A stretch of DNA of 46,954 bases from Telmatospirillum siberiense (GTDB lineage Bacteria > Pseudomonadota > Alphaproteobacteria > Rhodospirillales > Magnetospirillaceae): contig NZ_PIUM01000043.1 in the NCBI RefSeq assembly GCF_002845745.1, forward strand, positions 1 to 46,954, in the 5' to 3' direction. A program made the translations under genes and the position numbers. The notes below the pieces were generated by a model. It was not told where the DNA came from. It ran no database searches and saw nothing but the letters and a program-made list of their open reading frames with translations. Shown here piece by piece: positions 1 to 46,954 of the stretch (within the stretch, counting starts at the first letter, position 1; each line of letters opens with the position of its first letter).

Positions 1-174
1 GTCTATCTGGGCTCCGCCGAACTGGCCGCCGTCTGCGCCCTGCTCGGCCGGATCCCGACGGTGGAGGAATATGTCGCGCGGACCGGAGTCATCGGCGAGA
101 AGGCCAAGGACATCTATCGCTACATGAACTTCGATCAGATCGATGAATTCACCCGGATGGCGAAGGCCGTGTGA
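1..174 (+). CDS. acnB: Aconitate hydratase B, C-terminal end (partial)
   Basis: The first 57 codons in frame 1 run off the left edge. They contain [19 protein letters not shown] followed by a VEEY and an [10 protein letters not shown] segment, which is the conserved C-terminus of the AcnB class of aconitases. AcnB interconverts citrate and isocitrate in the TCA cycle with a 4Fe-4S cluster in the cytoplasm. The cluster cysteines and catalytic domains lie outside the window. A strong hairpin follows the stop by 7 bases, so the transcript probably ends here. The family call is secure from the tail; whether the rest is intact cannot be seen. Confidence 0.88.
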
Positions 175-181
175 TTCAATG

Positions 182-217
182 CCCGGTGGCGCCGGCCGGA
201 TTGCCGGCGCCACCGGG
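182..217 (+). terminator. Hairpin terminator after acnB
   Basis: A perfect 15-bp GC-rich inverted repeat (182-196 with 203-217) encloses a 6-base loop just past the acnB stop. There is only a weak T-run after it, so it may also act as an mRNA 3' stabiliser. Confidence 0.7.
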
Positions 218-223
218 ACCGAT

Positions 224-299
224 TAGGGCTTGTCGCGAAATAATCGCTCCAAACCCTTCGTTTCATATGACGCTTCCGCTCCGCTCCAGCGGGCTCAGG
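224..299. repeat. Dispersed intergenic repeat, copy A
   Basis: Three blocks are shared with a second intergenic element at 26716-26820, in the same order and nearly the same spacing: GCGAAATAATCGC (235-247), ATGACGC (267-273) and GCGGGCTCAGG (289-299). In this copy the long palindrome around the first block has decayed to a 4-bp stem. It lies between convergent acnB and aroD. It looks like a short REP-like family, but only two copies are visible. Confidence 0.55.
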
Positions 300-331
300 G
301 CCTGTTGATTCAATAATTTATCAACAGGCCC
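298..331 (-). terminator. Hairpin terminator after aroD
   Basis: A perfect 12-bp inverted repeat (298-309 with 320-331) with a 10-base AT-rich loop abuts the aroD stop codon on the minus strand. The immediate contact with the stop argues for a terminator or 3'-end stabiliser of the aroD transcript. Confidence 0.6.
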
Positions 332-1114
332 TTACTGACCGGTTACCGCCTTGCGGACGGTGGCGAGCGTCGCGCGCAAGTCCTCGATGGCGATTTGTCC
401 GGGCGCGGAGCTGCTTTTGCCGACGGCAAACGTCGCCGCCGAGCCATAGACCCATCCCATGATCCGCGACAGCGAACCGATACCGCCCATCGACATGCTG
501 ATCAAGGGTAGCTGGATGGTCTGCCGGGCTCGATCGGTTGCCGCCAGCAGCGCCAGCACGTCCTGGACGTCTTTCGGCATGACCGCCACCTTGGCGACGT
601 CGGCCCCCAACCGTTGGGCGTCCGCGAATTTGCTGTCCAGCGTGGCCGCATCCGGCGTCATCTGGAAATTGTGATAGGACATGATCAGCCCGATGCCGTT
701 GGCCACCGACACCTCGCGCAGCCGTCGCAGGTCGTCGGGCGCATTGGACAATTCATAGTCGATCATTTCCACGCAACGGGCCTGACAGGCCGCGGCATAC
801 ATCTCGACGACCGCGGCTTCGGCGATGGCGATCGGTTCTCCCCCCTCGGTCGCGTTACGTCGGGTCAAGAGGACGGGAATGCCGCCCGCGGCCCGGCGGA
901 TGGCCTGCGCGGTCTCGATCACGGCCAAGCTGTCGCCGATGCCGCCAAAGAAATCGATCCGCCATTCCAGTAGGTCCGGCCGCTTCGGCACGATCGCCGC
1001 GACCTCTTCGAGGATGGCCGGCGTCGTTTTCCCGACCAGTGGCGTGATGATGATCGGCAGCGCTCCGCCACCCAACGGCTTGCCTTGTATCTGGATTGGC
1101 TTGGTCTGATTCAT
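332..1114 (-). CDS. aroD: 3-dehydroquinate dehydratase, type I
   Basis: A 260-aa cytoplasmic enzyme that dehydrates 3-dehydroquinate to 3-dehydroshikimate through a Schiff base, in aromatic amino acid biosynthesis. The class I signature is present: LLEWRIDFF (residues 48-56, active-site Glu50), IDYELSN (118-124), SYHN (146-149, catalytic His148) and AKVAVMPKD (174-182, Schiff-base Lys175). The length matches the family (about 250 aa). The start was placed at the ATG at 1112-1114 because a GAGGA ribosome site precedes it; 25 further open codons upstream lack similarity. Convergent with acnB and flanked by hairpins, so probably monocistronic. Some type I enzymes serve quinate use, but no quinate genes are nearby. 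Confidence 0.93.
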   Translation of the reverse strand: MNQTKPIQIQGKPLGGGALPIIITPLVGKTTPAILEEVAAIVPKRPDLLEWRIDFFGGIGDSLAVIETAQAIRRAAGGIPVLLTRRNATEGGEPIAIAEAAVVEMYAAACQARCVEMIDYELSNAPDDLRRLREVSVANGIGLIMSYHNFQMTPDAATLDSKFADAQRLGADVAKVAVMPKDVQDVLALLAATDRARQTIQLPLISMSMGGIGSLSRIMGWVYGSAATFAVGKSSSAPGQIAIEDLRATLATVRKAVTGQ

Positions 1115-1387
1115 GGTCGTCGTCCTCGTGATGCATTGGCGCCGACAGGCGTTTATTCGGATGTCGTGCGGAAAAAAAGATAACAACAAACGCCTCGTTT
1201 GGCTAAGCGCATGCCTCTCTATTTTCGGCGGGCAACATCCTCGGAGCTGGGCTATGGCGAAGCAATCCCGACGTCTCTGCCCATAGGCGCCGGTACCACG
1301 AGGGGAAAAGGGCTAAAAGCGGAGGGGAGCAGGTAAACGCCGGCCGGCCACGGTCCCGGCGGCGAGATTCGGGCCGGTAGGGGTATT
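1115..1387. other. Intergenic, aroD upstream region
   Basis: This stretch must hold the aroD promoter. A short open frame at 1203-1403 on the minus strand has no ribosome site and an Arg/Pro-rich, low-complexity product, and I do not accept it as a gene. I see no clear operator. Confidence 0.4.
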
Positions 1388-1447
1388 CGAAAAAATGCCC
1401 CAAAGGAGGAAGAGCCTGATTCGATCAGCTTGTGAATCAGGCTCTTC
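1388..1447 (-). terminator. Intrinsic terminator of maeB
   Basis: A perfect 14-bp stem (1409-1422 with 1434-1447) with an 11-base loop follows the maeB stop on the minus strand. It can extend through a GGGG/CCCC pair. A run of six T on the transcript strand follows about 12 bases beyond the stem. Confidence 0.75.
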
Positions 1448-1455
1448 CCTGGGGT

Positions 1456-2754
1456 TTATTCGGCAGCCTTGGCGGCGAAGCCGGAAGCCGCCGGGGTCAT
1501 GATCCGGACCAGATGGGCTTTGTAGGCGTCGAAGTCCTGAATGGGGCGGGTGGCGACCCCGCTGTCCATGGCGGCCTTGGCCACCGCGCTGGCCACTTCG
1601 ACGATCAGGCGAGGGTCGAAGGGTTTGGGCAGGATGTTGTCGCGTCCGAAGGTGAGGCTTTCACCGGGATAGGCGGCGGCGACCACCGGCAGGGGCTCGG
1701 CCCGGGCCAACTCGGCAATGGCGCGAACGGCGGCCAGCTTCATCTCTTCGTTGATGGTGGTGGCGCCGACGTCCAGCGTGCCACGGAACAGGAAGGGGAA
1801 GCACAGCACGTTGTTGACCTGGTTCGGATAGTCCGAGCGTCCGGTGGCGACGATGGCGTTGGGACGCGCCTGGCGGGCGAGTTCCGGACGGATTTCCGGT
1901 TCCGGATTGGCCAGGGCGAAGATCAGGGGCTGGTCGGCCATCTTGGCGACCATCTCCGGCTTCAGGACACCGGCGGCGGCCAGCCCCAGGAACACGTCGG
2001 CTCCCTTGATGGCGTCGTCCAGGGTCCGGGCCTCGGTCTCCCGCGCGTAGGATTGCTTGAAGCTGTTCATGCCGATGGTGCGACCGGCGTAGACGACGCC
2101 CTTGCTGTCGACCAGCGTCACGTTTTCTCGCTTCAGCCCTAAGCTGTGCAGCAGATTGAGGCAGGCGATTCCGGCGGCGCCGGCACCGATGGTGACCAGC
2201 TTGATGTCTTCGATCTTCTTGCCGACCAGATGCAGGGCGTTCAGCGCGGCGGCGCAGACGACGATGGCGGTACCGTGCTGATCGTCATGGAAGACGGGGA
2301 TCTTCATGCGCTGGCGCAGCTTCTGTTCGACCTCGAAGCATTCCGGCGCCTTGATGTCTTCCAGATTGATGCCGCCGAAGGTCGGCTCCAGGCGGGCGAT
2401 GACCTCGACCAGCATGGCCGGATCCTTTTCGTCGACCTCGATGTCGAAAACATCGACATTGGCGAATTTCTTGAACAGGACGGCCTTGCCCTCCATCACC
2501 GGCTTGGAGGCCAGCGCGCCGATGTCGCCAAGCCCGAGAACGGCGGTGCCGTTGCTGATCACGGCGACCAGATTGCTGCGTGCGGTATATTCCGCGGCCA
2601 GGGCCGGTTCCTTGGCGATCATTTCGCAAGGCACGGCGACGCCCGGCGAATAGGCCAGGGCCAGATCGTTCTGGGTGTCCATCGGCTTGGTGGCGACGAT
2701 GGCCAGCTTGCCCGGATTGGGGGAGCGGTGATAGCGGAGAGCGGCGTCCTTCAT
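1456..2754 (-). CDS. maeB: NAD(P)-dependent malic enzyme, short form
   Basis: A 432-aa enzyme that oxidatively decarboxylates malate to pyruvate, linking the TCA cycle to pyruvate and NAD(P)H. Visible family features are LAYSPGVA near residue 33 (the conserved Tyr/Pro region), the [12 protein letters not shown] segment, HDDQHGTA (metal and substrate region), a GAGAAG nucleotide-binding loop near residue 190, and ANPEPEI. It ends near residue 430, so it lacks the C-terminal phosphotransacetylase-like domain of long MaeB proteins. Cofactor preference cannot be read reliably. A GAGGA ribosome site precedes the ATG. It is followed by its own terminator and preceded by an operator-like palindrome at 2807-2828. 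Confidence 0.9.
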
Positions 2755-2806
2755 CTTCGATTCCTCAAAAAAAATCGGCTTGGGAGCTGTTTGGCCTGCT
2801 ATTCAA

Positions 2807-2828
2807 AAATGGAATAGAATTTCCATTT
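2807..2828. promoter_or_regulatory. Palindrome in the maeB promoter region
   Basis: An 8-bp perfect inverted repeat, AAATGGAA (2807-2814) and TTCCATTT (2821-2828), with a 6-base spacer lies 53 bases upstream of maeB in an AT-rich island. The position and symmetry suit an operator. The regulator is unknown. Confidence 0.4.
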
Positions 2829-3137
2829 AGAATAAAAATTTCCCCGGTTTTGCCCGAGGAGCCTTCACCCAATGTCCGGCGCGATCGGGCTAATCCCTTA
2901 ATCGTTGGAAAGACCCAGATTCAATATGGGCATGCTGGGTCATGTGGCCTGACCTGTCCAATGCCGAAACGGAAAGGGTTATGCGGGAAATTTATAGTTT
3001 TTCCGTTGCGGAGAACGGGGGCGAGCCCGACGACCGGCCTGATGGCCGGTCCGGACATAAACGGCGTCATTGCTTTGTTTCGCGCGGGATGGCATGGCGG
3101 TTGAGCGAGCCCGTTTTTCCGGACGAACGCTCAATCG
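2829..3137. other. Intergenic between the LysR gene and maeB
   Basis: This holds the rest of the maeB upstream region and the 3' side of the minus-strand LysR gene. A 7-bp hairpin (3033-3039 with 3044-3050, loop TGAT) lies about 90 bases past the LysR stop and could be a weak terminator. No convincing gene is seen on either strand. Confidence 0.4.
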
Positions 3138-4049
3138 TCAGCCGATGCCGGCCGACTGCCGCGATGTCAAAACGGCATGCTCCCAAACGGCGGCGGCGGC
3201 CGGCGGCAGGCGGTTGGCCGATCGATAAAGGCGGATGTCGAGTGACAGTTCCCATGCCGGTCCGCCGACCGGCACCAGCTTCTTGCGTTCCAGTTCCTGG
3301 GCGATCGAGCTGACCGGCAGCCAGGCCAGCCCATGACCTTCGAGAACCATCGCCTTCAACGCTTCCGCCATGGAATTCTCGTAGCAGGTCTCGAATTGAT
3401 GGTCCGGATTGCGCTTCAGAATATGTTCGACGATCCGGCAGAGATAGGTGTTGGCCGAATAGGCCATGTAGCGGACGGGATCTTCCTTGGTGCCGGGAAA
3501 TCCCGATCGATCGGTGGCTTGGGCGACCACCGGCAACAGGCGGTCCTGTCCCACCAGGACCGACGGGAACTGCGTCGGATCCAGCATGATGGGAACGGCC
3601 TGATGGGAAAAGGAGAGAAGAAAGTCGCAATGGCCTTCGCTCAAGGCCTCGACGCAATCATGCATGTCTCCGGAAAACAGCCGCGTCGTCAGCGTGCCCA
3701 GATAGCTTTCGATATCGCGCAGCCATCGGGGAAAGAAGGTGAGGGTGATCGTGCTCAAGGCGGCGAAGCGGAGCGCCGGGCGGGTGCGAGCCCGCTCCAA
3801 CTGGAATTCGTCCCTCTGCTGGCCCAGAAGGGTCAGCACTTCCTCGGCGGTGGTGCGGAAGGCCCGGCCGGCGGCGGTCATGGTGGTGGGATAGGTCGAG
3901 CGATCGATGAGTTCCGTGCCCAGCCAGACTTCCAGCGCCCTGATCCGCCGGCTGAATGCCGGCTGAGTGACGTTGCGTTCGGCGGCGGAGCGGGAAAAGC
4001 TGCCCGTGTTGGCGAGGCTGATGAAGTCCTCAAGCCATTTCAGATCCAT
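3138..4049 (-). CDS. LysR-family regulator, HypT-like
   Basis: A 303-aa LysR-type transcription factor. The N-terminal winged helix-turn-helix occupies residues 1-60 with FSRSAAERNVTQPAFSRRI. From about residue 90 there is a periplasmic-binding-protein-like effector domain. The sequence resembles the HypT/YjiE subgroup more than average LysR proteins: WLEDF at the start, RNVTQPAFSRRIRALE in the helix-turn-helix, a YMAYSANTYLCRI stretch, and SMAEALKAMVLEGHGLAWLP near residue 235. E. coli HypT senses hypochlorite through methionines; whether this one does is inference. It sits alone on the minus strand, 85 bases past the DUF3422 gene and 383 bases from maeB, so neither is a clear target. Confidence 0.8.
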   Translation of the reverse strand: MDLKWLEDFISLANTGSFSRSAAERNVTQPAFSRRIRALEVWLGTELIDRSTYPTTMTAAGRAFRTTAEEVLTLLGQQRDEFQLERARTRPALRFAALSTITLTFFPRWLRDIESYLGTLTTRLFSGDMHDCVEALSEGHCDFLLSFSHQAVPIMLDPTQFPSVLVGQDRLLPVVAQATDRSGFPGTKEDPVRYMAYSANTYLCRIVEHILKRNPDHQFETCYENSMAEALKAMVLEGHGLAWLPVSSIAQELERKKLVPVGGPAWELSLDIRLYRSANRLPPAAAAVWEHAVLTSRQSAGIG

Positions 4050-4134
4050 TGTTCCATTCTTCCTGTTTACTGAAATCCGCCAGGCCGGGCCTCCGAAGCC
4101 CGAGCCCGCCGAAAGCGGAGCGGCGGCGGTGAGG

Positions 4135-5457
4135 TCATTCCTTCTCGCTTCCGTCGCCGATGGCCCGGCGCAGGCGATGGATGCCCAGCCAGGCCATGCC
4201 GGCCATCACCGGCAGGCCGACCAGTCCGGCGATGTCGCTGTCCATCGGCAGTCCGGCGGCCTTCAGACCTTTGGAGACATACCCCAAAAGTCCCAGCAGA
4301 TAATAGCTGATCGCCACCACCGACAGGCCTTCCACCGTCTGTTGCAGGCGAAGCTGCAGTTTGGCCCGGCGATTCATCGATTTCAGCAGATCGCGGTTTT
4401 TCTCCTCCAGGGCGATGTCGACCCGGGTGCGCAGCAGCCCGCCCACCCGGGACACGCGCCGGGCCAGCAACTGCAGTCTTTCTGCGGCCGACTCGCAGGT
4501 CTTCATGGCGGGGTCCAGGCGCCTTTCCATGAATTCTTCCACTATTTGGCTGCCGGCGATGCGCTCTTCCCGCAATTCGGCGATGCGACTCTGGACGATG
4601 GCGTTATAGGCACGGGCGGCCGACAGCCGGAAGCCGGAAGCGGCGTCGAGCTGTTCCGCCTCGGCCGCCATGCGGGTCAGCCGTTCCAGCAGTTCACGGT
4701 CGTTCTGCTGTATCGCCGGATCGGCCAGTTGGGTGACGATGCCGGCCAGGTCCCGGTCGACGCGTGCGATCTCGGCCGAGGTCTGGCGGGCCAGCGGAAA
4801 GGACAGCAGCGCCATCATGCGGTAGGTCTCGATTTCCGTCAGCCGCTGCACCAGACGTCCGGTTTGACCGGGGGTCAAGCCGTTGTCGCGTACCAGCATG
4901 CGGCCGAAGCCGTCGGCGTGCAGGCGGAAATCGGTCCATAATTCGGCGCTGCCGCCCTGGACCCGGCTCCCGATCAGGGGATTGCCGCCGAAAATAGGGG
5001 TCATGTCGTCCATCTGGTCGCGCAGCACGGCGACATGGATCGCCGTCAGCAACTGTCCAGGCATCCGTTCCAGCCAATCGGCAGGGACCAGATCGATCGC
5101 CGTTTCGCTGAACGGCGTCGAGGCGGCATCGAAGCGCAGGAAGGTATAGGTGGAAAATTCGCTGTGACGTTCCCAACGCAGACGGATGCCGCCGAGGTCG
5201 CGGCTGAAATAGATGGCGCTGTCGCCCGGTGGTTCGGCGCCGTGGGCCTCCAGCAGTTGGCCGAGATGCCGCAATTCGTTCGCCGCCGAGGGGCCCAGCA
5301 GCGCCAGATGCGACGCCCGTACCGGAGCCTCCAGCATTTCGAAGGGGCGCGCATGAACCTCTCCCGCCAGCGCCAGACGCTGCGGATGCTGGGTCAGTCC
5401 AATCAGGCGTGACCCGGCCGGTCGTTCCGGCTTGCTCTCGGGAGTTCCGTCGGCCAT
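4135..5457 (-). CDS. DUF3422 family membrane-anchored protein
   Basis: A 440-aa protein of the uncharacterised DUF3422 family. The family hallmarks are near the N-terminus: HPQRLALAGEVHARPFE (about residues 24-40) and RWERHSEFSTYTFLRFD (about 94-110). The middle is charged and probably helical (LTRMAAEAEQLDAASGFRLS and following). Two hydrophobic segments near the C-terminus (about residues 375-400 and 410-428) separated by a short loop suggest a hairpin anchor in the inner membrane, with the large N-terminal part in the cytoplasm. No catalytic motif is recognised and the function is unknown. It lies between the LysR gene and the hydrolase operon, all on the minus strand, with gaps of about 85 and 104 bases. 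Confidence 0.85.
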   Translation of the reverse strand: MADGTPESKPERPAGSRLIGLTQHPQRLALAGEVHARPFEMLEAPVRASHLALLGPSAANELRHLGQLLEAHGAEPPGDSAIYFSRDLGGIRLRWERHSEFSTYTFLRFDAASTPFSETAIDLVPADWLERMPGQLLTAIHVAVLRDQMDDMTPIFGGNPLIGSRVQGGSAELWTDFRLHADGFGRMLVRDNGLTPGQTGRLVQRLTEIETYRMMALLSFPLARQTSAEIARVDRDLAGIVTQLADPAIQQNDRELLERLTRMAAEAEQLDAASGFRLSAARAYNAIVQSRIAELREERIAGSQIVEEFMERRLDPAMKTCESAAERLQLLARRVSRVGGLLRTRVDIALEEKNRDLLKSMNRRAKLQLRLQQTVEGLSVVAISYYLLGLLGYVSKGLKAAGLPMDSDIAGLVGLPVMAGMAWLGIHRLRRAIGDGSEKE

Positions 5458-5561
5458 TGCTCGCTACCATGTCCAGATGGGCAGGCCAGCCGCCCGGTGT
5501 CTCCCACCATAGCCGAAGCCGTCTGTGCCGAGAAGCGGTGTCGTGGGCGGAGCCTTGCCAC

Positions 5562-6554
5562 CTATTGCGTCTTCAGCGTTCTCTTGAAGAAGGTGATCGC
5601 CCTGCGTTGCAGGTCCGCGAGAAAGGCGGGGCGGTCGAAGCCGGGCGGATCGGTGCAGATTTCGGGGGCGCGGGCGAGGAGGATGTCGCTGCAGGGGGAC
5701 AGGAAGGCGAAATGTCCGGCGCCTTCGATCCGATGCACCTCCACCGGGCCGGGGAGCAGATGGGCGACTTGTTCGGCGTCCGGGGCCACCTCGTCCCGTT
5801 CGGCGATCCACAATTGCACCGGCACCCTGACGGAGGCTAATCCGTCGGGAGTGAAAGCCGCGGCCATCGCCGGCGCCATGAGCACCGCCGCTCCGATTCG
5901 CCGGTCGGGGGCGAGTATCGATGGCAGCGGCGTGCCATTCAACGCCTCTCCATTGCGCTGTCTGGCCTTATTGCATCCCCAGTCGTCGGGATTGTCTTGG
6001 CAGTAGGCGACAAGCCGGCCGAGTTCCGCCCTGCCGCCAATGGCGACCAGGGCGGTGGTCCCACCGGCCGAATGGCCGAAGATGCCGATGCGTGCCGGAT
6101 CGATGACGACGTGCCGTGACCAATCGGTCAACATATAATCGATCACCCGACGAACATGCCGGACCCGGTTGGTCAGATTGGCGGAGGTGAAGGAATTTGC
6201 CTGATCCTGATAATTGTCGCCGGTATGGGTTACGGCGACGGCGACGAATCCCGCCTTGGCAAAGGCGATGGCGGAATCGTGGGAATTAAAAAGCGATCCG
6301 CCGGTGCCGTGGGACAACACGATAAGCGGCAGGTGATCGCCGTGGACGGTTCCGTTCTGGGTTACGGTTTGGCGGAAGGGTCCGAAGATTTGTTCACCGG
6401 CTTCGTCATCGCTCGGATACCAGATCGCCAGTTGCAACGGTTTGCCGTCGGGATCCGACGCGGTGCCCCACTGGAAACCGACGGCTTCCGCCGGCCCGGC
6501 CGGACAGAGGCCCAGAATGGTCAGGACGATGGCCGCCAAGTGGGATTTGTTCAT
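5562..6554 (-). CDS. Secreted alpha/beta hydrolase (dienelactone hydrolase / PAF-acetylhydrolase type)
   Basis: A 330-aa alpha/beta hydrolase with an N-terminal signal peptide (MNKSHLAAIVLTILGLCPAG, then AEA), so probably periplasmic. The nucleophile elbow is GHSAGG with Ser162. The likely acid is in AERDEVAPD and the histidine in GAGHFAF near the C-terminus. A conserved LIVLSHGTGG oxyanion region lies near residue 88. The substrate is unknown; relatives cleave esters or lactones. The start at 6552-6554 was chosen because AGGAGGA precedes it and its ATG overlaps the TGA of the upstream regulator gene (ATGA). It is therefore the third gene of a coupled operon and probably controlled by that regulator. 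Confidence 0.85.
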   Translation of the reverse strand: MNKSHLAAIVLTILGLCPAGPAEAVGFQWGTASDPDGKPLQLAIWYPSDDEAGEQIFGPFRQTVTQNGTVHGDHLPLIVLSHGTGGSLFNSHDSAIAFAKAGFVAVAVTHTGDNYQDQANSFTSANLTNRVRHVRRVIDYMLTDWSRHVVIDPARIGIFGHSAGGTTALVAIGGRAELGRLVAYCQDNPDDWGCNKARQRNGEALNGTPLPSILAPDRRIGAAVLMAPAMAAAFTPDGLASVRVPVQLWIAERDEVAPDAEQVAHLLPGPVEVHRIEGAGHFAFLSPCSDILLARAPEICTDPPGFDRPAFLADLQRRAITFFKRTLKTQ

Positions 6555-6853
6555 GATTGTCCTCCTGTCTCGATGATTTCGCACAGATAGGCGACATGTT
6601 CGGTAAAGGCCCTGCGTCCGGAGGGGGTGGCCATCACCCGGGTCTGCGGCTTGCGTCCCTCAAATCGTTTCTCGATCTCGACGTAGCCGGCTTTTTCCAG
6701 GGTGGCGAGATGGGTGCCCAAGTTGCCGTCGGTGGTTTCCACGATGGCCCTGAGGTGGGTGAATTCCAGGGAGGCGTTGGGCCCGAGGCGGTTCAGCGAG
6801 GCCATTATCTTGAGCCTGGTCGCCTGATGGATGATGGGATTACCGTCGCTCAT
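6551..6853 (-). CDS. Winged-helix transcriptional regulator (HTH_34/MarR-like)
   Basis: A 100-aa single-domain winged-helix protein. Residues 6-75 (IIHQATRLKIMASLNRL, then a TDGNLGTHLATLEKAGYVEI recognition region) match the small dimeric regulators often paired with a membrane protein. GRKPQTRVMATPSGRRAF forms the wing. Both ends overlap neighbours by an ATGA: its start with the stop of the membrane-protein gene and its stop with the start of the hydrolase gene, implying translational coupling. A palindrome at 7451-7467 upstream of the operon is a plausible autoregulatory operator. The ligand is unknown. Confidence 0.82.
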   Translation of the reverse strand: MSDGNPIIHQATRLKIMASLNRLGPNASLEFTHLRAIVETTDGNLGTHLATLEKAGYVEIEKRFEGRKPQTRVMATPSGRRAFTEHVAYLCEIIETGGQS

Positions 6854-7422
6854 AGCGAGGCGCCCCTGTGGCGTAGCCAAAGGCCGGCAAGGATCAGCGT
6901 GCCGCCGTTGAAGACCATCATCCAGGCGGAAAACGAGGCGCCGCTATACCAGAAACCGGCCAAGGTGAGCACCGTGACGACGATGCCGAAGACGATGAAG
7001 ATGCGCCCTACCCAAAGACCGGCCAATACATAGCCCAGCATGAACAGCAACGCCCAAAAGGCGTCCAGGTGCCGGCCATCGAATGGGCCGAGAACATAAA
7101 CCACCAGAAGGCCGAAAGCCGTCAGGGCGCACTGGGCGAATACCAGGCGCCATCCCAGCCGCATTTGCGTGGGCGTCAGACCCCGGGCTCGACGGCGCAG
7201 CAGGAACGGCATGGCGATGAAACCCACACCTTGGAGGATGGGCCATGCCGTCCCGGCAAGGCGTGGGTAAGCCTGGCCGATGGCATAACCGATGGTAGTG
7301 ATGGTCCCCCACAGGATAAGGATCGATCCGCTGATTCCATAAAACACCGTCTCCCAGGTCCGCCGCTCGACGCGTTCAATATCCGCCAGGGCGGTCAGGG
7401 CATCCTGTCGATCGAGATTCAT
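6850..7422 (-). CDS. Multi-pass inner-membrane protein, first gene of coupled operon
   Basis: A 190-aa protein with a charged N-terminal stretch (residues 1-22) and about five hydrophobic helices: roughly 25-50, 60-77, 92-112, 122-142 and 144-180. No enzyme motif is seen and I do not recognise the family. Small membrane proteins of this type are commonly co-transcribed with a winged-helix regulator, as here. A GAGG ribosome site precedes the ATG at 7420-7422. The stop overlaps the regulator start by 4 bases. It may sense or transport the signal that the regulator answers to, but that is only inference from context. Confidence 0.7.
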   Translation of the reverse strand: MNLDRQDALTALADIERVERRTWETVFYGISGSILILWGTITTIGYAIGQAYPRLAGTAWPILQGVGFIAMPFLLRRRARGLTPTQMRLGWRLVFAQCALTAFGLLVVYVLGPFDGRHLDAFWALLFMLGYVLAGLWVGRIFIVFGIVVTVLTLAGFWYSGASFSAWMMVFNGGTLILAGLWLRHRGASL

Positions 7423-7450
7423 GATCGCGGAACCTCATGTTGTAAAAAGT

Positions 7451-7467
7451 ACTCTGTACCACAGAGT
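7451..7467. promoter_or_regulatory. Candidate operator of the regulator operon
   Basis: ACTCTGT, a 3-base spacer and ACAGAGT form a perfect 7-bp inverted repeat 29 bases upstream of the membrane-protein start. A small palindrome so close to the start of an operon carrying a winged-helix regulator suggests autoregulation. Confidence 0.5.
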
Positions 7468-7662
7468 TCTTTTTATTAATAGGGGGGACGGCACCGGAAA
7501 ACAATCCCGGGGTTGCGGAAAGGAGGACTCGCAAACAAATGATTTACCCGGCAGCAAATGCCCGGTCTGCGGTGGAATATTGCCTATGATTGCCGGCTCG
7601 ATGAGCCTGGATAAGGCGAGCAAAAGAGGGGAGGAGTCCGGTTTGGCTCGGTCTCGATAGAA

Positions 7663-7678
7663 TGGCATGACTATTGCA
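7663..7678 (+). promoter_or_regulatory. Sigma-54 (RpoN) promoter of the giant repeat gene
   Basis: TGGCATGACTATTGCA matches the -24/-12 consensus TGGCAYRNNNNTTGCW at every defined position, with exactly 10 bases between the GG and GC dinucleotides. It reads toward the giant gene, whose ATG lies 112 bases downstream of the element's end. Transcription would begin near 7690, giving a leader of about 100 bases. I could not identify the activator's binding site. Confidence 0.7.
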
Positions 7679-7789
7679 ACATATCCTCCCGTAGGGCACC
7701 CGGTAATAGGCCATCGCGATGTTTTGTAGGGAAACGTCGTTCGTGGATGTGGCTTTCGCTTGCCGGTGAAGATTAAGGGGCTAATCGCT

Positions 7790-10700
7790 ATGGTTTCGGC
7801 TATCTCGTCGTACAGCACTGCTCAAATCCAGAGTATGACGCTGACCGATATCCAAGGGCTGACGGCGACGGATATGGCGGCTCTGGCGACGACCCAGATC
7901 GACGCCCTGACCACCACGGAAATCACCGAGCTCAGCGCCACCCAGCTTTCCGAACTGTCGACACGCCAGGTATCGGCGCTGATGACCACCCAGATCGCCG
8001 CAATGACGTCTGGGCAAGTCGCCTTCAGCGCGGCTCAGCTGGCGGTTCTGAACATTACGCAGTTCGAAGCCTTCGGCACCGATGTGATCGCCAACCTGAC
8101 CAGCACCGAGATGAAGGGGCTGACGACCACCGAATTGGCCGCCCTGACGCCGGTCCAGTTCGCGGTCCTGGCATCGACCCAGCTCGCCAGTCTCAGCACC
8201 GCGCAGATGAAAGGCCTGACTTCCACCGAGATGGCTGCCATATCGGCGACGCAGCTGTCCGGTCTGGCGGCGACGCAGATCGGCGCCTTGACGACGACGG
8301 CGATGTCGGGAATGAGCGCCTCGATACTCGGCAACCTGACTTCCACGCAGCTTTCCGGCTTTGCGTCGACGCAGATCGCCTCCCTCTCCCTGGCGCAGCT
8401 TGCCGGAGTTACCGCAACGGAGATCGGCGAACTCGCCACCACGCAAATCATCGGCCTGACAGCCGACCAGTTGTCGTCCCTGGACAGCACGCAATTCGGC
8501 GCCCTGACCTCGACCCAGGTCGGCGCCCTGACAACCGCCCAGATCAAGGTGTTATCGACCACTCAGATCGCCTCCCTGACATCGACGCAATTCAGCGGTC
8601 TGACGGCGATCCAGATCGGAGCGCTGACCTCGGCCCTGTTCGGTGCGCTGGACACGGCCGAAGTCGGCGAGATGACCTCGACCCAGGTCAAGGGATTGAG
8701 CAGCACCGAGGTGGCGGCGCTGAGCACCACCCAACTCGGCGCCCTGACGCCCACCGAAATCGGAGCATTGACCCAGACGGCATTGGCCGGCTTGACCTCG
8801 ACGGAGATTGGCGCGCTGACCGCGGCGCAGTTGGGCGCCCTGGCCTCAACGCAGATAGCCGTCTTGTCGACGTCGGCCATAACGGGGTTGTCATCGACGC
8901 AGCTCGCGTCACTTTCGACAACCCAGCTTGGGGGCCTGAGCCAGGCGCAGATCGGCGTTCTGACGGTGACGCAATTCGGCGGTTTGAATACGACCGACAT
9001 CGGAGTGCTCACGACGACGCAGCTCAAGGCTTTGACGTCGACCGACGTTGGGGGCTTGACCTCGATACAGCTGGCCGCCTTGTCCGCCACTCAATTGGCG
9101 TCGCTGACGACGGCGGCGCTCTCCGGCCTGACCTCGACACAGCTGGGAAATCTGACATCGACGCAACTGGTCGCTCTGACGACCAGTCAGGTAGCGTCGC
9201 TGACGACCGGGCAGCTTGCGGGTTTGAGCTCGACGGAAGTCGGTGAACTGACCAATACGCAGGTTGCCAGCCTGACCGCCACGCAGCTGGCGGCCCTCGA
9301 TGCCACGCAATTCGGCGCTCTGAGCTCCACCCAGATCGGAGCATTGACGAGCGCGCAGGTCAAACTGTTGTCGACCACGCAGATCTCAACCCTGACCTCG
9401 ACGCAATTCGCCGGTCTGAGCTCTACCCAGATCGGAGCCTTGACCACGACATTGCTCGGTTCTCTGAATGCCGCCGAAATCGGCGAGATGACCTCGACCC
9501 AGATCAAGGGGTTGCTGGGCACCGAGGTGGCGGCTTTGAACGCGACGCAGATCGGCGCCTTGCAGTCCTCGGAAATCGCCGCGCTGACCCAGGCCGGCGT
9601 CGGTGGTTTGACGTCGACGGACCTAGGCCTTTTGACGACGGCGCAATTGGGTGGATTTACCGCGACTCAGTTGGCCTGGTTGTCGACGACGGCCCTTGGC
9701 GGATTGACGGCGACGCAGCTTCCCGATCTGACGACGACGCAGTTCTCCGGCCTGACGGCGACGCAAATCGGCAGCCTGACGGCGACGCAGATTGGCGGCT
9801 TGAGCACGACGGAGGTCAGTGCCTTGAGCGCGACGCAGATGAAGGGTCTGACCTCGACGGCGGTTGCGGCCTTGTCGGCGGCGCAGTTGGGGGTGGTGAC
9901 CTCGACCCAGTTATCGGCCCTGACGGTGACGGCCTTGGGCGGCCTGACCTCGACCTCGATCGGCAGCCTGGCGGCGACACAGCTTTCCGGCCTGGCGGCG
10001 ACGCAGATCGCCGGCCTGACGACGACGCAGCTGGGCGGCTTGACCGCGGTGGAAGTCGGTGAGCTGAGCAATACGCAGGTCGCCGGCCTGACCGCCACGC
10101 AACTGGCCGCACTCGATGCCACCCAGCTCGGCGCCTTGACGGCGACGCAGCTGGCAGCTCTCAGCGCGGCGCAGATCAAGACGCTGTCGAGCGCTCAGGT
10201 GACGTCGCTGACGACGACGCAATTCTCCGGCCTGACGGCGACCCAGTTGGGTTCGTTGAGCACGACGCAGATCGGAGGCTTAAGCGCGGCGGAGATCGGC
10301 GTCATGACGACGACGCAGGTCAAGGGATTGACGTCGAGCGAGATCGGGGCGCTGACCGGGGCGCAACTGGGGGCCTTGTCGCCGACCCAGTTGGGGGTTC
10401 TGAGCACGTCGGCGCTGGGTGGCCTGAACGCGACGGCGCTTTCCAATCTGACGACGACGCAACTGGGCGGCTTGACCTCGACCCAGTTGGCATCGCTGAC
10501 GACGACGCAACTGTCGGGCTTAAGCGCGACGGAAGTCTCCGATCTGACGACGACGCAGCTCGCCGGCTTGACGGCGTCCCAGCTGGGATCGGTCACGGCG
10601 ACGCAGATCGGCGGCTTGAGCACGACGGATGTCAGCGCCTTGAGCGCGACGCAAGTCAAGGGGTTGAGTTCGACGGCGGTGGCGGCCTTGTCGGCGGCGC

Positions 10701-13700
10701 AGTTGGGGGTGATGACCTCGACCCAGTTGGCGGCCCTGACGACGACGGCATTGGCCGGCCTGACCTCGACGCAGCTGTCGAGCTTGACGACGACGCAACT
10801 CGCCGGGTTGACGGCAACGCAGGCCGGCGGCCTGACGGCGACGCAGATTTCCGGCTTGAGCACGACGGATGTCAGTGCCTTGAGCGTGACGCAGATGAAG
10901 GGGCTGACCTCGACGGCGGTTGCGGCCCTGTCGGCGGCGCAGTTGGGGGTGGTGACCTCGACGCAGCTGGCGGCCCTGACGGTGACGGCCTTGGGCGGCC
11001 TGACCTCGACCTCGATCGGCAGCCTGGCGGCGACACAGCTTTCCGGTCTGGCGGCGACGCAGATCGCCGGCCTGACGACGACGCAGCTGGGCGGCTTGAC
11101 CGCGGTGGAAGTCGGTGAGCTGACCAATACGCAGGTCGCCGGCCTGACCGCCACGCAACTGGCCGCACTCGATGCCACCCAGCTCGGCGCCTTGACGGCG
11201 ACGCAGCTGGCGGCTCTCAGCGCGGCGCAGATCAAGACGCTGTCGAGCACTCAGGTGACGTCGCTGACGACGACGCAATTCTCCGGCCTGACGGCGACCC
11301 AGTTGGGTTCGTTGAGCACGACGCAGATCGGAGGCTTAAGCGCGGCGGAGATCGGCGTCATGACGACGACGCAGGTCAAGGGGTTGACGTCGAGCGAGAT
11401 CGGGGCGCTGACTGGGGCGCAACTGGGGGCCTTGTCACCGACCCAGCTGGGGGTTCTGAGCACGTCGGCGCTGGGCGGCCTGAACGCGACAGCGCTTTCC
11501 AATCTGACGACGACCCAGCTTGGCGGCTTGACCTCGACCCAGTTGGCATCGCTGACGACGACGCAGCTGTCGGGCTTAAGCGCGACGGAAGTCTCCGATC
11601 TGACGACGACGCAGCTCGCCGGCTTGACGGCGTCCCAGCTGGGATCGGTCACGGCGACGCAGATCGGCGGCTTGAGCACGACGGATGTCAGTGCCTTGAG
11701 CGTGACGCAGATGAAGGGGTTGACCTCGACGGCGGTGGCGGCCTTGTCCGCTGCGCAGCTGGGGGTGGTGACCTCGACGCAGCTGGCGGCCTTGACGACG
11801 ACGGCCTTGGCCGGCCTGACCTCGACGCAGCTGTCGAGCTTGACGACGACGCAACTCGCCGGGTTGACGGCAACGCAGGCCGGCGGCCTGACGGCGACGC
11901 AGATTTCCGGCTTGAGCACGACGGATGTCAGTGCCTTGAGCGTGACGCAGATGAAGGGGCTGACCTCGACGGCGGTTGCGGCCCTATCGGCGGCGCAGTT
12001 GGGGGTGGTGACCTCGACGCAGCTGGCGGCCCTGACGGTGACGGCCTTGGGCGGCCTGACCTCGACCTCGATCGGCAGTCTGGCGGCGACGCAGCTTTCC
12101 GGTCTGGCGGCGACGCAGATCGCCGGCCTGACGACGACGCAGCTGGGCGGCTTGACCGCGGTGGAAGTCGGTGAGCTGACCAATACGCAGGTCGCCGGCC
12201 TGACCGCCACGCAACTGGCCGCGCTCGATGCCACCCAGCTCGGCGCCTTGACGGCGACGCAGCTGGCGGCTCTCAGCGCGGCGCAGATCAAGACGCTGTC
12301 GAGCACTCAGGTGACGTCGCTGACGACGACGCAATTCTCCGGCCTGACGGCGACCCAGTTGGGTTCGTTGAGCACGACGCAGATCGGAGGCTTAAGCGCG
12401 GCGGAGATCGGCGTCATGACGACGACGCAGGTCAAGGGGTTGACGTCGAGCGAGATCGGGGCGCTGACCGGGGCGCAACTGGGGGCCTTGTCACCGACCC
12501 AGCTGGGGGTCCTGAGCACGTCCGCACTGGGCGGCCTGAACGCGACGGCGCTTTCCAATCTGACGACGACGCAACTGGGCGGCTTGACCTCGACCCAGTT
12601 GGCATCGCTGACGACGACGCAACTGTCGGGCTTAAGCGCGACGGAAGTCTCCGATCTGACGACGACGCAGCTCGCCGGCTTGACGGCGTCCCAGCTGGGA
12701 TCGGTCACGGCGACGCAGATCGGCGGCTTGAGCACGACGGATGTCAGTGCCTTGAGCGCGACGCAGATGAAGGGGCTGACCTCGACGGCGGTGGCGGCCT
12801 TGTCCGCTGCGCAGTTGGGGGTGGTGACCTCGACGCAGTTGGCGGCCTTGACGGTGACGGCCTTGGGCGGCCTGACCTCGACCTCGATCGGCAGCCTGGC
12901 GGCGACGCAGCTTTCCGGTCTGGCGGCGACGCAGATCTCCGGCCTGACGACGACGCAGATGGGCGGCCTGACCACGACGGAAGTCGGCGAACTGACCAAT
13001 ACGCAGCTTCTTGGGCTGACGGGCACACAACTATCGTCGTTGGCGGGAACTCAATTGGCGGCGTTGGCCTCGTCGCAGTTGGCCGTATTGACGACAGCGC
13101 AGATCAAGACCTTGTCCGCGAGCCAGATCGGCGCCTTGACGACGACCCAGCTCGGCGGCCTGACCGCCACTCAGCTGGGGGCTTTGACGACGACGGAGAT
13201 CGCGGGCTTGAGTACGGTGGAAATCGGCTCGCTGAACGGCACTCAATTGAAAGGCCTGACCGGAACGGAACTCGTCAATTTAACGACAACCCAGCTCGCG
13301 GCCTTGTCGGCAACGCAGATCGGAGGACTGACGACAACGGCGGTGGGAGGGTTGACCGCGACGGTGGTCGCCGATTTGACGACGACCCAGCTTGGCGGCC
13401 TGACCTCGTCTCAGATGGCGTCGCTGACAACGACGGCGTTGTCCGGTCTGACGGCGACGCAAATCGGTGATTTGACGGCAACCCAGCTCGGTGGTTTGAC
13501 GGCAACGCAGATCAGCGCCATCGGCGCGACGCAGATCGGTGGATTGAACACCACGGCGATCAGCGGGTTGACCGTCACCCAGATCAAAGGCATGAGCAGT
13601 ACCGAAGTCGGCAGTTTGGCTGCGACCCAGCTCGGGGCCTTGTCGGCAACCCAGATCGGGGCGTTGACCACCACCGCATTGGGCGGCCTGACCTCGACCC

Positions 13701-14953
13701 AGGTCGGTGATTTGACGGTCACCCAGCTCGCCGGCCTGACGGCCACTCAAATGGCCGCATTGGCCGCGACTCAGCTCGCCGGTTTCAGTACGACGGACGT
13801 TGCAGCCTTGAGCGGTACCCAGATCAAGGGACTGGTCAGCAGCGAAGTGGCCAATCTGACGGCGACGCAACTCGCGGCCCTGAGCTCGGCACAGCTTGGT
13901 GCCCTGACCACGGCGGCATTGGGCGGCCTCAGCGCGACGGCGATCGCTGGTTTGACGACGACGCAGCTGGGGGGGCTGACCTCCTCGCAGATCACCGCCT
14001 TGACGACCGCGCAGCTTTCCGGACTGGACGCCACCGACGTCGGCGCCTTGGCCAATACGCAGATCACCGCTCTGAGCTTGACCCAACTGGGCGCACTGAC
14101 GGCGACACAATTCGGAGCGCTGACGGCGACACAGCTCGGAGCCATGAGCGTCGTACAGATCAAGGAATTGTCTTCCAGCCAGGTTTCCTTGCTGACATCG
14201 ACGCAACTTACCGGCCTGACGATGACGCAGATCAGTGCCCTTACCACGTCACAGCTCGGCGCTTTGTCGACGACGGACGTCGCCACTTTGTCGACCACCC
14301 AGGTCAAGGGACTGGCGGCAACGGGCGTTGCGGCTCTTTCGACGACACAGATCGGCGTCTTGTCGCCAACCCAGATGGGAGCCCTGAGCACGGCGGCGTT
14401 GACGGGTCTGACCGCCGCCCAGATCGCCGCTCTGAGCATCACGCAATTGAGTGGTTTCACGGCCACGCAGGTAGGGGTGTTGACGTCGACGGAACTCGGG
14501 GCTCTGACGACGGCCGACATCTCGGCGATGACTGTTACTCAGTTGGCCGGCTTGGTGAAGGCGCAACTGAATGCCCTGTCCACGGCTCAATTGGACTCCC
14601 TGGGGACCACCCAGATCGCGTCGTTGTCCAGCACGCAGCTTAACGGCCTGACGACGACGGCGATCGACGCTTTGACGACGACGCAAATTACCGCCTTGAC
14701 GCCGTCCCAGATCAGTTCCCTGGCCACGACCGAGCTCAACAGTCTCACGTCCAGCGAAATCGCCGCCTTGACGACGGCTCAGATCAGCAGCCTGAAGACG
14801 TCGCAGATCGCCAATTTGTCGACCACCACTCTCAGTGCCTTGACGACGACCGAGATCGGGGCTTTGAGCAGCACCCAGGCCCATGCCTTGACCGATACCC
14901 AGATCGTCAGCATGACGACCCAGCAGTTTTCCGCACTGAAAAGCGTCTGGTGA
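7790..14953 (+). CDS. Giant octapeptide-repeat protein (2387 aa)
   Basis: The protein is almost wholly a tandem octad, [ST]-x-[TAS]-[QE]-[LIV]-x-x-L, repeated about 298 times. Composition is extreme: Leu, Thr, Ala, Gly, Ser and Gln dominate, no cysteine was seen, one arginine near the start, and rare Lys, Asp and Glu. The only non-repeat parts are about 10 residues at the N-terminus and the last few residues, ending in SVW. One octad near residue 75 is a residue short. There is no signal peptide, membrane segment or catalytic motif. S/T-x-x-Q/E resembles a helix N-cap box, so each octad may be a short capped helical turn in a long solenoid; this is inference. Relatives may exist as 'beta strand repeat' or surface proteins in other alphaproteobacteria. 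The ATG at 7790 follows AAGGGG by 9 bases; a TTG at 7760 in frame is less likely. Function unknown; a surface or secreted fibre is the leading guess. Confidence 0.85.
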   Translation: MVSAISSYSTAQIQSMTLTDIQGLTATDMAALATTQIDALTTTEITELSATQLSELSTRQVSALMTTQIAAMTSGQVAFSAAQLAVLNITQFEAFGTDVIANLTSTEMKGLTTTELAALTPVQFAVLASTQLASLSTAQMKGLTSTEMAAISATQLSGLAATQIGALTTTAMSGMSASILGNLTSTQLSGFASTQIASLSLAQLAGVTATEIGELATTQIIGLTADQLSSLDSTQFGALTSTQVGALTTAQIKVLSTTQIASLTSTQFSGLTAIQIGALTSALFGALDTAEVGEMTSTQVKGLSSTEVAALSTTQLGALTPTEIGALTQTALAGLTSTEIGALTAAQLGALASTQIAVLSTSAITGLSSTQLASLSTTQLGGLSQAQIGVLTVTQFGGLNTTDIGVLTTTQLKALTSTDVGGLTSIQLAALSATQLASLTTAALSGLTSTQLGNLTSTQLVALTTSQVASLTTGQLAGLSSTEVGELTNTQVASLTATQLAALDATQFGALSSTQIGALTSAQVKLLSTTQISTLTSTQFAGLSSTQIGALTTTLLGSLNAAEIGEMTSTQIKGLLGTEVAALNATQIGALQSSEIAALTQAGVGGLTSTDLGLLTTAQLGGFTATQLAWLSTTALGGLTATQLPDLTTTQFSGLTATQIGSLTATQIGGLSTTEVSALSATQMKGLTSTAVAALSAAQLGVVTSTQLSALTVTALGGLTSTSIGSLAATQLSGLAATQIAGLTTTQLGGLTAVEVGELSNTQVAGLTATQLAALDATQLGALTATQLAALSAAQIKTLSSAQVTSLTTTQFSGLTATQLGSLSTTQIGGLSAAEIGVMTTTQVKGLTSSEIGALTGAQLGALSPTQLGVLSTSALGGLNATALSNLTTTQLGGLTSTQLASLTTTQLSGLSATEVSDLTTTQLAGLTASQLGSVTATQIGGLSTTDVSALSATQVKGLSSTAVAALSAAQLGVMTSTQLAALTTTALAGLTSTQLSSLTTTQLAGLTATQAGGLTATQISGLSTTDVSALSVTQMKGLTSTAVAALSAAQLGVVTSTQLAALTVTALGGLTSTSIGSLAATQLSGLAATQIAGLTTTQLGGLTAVEVGELTNTQVAGLTATQLAALDATQLGALTATQLAALSAAQIKTLSSTQVTSLTTTQFSGLTATQLGSLSTTQIGGLSAAEIGVMTTTQVKGLTSSEIGALTGAQLGALSPTQLGVLSTSALGGLNATALSNLTTTQLGGLTSTQLASLTTTQLSGLSATEVSDLTTTQLAGLTASQLGSVTATQIGGLSTTDVSALSVTQMKGLTSTAVAALSAAQLGVVTSTQLAALTTTALAGLTSTQLSSLTTTQLAGLTATQAGGLTATQISGLSTTDVSALSVTQMKGLTSTAVAALSAAQLGVVTSTQLAALTVTALGGLTSTSIGSLAATQLSGLAATQIAGLTTTQLGGLTAVEVGELTNTQVAGLTATQLAALDATQLGALTATQLAALSAAQIKTLSSTQVTSLTTTQFSGLTATQLGSLSTTQIGGLSAAEIGVMTTTQVKGLTSSEIGALTGAQLGALSPTQLGVLSTSALGGLNATALSNLTTTQLGGLTSTQLASLTTTQLSGLSATEVSDLTTTQLAGLTASQLGSVTATQIGGLSTTDVSALSATQMKGLTSTAVAALSAAQLGVVTSTQLAALTVTALGGLTSTSIGSLAATQLSGLAATQISGLTTTQMGGLTTTEVGELTNTQLLGLTGTQLSSLAGTQLAALASSQLAVLTTAQIKTLSASQIGALTTTQLGGLTATQLGALTTTEIAGLSTVEIGSLNGTQLKGLTGTELVNLTTTQLAALSATQIGGLTTTAVGGLTATVVADLTTTQLGGLTSSQMASLTTTALSGLTATQIGDLTATQLGGLTATQISAIGATQIGGLNTTAISGLTVTQIKGMSSTEVGSLAATQLGALSATQIGALTTTALGGLTSTQVGDLTVTQLAGLTATQMAALAATQLAGFSTTDVAALSGTQIKGLVSSEVANLTATQLAALSSAQLGALTTAALGGLSATAIAGLTTTQLGGLTSSQITALTTAQLSGLDATDVGALANTQITALSLTQLGALTATQFGALTATQLGAMSVVQIKELSSSQVSLLTSTQLTGLTMTQISALTTSQLGALSTTDVATLSTTQVKGLAATGVAALSTTQIGVLSPTQMGALSTAALTGLTAAQIAALSITQLSGFTATQVGVLTSTELGALTTADISAMTVTQLAGLVKAQLNALSTAQLDSLGTTQIASLSSTQLNGLTTTAIDALTTTQITALTPSQISSLATTELNSLTSSEIAALTTAQISSLKTSQIANLSTTTLSALTTTEIGALSSTQAHALTDTQIVSMTTQQFSALKSVW
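9827..12754. repeat. Higher-order tandem repeat inside the giant gene (1056/1056/816 bp)
   Basis: The octad region contains near-identical long tandem units: 9827-10882 and 10883-11938 (each 1056 bp, 44 octads), then 11939-12754 (816 bp, 34 octads). The 44-octad unit equals the 34-octad unit plus an extra 10-octad (240-bp) block. A fourth copy begins at 12755 and decays near 13000. An older, diverged 34-octad period is visible upstream between the DTAEVGEM and NAAEIGEM octads. This indicates recent unequal recombination, so length may vary between strains and assembly here may be unreliable. Confidence 0.85.
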
Positions 14954-15056
14954 CGCGCATTTCTTGAGCGGCGGGCGGGGAGTGCTGCCTGTTTCTTGGG
15001 CGGAGGTGTCGATCTTCGCCCATCCGGGGAAAACCTGATCGGCAAAATGGCGCAAC

Positions 15057-15130
15057 TCCGGACCAATTTTAGAATTGGTCCGGATCTTGCTGATGACCTT
15101 CTCATTGGTTCCCGAGTCGTTGGGGAACCA
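15057..15130. promoter_or_regulatory. Paired inverted repeats upstream of the GntR gene
   Basis: A perfect 12-bp inverted repeat (TCCGGACCAATT, 15057-15068, with its complement at 15073-15084) is followed by TGGTTCCC (15106-15113) and GGGAACCA (15123-15130). Another AATTGGT half-site lies just before the GntR start. FadR/GntR-type repressors bind TGGT...ACCA dyads, so these are likely operators for autoregulation. The first could also serve as a terminator for the giant gene, though no T-run follows. Confidence 0.55.
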
Positions 15131-15150
15131 CTTTGAGAATTGGTTTGCGG

Positions 15151-15891
15151 ATGGACCCTACGGTTGCCCCCCAGGACGGTGCGCAGAATTCCAATCTGGC
15201 CTTGGCCGAGATCAGGCGGCTTATCGATAGATTGATCGCAGCCGGCGATCAACGGTTGCCACCGGAACGGCGTCTTGCCGAAGATTTCAAGGTCGGTCGG
15301 CGGGCGGTGCGGCGTGCTCTTGAAGTGCTGGATGCCGAAGGCGTGCTGCGGCGCCGTCACGGCAGCGGCAACTTCATCGCGCTTCGATCCGGGCCGCCGG
15401 TCGCCGAGCCGCCGGGAGAGACGGCGCTGTTCGACATTGCGGAGCGCTCGACGCCGATCGAGGTGATGGAGGTGCGCCTGCATGTCGAGCCGGCTCTGGC
15501 GCGGCTGGCGGCGCTGAAGGCGCGCCGGGACGATATCGAGCAATTGCGCCGCCTGGCCGACAAAGCGGCGGCGAGCGAGGACGCCGACGGCCACGAGCTA
15601 TGGGACGGGGCCTTCCATCGCAAGATCGCGCAGGCGGCCGGGAACTCGTTGTTCCTGGCTCTGTTCGACGCCGTAGACCATGTCCGTGAACACCAGCCCT
15701 GGCGAGTCCTGCGTCAAAGGGCGCGGTCGCAGGCCCGGCACGCCGTTTATATCGAACATCACGAGCGGATCGTTCAGGCGATCGCCGCCCGTGACGCCAT
15801 GGCCGCCGGCGCGGCCATGCGCGAGCATCTGAGGGCCTTGCAGGAGGCTTTGACGGCATGCCTGACGGAGGACGGGAATGACGGCGGCTGA
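15151..15891 (+). CDS. GntR/FadR-family (FCD) transcriptional regulator
   Basis: A 246-aa regulator with an N-terminal winged helix (residues about 15-75; LPPERRLAEDFKVGRRAVRR is the typical GntR recognition region, then GVLRRRHGSGNFI in the wing). A C-terminal all-helical FCD ligand domain follows (about 95-235) with metal-ligand-type histidines such as FHRKIAQAAGN and YIEHHERIVQAI. Such proteins usually repress a neighbouring uptake or catabolic operon until a small organic acid or related effector binds. The 3' end overlaps the first ABC gene by 14 bases, so it is the first gene of the operon. The ATG at 15151 was chosen over an in-frame TTG at 15133; neither has a strong ribosome site. 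The effector is unknown. Confidence 0.88.
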   Translation: MDPTVAPQDGAQNSNLALAEIRRLIDRLIAAGDQRLPPERRLAEDFKVGRRAVRRALEVLDAEGVLRRRHGSGNFIALRSGPPVAEPPGETALFDIAERSTPIEVMEVRLHVEPALARLAALKARRDDIEQLRRLADKAAASEDADGHELWDGAFHRKIAQAAGNSLFLALFDAVDHVREHQPWRVLRQRARSQARHAVYIEHHERIVQAIAARDAMAAGAAMREHLRALQEALTACLTEDGNDGG

Positions 15892-16899
15892 CGTGACGCT
15901 CTCCCAAGCTTGCGGCCAGGCCGAGGATACCGTTCTCGCCGTCGAGGGCTTATCCATCGGCTTCGGTTCCTCTCCCGTCGATCTGGTCGACGACGTCTCT
16001 TTCCGCGTGGGACGGGGACGGACCCTGGCCATCGTCGGTGAGTCGGGCTGCGGCAAAAGCATCACCTCGCTGGCCCTGATGGGCCTGCTGCCATCGCCGC
16101 CGGCCCGGATCGCCCATCGCTCGGCCCGCTTTCTCGGGCGCGACCCGCTGACCCTGGGCCAACGGGCTTTCGCCGATCTTCGCGGCGACCGCATGGCGAT
16201 GATCTTTCAGGAGCCGATGACCTCGCTCAATCCGGTGTTCACCGTCGGCCAGCAGATCATCGAGGGCGTCCTGCGCCATAAGGATGTCGGTTGGAACGAG
16301 GCCCGGGCGCGGGCGGTGGCCATGCTCGCCCGGGTGCGGATCGCCGGGGCGGAACGGCGCCTCGGTGCCTATCCTCACGAATTGTCGGGCGGAATGCGTC
16401 AAAGGGTGATGATCGCCATGGCCCTGGTCAATCAGCCCGATCTCCTGATCGCCGATGAGCCGACCACCGCCCTCGACGTCACCATCCAGGCGCAGATCCT
16501 CAGTCTGATCGAAGAGTTGCAGGCGACGACGGGAACGGCCGTCCTCTTGATCACCCATGATTTGGGCGTGGTCGCCGAAACCGCGCATGACGTGATCGTC
16601 ATGTATGCCGGACGCGTCGTCGAAAGCGGGCCGGTCGAGGCGCTGTTTTCCGACCCCCAGCATCCCTACACCATCGGACTGATGGGAGCGATGCCGTCGA
16701 TGGGGCGCCGCGAGGGACGGCTCCTGTCCATTCCGGGGGCCGTGCCGCCGCCGTCCCGCTTTCCCGCCGGCTGCCGGTTCGCCACCCGCTGTCCCTTCGC
16801 CGACGACCGTTGCCATGCCCAAAAGCCGCCGATGGTCGAGGCCGGCCCGGGGCACGCCGTGCGCTGCTGGAAGGCCCCCCTGGAAGAGTATCTGCCGTC

Positions 16900-16903
<4 letters not shown>
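15878..16903 (+). CDS. Peptide ABC transporter ATP-binding protein (DppD-like)
   Basis: A 341-aa ATPase of the dipeptide/oligopeptide/nickel importer class. Walker A is GESGCGKS (54-61), the Q-loop [11 protein letters not shown], the signature LSGGMRQR, Walker [13 protein letters not shown] and the switch histidine ITHDLGV. The C-terminal oligo/dipeptide extension contains the [14 protein letters not shown] cysteine motif, which in some DppD-type proteins binds an iron-sulphur cluster. It is cytoplasmic and pairs with the next ATPase to power uptake. Its stop overlaps the next start (ATGA), so translation is coupled. Confidence 0.92.
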
Positions 16904-17991
<1,088 letters not shown>

Positions 17992-17997
17992 GGACCA

Positions 17998-19533
17998 ATG
18001 CCGATGACTTTTTCCTTTCTCCCATCCCGTTGGCGTCCGGCGGCGATCGCCGGTCTTGCCGCCTTGTTCCTCGGCTCCGGCGCCGCCACGGCGGCAACCA
18101 CCCTGCGCATCGGCCTTCAGGACGATGCCGACGCCCTCGATCCCCATCTGTCGAGGAGTTATGTCGGACGGATCGTTTTCGCTTCGCTGTGCGACAAGCT
18201 GGTCGATGTCGACGCCTCGCTGAAATTCGTTCCCCAGCTGGCCACCGAATGGAACTGGGGCAACAACGGCAAGACGCTGACCATGAAGCTGCGTCCCGGT
18301 GTCAAATTCCATGATGGGACGAGCTTCGACGCGGCGGCGGTGAAGGCCAATATCGAACGCGCCAAGACCCTGCCGGAATCGGTGCGCAAGAACGAGTTGT
18401 CCATGGTCGACAAGGTGACGGTGGAGGGGCCGTTGACCGTCGTCTTCGAACTGAAGCAGCCCGACGTCACTCTGCTTGCCCAATTGTCGGACCGCGCCGG
18501 CATGATGATCTCGCCGGCCGCCGCCGCCAAATCCGATTTCGCCACCCATCCGGTCTGCGCCGGCCCCTACCAGTTCGTCGAACGCGTGCAGCAGGGCCGG
18601 ATCGTCTTGCAGAAATTCGCCGACTACTGGGACAAGGACGCTTACCGGATCGACCGGGTCGAGTTTCTGCCGATCCCCGACACCACGGTACGGCTGGCCA
18701 ATCTGAAATCGGGCGGCCTCGACCTCATCGAGCGTGTGGCCGCCAGCGACATCAGGTCGATCAAGGCCTCGCCCGGCCTGCAACTGGCGACCTCGCCGGG
18801 GCTCGGCTATCAATCGATCGAGATCAATGTCGGCAATGGCGACAAATCCAAGACGGCCTTCGGACAGAACAAGCTGTTGCGGCAGGCCTTCTCGCTGGCC
18901 ATCGACCGCGAGGCGATCAATCAGGCGGTTTTCGACGGCGTCTTCACGCCCGGCAATCAGTCGCTGCCGCCCTCCAATCCCTATTACGCCAAGGATTTCC
19001 CCGTGCAGGGACGGGACATCGAAAGAGCCAGGCAATTGGTGAAGCAAGCGGGCGGCGGGCCGGTCGCCATCGAAATGCTGACCCCCAACAATCCCGTCCT
19101 GATGCAGGTCGCTCAGGTGATCCAGGCGATGGTTGGTGAAGCCGGCTTCGAGGTCAGCCTGAAAGCGACCGAGTTCGCCACCCTGCTCAGCGATACCCAG
19201 AAGGGCAATTTCCAGGCCGCGCTGTTCGCCTGGTCGGGGCGAACCGATCCCGACGGCAACATCGGCCCCTTCATGGCTTGCGGGGCCGGTCTCAACGATC
19301 CGCGTTATTGCAACGCCGATGTCGACAAGGCGCTGGCCAGCGCCCGCGGCACCTCATCGCCCGACGAGCGGAAAGCCTTCTATGCCAAGGCGGCGGCCCA
19401 TTACCTGGAGGATCTGCCGATCCTCTATCTCTATCACGAGACGCGTCTTTTCGCGGTTTCGAAGAAGGTCTCCGGGTTTGCCGCCCATCCTGACGGGCTG
19501 GTCCGCCTGCGCGGCGTTTCCTTGAGCAACTGA
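17998..19533 (+). CDS. Peptide ABC transporter periplasmic binding protein (SBP family 5)
   Basis: A 511-aa extracytoplasmic solute-binding protein. The signal peptide covers about residues 1-33 (a hydrophobic core, then GAATAA). The family 5 fold follows, with LRIGLQDDADALDPH at the mature N-terminus and LRPGVKFHDGTSFDAAAVKANIER near residue 100, the PROSITE-like SBP5 signature. It captures a peptide-type ligand in the periplasm for the DppBCDF-like transporter. No lipobox cysteine is seen. The start is ambiguous: ATG at 17998 or 18004, with GAGGA and AAGGA upstream. The neighbouring gamma-glutamyltransferase suggests gamma-glutamyl peptides as ligand, by inference. Confidence 0.9.
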   Translation: MPMTFSFLPSRWRPAAIAGLAALFLGSGAATAATTLRIGLQDDADALDPHLSRSYVGRIVFASLCDKLVDVDASLKFVPQLATEWNWGNNGKTLTMKLRPGVKFHDGTSFDAAAVKANIERAKTLPESVRKNELSMVDKVTVEGPLTVVFELKQPDVTLLAQLSDRAGMMISPAAAAKSDFATHPVCAGPYQFVERVQQGRIVLQKFADYWDKDAYRIDRVEFLPIPDTTVRLANLKSGGLDLIERVAASDIRSIKASPGLQLATSPGLGYQSIEINVGNGDKSKTAFGQNKLLRQAFSLAIDREAINQAVFDGVFTPGNQSLPPSNPYYAKDFPVQGRDIERARQLVKQAGGGPVAIEMLTPNNPVLMQVAQVIQAMVGEAGFEVSLKATEFATLLSDTQKGNFQAALFAWSGRTDPDGNIGPFMACGAGLNDPRYCNADVDKALASARGTSSPDERKAFYAKAAAHYLEDLPILYLYHETRLFAVSKKVSGFAAHPDGLVRLRGVSLSN

Positions 19534-19562
19534 GAAATGGCCATCGTCGCCGAGGCGCCATC

Positions 19563-20510
19563 ATGCTGAGCTTCGTTCTCCGCCGTCTTGCCGTGATGGC
19601 GCCGACCCTTGTCCTGGTCTCGATGCTGGTCTTCTCGTTGCAGAAGCTGCTGCCGGGCGATCCGGTGCTGGCGATGGCCGGCGAGGACAGGGATCCCGCC
19701 GTCATCGCCCAATTGCGTGAGCGGTACGGCTTCAATGATCCGGTGCCCGTCCAGTATCTGCATTGGGCGCGGCAGGTGGCTCATGGCGATCTCGGCATGT
19801 CCCTGCGCACCCACCAGACCGTCGCGGCACTGCTGGCCGAGAAGCTGCCACCCACCATCGAACTGGCCATATTGTCCCTGCTGGTCGCCCTGGTCGTCGG
19901 CATTCCCGCCGGTATCGCGTCGGCGGTGCGCAAGGGGACGATGACCGACCATGTGGCCAATGTCGTCGCCCTCTCGGGTCTGTCGATTCCGCATTTCTGG
20001 TTGGGAATTCTGCTGATTTTGCTGTTTTCTGTGACCCTTCGCTGGCTGCCGGCCGTCGGCTACGTGCCTTTCGCGGGCGATCCCGCCGGCAATCTGATCG
20101 CCATGATCATGCCGGCCGTGGTGGTCGGCGGCGGCTTGGCGGCGGTTCTCATGCGTCATACCCGCAGCGCCATGCTGGGTGTGCTGAACAGCGATTACGT
20201 TCGTACGGCCCGCGCCAAGGGCTTGCTGTTCCGCGCGGTGATTCTGCGTCACGCCTTCCGCAACGCGCTGTTTCCCATCGTCACCATGAGCACCCTGCTG
20301 TTCGGCGAACTGCTGGGGGGCGCCGTGCTGACCGAGCAGGTGTTCACCATTCCCGGATTCGGCAAGCTGATGGTCGATGCGGTGTTCAACCGCGATTACG
20401 CGGTGGTCCAGGGCGTGGTCCTCTGCGTGGCCGCCGCCTTCCTGCTGCTCAATCTGGCCGCCGACGTGGTCTATATGCTGATCAATCCCCGTCTCAGGAG
20501 GCCGCGATGA
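19563..20510 (+). CDS. Peptide ABC transporter permease (DppB-like)
   Basis: A 315-aa inner-membrane permease with about six helices; the first is MLSFVLRRLAVMAPTLVLVS, typical of the DppB/GsiC group. The EAA-type cytoplasmic loop that docks on the ATPases is visible in the DYVRTARAKGL segment followed by FRNALFPIVT. The large periplasmic segment after helix 1 includes LLPGDPVLAMAG and LRERYGF. A GAGG ribosome site precedes the ATG. Its stop overlaps the start of the next permease by 4 bases. Confidence 0.92.
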   Translation: MLSFVLRRLAVMAPTLVLVSMLVFSLQKLLPGDPVLAMAGEDRDPAVIAQLRERYGFNDPVPVQYLHWARQVAHGDLGMSLRTHQTVAALLAEKLPPTIELAILSLLVALVVGIPAGIASAVRKGTMTDHVANVVALSGLSIPHFWLGILLILLFSVTLRWLPAVGYVPFAGDPAGNLIAMIMPAVVVGGGLAAVLMRHTRSAMLGVLNSDYVRTARAKGLLFRAVILRHAFRNALFPIVTMSTLLFGELLGGAVLTEQVFTIPGFGKLMVDAVFNRDYAVVQGVVLCVAAAFLLLNLAADVVYMLINPRLRRPR

Positions 20511-21337
20511 AAAGTCGCCGGCTGGGTAAGTTCCTGCGCCATCACAGCGCGGTTGCCGGGTTGGCCGTCGTCGCCTTCTTCGTCGCCGTCGCCATCCTGG
20601 CTCCGCTGATAATGCCGGACGATCCGCTGAAGACGAATTTCCTGGCGGTTCGCAAGGCGCCGTCAATGGCCCATTGGCTGGGCACCGACGAACTCGGGCG
20701 GGACATCCTGTCGCGGATGATGTTGGGGGCGCGGGCCTCCCTGCTGGCCGGCGGCATTTCGGTCGTCATCGCCATGGCGGTCGGCGTGCCGCTGGGACTG
20801 ATCGCCGGTTATTTCGGCAAGGCGACCGATATGGTGATCTCCCGCCTGACCGAAGCCATGCTGTCTTGTCCCTTTCTCATCCTGGCCATCACCCTGGGCG
20901 CCTTCCTGGGGCCCAGCCTCGGCAATGCGATGATCGCCATCGCCTTGTCGGCGGCGCCGATCTTCATCCGGCTGACCCGGGGCGAGGTGATGTCGGTGAG
21001 CCGCGAGGATTATGTGGACGGCGCCCGGGCCATCGGATTGCCGCACCGTTGGATCATCATCCGTTACGTTTTGCCCAACATCCTCTCGCCGCTCCTGGTG
21101 CAGGCCACCCTGACCGTGGCCACGGCGATCATCGCCGAGGCCAGCCTGTCCTTTCTGGGCCTGGGCCAGCAGCCTCCGGCTCCGTCCTGGGGCGCCATGT
21201 TGAATGTCGCCAAGAATTTTCTCGAACAGGCGCCCTGGATGTCGGTTTCACCGGGCATCGCGATCTTTCTTGTCGTCCTGGGGCTCAATCTGCTAGGCGA
21301 CGGTCTCAGGGATGCCCTTGATCCAAGGGGCGATTGA
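20507..21337 (+). CDS. Peptide ABC transporter permease (DppC-like)
   Basis: A 276-aa inner-membrane permease of the DppC/GsiD group. It has an N-terminal helix (FLRHHSAVAGLAVVAFFVAV), the family GTDELGRDILSRMMLGARASL motif near residue 66, and the EAA loop DYVDGARAIGLPHRWII. The start is fixed by the ATGA overlap with the upstream permease; the longer open frame upstream is the antecedent gene read in another frame. It forms the transmembrane pore with the DppB-like protein. Confidence 0.92.
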   Translation: MKSRRLGKFLRHHSAVAGLAVVAFFVAVAILAPLIMPDDPLKTNFLAVRKAPSMAHWLGTDELGRDILSRMMLGARASLLAGGISVVIAMAVGVPLGLIAGYFGKATDMVISRLTEAMLSCPFLILAITLGAFLGPSLGNAMIAIALSAAPIFIRLTRGEVMSVSREDYVDGARAIGLPHRWIIIRYVLPNILSPLLVQATLTVATAIIAEASLSFLGLGQQPPAPSWGAMLNVAKNFLEQAPWMSVSPGIAIFLVVLGLNLLGDGLRDALDPRGD

Positions 21338-21367
21338 AACCAAGTCCCAATCCCTTTCGTCCGTGTC

Positions 21368-22990
21368 ATGAAGGAGTCCGTCTTGAAGGCCGCATCGCTC
21401 GACTATCTCGTCTCCTATCCTTCCGCCCGCTCGGCGGTGATGGGGCGGAACATGGTTGCCACCTCGCAGCCCCTGGCCGCCCAGGCCGGCCTGAGCATGT
21501 TGCAGAAAGGGGGCAACGCGGTGGATGCGGCGCTGGCCACCGCCATGACCCTGACGGTGGTGGAACCCACGGGATGCGGGTTGGGCAGCGACGCCTTCGC
21601 CATCGTCTGGGATGGAAAGCGACTGCATGGATTGAACGCTTCCGGCCGTTCTCCCTCGGCCTGGACGGCGGAACGTTTCGCCGGCCTTTCGACCATGCCG
21701 CAGCGGGGCTGGGATGCGGTGACGACGCCGGGCGTCGTTTCCGGCTGGATCGCGCTGCATGAGCGTTTCGGTTCGCTGCCGCTCGAGGTCATCGCGGCGC
21801 CGGCCATCGGTTACGCCCGCCATGGCTATCCGGTCAGTCCGATCATCGCCACCCTGTGGGCGCGGGGCGCCGCCGTTCTGGGCGAACAGCCCGGTTTCGC
21901 CGAGACTTTTCTGCCCGGCGGGCGGGCGCCCAAGGCGGGCGAGCTGTTCCGCTCGGAAGGGCATGCCCATACCTTGGAGCGCATCGTCGAGACCCGTGGC
22001 GAGGCATTCTACCGGGGTGACGTCGCCGAGAGGATCGTCGCTTTCGCCAAGGCGGGCGGCGGTGCGCTCAGCCTCGACGATCTGGGCAGTCACCAGGCCG
22101 ACTGGGTCGAGGTGATGCGCCAGGATTTCGCCGGCGGCGCCGTGCATGAACTGCCGCCGAACGGGCAGGGCATCGCCACGCTGATCGGGCTTGGGCTTCT
22201 CAAGGCGGCCGGTATCGGCAAGGCGCCGGTGGACGATATCGAAACCCTCCATGCGGCGATCGAGGCGACCAAGATCGCCCTGGCCGACACCCGCCATTAC
22301 GTCACCGATCCCGCCGCCATGGCCCTCGACCCCGGCCTGCTGCTCGATCCCGCCTATCTGGCCGAGCGCGCCCGCCTCATCGATCCGGCGCGCGCGGGCG
22401 ATCCCGGCCACGGCCAGCCGCGTCCCGGCGGCACCGTCTATATGGCCGCCGCCGACGCCAACGGCATGATGGTGTCTTTCATCCAGTCGAACTATATGGG
22501 GTTCGGTTCCGGCGTGGTGGTGCCGGGGGTGGGCGTCAGCCTGCAGAACCGCGGCGCGGATTTCATGTTGACGCCGGGACACGCCAACCAGGTGGCGCCT
22601 CGCAAGCGGACGTTCCACACCATCATCCCGGGTTTCGCCACCAATGCCGACGGTTCGCCCCTGATGTCGTTCGGCGTCATGGGCGGCCCGATCCAGGCGC
22701 AGGGCCATTTGCAGATGGCTCTGCGCATCATGGCCTATGGCCAGAATCCGCAGGCCGCCGCCGACGCGCCGCGCTGGCGCGTGCTGGCCGGACGGAAGAT
22801 CGCCGTCGAGGACAGCATGGATCCGTCGCTGATCGAAGGCCTGCGGGCTCGTGGCCATGATGTGGTGGTGGAGGCTCCCGATACCTCCTTCGCTTTCGGC
22901 GGGGCCCAGATTGTGCTGCGCGATGGCGAGTCCGGCCATTACGTCGCTGGTTCCGATCCCCGCAAGGATGGTCAGGCGGTGGCTTTTTGA
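21368..22990 (+). CDS. Gamma-glutamyltransferase family protein
   Basis: A 540-aa Ntn-hydrolase related to gamma-glutamyltranspeptidase (YwrD-like length). These enzymes self-cleave before a threonine, which becomes the nucleophile that hydrolyses or transfers the gamma-glutamyl group of glutathione and similar peptides. Here the nucleophile is probably Thr356 in GGTVYMAAADANG; most family members have TTH at this place. MLQKGGNAVDAALA (about 45-58) and the late glycine-rich segment FGVMGGPIQAQGH agree with the family. No signal peptide is seen, so it probably acts in the cytoplasm on imported peptide. The annotated ATG has no ribosome site upstream; AAGGAG (21371-21376) lies inside the frame and precedes a TTG at 21383, which may be the true start. 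It is last in the ABC operon, 30 bases after the permease. Confidence 0.85.
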   Translation: MKESVLKAASLDYLVSYPSARSAVMGRNMVATSQPLAAQAGLSMLQKGGNAVDAALATAMTLTVVEPTGCGLGSDAFAIVWDGKRLHGLNASGRSPSAWTAERFAGLSTMPQRGWDAVTTPGVVSGWIALHERFGSLPLEVIAAPAIGYARHGYPVSPIIATLWARGAAVLGEQPGFAETFLPGGRAPKAGELFRSEGHAHTLERIVETRGEAFYRGDVAERIVAFAKAGGGALSLDDLGSHQADWVEVMRQDFAGGAVHELPPNGQGIATLIGLGLLKAAGIGKAPVDDIETLHAAIEATKIALADTRHYVTDPAAMALDPGLLLDPAYLAERARLIDPARAGDPGHGQPRPGGTVYMAAADANGMMVSFIQSNYMGFGSGVVVPGVGVSLQNRGADFMLTPGHANQVAPRKRTFHTIIPGFATNADGSPLMSFGVMGGPIQAQGHLQMALRIMAYGQNPQAAADAPRWRVLAGRKIAVEDSMDPSLIEGLRARGHDVVVEAPDTSFAFGGAQIVLRDGESGHYVAGSDPRKDGQAVAF

Positions 22991-23907
22991 GGACGCCAAA
23001 GCCCCGTCCGCGCGGTGGACGGGGCCTGTTCGATGAAGCTCCAGCAGAGCGGCACGGCGGCCGGGCGGCGCCATCCCCGTGCGACATGGAAGCGCCAGAG
23101 ACGTTCCGCGCCCGGAAACTCGCCTCCGGCGGCGGCGCTCCAGTCTATTTCCGCCTCGCCCTGCAGATGCAGCAGGTCGCCCTGCTCGAAATCCAGGAAA
23201 AGCAAGGCCGTCCGGGGCTCTCCGAGAAGATTGCCGAGCGTGTTGAAATAGCGGTTGCCCCGGAAATCGGGAATGGTCAGGACGTCGCCGGCGATGCGCA
23301 CGAAGCCGGGACGTCCGCCGCGATGGGAAATGTCGGCGCCGCCATTGTCCTCCAGCCTGTTCCTCGACCGGCTGGCGACGAAAAAGGTGTCGGCTTGGGA
23401 GATCAGGATTTGCGCCCGCGCGTCGAGCGAGGCCAGCCGGTCCGTCTCGCCGGCGGGACGCGCCAGCGCAACGACGGAACGCTGTTGGATATATTTCGGA
23501 CAGTTGCCGAAGCTTTGATGCACGGCGACGGTCAGGGCTCGTTCATCGCGCGCCGATACCCGTCCATTGGCCCGGTTGCGTCTGCGTGTCGCGAAATCGA
23601 TGCCGAGGATACCGATATCCAGGCCGGACGTGATGGCCGCCACGGTGGGATCGCCGGGTTCTGGCGGCAACTCGATGCGCAGGGTGGCTGCGTCGGGTGA
23701 CTGAATGAAGCCGGGATCCCCGGTCAGCATCGTCGCGGCGGGCCAACCGTCGGTGGCGACGATGCCGACCGGTAGATAGCGGAGTCCGGCGAAGAAGTCG
23801 CGATGCTGTTCCGGCATGCGCTCGCGGATGGCCGCACCCGCCGGCCCGCCGCCAGCCTGCCGCTGGGCGGTCAACTCGTCGGCGTGGAAGGGGAGAAAGC
23901 CGCTCAT
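22972..23907 (-). CDS. Pyridoxamine 5'-phosphate oxidase-like FMN-binding protein
   Basis: A 311-aa protein of the PNPOx-like split-barrel group. RYLPVGIVATDGWPAATMLTG near residue 45 and a later GFVRIAGDVLTIPDFRGNRYFNTLGNLL segment (FMN-binding split barrel) are typical of the stand-alone oxidases also found fused to ferredoxin reductases. It probably binds FMN or a related flavin; the substrate is unknown. The start is the ATG at 23905-23907, 7 bases after the GST gene, so the two are co-transcribed. Its last 19 bases overlap the convergent gamma-glutamyltransferase gene, and that gene's terminator hairpin lies inside its coding sequence. Confidence 0.8.
   Translation of the reverse strand: MSGFLPFHADELTAQRQAGGGPAGAAIRERMPEQHRDFFAGLRYLPVGIVATDGWPAATMLTGDPGFIQSPDAATLRIELPPEPGDPTVAAITSGLDIGILGIDFATRRRNRANGRVSARDERALTVAVHQSFGNCPKYIQQRSVVALARPAGETDRLASLDARAQILISQADTFFVASRSRNRLEDNGGADISHRGGRPGFVRIAGDVLTIPDFRGNRYFNTLGNLLGEPRTALLFLDFEQGDLLHLQGEAEIDWSAAAGGEFPGAERLWRFHVARGWRRPAAVPLCWSFIEQAPSTARTGLWRPQKATA
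23001..23025 (+). terminator. Terminator hairpin of the ABC/GGT operon
   Basis: A 9-bp GC-rich stem (GCCCCGTCC, 23001-23009, with 23017-23025) and 7-base loop lie 10 bases past the gamma-glutamyltransferase stop. The hairpin lies within the C-terminal codons of the opposing PNPOx-like gene. Confidence 0.6.
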
Positions 23908-23914
23908 CGGCGCC

Positions 23915-24541
23915 TCACCCGGCCCGAGGAAGCGGTGAGGCGGGCATGGCGCGGAATTTCGGCAATGCCTCGATACGGTGCAGCCATTCGCCGACGGCGG
24001 GGTAGGGCGCGAGGGAGATACCACCCTCCGGGGCATGGGCGACATAGGCATAACAGGCGAGATCGGCGATGGTCGGATGATCCGTCGCCAGATAGCGCCG
24101 CCCGGCCAGGTGCGCTTCCATGAAGGCGAGCAGCGTCGCTGCGATCCCGGCTGCACGGATCGCGTCGCCGTCCAGGGACCACAGTGCGACGATCCGGGCG
24201 GCCGCCGGACCATATCGCAGTTCGCCCGCGGCGATCGACAGCCAGCGCTGGACATGGGCGGCCGCGACCGGATCCTCGGGCAGCCAAGGGCTTCCCGGAG
24301 CGTAGCGCTTGGCCAGATAGACCAGGATCGCATTGCTGTCGGCCAGCACGAGACCGCCGTCTTCCAGCACCGGAATCTGTCCCAACGGATTAAGCCGGCG
24401 GAAGGCCGGGCCTTGCCGGACCTCGTCGGGGGCCGGAATCAGCCGATAGGGCAGATCCAGCATCGCCAGCAGCAATTCAACCCGATGGGTGTGTCCCGAC
24501 AACGGCAGGCCATGCAGAACAATGATGGGATCTGAGGTCAT
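23915..24541 (-). CDS. Glutathione S-transferase
   Basis: A 208-aa cytoplasmic GST. The N-terminal thioredoxin-like domain spans residues 1-80 with PLSGHTHRVELLLAML (active-site region), NPLGQIPVLED (cis-Pro loop) and LADSNAILVYLA (glutathione gamma-glutamyl contact). An all-helical C-terminal domain follows with the hydrophobic staple region PTIADLACYAYV. It conjugates glutathione to electrophiles or reduces peroxides; the exact substrate is unknown. The start at 24539-24541 fits homologues; 29 open codons upstream lie in the promoter. It is first in a two-gene operon with the PNPOx-like gene and divergent from a LysR regulator that probably controls it. Confidence 0.9.
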   Translation of the reverse strand: MTSDPIIVLHGLPLSGHTHRVELLLAMLDLPYRLIPAPDEVRQGPAFRRLNPLGQIPVLEDGGLVLADSNAILVYLAKRYAPGSPWLPEDPVAAAHVQRWLSIAAGELRYGPAAARIVALWSLDGDAIRAAGIAATLLAFMEAHLAGRRYLATDHPTIADLACYAYVAHAPEGGISLAPYPAVGEWLHRIEALPKFRAMPASPLPRAG

Positions 24542-24629
24542 GATGTCGTCCTTGACTGGATGCGTGATAACCGGGCACAAGATAATTCTTGCAAAAAATT
24601 TAGAAAATTGGCCGAATTTGAAATTCATA

Positions 24630-24646
24630 ATTCCACTTATGGGAAT
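24630..24646. promoter_or_regulatory. Candidate operator between GST and LysR genes
   Basis: ATTCC (24630-24634) and GGAAT (24642-24646) form a dyad with 7 bases between, ending 5 bases before the LysR ATG, in an AT-rich 110-bp divergent promoter region. Its position would suit autorepression by the LysR protein. Confidence 0.4.
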
Positions 24647-24651
24647 AATTT

Positions 24652-25572
24652 ATGGATCGTCTCGACGAACTGGAGGTGCTGATCGCCATCATCGATGAAG
24701 GCAGCCTGATCGGTGCCGCCCGTCGGTTGCGTCGTTCGCCGCCGGCGGTAACGCGGACGCTGGCCATGCTGGAGGACCGCGTCGGCGAGCGTTTGGTGGA
24801 GCGGACGACGCGGAAGCTTTCGGCGACTGAGCGTGGGTTCCGGCTGGCGGAACGGGCGCGGACCATGCTCACCGAATACGAGGCCATGATGACCGAGGGT
24901 GGCTTTGGCCCATTGTGCGGTCTCTTGCGGGTGACGGCGCCGGTGCAGTTCGGACGCCGGCATGTCGCCCCGCTGGTTTCAAGCTTTCTCGACGCCTTCC
25001 CCGATATGCAGGTCGAACTGGTGTTGAACGACCGCAATCTCGATCTCATCGAGGAGGGGCTCGATGTGGCGGTGCGCATCGGGCATCTCGACGATTCGAC
25101 CTTGCTGGTCCGACGCGTCGGCGAGGTCAGGCGGGTTCTGGTGGCCAGTCCCGACTATCTGGCCCGTCATGGTGCGCCGCAGACGCCGGAGGATCTTTCC
25201 CGTCATGCGACCATTTTCGGAACGCTGCGCTCGGGTTCCCTCGAATGGCGTTTCGAGGTCGGAGGGCGGACGACGGTGGTGCGCCTGAGGCCTCGGCTGC
25301 TGGTCAATGAAATCGAGGCGCAGCTTATCGCCGCGCGAGCGGGAAGGGGGATTGCCCGGTTGCTGTCCTACCAGGTCGCCGACGACGTGGCGACGGGCTC
25401 CCTGGTTCGCCTGCTGCCGGCGTTCGAACCCCCTCCCTGGCCGGTGCAACTCGTCGTCCGCGGCGGTCGTCACATGGCGCCGAAGATCCGGGCCTTTCTC
25501 GACCATGCGGGTGACGCTTTGCGCAAACTGCCGGTTATCCATGGGCCGGCGGAGGAGGTTTCCGATCGGTAA
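24652..25572 (+). CDS. LysR-family transcriptional regulator
   Basis: A 306-aa LysR-type regulator. Residues 1-60 form the winged helix-turn-helix (LDELEVLIAIIDEGSLIGAA, then RLRRSPPAVTRTLAMLEDRVG). The co-inducer-binding domain follows from about residue 88, with GLLRVTAPVQFGRRHVAPLV and LDVAVRIGHLDDSTL typical of the large CrgA-type subgroup. It is divergently transcribed from the GST/PNPOx-like operon with a 110-bp shared promoter region, the standard arrangement for a LysR activator of its neighbour. The inducer is unknown. Confidence 0.88.
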   Translation: MDRLDELEVLIAIIDEGSLIGAARRLRRSPPAVTRTLAMLEDRVGERLVERTTRKLSATERGFRLAERARTMLTEYEAMMTEGGFGPLCGLLRVTAPVQFGRRHVAPLVSSFLDAFPDMQVELVLNDRNLDLIEEGLDVAVRIGHLDDSTLLVRRVGEVRRVLVASPDYLARHGAPQTPEDLSRHATIFGTLRSGSLEWRFEVGGRTTVVRLRPRLLVNEIEAQLIAARAGRGIARLLSYQVADDVATGSLVRLLPAFEPPPWPVQLVVRGGRHMAPKIRAFLDHAGDALRKLPVIHGPAEEVSDR

Positions 25573-25697
25573 TGTTCTTCCGGTCCCTTCCTTAATATTA
25601 CGCCAGCCGTCGCCATGTCCCGGCGGCGCTTCGCGTCTTCATCGATTTTATCAAGGGACCGGCAAAGGCAGGGGAATAACGTCCCCCGCCCCCGTCT

Positions 25698-26612
25698 TCA
25701 ACCGTTGGCGAGCCAGTCTTCGACCAGTCGCCGGGCGATGGAATCCGGGTTCGGCAGGCTGCGCCCGCTTTCGGCCAAACGCCGGAGATCGGCGCGGGTG
25801 AACCACTCCGCCGTTTCAAGTTCGGTGGTATCGATGCGTAGGGGAATGACCGCATCGGTCTCGGCGGTGTAGCCCAGCATCAGGGAACTGGGGAACGGCC
25901 AGGGTTGCGAGGAATGATAGCGCAGCCGCGAGACGGGGACGCCGACTTCCTCCATGACCTCGCGGGCGACGGCTTCCTCAAGGCTTTCCCCGGGCTCGAC
26001 GAATCCGGCGAGCGTGGAGAACATGCCCGGCCGCCAGCGTGCCTGCCGGCCGAGAATGCAGTGGTCGCCGGCCGAAACGAGAACGATCACCGCCGGATCG
26101 GTCCGAGGATAATGTTCGGCATCGCAATCGGCGTTGGTGCATCGGCGCGTATGCCCCCCATGGGTGCTGACCGTCGGGGCGCCGCAACGTCCGCAGAACC
26201 CGTGTGTGCGGTGCCAATGCACCATTCCCCGGGCATAGGCGAGCAGGGCGCCGTCGCTCTGCGGCAACAGGGGGCCGACTTCCCGCAGTTCGGCGAATTC
26301 GCCAAGGGTGTCCAGTTCCGGTAATTCGGCCGGATCGGCGAGGCGGTGCAAATCCAGCGCAAAATGAGCCGCCCCCTGGTCCATCCCCAGGAACAGCGGC
26401 GCCGAGCCCTGTTCGGTGAGCCAGGCGGAGTCCGCATAGGAAAGGCGCGCCGCCCGGACCGTGGTCTGTTCGCGACAGATCAGATTCTGGGTACGCCAGA
26501 TCGGGATCAGGCGTGTCGTAGGATGCTTGAGCCGTTCGGCCAGCCATCCGGCGTCGCCACGCAGTTCCCCCGCCCGATCGAGGGAGCCACCACTATAGAT
26601 ATTGGCTTTCAT
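25698..26612 (-). CDS. nudC: NAD+ diphosphatase
   Basis: A 304-aa Nudix hydrolase that splits NADH/NAD+ to NMN(H) and AMP, and in E. coli also removes NAD caps from RNA. A C4 zinc ribbon is present (Cys140, 143, 158, 163). The Nudix box spans residues 203-225 (GFVEPGESLEEAV, then REVMEEVG). The NudC-specific SQPWPFP motif is at 235-241, which separates it from other Nudix enzymes. The first in-frame codon, six residues upstream, is less likely than the ATG at 26610-26612. It stands alone on the minus strand between the LysR gene and ohr, with an intergenic repeat element upstream. Confidence 0.94.
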   Translation of the reverse strand: MKANIYSGGSLDRAGELRGDAGWLAERLKHPTTRLIPIWRTQNLICREQTTVRAARLSYADSAWLTEQGSAPLFLGMDQGAAHFALDLHRLADPAELPELDTLGEFAELREVGPLLPQSDGALLAYARGMVHWHRTHGFCGRCGAPTVSTHGGHTRRCTNADCDAEHYPRTDPAVIVLVSAGDHCILGRQARWRPGMFSTLAGFVEPGESLEEAVAREVMEEVGVPVSRLRYHSSQPWPFPSSLMLGYTAETDAVIPLRIDTTELETAEWFTRADLRRLAESGRSLPNPDSIARRLVEDWLANG

Positions 26613-26715
26613 CGGCACAGCCTGCCACACGCCGGCCTGCGCGACAAAGAAAAGGACTCTTCCTAAAACGCAAGGCTGGGCGGTGGTTTTAAACCCTTGC
26701 CCGAGGGGGGCGACG

Positions 26716-26820
26716 CCTAAGGACCTGACGCGAAATAATCGCGTCAGGTCCTTAGGTTGTGAATGACGCCTGCGCCTCCGGCTTGGGCGGGCTCAGGCGC
26801 CGCTCGGGCTTAAGGCGCCT
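26716..26820. repeat. Dispersed intergenic repeat, copy B, with long palindrome
   Basis: A perfect 18-bp inverted repeat (26716-26733 with 26739-26756, loop AATAA) is followed by ATGACGC (26763-26769), GCGGGCTCAGG (26787-26797) and a second hairpin (AGGCGCC, 26795-26801, with 26814-26820). The order and spacing match copy A at 224-299. It lies downstream of ohr on the minus strand and may end that transcript. Confidence 0.65.
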
Positions 26821-26850
26821 CTCTTCCCCTCGGGGTTGGCAACACTCCGA

Positions 26851-27276
26851 TCAGGCGAGGATCAGGCGTACGGGCACGTTGTTACGGGTCGCGTTCGAAT
26901 AGGGGCACACCTGGTGCGCCTTGTCGACCAGGGCTTGGGCGTCGTCTTTCGAAAGTCCGGGCAGGGCGATTTCCAGTTCGACGTCGATGCCGAAACCGCC
27001 TTCGGAACGCGGTCCGATGCCGACGGTGGCCTTGACGGTGGTGTCCGCCGGAACCTTCGGTCCGCCTTGCGAGGCGACGAATTTCATGGCGCCGAGGAAA
27101 CAGGCCGAATAGCCGGCGGCAAACAACTGCTCGGGGTTGTTGCCGGGGCCGCCCGCGCCGCCCAGTTCCTTCGGGGTGCTCAGCTTGACGTCGAGGCTGC
27201 CGTCGGTGGTGGCGGCGTGGCCGTCGCGGCCGCCGGTGGCGGTTGCACTGGTCTTATAGAGAACGGTGACGGGCAT
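26851..27276 (-). CDS. ohr: Organic hydroperoxide reductase Ohr (OsmC family)
   Basis: A 141-aa thiol peroxidase that reduces organic and fatty-acid hydroperoxides, acting as a homodimer with lipoylated proteins as electron donors in characterised species. The two catalytic cysteines are present: Cys59 in AAGYSACFLGAMKFV and Cys124 in HQVCPYSNATRNN. MPVTVLYKTSATATGGRDG at the N-terminus is typical of Ohr rather than OsmC. The start at 27274-27276 follows an AAGGAG ribosome site. It is divergent from ohrR across a 223-bp region with two matching operators, so induction by organic peroxide is likely. Confidence 0.95.
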   Translation of the reverse strand: MPVTVLYKTSATATGGRDGHAATTDGSLDVKLSTPKELGGAGGPGNNPEQLFAAGYSACFLGAMKFVASQGGPKVPADTTVKATVGIGPRSEGGFGIDVELEIALPGLSKDDAQALVDKAHQVCPYSNATRNNVPVRLILA

Positions 27277-27390
27277 GAGAAACTCCTTCTGAATAGAGCT
27301 GCGTGATCTTGGATAGCGGTTCGGTTGCGTTCCGCCAATCAGTTCCATTGGGAAACGAGGCGGCGTTGACCTTGGATTAATCATTATTAC

Positions 27391-27409
27391 GCGATTCAAT
27401 CGTGCGCTA
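27391..27409. promoter_or_regulatory. OhrR operator 1
   Basis: GCGATTCAATCGTGCGCTA contains a CGATT/AATCG dyad around a single central base and shares its core with a second site at 27450. It is placed between divergent ohr and ohrR. Confidence 0.65.
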
Positions 27410-27449
27410 TATAACTGTTCGCATGGCTGCCATGCATATTGAGTTTTTT

Positions 27450-27470
27450 GCGATTTAATCGTGTGCGATA
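27450..27470. promoter_or_regulatory. OhrR operator 2
   Basis: GCGATTTAATCG with a GTGTGCGATA tail repeats operator 1 with one change in the core, 59 bases away. CGATT-T-AATCG is a perfect dyad. It lies 30 bases upstream of the ohrR start and probably mediates autorepression. Confidence 0.65.
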
Positions 27471-27499
27471 GAGTTCAGCGGTTTTACCCCGGAGTTCCC

Positions 27500-27961
27500 A
27501 TGGCAGACGAACAATTGACCCTCGGCCGGTTTCTGTGCTTCGCGATATATTCGGCCAACCACGCGTTCAACCGGGTCTACAAGCCGCTGCTCGACAAGCT
27601 GGGACTGACCTATCCTCAGTATCTGGTGATGGTCATCCTGTGGGAAGACGATGACCAGACGGTCGGGCGGATCGGCGAACGGCTCTATCTCGAATCCAGC
27701 ACATTGACGCCGTTGCTGAAGCGGTTGGAGGCGGCGGGTTATCTCCGCCGCGAGCGCGACATGTCGGATGAGCGTCAGGTGCGTGTGCGGCTGACCGATT
27801 CGGGGCGGCAATTGCGGGGCCAGGCGGCTGTTCTACCCGGTTGCATCATCGAGGCGTCGGGACTGGGAATCGAGAAGTTGCAACAGCTTCAAGGTGACGT
27901 CAGCAGGCTGCGCGATGCCTTGATGACCTTCGGGCAGGATGACGAGGCGTCGGGTAAATAA
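27500..27961 (+). CDS. ohrR: MarR-family organic-peroxide sensor OhrR
   Basis: A 153-aa MarR-family repressor. LCFAIYSANHAFNRVYKPLL carries the peroxide-sensing cysteine Cys13, and LGLTYPQYLVMVILWE is the OhrR hallmark. The winged helix covers about residues 55-100 (LYLESSTLTPLLKRLEAAGY, then the DERQVRV wing). A second cysteine, Cys115, is placed like the resolving cysteine of 2-Cys OhrR proteins, so oxidation may form a disulphide; this is inferred from position. The ATG at 27500 follows GGAG; 13 codons upstream are open but overlap operator 2. It represses ohr and itself until oxidised. Confidence 0.93.
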   Translation: MADEQLTLGRFLCFAIYSANHAFNRVYKPLLDKLGLTYPQYLVMVILWEDDDQTVGRIGERLYLESSTLTPLLKRLEAAGYLRRERDMSDERQVRVRLTDSGRQLRGQAAVLPGCIIEASGLGIEKLQQLQGDVSRLRDALMTFGQDDEASGK

Positions 27962-28440
27962 TAACCTGAGCGCGAGGCGGGGATGCGCCAGGACCGCTTT
28001 CTCCACCGGGCCATTCCGTCTCTCATGATCACGACGGACTTGCAAAAGACCTTATTTTGCTTGATGTTTTCCGCTGTTGGCCGAGCCGGGGCGCCTGCTC
28101 GGGTCTGGGGCTGTTTTCTCAATTATTGCGCGCCGCAGATTTCTGCCGGCTTGATGATCGGCCTTGAAAAAGGGTGGTCTGTTATTATTGGTGAAATTGG
28201 TCTGGCCACTTGGCCCAATTACATCTTATATTGGCCGCGCACGACAAGCCCGGGGGGGAACCGGCGTCGGCACTGGGGGAGAACGAGCGACAAGACATTT
28301 CCTGAAAACATCGCGACAGGTTCGGCTGCGGCGGTCCTTGAATTCGGACCTGCGGCGCCAAGCCGTTTGCCTCGGTGGATTGGGGATTTTCGAGAAGCTT
28401 AACGGAACCGCAAAGAACTATAGAAATGGAGACTGAACCG
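27962..28440. other. Intergenic upstream of the TRAP operon, with AATTGG dyad
   Basis: No convincing gene is seen; an open frame at 27983-28402 has no ribosome site or recognisable features. AATTGG (28195-28200) and CCAATT (28215-28220) form a dyad separated by 14 bases that contain GGCC pairs. It resembles the TGGT/ACCA elements before the GntR gene at 15151 and is a candidate operator for dctP. An AT-rich stretch from 28185 to 28235 may hold the promoter. Confidence 0.4.
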
Positions 28441-29412
28441 ATGAAAGCCACTAAAAAACTGATCATCACCGCGTTCGCGGGAACGTTGATGTTCGGTGTC
28501 CAGGCCCAGGCGCGCGAGTTTCGGGCTGCGGATGTGCAGCCGGAAGACTATCCGACCGTCAAGGCCCTCAAATTCATGGGTGAGGATCTGGGCAAGCAGA
28601 CCAACGGAAAATATTCGATCAAGGTGTATCACAGCGGCCAGTTGGGCAGCGAAAAGGACACCATCGAGCAGTTGAAGCTGGGCGCCATCGATATTCTGCG
28701 TATCAATACGGGCGCGCTCAACGAGGTCTGCAAGGCGACGGTGCTGCCGGTGCTGCCCTACGTGTTCAAGAGCATCGACCAGATGCATCACGTCGTCGAC
28801 GGCCCGATCGGCGAGGAAATCCTCAAATACTGTGAAGCCCAGGGTATGGTCGGTTTGGCCTATTACGACTCGGGCGCCCGTTCCTTCTACACCAAGAAGC
28901 CGATCAAGAGCCTGGCCGACCTCAAGGGCCTGAAGATCCGCGTCCAGCAGACCGATCTGTGGGTGGCCGTGATGAAGGCGCTGGGTGTCAACGCCACTCC
29001 GATGCCTTATGGCGAGGTCTTCACCGGTCTGAAGACCGGTCTGATCGATGGTGCCGAGAACAATTGGCCCAGCTATCAGTCGACCCACCATTATGAAGTG
29101 GCCAAGTACTTCACGCTGGACGAACATTCCATGGCGCCCGAGGTGGTGCTGATCTCGAAGAAGGTCTGGGACAGCCTGTCCCCCGACGACCAGAAGGCCG
29201 TCAAACAAGCCGCCAAGGATTCCGTCCCCTACATGCGCAACCTGTGGCAGGCCATGGAAGTGTCTTCGCGGGCCGAGGTCGAGAAGGCCGGCGTGACCGT
29301 GGAGCAGATCGACAAGGCGCAGTTCCAGGAGGCCGTCAAGCCGATCTACGACCAATTCGTGACGGATCCGAAGCTGAAGGACCTGCTTGTCCGTATGCAA
29401 GCCGTCAACTGA
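28441..29412 (+). CDS. dctP: TRAP transporter solute-binding protein
   Basis: A 323-aa periplasmic DctP-type receptor. The signal peptide is residues 1-24 (KKLIITAFAGTLMFGVQAQA). The family core follows: LGSEKDTIEQLKLGAIDI near residue 70, GLKIRVQQTDLW around 165 with the conserved substrate-carboxylate arginine, and GEVFTGLKTGLIDGAENNW near 200. It captures a carboxylate, classically a C4-dicarboxylate, and hands it to the DctQM permease using the sodium or proton gradient. The exact ligand cannot be read. GGAG precedes the ATG. It is the first gene of dctPQM. Confidence 0.93.
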   Translation: MKATKKLIITAFAGTLMFGVQAQAREFRAADVQPEDYPTVKALKFMGEDLGKQTNGKYSIKVYHSGQLGSEKDTIEQLKLGAIDILRINTGALNEVCKATVLPVLPYVFKSIDQMHHVVDGPIGEEILKYCEAQGMVGLAYYDSGARSFYTKKPIKSLADLKGLKIRVQQTDLWVAVMKALGVNATPMPYGEVFTGLKTGLIDGAENNWPSYQSTHHYEVAKYFTLDEHSMAPEVVLISKKVWDSLSPDDQKAVKQAAKDSVPYMRNLWQAMEVSSRAEVEKAGVTVEQIDKAQFQEAVKPIYDQFVTDPKLKDLLVRMQAVN

Positions 29413-29500
29413 CCAACCGTAATCGGATTTTCGGCGTGCCGCTCTTTCGAATCGGGCGGCCCGCCGATCTTCCCGGGATTTTCCTCAAGGAGCCTCTCGA

Positions 29501-30061
29501 ATGGCTGTAGAAACTCAAGCCGCCTCCCCACCACCGCTGCCGGAGTCGGCTTCCATTCCGAAAGCGCTGGCAACGTATTTCCGTTTCAATGGATGGTTGT
29601 CGAAGCAGTGCCTTCGCATCTCGGTGTTCGGTCTGTGCACCATTCTCGGTGCCGTGCTGACCCAGATCTTCGGGCGTTATGTCCTGAACGACTCGCCCAC
29701 TTGGACCGAAATCTTCGCCCTGGTGGTGGTGCTTTACGTCACCTGCCTGTCGGCGGCGGTCGGTGTTCGCGACTCGCGGCATATCGGAATGGAATCCATC
29801 GTGATCTTCCTCGGGGAAACGGGGCGGAAGAGGATCGAGATCTTCGTCTATCTGTCGATGATCTTCTTCGGGGCGGCGATGTCCTACGGTGGCGGCATCC
29901 TGGCTTTCGAAGTTTGGGACTACATGAATCCCGGCCTGCCGATTTCTCAGGGGTGGAGCTATGTCCCCCTGTGCGGCGGAGGGCTCCTGATCGCCTATTT
30001 CGCCGTTGAACAAATCATCGCGCGTCTCGTGAATGTAAAGGTTGTCCCATCATGGCACTGA
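29501..30061 (+). CDS. dctQ: TRAP transporter small permease
   Basis: A 186-aa inner-membrane subunit with four predicted helices, roughly residues 45-65, 70-95, 118-138 and 145-172. WTEIFALVVVLYVTCLSAAVG followed by VRDSRHIGME is the DctQ signature. It joins the large subunit DctM to form the translocation unit. The first 25 residues are polar and Pro/Ser-rich. AAGGAG precedes the ATG. Its 3' end overlaps dctM by 10 bases, indicating coupled translation. Confidence 0.92.
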   Translation: MAVETQAASPPPLPESASIPKALATYFRFNGWLSKQCLRISVFGLCTILGAVLTQIFGRYVLNDSPTWTEIFALVVVLYVTCLSAAVGVRDSRHIGMESIVIFLGETGRKRIEIFVYLSMIFFGAAMSYGGGILAFEVWDYMNPGLPISQGWSYVPLCGGGLLIAYFAVEQIIARLVNVKVVPSWH

Positions 30062-31332
30062 CCATTCTCTGCCTGACTTTCGTGGTCGGCCTGCTTCTCG
30101 GAATGCCCGTGGTTTTCGCCATCGGTGTGTCCTCCATCGCGACCATCGCTTACGAAGGCCTGCCGATGGCCATCGTCTTCCAGCGCATGGCCGCCGGCAT
30201 GAACGTCTTCGCCTTCCTGACCATTCCCTTCTTCATCTTCACCGGTGAACTGATGATGTACGGCGGCATCGCCGACCGTATCATCCGTTGCGCCAAGGCG
30301 ACGGTGGGACATGTCCGGGGCGGTCTGGGCATGACCAACGTGGTGGCCTGCACCATGTTCGGCGGTGTGTCCGGTTCGCCGGCCGCCGACGTCTCGGCGA
30401 TGGGCTCGGCGATGATCCCGCTGATGAAGAAGGAAGGCTACGAGGCCGATTACGCGGTCAACGTCACCACCTATTCCTCCCTCGTCGGCGCCTTGCTGCC
30501 GACCAGCCACAACATGATCATCTATTCGCTGGCGGCCGGCGGCACGGTGTCCATGACATCGCTGATCCTGGCCGGCGCCTTGCCAGCGGCATTGCTGACC
30601 GTCGCCAATGTGCTGGTGGCATACTTCGTCGCCGTTTCGCGCGGCTACAAGGCCGGCGCCTTCCCCGGCTGGCGCGAGGTGGGGCGGAGCACCGCGGCCG
30701 CTTTGCCCGGCCTGTTCATCATGGTCATCATCACCGGCGGTATCTTGTCGGGTATCTTCACCGCGGCCGAGGCCGGAGCGGTGGCGGTCGCCTATGCGCT
30801 GCTGCTGACCATCTTCGTCTATCGCAGTCTGTCTTGGGAAGCTTTCCTGAAGGCGGCGGCGAAAGCTTGCAAGACCACCGGCATCGTGCTGCTGCTGGTC
30901 GGCATTTCGACCATGTTCGGCTATCTGATGAGCCTTTACGGCGTGGCCGAACTGGCCGGTGAAGGCTTGGCCAAGATCAGCACGACGCCCTGGGTCATCT
31001 TCATCCTGGTCGATCTGGTGCTGTTCTTCTTCGGCATCTTCCTCGACATGGCTGCCCACATCCTGGTCTGCACCCCGATCCTGCTGCCGATCGTCGTGCA
31101 TTACGGCATGAGCCCGGTCCAGTTCGGCATCATCGTCCTCTTGAACTGCTGCATCGGCCTCAACACGCCGCCGGTTGGCGTTTGCTTCTATCTCGGCTGC
31201 GCCATCGGCGAGGTCTCGGTCGGCAAGGTGGTCAAGTCGATCTGGCCCTTCATGTTGGCTCTGTGGGTCACGCTGATCATCATTACCCTGGTGCCCGGCA
31301 CGTCCATGTGGCTGCACGACATGCTGCAGTAG
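30052..31332 (+). CDS. dctM: TRAP transporter large permease
   Basis: A 426-aa inner-membrane subunit with about 12 helices. It begins MALTILCLTFVVGLLLGMPV and carries the family motifs FFIFTGELMMYGGIADRI and GGVSGSPAADVSAMGS, the latter in the discontinuous-helix ion/substrate site. LNTPPVGVCFYLG near residue 365 is conserved in the second half. It moves the ligand delivered by DctP, driven by an ion gradient. It is the last gene of the operon and is followed by a strong terminator. Confidence 0.94.
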   Translation: MALTILCLTFVVGLLLGMPVVFAIGVSSIATIAYEGLPMAIVFQRMAAGMNVFAFLTIPFFIFTGELMMYGGIADRIIRCAKATVGHVRGGLGMTNVVACTMFGGVSGSPAADVSAMGSAMIPLMKKEGYEADYAVNVTTYSSLVGALLPTSHNMIIYSLAAGGTVSMTSLILAGALPAALLTVANVLVAYFVAVSRGYKAGAFPGWREVGRSTAAALPGLFIMVIITGGILSGIFTAAEAGAVAVAYALLLTIFVYRSLSWEAFLKAAAKACKTTGIVLLLVGISTMFGYLMSLYGVAELAGEGLAKISTTPWVIFILVDLVLFFFGIFLDMAAHILVCTPILLPIVVHYGMSPVQFGIIVLLNCCIGLNTPPVGVCFYLGCAIGEVSVGKVVKSIWPFMLALWVTLIIITLVPGTSMWLHDMLQ

Positions 31333-31352
31333 GACCGCCTTTCGACAAAATA

Positions 31353-31391
31353 AAACCGCCCGGAACGGTTTCGTTCCGGGCGGTTTCTTTA
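31353..31391 (+). terminator. Intrinsic terminator of dctPQM
   Basis: A perfect 14-bp stem (31353-31366 with 31373-31386), 6-base loop and T-rich tail lie 20 bases past the dctM stop. Confidence 0.88.
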
Positions 31392-31522
31392 TATGAATTC
31401 ATAGGCCCGGTTGGTCCGGGATTGGCTGTTACACGGTGAAACCGGACTGAATTCGCCGTGACATCCAGCTCTGCTATTCCTGTTCTCCACCACGGATTTC
31501 GCGTGGCTTGAATCGGTTCAGG

Positions 31523-31783
31523 ATGCAGGACATGTTCGGTTCCAGAAAAAACAATTCCGGCTCGCCGTCGCGTCGGCGCGCCTCCCGCCGGGTCGTAACC
31601 ATGGCCGGCGTCGCCTTGCTGTTCGCGATGATCGTTTCCGGCCTGGTGGACGGGGCGTCACATCGCGCGGCCACTTCCGTGGCCTGTGCGTCCCATTCCG
31701 CCCGGTGTGTCCCCGATGGAGTCAGGGCTTCGTCCGGCGCCACCGGGTCAGCGACGGGGCTTGTTCCGTCAAGGCTTGGCTGA
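31523..31783 (+). CDS. Possible small single-pass membrane protein
   Basis: An open frame of 86 codons (or 83 from the ATG at 31532). It encodes a basic Ser/Arg-rich N-terminus, one hydrophobic helix (VVTMAGVALLFAMIVSGLV) and a Ser/Ala-rich tail with two cysteines. Codon third positions are GC-rich like genuine genes here. AGGA precedes the second ATG closely. The last 62 bases overlap the convergent TPR gene. No family is recognised. It could be a chance open frame in a 389-bp gap that otherwise holds only the dctM terminator. Confidence 0.3.
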   Translation: MQDMFGSRKNNSGSPSRRRASRRVVTMAGVALLFAMIVSGLVDGASHRAATSVACASHSARCVPDGVRASSGATGSATGLVPSRLG

Positions 31784-33521
31784 CGGCGGCCAGCACGGCT
31801 TCCCAGTCGCCGGGGCGCGGCTGACGGAACTGCCGAAGCGTCGGGTACCAGGGACTGTCGTCGCGCCCCTGAAGCCAGCGCCAGCAGTTGTCGAAGCGGT
31901 TGAGCAGCCAGATCGGTTTGCCCAAGGCGCCGGCCAGATGGGCGACCGCCGTGTCGACCGAGATCACCAGATCGAGATTGGCGATCAAGGCCGCCGCCTC
32001 GGCGAAATCGTCGATGCTTCCCATATGGTCGACAACGGGCGAACCCGGCGGCGGGAGCGGCTCGGTTTTCTGTAAGCTGTAGGCGGTGACGTCCGGCCGA
32101 TCGCCAAGGATGGTCAGCCGTTCCGCAGGCAGGGAGCGCCTGCGGTCCAGGGCGGCGAGATCGGCCATGTGCGATCGAGAATTGCCCGCCCAGGCCAGTC
32201 CGACCCTGCAGCGCCCGTCGTCGGGGAGGCGCCGACGCCATGCGTCGACGGAGCGGTCGGCGGCGGAGAGATAGGGGACCCGGGAGGGAATGTCGGCCAA
32301 GGTGGAGGAGAAGGCCAGCGGCAGGCTCATCATCGGGCAGTGCAGGTCGAAAGGGGGAAGGGCGTCCCCTTCCTCCAGGAGCTGTTCGATCCCCGGCAGG
32401 CCGGACAACAGCCGGCGCAGTTCCTGGGGAACGCTCAAGATCACGCGCAGGCCGCGATCGGCGAGTCGCGGTATGTAACGGCAAAACTGGATGCTGTCGC
32501 CGAACCCCTGTTCGGCATGGATCAGGATGCGCGCGCCGGCCGCCGGTTCGCCCCGCCAGAGAGGCTGTGCAAAGGATTGCTGGGATTGGGCGAGATGCGG
32601 GGTACGCCAACGCCATTCCCGTTCCCGCCATCCTTCCTCGAAATCGCCGGCGGTGAGAAGCGCCATGCCCCGGTTGTTGTGCGCCTCGGCGAAATCGGGA
32701 CGGAGCGCCAGCGCTTGGTCATAGCAGGCGAGCGCTTCATCCAGTTTCCGCTGGCCCTGGCAGGCCATCCCCAGGTTGTTCAGAATCTCGGGGCGGCCGG
32801 GGGAGAGGACAAGGGCGCGGACCAGGACGGTTTCGGCCTCTCCGGCCCGCCCCAGATGGGAAAGCGCCAGTCCCAGATTGTTATGGGCCTCGGCATAGGC
32901 CGGCCGGAGTGCGATGGCGTTGCGGTAGGCCCGGCTGGCCTCGGGAAAGGCGTCGACGAATCCGGCGAGCGTTACACCTTGATTGTACCAGGCCTCGGCG
33001 AACTCCGGTTGGGCCGCGGCGGCGCGGCGGAAACAGCGAAGCGCCTGTTCGTTGCGTCCCTCCAGCTTGTATTGGATGCCCAGATTGTTGAGAGCCTTCG
33101 CATGGGCGGGGATCAAGTCCAGGGTCCGCCGGTAGCAGATCGAAGCGGCGGTTCCTTCCCCGGTCATCTGCAGGAGCGTGCCGAGATTGTAGGGCGCTTC
33201 GGCGTCGCCGGGCCGGAGATCCGTGGCATGGCGGTAACTTTGCCGCGCCTCCGCCATGCGGCCTGCCTTACGCAGCAGATTGCCGCGGTTGACATAGGCT
33301 TCGGCAAATTCCGGCTCGATGGCGAGGGCGCGTTCGATCAACGCCAGGGCCTCGTCGCTCCGTCCGGACTGCAAGGCGATCACCCCCAGTCCGTGCAGCG
33401 CGTAAGGATAGCCGGGCATTTCGGCGAGGACGCGCCGATAGCCATCGGCGGCGGCGGCGAGGCGCCCTGCCTGGTGGTGGGTCATGGCGTCGATGAACGA
33501 GGCGGAAGCGGGGTTGGACAT
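31722..33521 (-). CDS. TPR protein with glycosyltransferase-9-like C-terminal domain
   Basis: A protein of 599 aa from the ATG at 33519-33521; a GTG at 33593 would add 24 residues, and neither start has a good ribosome site. About eight tetratricopeptide repeats fill residues 10-300, with AEAYVNRGNLLRKAGRMAEA and AEAHNNLGLALSHLGRAGEA as clear examples. The C-terminal half resembles heptosyltransferase-type GT-B folds: ILIHAEQGFGDSIQFCRY, VGLAWAGNS, LDLVISVDTAVAHLAGALGK and SPWYPTLRQFRQ. The donor and acceptor are unknown; protein or surface-glycan glycosylation is plausible. It is paralogous to the gene at 40676 but has normal local GC content. Confidence 0.82.
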   Translation of the reverse strand: MSNPASASFIDAMTHHQAGRLAAAADGYRRVLAEMPGYPYALHGLGVIALQSGRSDEALALIERALAIEPEFAEAYVNRGNLLRKAGRMAEARQSYRHATDLRPGDAEAPYNLGTLLQMTGEGTAASICYRRTLDLIPAHAKALNNLGIQYKLEGRNEQALRCFRRAAAAQPEFAEAWYNQGVTLAGFVDAFPEASRAYRNAIALRPAYAEAHNNLGLALSHLGRAGEAETVLVRALVLSPGRPEILNNLGMACQGQRKLDEALACYDQALALRPDFAEAHNNRGMALLTAGDFEEGWREREWRWRTPHLAQSQQSFAQPLWRGEPAAGARILIHAEQGFGDSIQFCRYIPRLADRGLRVILSVPQELRRLLSGLPGIEQLLEEGDALPPFDLHCPMMSLPLAFSSTLADIPSRVPYLSAADRSVDAWRRRLPDDGRCRVGLAWAGNSRSHMADLAALDRRRSLPAERLTILGDRPDVTAYSLQKTEPLPPPGSPVVDHMGSIDDFAEAAALIANLDLVISVDTAVAHLAGALGKPIWLLNRFDNCWRWLQGRDDSPWYPTLRQFRQPRPGDWEAVLAAVSQALTEQAPSLTRWRRTKP

Positions 33522-33675
33522 GGGAGAAACGGCCGCCAGAATGGGAACGCGGGGGAGAATAGCCGAGTTGGCGGATCGGGACAAAGATTTCACCGGGGCG
33601 GACGACCAGGGTAATCGGCTAAACGCGCGCGAGCTGCCCTTTCGAAGCTTTACTCGCCGCGTTGGCGCACTGCGC

Positions 33676-33981
33676 GCCCCGAAGCTTTAGCGGAGGCAGC
33701 CAAGGTGGACGGATGTCCACCGCCCGGCGCCTGAGGGACACCAATTTAAACCGGGGCATGCGGGTTTGCCGCTTGCCCCGAAGCTTTAGCGGAGGCAGCC
33801 AAGGTGGACGGATGTCCACCGCCCGGCGCCTGAGGGACACCAATTTAAACCGGGGCATGCGGGTTTGCCGCTTGCCCCGAAGCTTTAGCGGAGGCAGCCA
33901 AGGTGGACGGATGTCCACCGCCCGGCGCCTGAGGGACACCAATTTAAACCGGGGCAAGCGGGTTTTCCGCTTGCCCCGGGA
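33676..33981. repeat. Three 99-bp tandem intergenic repeats
   Basis: Units begin at 33676, 33775 and 33874 and are nearly identical. Each contains a GGTGGAC/GTCCACC hairpin with a GGAT loop. The unit ends in an imperfect hairpin in copies 1 and 2, and in copy 3 in a perfect 13-bp stem (33949-33961 with 33967-33979). Because 99 is divisible by three, both strands stay open and give artificial 33-residue repeat proteins. The element fills most of the 594-bp gap between the TPR gene and mntH. Confidence 0.85.
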
Positions 33982-34059
33982 CGGACGATCAGGAAAACCT
34001 CGACAAGACGCTTGATTCCGGACAAACGTGGCGAATCTATAGCTTAACTGATCGCCCGG

Positions 34060-34077
34060 TCGCCGGTCCTCCGGCGA
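34060..34077 (+). promoter_or_regulatory. Hairpin in the mntH leader
   Basis: TCGCCGG and CCGGCGA form a 7-bp stem with a TCCT loop, 38 bases before the mntH ATG. It could shape the leader or be a remnant of the repeats upstream. No obvious Mur/MntR box was found. Confidence 0.3.
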
Positions 34078-34115
34078 TTGCCCCGCCCGTCTTCAAATTT
34101 GGATGCGATTGCCCG

Positions 34116-35432
34116 ATGTTCCGGTTGCCTAAAACCGCCACAGCTCCCTTTTGTCCCTCCGAAGTCCGCGGTTCGGTCCAAGTCGCTCCGGGGGCGTCCC
34201 CCTGGTCGAAACTGGCCCGCTTCGCCGGGCCGGGTCTTCTGGTTTCGGTCGGCTATATGGATCCCGGCAATTGGGCGACCGACATCGAGGCCGGCTCGAA
34301 ATACGGCTATGACCTGCTGTTCATCGTGGTGTTGGCCGGATTGGCGGCGATGCTGCTGCAGTGGATGTCGATGCGTCTCGGCGTCGTGACGGGCAGGGAT
34401 CTGGCGCAGATGTCGCGTCAACGCTATGGCCGGAAGGCCAATCTCTGCCTTTGGCTGTTGGCCGAACTTTCCATCGTGGCCTGCGATCTGGCCGAGGTGC
34501 TGGGCGGCGCCCTGGCTTTTCATATGTTGCTGGGGGTTTCGTTGCTGGTGGGCATCGCCCTGACGGCCCTCGATACCCTGCTCGTCCTTGGGCTGAAGGG
34601 ACAAAAATTCCGTGAGCTGGAGGCGATCGTCCTCGGTCTGATCCTGACCATCGGCGCCAGTTATCTGGTCGAGTTATGGCTGATCCGGCCCGTTTGGCCC
34701 GACGTGGCGCGTGGACTGCTGCCGGACTGGCGGGTGCTTGCCGACAAGGATGCCCTCTATCTGGCGATCGGCGTTCTGGGGGCCACGGTCATGCCCCATA
34801 ATCTCTATCTGCATTCCTCCATCGTGCAGACCCGGGTGGTCGGCCAGGGCGAGCAAGCCAAGCGGCAGGCGATCCGCTATCTCGGGCTCGATACGGTGGT
34901 GTCGCTCTTCCTCGCCGTGCTGGTCAATGCCGCCATTCTCATCCTGGCCGGCGCCGCGTTCCATGCCAACGGCTATCAAACGGTCGCCGATATCGAGGAC
35001 GCCTACCATCTGCTCGATCCGATCGTGGGCACCTCCCTTGCCGGAGGACTGTTCGCCATCGCCCTTCTGGCGTCCGGCCAGAATTCGACCTTTACCGGGA
35101 CGATCGCCGGACAGGTGATCCTCGAGGGGTTCCTCGATATTAAGATCCCTTGCTGGCAGCGGCGCCTGATCACCCGCGCGCTGGCCCTGCTTCCGGCATT
35201 CGCCGGAGTGGCCTGGCTGGGGGATCAGTCGGTCGGAAAACTGCTCGTTCTCAGTCAGGTGGCGCTCAGTCTTCAGTTGCCGTTCGCGCTCTTCCCGCTG
35301 ATCAGCTTCACCTCCAGTCGCGCCGTGATGGGGGCGCTGGGCAATTCGCGGGTGGCGGCTTTTGCCGGCTGGGCCTTATTTGCGATTATTTGCGGGGCCA
35401 ACTTGGCATTGCTCGCCGAACTGATGACGTGA
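34116..35432 (+). CDS. mntH: Nramp-family divalent metal (Mn2+) transporter
   Basis: A 438-aa inner-membrane importer with about 11 helices, taking up Mn2+ (and Fe2+) with protons. Metal-site motifs are intact: DPGN at residues 49-52 in GYMDPGNWATDIEAG, and MPHN at 226-229 in GATVMPHNLYLHS. A transport-signature GQNSTFTGTIAGQ occurs near residue 325. The N-terminal 30 residues are polar and poorly conserved, so the true start may be slightly downstream. The ATG is not preceded by a strong ribosome site. Manganese- or iron-responsive regulation is usual for the family, but no operator is visible. Confidence 0.93.
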   Translation: MFRLPKTATAPFCPSEVRGSVQVAPGASPWSKLARFAGPGLLVSVGYMDPGNWATDIEAGSKYGYDLLFIVVLAGLAAMLLQWMSMRLGVVTGRDLAQMSRQRYGRKANLCLWLLAELSIVACDLAEVLGGALAFHMLLGVSLLVGIALTALDTLLVLGLKGQKFRELEAIVLGLILTIGASYLVELWLIRPVWPDVARGLLPDWRVLADKDALYLAIGVLGATVMPHNLYLHSSIVQTRVVGQGEQAKRQAIRYLGLDTVVSLFLAVLVNAAILILAGAAFHANGYQTVADIEDAYHLLDPIVGTSLAGGLFAIALLASGQNSTFTGTIAGQVILEGFLDIKIPCWQRRLITRALALLPAFAGVAWLGDQSVGKLLVLSQVALSLQLPFALFPLISFTSSRAVMGALGNSRVAAFAGWALFAIICGANLALLAELMT

Positions 35433-35506
35433 GATGGCGGCCCCCCCCCGGTCGGCTTTCCCGACGTCTCGTCTTTAATTTCCGTTTTCCGCTGAAGGCC
35501 CCGCCA

Positions 35507-36520
35507 ATGTTTCGTCATGCGCTGTTGCTTCTGATCCTCGCCGTCGTCCTGCCGGCGTCGGCGTCGGCCGCCGATGGGCCGGCCTACGGTGCCGAATTGG
35601 AGGGCTTCTCCTATCCCGCTCCGGTCAATCAATTCAAATTCGCCTCGCAGGGCGCCGGTCTGCATATGGCTTTCATGGACATTCAGCCGGCCAGGCCCAA
35701 CGGCCGGACGGTGGTCCTGCTGCATGGCAAGAATTTCTGCGGGGCTACCTGGGAGGCCAGCATGATTGCGCTTTCCCAGGCGGGATACCGGGTTGTCGTG
35801 CCCGATCAGATCGGTTTTTGCAAATCCAGCAAGCCCGCGCATTACCAGTACAGTTTCCAGCAATTGGCGGCCAATACGCGGGCGCTTCTGGACTCCATCG
35901 GGGTCGGGCGGGTGACTTTGGTCGGTCATTCGACGGGAGGCATGCTGGCGGTCCGTTATGCCCTGGCATATCCCGAACAGGTCGAGCAACTGGTGCTGAC
36001 CAATCCGATCGGGCTCGAGGATTGGAAGGCCGAAGGCGTTCCATGGCAGAGCGTCGATCAATGGTTCGAACGCGAGCTGAAGACGTCGGCCGATACGATC
36101 CGTTCTTATGAGCAGTCGACCTATTACGCCGGACAATGGCGTCCCGACTTCGAGCCCTGGGTGCGGATGCTGGCCGGAATGTATCGTGGGCCGGGGAGGC
36201 GGATCGTCGCCTGGAATTCGGCGCTTCTCTACGACATGATTTTCACCCAGCCGGTGGTCTATGAGTTGGGGCGCCTGTCGATGCCGACCCTGCTGCTGAT
36301 TGGCGACAAGGATACCACGGCCATCGGGAAGCAATTCGCCTCGCCCGAGGTTCGCGCGCGGATCGGTCATTATCCGGACTTGGCCAAGCGGACCGCCGCG
36401 GCTATTCCCCATGCCACGCTGGTGGAGTTTCCCGATCTCGGGCATGCTCCGCAGATGCAGGATCCGGAGGCCTTTCACAAGGCGCTGCTTGCCGGGCTGG
36501 CGGCGCTGCCGGCGCGATGA
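35507..36520 (+). CDS. Secreted alpha/beta hydrolase
   Basis: A 337-aa hydrolase with a signal peptide (FRHALLLLILAVVLPASASA), so probably periplasmic. The catalytic triad is visible: nucleophile Ser142 in VGHSTGGML, acid in LIGDKDTTA near residue 268, and histidine in DLGHAPQMQ near the C-terminus. VVLLHGKNFCGATW supplies the oxyanion region. PDQIGFCKSSKP and a helical cap region resemble the haloalkane-dehalogenase/epoxide-hydrolase/C-C hydrolase superfamily, but the cap does not identify the substrate. The start at 35507 was chosen by the signal peptide and a GAAGG site; a long open frame upstream is the mntH region read out of frame. Confidence 0.85.
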   Translation: MFRHALLLLILAVVLPASASAADGPAYGAELEGFSYPAPVNQFKFASQGAGLHMAFMDIQPARPNGRTVVLLHGKNFCGATWEASMIALSQAGYRVVVPDQIGFCKSSKPAHYQYSFQQLAANTRALLDSIGVGRVTLVGHSTGGMLAVRYALAYPEQVEQLVLTNPIGLEDWKAEGVPWQSVDQWFERELKTSADTIRSYEQSTYYAGQWRPDFEPWVRMLAGMYRGPGRRIVAWNSALLYDMIFTQPVVYELGRLSMPTLLLIGDKDTTAIGKQFASPEVRARIGHYPDLAKRTAAAIPHATLVEFPDLGHAPQMQDPEAFHKALLAGLAALPAR

Positions 36521-36617
36521 CCCTTCCTTTCCCGATCCCTCGTCAAAACCTGTCGGGAAGGGCGCCATCGCCCGGACCCAGGGAACGCAATCGTTTCCGG
36601 CCGCCGCGAAAAATGCT

Positions 36618-36944
36618 ATGGTGCCTTTCATGACGACACCCGTTTCATCCGTTGGTTCTTCCGTCCCCACGCTCGCTTCGGCGTTGAAGGGTTATGAGAC
36701 CCAGGTCTCCACCACGGCCTCCAACATCGCCAATGTCGAGAGCACGGGCTATAAGGCCTTTCGCGCCAATGCCGTTTCCATGGCGCCCGGCATGCGGGTG
36801 GCCGTCCAGCCGACCGGACAGGAGGTCGATACCACCAGTCAGCTGGTGGATTTGACCACCGCCTCGGAGAGCTATCAGGCCGCCGCCGCCGCCCTGGGCT
36901 CGATCTCGCGCACCGAGAAACGGTCTCTCGATCTGATCGGCTGA
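36618..36944 (+). CDS. Miniature flagellar basal-body-rod-like protein
   Basis: A 108-aa protein joining the two conserved ends of flagellar rod/hook proteins. The N-terminal motif is LKGYETQVSTTASNIANVES followed by TGYKA (the rod signature). The C-terminal motif is LVDLTTASESYQAAAAALGS followed by ISRTEKRSLDLIG (the rod C-terminal domain). The central domain of FlgB/C/F/G is reduced to about 25 residues. It may be a FlgC-like rod component, an export substrate or a degenerate relic. No other flagellar gene is in the window. The start is either 36618 or 36630, both without a good ribosome site. A terminator follows. Confidence 0.7.
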   Translation: MVPFMTTPVSSVGSSVPTLASALKGYETQVSTTASNIANVESTGYKAFRANAVSMAPGMRVAVQPTGQEVDTTSQLVDLTTASESYQAAAAALGSISRTEKRSLDLIG

Positions 36945-36996
36945 CCCTTTCCCCCGATGGGGGCGGTTCCTGATCTTCTCAATCAAAGTCATGGCG

Positions 36997-37027
36997 CCCG
37001 CCGGTTTGCCCACAGGCGGGTTTTTTT
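36997..37027 (+). terminator. Intrinsic terminator
   Basis: CCCGCC (36997-37002) pairs with GGCGGG (37015-37020) and is followed by seven T. It ends the rod-like gene's transcript and insulates the pilin genes downstream. Confidence 0.8.
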
Positions 37028-37144
37028 GTCCCCTCGTGTTTCCTAAATGGATTCTTTTGTCAACGCATGATAGGGTGGCGGCGATTTGTGAATTCGTCCG
37101 CTCCGCCTTCATTCCGGGTGCGGGTGGTCAACAGGAGGGAAGCC

Positions 37145-37741
37145 ATGCATGAGGGCCAAGCGGTCGCATTATGCTCATCGCAACGTCTCGGCCGGCGAAG
37201 GGATCTTTCCCGCCGTTATCCCGGTGAAGCCGGGGCGATCGGTGGTTTGTCGGATACCGCCCTGGCCGTCGTGGTGGGAACGCTGACCCTGGTCGGCGTC
37301 GTCGGGTTTTTCCAGACCAGTTCGGTCAATGCCAAGACCAACAACGAAGTCGCCAATTTCACCGCTCTGGTCGGCAACATCCGCTCGGCCTATTACGCCG
37401 CCGGGTCGAACTACGCCGGAATGACCGATGTCACCCTGGCGACCAGCAAGATCGCGCCGGGACCGCTGATCCGCAGCGGCAATTCCCTGATGTCGGCCTT
37501 CAATCATCCGATCACCGTGGCCGGCGCCGGAACGGGCACGACTTTCACCATCAGCTATACCTCCATTCCCGACGACGCCTGCGTGAAGTTCCTGACCACC
37601 GTGTGGAACACCATGTCCGACAGCACGGTGGCCGGCGCGACATCGGTCAACGGGGCGGCCCCCGCCGCCTTCTCGATGGCCGGCGCGACCGCGGCCTGCA
37701 ATGCGGGCGCGGCGAACGTCATCGTCTTTACTCTCAGCTGA
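37145..37741 (+). CDS. Type IVb pilin (PilS-like)
   Basis: A 198-aa prepilin. A long basic leader (about 32 residues) ends near GEAGAIGGLSDTALAVVVG, followed by a hydrophobic helix (ALAVVVGTLTLVGVVGFF). The globular domain shows PilS-type features: NIRSAYYAAGSNYAGMTDV, and a Cys pair (Cys in DDACVKF and in TAACNAG) that would close the C-terminal D-loop. The usual Glu5 after the cleavage site appears replaced by Asp. It would be the major subunit of a type IVb pilus, but no pilus assembly ATPase, secretin or peptidase lies in the window. GGAGG precedes the ATG. The next gene begins one base after its stop. Confidence 0.75.
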   Translation: MHEGQAVALCSSQRLGRRRDLSRRYPGEAGAIGGLSDTALAVVVGTLTLVGVVGFFQTSSVNAKTNNEVANFTALVGNIRSAYYAAGSNYAGMTDVTLATSKIAPGPLIRSGNSLMSAFNHPITVAGAGTGTTFTISYTSIPDDACVKFLTTVWNTMSDSTVAGATSVNGAAPAAFSMAGATAACNAGAANVIVFTLS

Positions 37742-37742
37742 G

Positions 37743-38921
37743 ATGCCGACGCGGAACTGCCGGTGGGGTGTGTCCCATGGGGCGCGTCGGCGTCGGCGGC
37801 GCGCCCAGGCCGGTGTGATCGGCCTGACGGATGTCCTGCTGGGAATAGCGGTGGCCGCCATTGCCCTGCCGGGCGTGATCGCCATCGTCAATCAGCAGAC
37901 GCGCGAGACGCAGGATCAGGTGGCCGCCCTGCAATTGAAGGCGGTGGGCGAGGCGACGCGCGCCTATGTCAAAGATCATTTCGCCGCGCTTTATGCCGGA
38001 ATTTACAGCGGTGGCCTTGGGGGCGATCTGCTGACAATCCCCGAGTTGGCCGGTGCGGGCTATCTGTCCGCCAATTTCGCGACGGAAAATCCCTTCAAGC
38101 AGAAGCCGGTGGTCTTGCTGCGGATCGTCGCCGACAACAGTTCGGGCTGCACGACGAAAACCCTGGTCCAGAAGCCCGACGGCATCAATTGCAAAGCTCT
38201 GCTCGAGGCCGTCGTGGTGACCACCGGCGGCGCCGCCCTCGATGCCGCCCATGCCAGCCATATTGCCGTCACCGCCGGCGCCAACGCCGGCATCGTCGTC
38301 GACGGGGGAACCGCGCGCGGCTCCTACGGCGGCTGGTGCGTGGATCTGGGGCTGTTCGGCGGGGCCACCCATTCGGCCAGTTGCGCCCCCGACGCCAGGG
38401 ACAGCCGCAGCGACGCGCTGAGCGCGCCGGCCTATGCCTATGCCGCCCCAGCCGCGGGCGGCCTGTCGCTCGGCATGTTCTTCAACGGCGGCGATTTGAT
38501 CAGCGAATATCTGAACCGCTTCAATACCGGCAATCTCGAAGACAACACCATGCACACCGCCATCATCATGAATGGCAACGACATCACCTCCGCCGGACAA
38601 ATCGAGGCCAAGGACGTCACCTTGACCGACGCCGGCAGCGTCAAGGCCAGTCAGGGCGTCTACTGGTTCGGGCTGGTGTCCAATGGCGATACGGTCGCCA
38701 TGCCGACGTGCCCCGGCACCAGCACCGGGCCGTCCATCGGGCTCGCCCAGTCGGTCGGCTCCGACAACGACACGGGCGGCACGCTCGCCGGCTATCAGGC
38801 CTGGGCCACCCCCAACGGCACCAGCAGCTGGACCGTCGGCTTTCGCCTGCGCACCGAAAGCGGCTGGGTCTATCCGAACAGCACCTACGGCAAACTTCTG
38901 GCATTCACCAAATGCGGCTGA
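37743..38921 (+). CDS. PilV/shufflon-like minor pilin
   Basis: A 392-aa protein with a basic leader, then AQAGVIGLTDVLLGIAVAAI. This closely echoes the pilin's AG-x-IG-(G)-L-[ST]-D processing site, so the same peptidase should cut both. After the helix, QTRETQDQVAALQLKAVGEA resembles the constant part of PilV proteins, whose variable C-termini act as pilus-tip adhesins in IncI plasmids. The C-terminal part (from about residue 270) contains GNDITSAGQIEAKDVTLTDA and ends with a Cys-containing compact domain. It is translationally adjacent to the pilin gene. The assignment rests on architecture and N-terminal resemblance, not on a full-length match. Confidence 0.65.
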   Translation: MPTRNCRWGVSHGARRRRRRAQAGVIGLTDVLLGIAVAAIALPGVIAIVNQQTRETQDQVAALQLKAVGEATRAYVKDHFAALYAGIYSGGLGGDLLTIPELAGAGYLSANFATENPFKQKPVVLLRIVADNSSGCTTKTLVQKPDGINCKALLEAVVVTTGGAALDAAHASHIAVTAGANAGIVVDGGTARGSYGGWCVDLGLFGGATHSASCAPDARDSRSDALSAPAYAYAAPAAGGLSLGMFFNGGDLISEYLNRFNTGNLEDNTMHTAIIMNGNDITSAGQIEAKDVTLTDAGSVKASQGVYWFGLVSNGDTVAMPTCPGTSTGPSIGLAQSVGSDNDTGGTLAGYQAWATPNGTSSWTVGFRLRTESGWVYPNSTYGKLLAFTKCG

Positions 38922-38941
38922 CGCAGTTGAAGGAGAACGTC

Positions 38942-39565
38942 ATGCATTGGAAAACCCCCTCGCGGCTCCTGGGCTCGCTCGTCCTCGCCACTTTTTGCGC
39001 GCTTCCCGTCACCCACGGGCTGGCCGCCGATTCGACCAGCTACGCCCCCGTCAACATCCCCTGGCAAAAACCCTCGGCTTCGACCGCCGACAGCGCCACC
39101 TACGCCACCAACGCCGGCCAGGCCCAAAACGCCGCCACCGCGACCACGGCAAACGCCCTCTGCCCGACCTGCACGATTTCCGGCACCCAAGTCTCCGGCG
39201 CGGTGGCCAATGCCACCAACGCAGCGAATGCAACGAACGCGGCCAATGCCACTTATGCGAACAGCAGCGGATATGCTAATAACGCCGGTTATGCGAGCAG
39301 CAGCGCGGCAAGCGCTGCAGCGAGTTGTCCATGGACATACGTTGGCCAGATAAATGGCTTGTATGTTTACAACATTACGCTCCCAGACTCCGAAGTAACA
39401 CACGGTGGCACCTATATTATTCCCGGTGCCGTATGGGAGTTCACTTTAAACACCTATAAATCCGTCGCGGCCAACGGTTTTTCGTTTCCACTCACTTATG
39501 TGGATCAAGAGTTACAGTATATTATAACATGTGTTAGCGGGTCCTGGGCGGTTACGGCACCCTGA
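38942..39565 (+). CDS. Secreted protein of unknown function with fibre-like linker
   Basis: A 207-aa protein with a signal peptide (residues 1-28; LLGSLVLATFCALPVTHGLA). A GC-rich N-terminal part contains CPTC and is followed by a low-complexity Ala/Asn/Thr linker (ATNAANATNAANATYAN, then SSGYANNAGY). From about 39315 the sequence becomes clearly AT-rich and encodes a different-looking C-terminal domain (CPWTYVGQINGLYVYNIT onward, with a second Cys near the end). The switch suggests a conserved export/linker half joined to a replaceable, horizontally acquired tip domain. It starts 20 bases after the PilV-like gene, so it probably belongs to the same operon. No family is recognised. Confidence 0.7.
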   Translation: MHWKTPSRLLGSLVLATFCALPVTHGLAADSTSYAPVNIPWQKPSASTADSATYATNAGQAQNAATATTANALCPTCTISGTQVSGAVANATNAANATNAANATYANSSGYANNAGYASSSAASAAASCPWTYVGQINGLYVYNITLPDSEVTHGGTYIIPGAVWEFTLNTYKSVAANGFSFPLTYVDQELQYIITCVSGSWAVTAP

Positions 39566-39645
39566 GACTCTGCATAAGAAATGTACTTAGCGAATTTCTA
39601 ACATCATTAACCACCGATGCCCAATTTCCGCGCTGCATCTGGTGA

Positions 39646-40356
39646 AATAGCCGAGCAGTCGGATACCAGTGGCTGTCGCTGCGATTTTGGCTTTCCGGCA
39701 TCAATCGCTGTAAGCGCGTCGCGCCGACGAAAAAGCGCCCGCTTTTGCTCGACGATCTGGAAAAAGTCCTGGCGGACACGCCCAAGTCCATACGTGAACA
39801 TCGCGACCGTGCCATTCTTGCCGTAGCCTGGGCGGCAGGGCTGCGGCGGTCGGAGGTTGTCGGTCTCGATTGCGATGAGGCCGAGACGGCGCCGGGTTTT
39901 GTCCGGTTTACCAGCCAGGGGATGGAGATCGTGCTGAATCGCAGCAAGACGGACCAGGAGGGGGCGGGGCGGACCATCGCTATTCCGCTTCGCCGCGATG
40001 GGCGGAAATGCCCGGTGCGTTTGCTGCAGAAATGGATGCAGGTGGCTAAGCTTCGCTCAGGGCCTCTTTTCCGTCCGATCGATCTGAATTCCGGAAAATT
40101 GGGAAGGGCGCGGTTGAAGGCCGGCTCGGTCGCTCGAATTGTTAAGAAGGCGGCAAAGCGGCTTGGGTTCGATCCACGATTTTATGCCGGCCATTCCATG
40201 CGGGCGGGATTCGTCTCAAGCGTTGCGGCGGCTGGCGCCTCGGTGCCCGCCATCCAGGCCACCACGGGCCATAAACAGGTCACGACGCTGTTTGGCTATG
40301 TCCGTTTGGTCCGGCTCTACCAGGAAAGCGCGCTCCATGCCATCCCGGGTTGGTGA
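39646..40356 (+). pseudogene. Tyrosine recombinase/integrase, N-terminally truncated
   Basis: The catalytic domain of a tyrosine recombinase is complete from the TTG at 39745: Arg34 in GLRRSEV, Lys68 in NRSKTDQ, His150 and Arg153 in GHSMRAGF, His176 in TGHK and Tyr185 in FGYVR. Recognisable recombinase-like sequence continues upstream in frame (GINRCKRVAPTKKRPLLL) to a stop at 39643-39645. The N-terminal core-binding domain is therefore missing, and it is probably inactive unless it works with a partner. Its position next to pilin and PilV-like genes recalls the Rci recombinase of plasmid shufflons. Its last 40+ bases recur at 42383. Confidence 0.75.
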
Positions 40357-40442
40357 TGGGCCGTGTCGACCCTGGCCAATCGGTCCAGGTTTGAGCCTGA
40401 AAGGCTCTCCGCTCCGCCAGTATCACCATAATGCGATGATCC
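40301..40442. repeat. Direct repeat, left copy (recombinase 3' end)
   Basis: Bases 40301-40340, coding the recombinase tail, are identical over 40 bp to 42383-42422. After about 30 unmatched bases, similarity resumes from 40374 to 40442 with scattered changes. The two copies bracket the TPR-glycosyltransferase gene. Confidence 0.85.
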
Positions 40443-40675
40443 AAGGCCCTGGACAAGCTCAGGAATGGGCATCAATTGAAGAAACGTTGTGTTTCGAACA
40501 TCGGCCCTAAGAGAGTTTTGACCTTGCCTGAAGCGATTGGCTTCGTGACCATGGACTTAAAACTCGACGCATCGGAAAAATAGTCGGCAGAAGATCGTTA
40601 TAGTATTTTACCAGTTAACTCCCAAATAATACGATAAACTCAGCGCCATTTCCTAAGGAGACAGGAGAAATTTCA
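40443..40675. other. Upstream region of the second TPR gene
   Basis: The sequence becomes AT-rich after about 40500. A TATAGTATTT stretch near 40600 is a plausible -10 region, and AAGGAGACAGGAG just before 40670 is the ribosome site of the TPR gene. No gene is seen. Confidence 0.4.
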
Positions 40676-42379
40676 ATGAAGATGTTTAGGTCTTCTCCCC
40701 CTGCTAACCTGTTCGCCTCAGCAATGCAGTACCATCGTGCGGGTCAAATGGCCGATGCCGAGCGGCTTTATCGGCAAATTCTTGATTCAGATCCTTACAA
40801 TGCCGATGCATTGCATTGTCTTGGGATTGTCGCATATCAGGCTGGCCAAAATGATGTTGCAGTGGATCGGATTCGCAAGGCAATCGCTATCAACAGCACA
40901 GCGCAAAAATATTACTGCAATCTCGGAAATGCTCTCCAAAAACAAAACAGAATGGCCGAAGCAATTAAATGTTATCAGCGTGCCGTCACACTTAAGCCGG
41001 ACTACGCGGTCGGACATTACAATATTGGTCGCATGTTTCAAGGCCTTGGACAGTTAAATGAAGCCATTTCTGCCTATAAGCAAGCCCTAATGCACGTGCA
41101 GAATGATGTTGACACCTATTATAACCTGGGAAATGCATTTCGGGATCAGGGAAATTTTGATGAAGCTGTTTCATGCTATGAGCGCGTCATCACTCTTAAA
41201 CCGGACTATGCCGAGGGATATAACAATCTCGCTGCTGTGTTTCAGGAACATGATAAATTAGACAATGCAATAATATGCTCCGAACGGGCCATCCTCCTTA
41301 AACCGGATCTGCCTGAAGCACATAATAATCGAGGTTATATACTACAGGAGTTGGGATGTCTGGAAGAATCATTGGAGTGTTATCACATGGCAATTCACTC
41401 CAATACAGACTATGCGCCGGCTCACAGAAATCTTGGTATCGCGCTCCTTTTGAAAGGGGACTTTACTTCTGGATGGAAGGAGTTGGAATGGCGGGATAGT
41501 GGGTCTATCTTTGATAGAGAGAAATCGAAATATAAATTCCCACGTTGGAAAGGGGAAAGCCTTCATAACAGAAGTATACTTCTATATGATGGAGAGGACG
41601 GTTTTGGAGATACGCTGCAATTCGCACGATATATTTCCATCATTGCAGATCTTGGGGCGCGGACGGTGGTCCTCGTGGACCGGTCACTCGCTGCATTGTT
41701 AGGAACGATAAGGGGCGTAGACCAAGTTATCGGGGTGGGCGACGAAATTCCTGAATGCGACTTTCATCTTCCTCTCATGAGCGCTCCTTTCGTCCTTGGA
41801 ACCAGATTGGACACGGTGCCATCTTTAGTGCCGTACATCTCGGCCGATCCTGCGAAGGTCTCTATCTGGGAAAGGAAGCTTGCGCATCTCCCCGGCCTGA
41901 AAGTCGGGCTTGTGTGGGGTGGAAATCCGCGCCCTCACGATCCTGACGCGGCAACGATGGATCGCCGCAGAAGCCTACATTGGGCACAGATGGCGCCGCT
42001 GTTGAGGGTTTCGGGTGTGAGTTTCATCAGTCTGCAGAAGGGGACGCCAGCATCTCAGCTACAACATGTCCCACCCGAATCACGGCCGGTCGACTACATG
42101 GCTGAGATTACAAATTTTAGTGACACTGCCGCCTTGGTGGAAAATCTAGACCTTGTAATCACGGTTGATACTTCGGTCGCCCATTTGGCTGGTGCGCTTA
42201 ATAAACCCGTCTGGATCTTGTCGCGTTTTAACGGATGCTGGCGTTGGCTACTGGATCGCGAGAATTCCCCCTGGTATCCGAGCGCTCGGTTGTTTAGACA
42301 ACCAAAATCGGGCGATTGGCAGTCTGTAATTGAAAATGTCTGCATCGAACTGGAGCAGCTTGCGAATACCGCGAGGTAG
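40676..42379 (+). CDS. TPR protein with glycosyltransferase-9-like domain (AT-rich, acquired)
   Basis: A 567-aa protein. Residues 10-270 hold about seven to eight TPRs (YYCNLGNALQKQNRMAEAIK and DTYYNLGNAFRDQGNFDEAV are clear). The C-terminal GT-B-like half shares ILLYDGEDGFGDTLQFARY, VGLVWGGNPRPHD, LDLVITVDTSVAHLAGALNK and SPWYPSARLFRQ with the paralogue at 31722-33521. Base composition and codon use are far more AT-rich than neighbouring genes, pointing to transfer from another source. It sits beside the pilin cassette and inside a 40-bp direct repeat. Pilin or surface-protein glycosylation is a reasonable but unproven role. Confidence 0.85.
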   Translation: MKMFRSSPPANLFASAMQYHRAGQMADAERLYRQILDSDPYNADALHCLGIVAYQAGQNDVAVDRIRKAIAINSTAQKYYCNLGNALQKQNRMAEAIKCYQRAVTLKPDYAVGHYNIGRMFQGLGQLNEAISAYKQALMHVQNDVDTYYNLGNAFRDQGNFDEAVSCYERVITLKPDYAEGYNNLAAVFQEHDKLDNAIICSERAILLKPDLPEAHNNRGYILQELGCLEESLECYHMAIHSNTDYAPAHRNLGIALLLKGDFTSGWKELEWRDSGSIFDREKSKYKFPRWKGESLHNRSILLYDGEDGFGDTLQFARYISIIADLGARTVVLVDRSLAALLGTIRGVDQVIGVGDEIPECDFHLPLMSAPFVLGTRLDTVPSLVPYISADPAKVSIWERKLAHLPGLKVGLVWGGNPRPHDPDAATMDRRRSLHWAQMAPLLRVSGVSFISLQKGTPASQLQHVPPESRPVDYMAEITNFSDTAALVENLDLVITVDTSVAHLAGALNKPVWILSRFNGCWRWLLDRENSPWYPSARLFRQPKSGDWQSVIENVCIELEQLANTAR

Positions 42380-42382
42380 CTA

Positions 42383-42500
42383 TCCGTTTGGTCCGGCTCT
42401 ACCAGGAAAGCGCGCTCCATGCTATCCGGCCAATCGTCCAGGGTTTGCGCCCCAAAAGCTCTCCGTTCCCTCCGCCCATATCACCGTAATGCGACGGTCC
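42383..42500. repeat. Direct repeat, right copy (recombinase 3' end)
   Basis: This begins 3 bases after the TPR stop. Bases 42383-42422 repeat the recombinase tail perfectly; 42428-42500 match 40374-40442 imperfectly. Read in the recombinase frame it continues past the point where the left copy stops, so it may preserve the original 3' end of the recombinase gene. Confidence 0.85.
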
Positions 42501-42583
42501 GGCGCCCCATCGCTTGACGGAAGGCTTCTCCTGTCACACCTAAAGACCGAAGCCCCTTCCTCAATTCCGGTGCATTTTCCGTT

Positions 42584-43945
42584 ATGACCGAACAAAAACC
42601 CCCGCCGCCGCCCCGGGCCGAAGCCAGTTCGCTGGGGGGGCGGGTGAAGCGCTATGCCAAGGTGTCGACGGCCGTCGGCGGTTTGGCGGCGCGGGTGGCG
42701 GGCGAGAAGGTGCTGGGGATCAAGGGCGACAATGCCCGGCGCGCCGCCGAATTGCGGACGGCGTTGGGTGGCCTGAAGGGGCCGTTGATGAAGGTGGCGC
42801 AGATACTCTCCACCATTCCCGATGTCCTGCCTCGCGAATATGCCGACGAATTGGCCCAGTTGCAGGCCAATGCGCCGCAGATGGGGTGGCTGTTCGTCAA
42901 ACGGCGGATGGCCGCCGAACTGGGCGCCGATTGGCAGGGGCGTTTCGCCTCTTTCGATCACGAGGCTTCGGCGGCGGCCTCGCTCGGCCAGGTGCATCGG
43001 GCGCAAGGGTTCGATGGCCGGCAATTGGCCTGCAAGCTGCAATATCCCGACATGGCCTCGGCGGTCGAGGCCGATCTTTGGCAGTTGCAACTCATCTTCA
43101 ATCTGTACCGCGGCTACGACAATGCCATCGATCCGTCCAATGCCCATGCCGAATTGAGCGAGCGCTTGCGCGAAGAGGTCGATTATGTCCGCGAGGCCGG
43201 GCATATGCGTCTCTATGGACATATGCTGGCCGGCGAGCCGCATGTGCATGTTCCGGAGGTCGTGCCGGATCTGTCGACGGGCCGTCTGCTGACGATGACC
43301 TGGCTCGACGGTTCGTCGCTTCTCGGATTTGTCGATGCCGGCCAGGATGTCCGCAACGCCATCGCCTACAACATGTTCCGGGCCTGGTATGTGCCTTTCT
43401 ATAATTTCGGCGTCATTCACGGCGATCCCCACCTCGGCAATTATACGGTGCGGCCCGACAATGACGTCAATCTGCTGGATTTCGGGTGCGTCCGGGTTTT
43501 TTCACCGGGGTTTGTCGAGGGCGTGATCGATCTCTATCGGGCCTTGCAGTCGAACGACCGGCAGTTGGCCGTCCATGCTTACGAACGATGGGGGTTCGCC
43601 AATCTGTCCAACGAAATGATCGACGTCCTCAATCTTTGGGCCGGATTCGTCTATGGGCCGCTTCTCGATGACCGGTCGCGGCCCATTCAGGAAACGGCCG
43701 GGGGATCCTACGGCCGCGCGGTCGCCGAAAAGGTTCATGCCGAATTGCGGCGGGTGGGCGGCGTCAAGCCTCCCCGCGAATTCGTTCTGGTCGATCGCGC
43801 CGCCATCGGCCTGGGCTCGGTGTTTCTGCGCCTCAAGGCCGAAATCAATTGGCATCGGTTGTTTCACGATCTGATCCGGGATTTCGACGTCGCCGCGCTG
43901 GCGCGTCGTCAGGCCGAAGCGCTGCGTCTCGCCGGCCTGGCCTGA
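42584..43945 (+). CDS. ABC1/UbiB-family atypical kinase-like protein
   Basis: A 453-aa protein of the UbiB/ADCK family, which supports ubiquinone synthesis or membrane-lipid handling with an atypical kinase fold. Family elements in order: LKGPLMKVAQILSTIPDVLP (KxGQ-like motif, here KVAQ), the alanine-rich loop AAASLGQVHRA that replaces the usual P-loop, LREEVDYVREA, the catalytic loop HGDPHLGN near residue 279, and LLDFGCVRVF (DFG). There is no C-terminal membrane anchor, unlike UbiB proper, so it is more like the AarF-related proteins widespread in alphaproteobacteria. A Pro-rich N-terminus precedes the domain. The start has only a weak ribosome site. Confidence 0.88.
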   Translation: MTEQKPPPPPRAEASSLGGRVKRYAKVSTAVGGLAARVAGEKVLGIKGDNARRAAELRTALGGLKGPLMKVAQILSTIPDVLPREYADELAQLQANAPQMGWLFVKRRMAAELGADWQGRFASFDHEASAAASLGQVHRAQGFDGRQLACKLQYPDMASAVEADLWQLQLIFNLYRGYDNAIDPSNAHAELSERLREEVDYVREAGHMRLYGHMLAGEPHVHVPEVVPDLSTGRLLTMTWLDGSSLLGFVDAGQDVRNAIAYNMFRAWYVPFYNFGVIHGDPHLGNYTVRPDNDVNLLDFGCVRVFSPGFVEGVIDLYRALQSNDRQLAVHAYERWGFANLSNEMIDVLNLWAGFVYGPLLDDRSRPIQETAGGSYGRAVAEKVHAELRRVGGVKPPREFVLVDRAAIGLGSVFLRLKAEINWHRLFHDLIRDFDVAALARRQAEALRLAGLA

Positions 43946-44094
43946 CGCCCCCGCCTTCCTCTCCGCGCCTTCGTTTCAGACCTCCGTCCGAAAGGCCGTT
44001 CCCGCCGCCGGAAACGGATTTGCATATATTATGGGTGTGCAGTATTGTTGCGTCACTTATTTGTAGTAATTTTAAGTAATTTGGAGAGGAGCCA

Positions 44095-45780
44095 ATGGCT
44101 TGGTTTAACAATCTGTCCGTTGGTCGGAAACTTCTTGTAGCATTCTCGGCTATTCTACTTCTCGTCGCTATTTTGGGAGGGGTGGCCTTTTCGGCTCTTG
44201 GTGATTCGAATGCCGCCGCTCTCGAATTGTCGAGAGATTGGCTGCCCAGCGTCGAAAAGTCGCGAGCGATGCAATATCAGGTGGCCCGGCTCCGCACCAA
44301 CCAGCTGGCCGTTTTGCTCGCCAAGCCCGGTGATCGGGATGACACCTATAAGATGGTGGTGACCGTCCAGAAATCGTTCGAGGAAACGCGGAAATCTTAC
44401 GAGCCGTTGATCTCGTCGCAGGTGGAACGGGATGCCTTCAACAAGCTCATGAGTGATTATTCGACCTTCGATACGGCCTCCAACAAGATGTTCGCCGCCG
44501 TTCGCGACGCGCGGGGAGAAGACGCCATCGACGCCGCCGTCAAGGAGGTCCGCCTGTTGTTCCGCGTGGTTCTGGAGGACGCCGACAAATTGGTGGCCCT
44601 GAACAACGAAGGGGCGAAGCGCTCGATCGAAGCGGCGGAAAAATCCTATGACAACGCCAAGACCATCATCGCCCTGGTCCTCGCCGTGGTTACCGCTCTG
44701 GCCGTCGCCCTGGGGATTGTCCTGCGGACCGTCATCGCCCGGCCGTTGATACAGTTGGATGGCGCCATGGGACAGCTTGCCAGGCACGATACCAACGTTT
44801 CCATCCCCGCCGTCGACCGTGGGGACGAGGTCGGCGCCATGGCGCGGGCCGTGCTGGTATTCAAGGACGGCATGCTGGCGGCCAACCGCCTGGCCGCGCA
44901 ACAGGAGGCCGAACGCGCCGAGAAGGAGCGCCGGGCATCGATGGTGACCGACCTGACCCAGGAATTCGATCAGGCCGCCAGTTCGGTGATCGATATGGTG
45001 GCCGCCGCGGCCGGCGACATGCAGGCGACGGCCAGCGGTCTGTCTTCCGCGGCCGAACAGACCAGCCGGCAAGCCACCGCCGTCGCGATGGCGGCGCAGG
45101 AGGCGTCGAGCAATGTGCAGACGGTGGCTTCGGCGGCGGAGGAGCTGAGTTCCTCGATCGGTGAGATCTCCCGGCAGGTTTCCCAAGCGTCGATGGTCAG
45201 TCAGAAGGCCGTCGACCAGGCGACCCGCACGTCCGAAATCGTCAGCGGGCTGGAAGCGGCCGCCCGGCGGATCGGCGAAGTGGTTTCGCTGATCAACGAC
45301 ATCGCCAGCCAAACCAATCTGCTGGCCCTGAACGCCACCATCGAGGCGGCCAGGGCGGGGGACGCCGGCAAAGGCTTCGCCGTGGTCGCCGGCGAGGTCA
45401 AAAACCTGGCCAATCAGACCGCCCGGGCGACGGATGACATTTCACAGCAGATCGCCTCGGTTCAGCAGGCGACCGAACAGGCCGTCGGCGCCATTGGCGC
45501 GATCACCACGACCATTCAGGACATCGCCCAGATTTCCACCGCGGTGGCGGCCGCCGTCGAGGAACAGGGCGCCGCCACCCTGGAAATCGCCCGCAATGTC
45601 GAACAGGCCGCCGAAGGCACCGGAACCGTGACGGCCAATATCGAAGGGGTCAACCAGGCCGCCGGCGACACAGGGCATTCCGCCCATGACGTTCTGGCCG
45701 CCTCGACGCAGTTATCGCGGGAGGCCGAGCAGATGAGGGCGCTGGTGCGGACATTTCTGGAAAAGGTGCGCGTGGCATAG
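44095..45780 (+). CDS. Methyl-accepting chemotaxis protein (4HB sensor)
   Basis: A 561-aa chemoreceptor. The first membrane helix is about residues 11-35. A periplasmic four-helix-bundle sensor domain (about 36-188) follows, then a second helix (about 190-212), HAMP (about 210-265) and the cytoplasmic signalling hairpin. The tip carries [20 protein letters not shown], the CheA/CheW-binding region. No C-terminal CheR-docking pentapeptide is seen. GGAGAGGAG precedes the ATG in an AT-rich leader. It signals to CheA to bias flagellar rotation; the ligand is unknown. Confidence 0.95.
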
Positions 45781-45837
45781 GGCAGATCGGGCGGCAATGG
45801 TCTTGTCGCCGGTCTTGGCTTATGTCTCAATGTCCCG

Positions 45838-46659
45838 ATGGAAATACCGTACAATATTTCTCCGCCAATCACACTCAGTCCATCTGCGGATTTGGCGAGC
45901 CATTTCCTGGAGTGCGGGGCGCTCAATACCAATCTCAGCCTGGCGCCCGGAAAGCGTTTGGTGATTACTGACGATTTGTTGAATGGAACCATCGCCGATC
46001 CGGCCGCCCTGACCATCGCCGCCATCGTTTCCCGCGATGGCCAGGTGGCCCGGGCGGCGATGATTCCCTTGAGCGTCGCCGCCAGCGGGGCGGGGCATCT
46101 CGACCGGCAGCGCTTCGAGCGGCTGTTTCAATTGATCGAGGAGTCCGCCTTCGACCCGGCCATACGCGAATCGGCCGACGCCTTGATCGTTTCCCGCTTT
46201 CGCGAATCGCAGATCCGCGAATTGGTCGATGAATTGGGGGGAGTGGTCGGGCCCGCGCGGATTCGCTACCGGGCTTTTCTCGACATCATCCGCATGCTGG
46301 TCGACAAGCGCATATCCGGAGCCGCATTTCTGGACGAGTTCGTCGAATTCACCCATGTCGTCGCCGGAAAGCTGGATTTCGGCATCTATTCCATGTGTGT
46401 CGACCGCCTGTTCGGCAGCGAGAACGTGCCTTTGCCGGTAAAGACCTTCCTGCTGAAGGAGGTTCTGCGGTTCCCGCCGCTGATCCGCAAGGAATTGCTG
46501 ACCAACCTTCTGTCGTCAACCAGCGCGCCCACCGAATTGGTGCATCTCGCCCGGGGGGAACTGGCCGGCGTGATGAGCACGGACCAGATCAAGGAAATCG
46601 TCCTGTTCACCACCTTGAAGCTGGCCTGGCAGGCTCAGGCGGCGCTGTCGGCCCGGTGA
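45838..46659 (+). CDS. Unrecognised conserved-looking cytoplasmic protein
   Basis: A 273-aa protein with no signal peptide or membrane helix. The N-terminal 60 residues include a possible beta-rich segment (TNLSLAPGKRLVITDDLLNG). The rest looks helical (FLDIIRMLVDKRISGAAFLD, IKEIVLFTTLKLAWQAQAAL). Codon usage and length support a real gene. It follows the chemoreceptor by 57 bases in the same direction and might be co-transcribed, but I do not recognise the family and infer no function. The ribosome site is weak. Confidence 0.65.
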   Translation: MEIPYNISPPITLSPSADLASHFLECGALNTNLSLAPGKRLVITDDLLNGTIADPAALTIAAIVSRDGQVARAAMIPLSVAASGAGHLDRQRFERLFQLIEESAFDPAIRESADALIVSRFRESQIRELVDELGGVVGPARIRYRAFLDIIRMLVDKRISGAAFLDEFVEFTHVVAGKLDFGIYSMCVDRLFGSENVPLPVKTFLLKEVLRFPPLIRKELLTNLLSSTSAPTELVHLARGELAGVMSTDQIKEIVLFTTLKLAWQAQAALSAR

Positions 46660-46688
46660 GGCGCGGGCGCCCTCAGCGAAATCTGGTA

Positions 46689-46954
46689 TCAGGCCCTGAA
46701 ATAGCTGGTGATCAGCGGGTCGAGAATTTCTTTCAGCGCCCGTTGGATTTCCTCGGCGGATTCCAGGGATCGCATGTTGCTTTTGCGGACGTGGCTGGTC
46801 AGGTCCAGCAGAAAGCTTTCCGCCCGGCGGGAGTTCATCAGGGTTTCCATGCGGGTCGGACCAAGGCGCCGCGCCATGCAGACGGCGGCCACCACCGCCT
46901 CGGGGGAGGCAAGGCCGGCCTGCGTCAATGCCGAAAGGGCGGGGCGCCTTGGTC
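46689..46954 (-). CDS. Unrecognised protein, 3' end (partial)
   Basis: A minus-strand open frame enters from the right edge without an upstream stop and ends at 46689. The visible 88 residues contain LTSHVRKSNMRSLESAEEIQ and end LKEILDPLITSYFRA, which looks soluble and helical. The start lies outside the window. It is convergent with the preceding gene, with 29 bases between. The family is not recognised. Confidence 0.55.
   Translation of the reverse strand, partial: PRRPALSALTQAGLASPEAVVAAVCMARRLGPTRMETLMNSRRAESFLLDLTSHVRKSNMRSLESAEEIQRALKEILDPLITSYFRA

Follow-up and report, generated by a model that had tools for sequence, protein, structure and literature searches.

The 46,954-nucleotide stretch of Telmatospirillum siberiense DNA analysed here (contig NZ_PIUM01000043.1, referred to as the window) carries a gene for a giant protein built of eight-residue repeats (octads) of the ALTTAQ family. 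The same genome encodes a second octad giant, and a GT41 glycosyltransferase gene adjoins the gene of this paralogue. In part of the relatives, octad genes are likewise linked to GT41 genes or to genes of type I secretion systems (T1SS). The paralogue with its adjoining GT41, both missed by an earlier note on this DNA, and the GT41 link in part of the relatives are reported here for the first time.

The reading preferred here, held at just under even chances, is that the window protein is an exported helix-screw rod whose Thr/Ser residues receive O-linked sugars in the cytoplasm, the paralogue-linked GT41 serving as the enzyme in trans. For a repeat family that had been named and left unexplained, the analysis supplies a fold prediction and a candidate partner enzyme open to testing.

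The octad array and its predicted fold

The open reading frame at positions 7790–14953 of the plus strand encodes 2387 residues from an ATG start, with zero internal stops. The sequence AAGGGG is located upstream, its end 9 bases before the start codon, and an in-frame TTG at 7760 is a possible alternative start. The protein matched Pfam PF20080, ‘ALTTAQ repeat’ (ALTTAQ_rpt), with an E value of 1.3e-249 and 806 bits against a cut-off of 26.4, over 86 stretches. It is a member of this family, with no difference found, and the Pfam output provides a name without a function. Zero NCBIfam families matched the protein. In the parts seen of the literature searched, outside which preprints and most subscription papers lay, no function for the repeat and no account of such a system were found. 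The earlier note, which knew no assigned function for the repeat, overlooked the existing name.

Parsing of the protein by dynamic programming yielded 297 octads, 7 out-of-register residues (aa 73–79) and 4 C-terminal residues. The giant octapeptide array proposed earlier was thus recovered as an intact frame with a period of 8, with one octad fewer than the approximately 298 given. The frequency of same-residue matches peaked at lags 8 and 16 (0.40 and 0.43, respectively), every other lag between 1 and 15 giving 0.06–0.11. Position 3 was T in 220 of the 297 octads and position 8 was L in 267; at position 4, Q occurred in 203 and A in 32. The motif suggested before, [ST]-x-[TAS]-[QE]-[LIV]-x-x-L, does not cover the alanines at position 4. 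Two further statements of the earlier note were confirmed. Charged residues are few (111/2387, 4.7%, net −53) and cysteine is absent, and Pfam found no other domain; the only other model above its cut-off for the whole protein was LRR_EndoS, yet without a significant stretch. Serine and threonine together account for 768 of the 2387 residues, a figure of composition alone that bears on a mucin-like comparison.

All parts of the array lie on the plus strand. Octads 1–9 (positions 7790–8005) open with MVSAISSYSTAQI, which is similar to the start of various relatives, e.g. MTSIISSLSANQI. They are followed by the seven residues TSGQVAF outside the octad register (8006–8026), and a similar break could be read by eye in the paralogue. 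The remaining 288 octads run uninterrupted from 8027 to 14938, ahead of the C-terminal tail KSVW (14939–14950), which reads QGVW in the frame of a congener. Between approximately 9800 and 12900, a 1056-bp (44-octad) block is repeated in tandem about three times, the copies being mostly 95–99% identical when compared in 200-base steps. Because of this tandem repetition, the assembled gene length is less certain than the frame; the copies represent either a recent expansion or an assembly-sensitive stretch. Elsewhere in the window (33676–33978), a 99-bp unit in about three tandem copies of 99% identity was observed between two plus-strand ORFs.

The octad frame of the congener (genome G002, contig C128), which is cut there by the contig end, aligned without gaps to the last 277 codons. 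Conservation was highest at positions 8 (89%) and 4 (83%), and reached 41% at position 6. Since the alignment is gap-free and positions 4 and 8 are preferentially kept, the array is more than a product of chance.

AlphaFold was run on residues 80–319 with an alignment to six further stretches of this protein. The resulting model (pLDDT 91.5, pTM 0.81) contained 30 helices in 240 residues, arranged as a solenoid in which, nearly always, position 1 of the octad was coil, positions 2–6 helix and positions 7–8 coil. For residues 1–200, modelled from three rows, a similar fold was obtained with pLDDT 85.6, two of the five models being below 60; here a single longer helix (aa 58–73) preceded and adjoined the register break. 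The 2387-aa protein is accordingly predicted by the model to be a rod to which every octad contributes a single helix of about 5 residues. S/T at position 1 would cap each helix and Q/E at position 4 would close this cap; the core would consist of L/I (positions 5 and 8), and Thr/Ser/Ala/Gly at positions 2, 3, 6 and 7 would face outward. The 297 predicted short helices could then stack into a long solenoid.

Among solved chains, the closest in sequence was PDB 9zem, named HeliScrew4 by its depositors (E 8.8e-15). It aligned octad to octad over chain residues 2–113, with one gap only, near the end. In contrast to the window protein, HeliScrew4 comprises 120 aa instead of 2387 and carries Pro/Glu/Lys/Asp where the window protein has Thr/Ser/Ala. 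No paper on HeliScrew was found in the portions of the literature seen. Short N-capped helices and a rod had been envisaged before, and both the modelled octad pattern and the octad match to HeliScrew4 argue for them. In a Foldseek search with the model, 9zem was absent from the best 50 of 261 matches; the best among those listed was mesothelin, with a TM score of 0.38 or less, and a mesothelin-type fold was rejected.

Several other identities were also discarded. Leucine-rich repeats span 20–30 residues and contain beta strands, and such a protein was ruled out by the period of 8 and the all-helical model. An ice-nucleation protein, a label borne by relatives in public records, was rejected because no such Pfam match was obtained; the three families that appeared, with E values up to 1, were others. 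HemolysinCabind repeats of RTX proteins were not matched in the Pfam search, and phage records contained no match that would indicate phage origin. Octad genes appear in some public plasmid records under the names ‘heme utilization protein’, ‘ICE nucleation protein’ or ‘large exoprotein involved in heme utilization or adhesion’, to none of which a Pfam match of the window protein corresponds.

The paralogue, the adjoining glycosyltransferase and the neighbourhood of the window gene

The second octad giant of the genome (6.2 Mb, 81 contigs) comprises 4209 aa and is encoded on contig C27. A 677-aa TPR + Glyco_transf_41 protein (E 3.7e-85) is encoded 21 bases downstream on the same strand. This protein is related to O-GlcNAc transferases whose structures have been solved (6e-82) and has the make-up of a GT41 O-glycosyltransferase: TPRs, the Glyco_transf_41 domain and the conserved Lys and His. 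GT41 matches were also located on five further contigs of the genome, and the three included in the tree described below lie outside the ALTTAQ-adjacent clade.

Octads were present in four of the five genomes of the genus searched, and in all four a GT41 gene adjoined one octad gene. The same arrangement was observed in two Rhizobium genomes. In genome G004, contig C232, a protein with DUF4214 and a pre-peptidase C-terminal domain and then a TPR protein (L041:4789–8262) are encoded beside an octad gene; no GT41 match was obtained in that stretch.

Ten neighbours of the window gene, up to 21.4 kb of the window, were scanned. Upstream, the minus strand encodes a 190-aa protein without a family, an alpha/beta hydrolase, a DUF3422 protein, a LysR regulator and malic enzyme. 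Downstream, a GntR/FCD regulator and an oligopeptide ABC transporter are encoded on the plus strand. The GT41 bait found no GT41 in the window, and the T1SS bait no T1SS-type exporter near the gene, giving weak matches only to ABC ATPases of this peptide transporter. The downstream peptide-transporter operon was also conserved in the congener G002 (C128). There, about 5 kb with ABC ATPase and permease frames (L042:5534–10611) separate the octad frame from this operon.

The proportions of S/T at octad positions 2/3 were 0.53/0.82 in the window protein and 0.57/0.84 in the GT41-linked paralogue. Because of this similar make-up, the window protein is proposed as a substrate in trans of the C27 enzyme, which would thus act beyond the 4209-aa product encoded beside it.

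Linkage to glycosyltransferase and export genes among relatives

In a class sample of 241 genomes, octads were found in 6 and GT41 (E 1e-20) in 77. In four genomes, the own genome included, the best GT41 reached 50% identity or more with the C27 enzyme; all four were among the six octad genomes and carried an octad gene no more than a few kb from the GT41. A larger draw of 385 class genomes returned the same six. In a phylum sample of 398 genomes, octads occurred in 21, of which 16 belong to one family, f197. GT41 was present at four and T1SS at two of nine class-sample loci; at 15 phylum-sample loci the counts were five for GT41 (one partial), five for T1SS ABC and seven for either.

When stretches were collected by their octads, GT41 was read at 9 of 24 loci and T1SS ABC at 7; either was present at 11 and neither at 13, and 15 had no GT41. 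Against a background of 3%, the GT41 count corresponds to P 1.7e-8, uncorrected for kinship. Six GT41 contig places in 6.2 Mb would correspond to about 2% per 20 kb. The tally includes five loci (G558, two of G442, G459 and G488) that the motif filter scored without an octad-rich frame; by tblastn, four of them contain long octad genes, and the fifth yielded a match of 253 residues. Genome G125 was counted despite failing the filter, and the octad gene of L080, missed at its first setting, was detected by Pfam and tblastn. Several phylum loci end at contig ends, and on one side of the lone G174 gene the flank extends over only about 1 kb.

Two of the five phylum-sample GT41s, found without a GT41 bait, were nearest to clade members (G722, 72%; G704, 53%). 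The three from f197 were nearest to control rows, and the enzyme may therefore have been recruited more than once. Within f197 (16 genomes, two genera), octad stretches were observed in open frames of up to 5692–6436 aa; T1SS ABC was present at four of the loci read and GT41 at three.

No octads were detected at 20 control GT41 loci, either by motif or by tblastn with five octad proteins. The controls were some of the class-sample GT41 rows below the linked ones, and several of their stretches are contig-cut. They show that GT41s outside the clade go without octads; 19 of the 20 control genomes had no octads anywhere in the class-sample search, so that only G174 tests adjacency within a genome.

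Among plasmids, 59 octad records were obtained, three of them doubtful (Spiroplasma, Nostoc and Streptococcus suis). Counted by reading, GT41 was located within about 10 kb in 26 (11 of these from Cereibacter sphaeroides), one had a distant GT41 only, and 32 had none among the top 60 rows of each of two GT41 searches (97 and 98 records). Strain 2.4.1 of Cereibacter sphaeroides carries both an octad gene and GT41 on its plasmid. The best 14 rows of the GT41 search with the C27-type enzyme and the best 16 with the Cereibacter-type enzyme all had octads nearby.

In a tree of 49 GT41 rows, from which two duplicate L086 frames were excluded, all 23 ALTTAQ-adjacent rows formed one clade (100/100) with two subclades. 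The adjacency label changed once, compared to 16.5 times in shuffles. Rows of the clade had entered the set as neighbours of octad genes or through their similarity to the enzymes of C27 and Cereibacter, and among the 49 rows treed no non-adjacent row fell within the clade. The Niveispirillum-type and Pseudoroseomonas loci carry one GT41 from each subclade. The OGT-type Lys and His columns were kept in 23/23 clade members.

This restriction of the clade to ALTTAQ-adjacent rows weighs against an alternative in which the rod is exported without sugars, the GT41 neighbours act on other targets (flagellin or surface sugars), and the linkage stems from islands common to surface genes. The flagellin bait was also negative in the stretches of Cereibacter, two Pseudomonas, Niveispirillum, G174, the window’s genus and seven other Rhizobiaceae loci. 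Such an alternative does draw on the GT41 genes located among flagellins in Shinella PSBB067 and Pseudorhizobium flavum, on two control GT41s (L084 and L094) that are near flagellins too, and on FlmG, which modifies flagellins in Caulobacter (PMC7591256). Composition is on its side as well: S/T at positions 2+3 had a median of 1.11 in GT41-adjacent proteins (n = 26) compared to 0.91 in the others (n = 14), a difference that was not significant (p 0.061, uncorrected for kinship). Taken together, we regard an unglycosylated rod as rather unlikely.

For the composition comparison, one frame each was used for P. asturiensis, Pseudoroseomonas, R. rhizoryzae and L033. The octad protein of Shinella PSBB067, encoded beside a clade GT41 and among flagellins, is charged (20%) and poor in S/T (0.16/0.21). 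The second octad protein of Niveispirillum (G149), where the enzymes are present, is also S/T-poor (0.30/0.33). Both proteins, like the non-significant composition difference, the majority of loci lacking GT41 and the window gene without linked GT41 or T1SS, speak against the preferred reading.

Genes of sugar metabolism were found at some loci: UDP-galactopyranose mutase close to GT41 in several Rhizobiaceae, dTDP-rhamnose genes and sulfotransferases in Cereibacter, UDP-glucuronate decarboxylase at the Pseudoroseomonas locus and GDP-mannose dehydratase at one Pseudomonas locus. In R. daejeonense and ACO-34A, GT41 and an octad gene occur with no such sugar genes directly adjoining. If the preferred reading of a glycosylated rod is right, the TPR + GT41 enzymes of the octad-associated clade would glycosylate exposed Thr/Ser ahead of export.

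Octad genes have T1SS genes next to them in Cereibacter (ABC and HlyD in strain MBTLJ-20), Pseudomonas asturiensis, Pseudoroseomonas, another Pseudomonas and two Niveispirillum-type genomes, and, in the phylum sample, in G722, G423, G414, G449 and G452. No such adjacency was found at the window gene or in the C27 stretch (L009), and in the stretches tested from the window’s genus neither T1SS nor flagellar genes lie beside octad genes. The own genome encodes two T1SS-type ABC proteins elsewhere, 40% identical to the linked type. Seven peptidase-like N termini, examined by eye, had no Cys at the expected catalytic place, as would be in keeping with substrates that stay uncleaved. Four T1SS-linked octad proteins from Alphaproteobacteria were compared and share the ending [AS]LF[LM]; those of Pseudomonas type and of G722 have a non-octad C-terminal segment, and those of f197 end otherwise.

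Flagellar genes were located beside ALTTAQ and GT41 genes in Rhodovastum (FlhB, FliR, FlhA, FliQ, FliE, FlgC, FlgG and the FliI/YscN ATPase), Pseudorhizobium flavum (FlgE and two flagellins) and Shinella PSBB067 (flagellins and MotB). These neighbours would suit a rod exported by the flagellar type III system that decorates or measures flagella. They amount to three loci only, the others having been checked with the flagellin bait and not for every flagellar gene; T1SS ABC is present instead at 7 of the 24 tally loci, and no flagellar protein was among those scanned near the window or C27 gene. A flagellum-associated rod is therefore considered improbable.

No signal peptide or anchor was seen in the 2387-aa protein and no exporter adjoins its gene, as would suit a non-exported intracellular scaffold. 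Against this speak the T1SS linkage in several lineages and a 1140-aa protein of G125 (L071:9568–12990), flanked by ORFs of 2502 and 1070 aa, that combines ALTTAQ with Cadherin_4 domains; we consider the scaffold improbable. The T1SS neighbours in some relatives and the Cadherin_4 domains of G125 are consistent with a surface fibre or matrix.

For the exported, glycosylated rod, the neighbours point to export without a Sec signal, possibly through a type I system in several lineages and perhaps through the flagellar exporter in a few. The product could be a glycan-bearing surface or matrix fibre serving adhesion, spacing or hydration.

A wider generalization, possible but doubtful, is that ALTTAQ proteins are bacterial ‘mucins’ on a new kind of scaffold: rods of ultrashort helices by the hundred, each offering Thr/Ser to GT41 enzymes from the associated clade, glycosylated in the cytoplasm, exported by type I or flagellar systems and forming a glycan coat on the surface, with one enzyme serving several giants per genome, the window protein included. 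Should the glycosylated rod prove right, it would represent a simple modular glycorod: the exposed positions of its 8-residue unit would accept sugars, a dedicated glycosyltransferase would accompany it, and several lineages would provide a dedicated exporter as well. Bacterial TPR-GT41 enzymes would then have a second substrate class besides flagellin.

Comparison with known systems

LapA-type adhesins exported by T1SS are giant repetitive products. The octad proteins resemble them in this respect and in the T1SS neighbours of several lineages, whereas the window protein has no RTX match and its gene no linked T1SS.

HMW1C is reported to be the dedicated glycosyltransferase of the large exported adhesin HMW1 (PMC3012730). 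The likeness lies in a dedicated glycosyltransferase for a large exported protein; HMW1, however, is modified by N-linkage and uses two-partner secretion.

A likeness is also apparent to FlmG and flagellin of Caulobacter (PMC7591256). There, a soluble TPR + GT-B enzyme performs cytoplasmic O-glycosylation of a substrate exported without Sec. In contrast, the substrate proposed here is an octad rod, and the exporter would often be a type I system.
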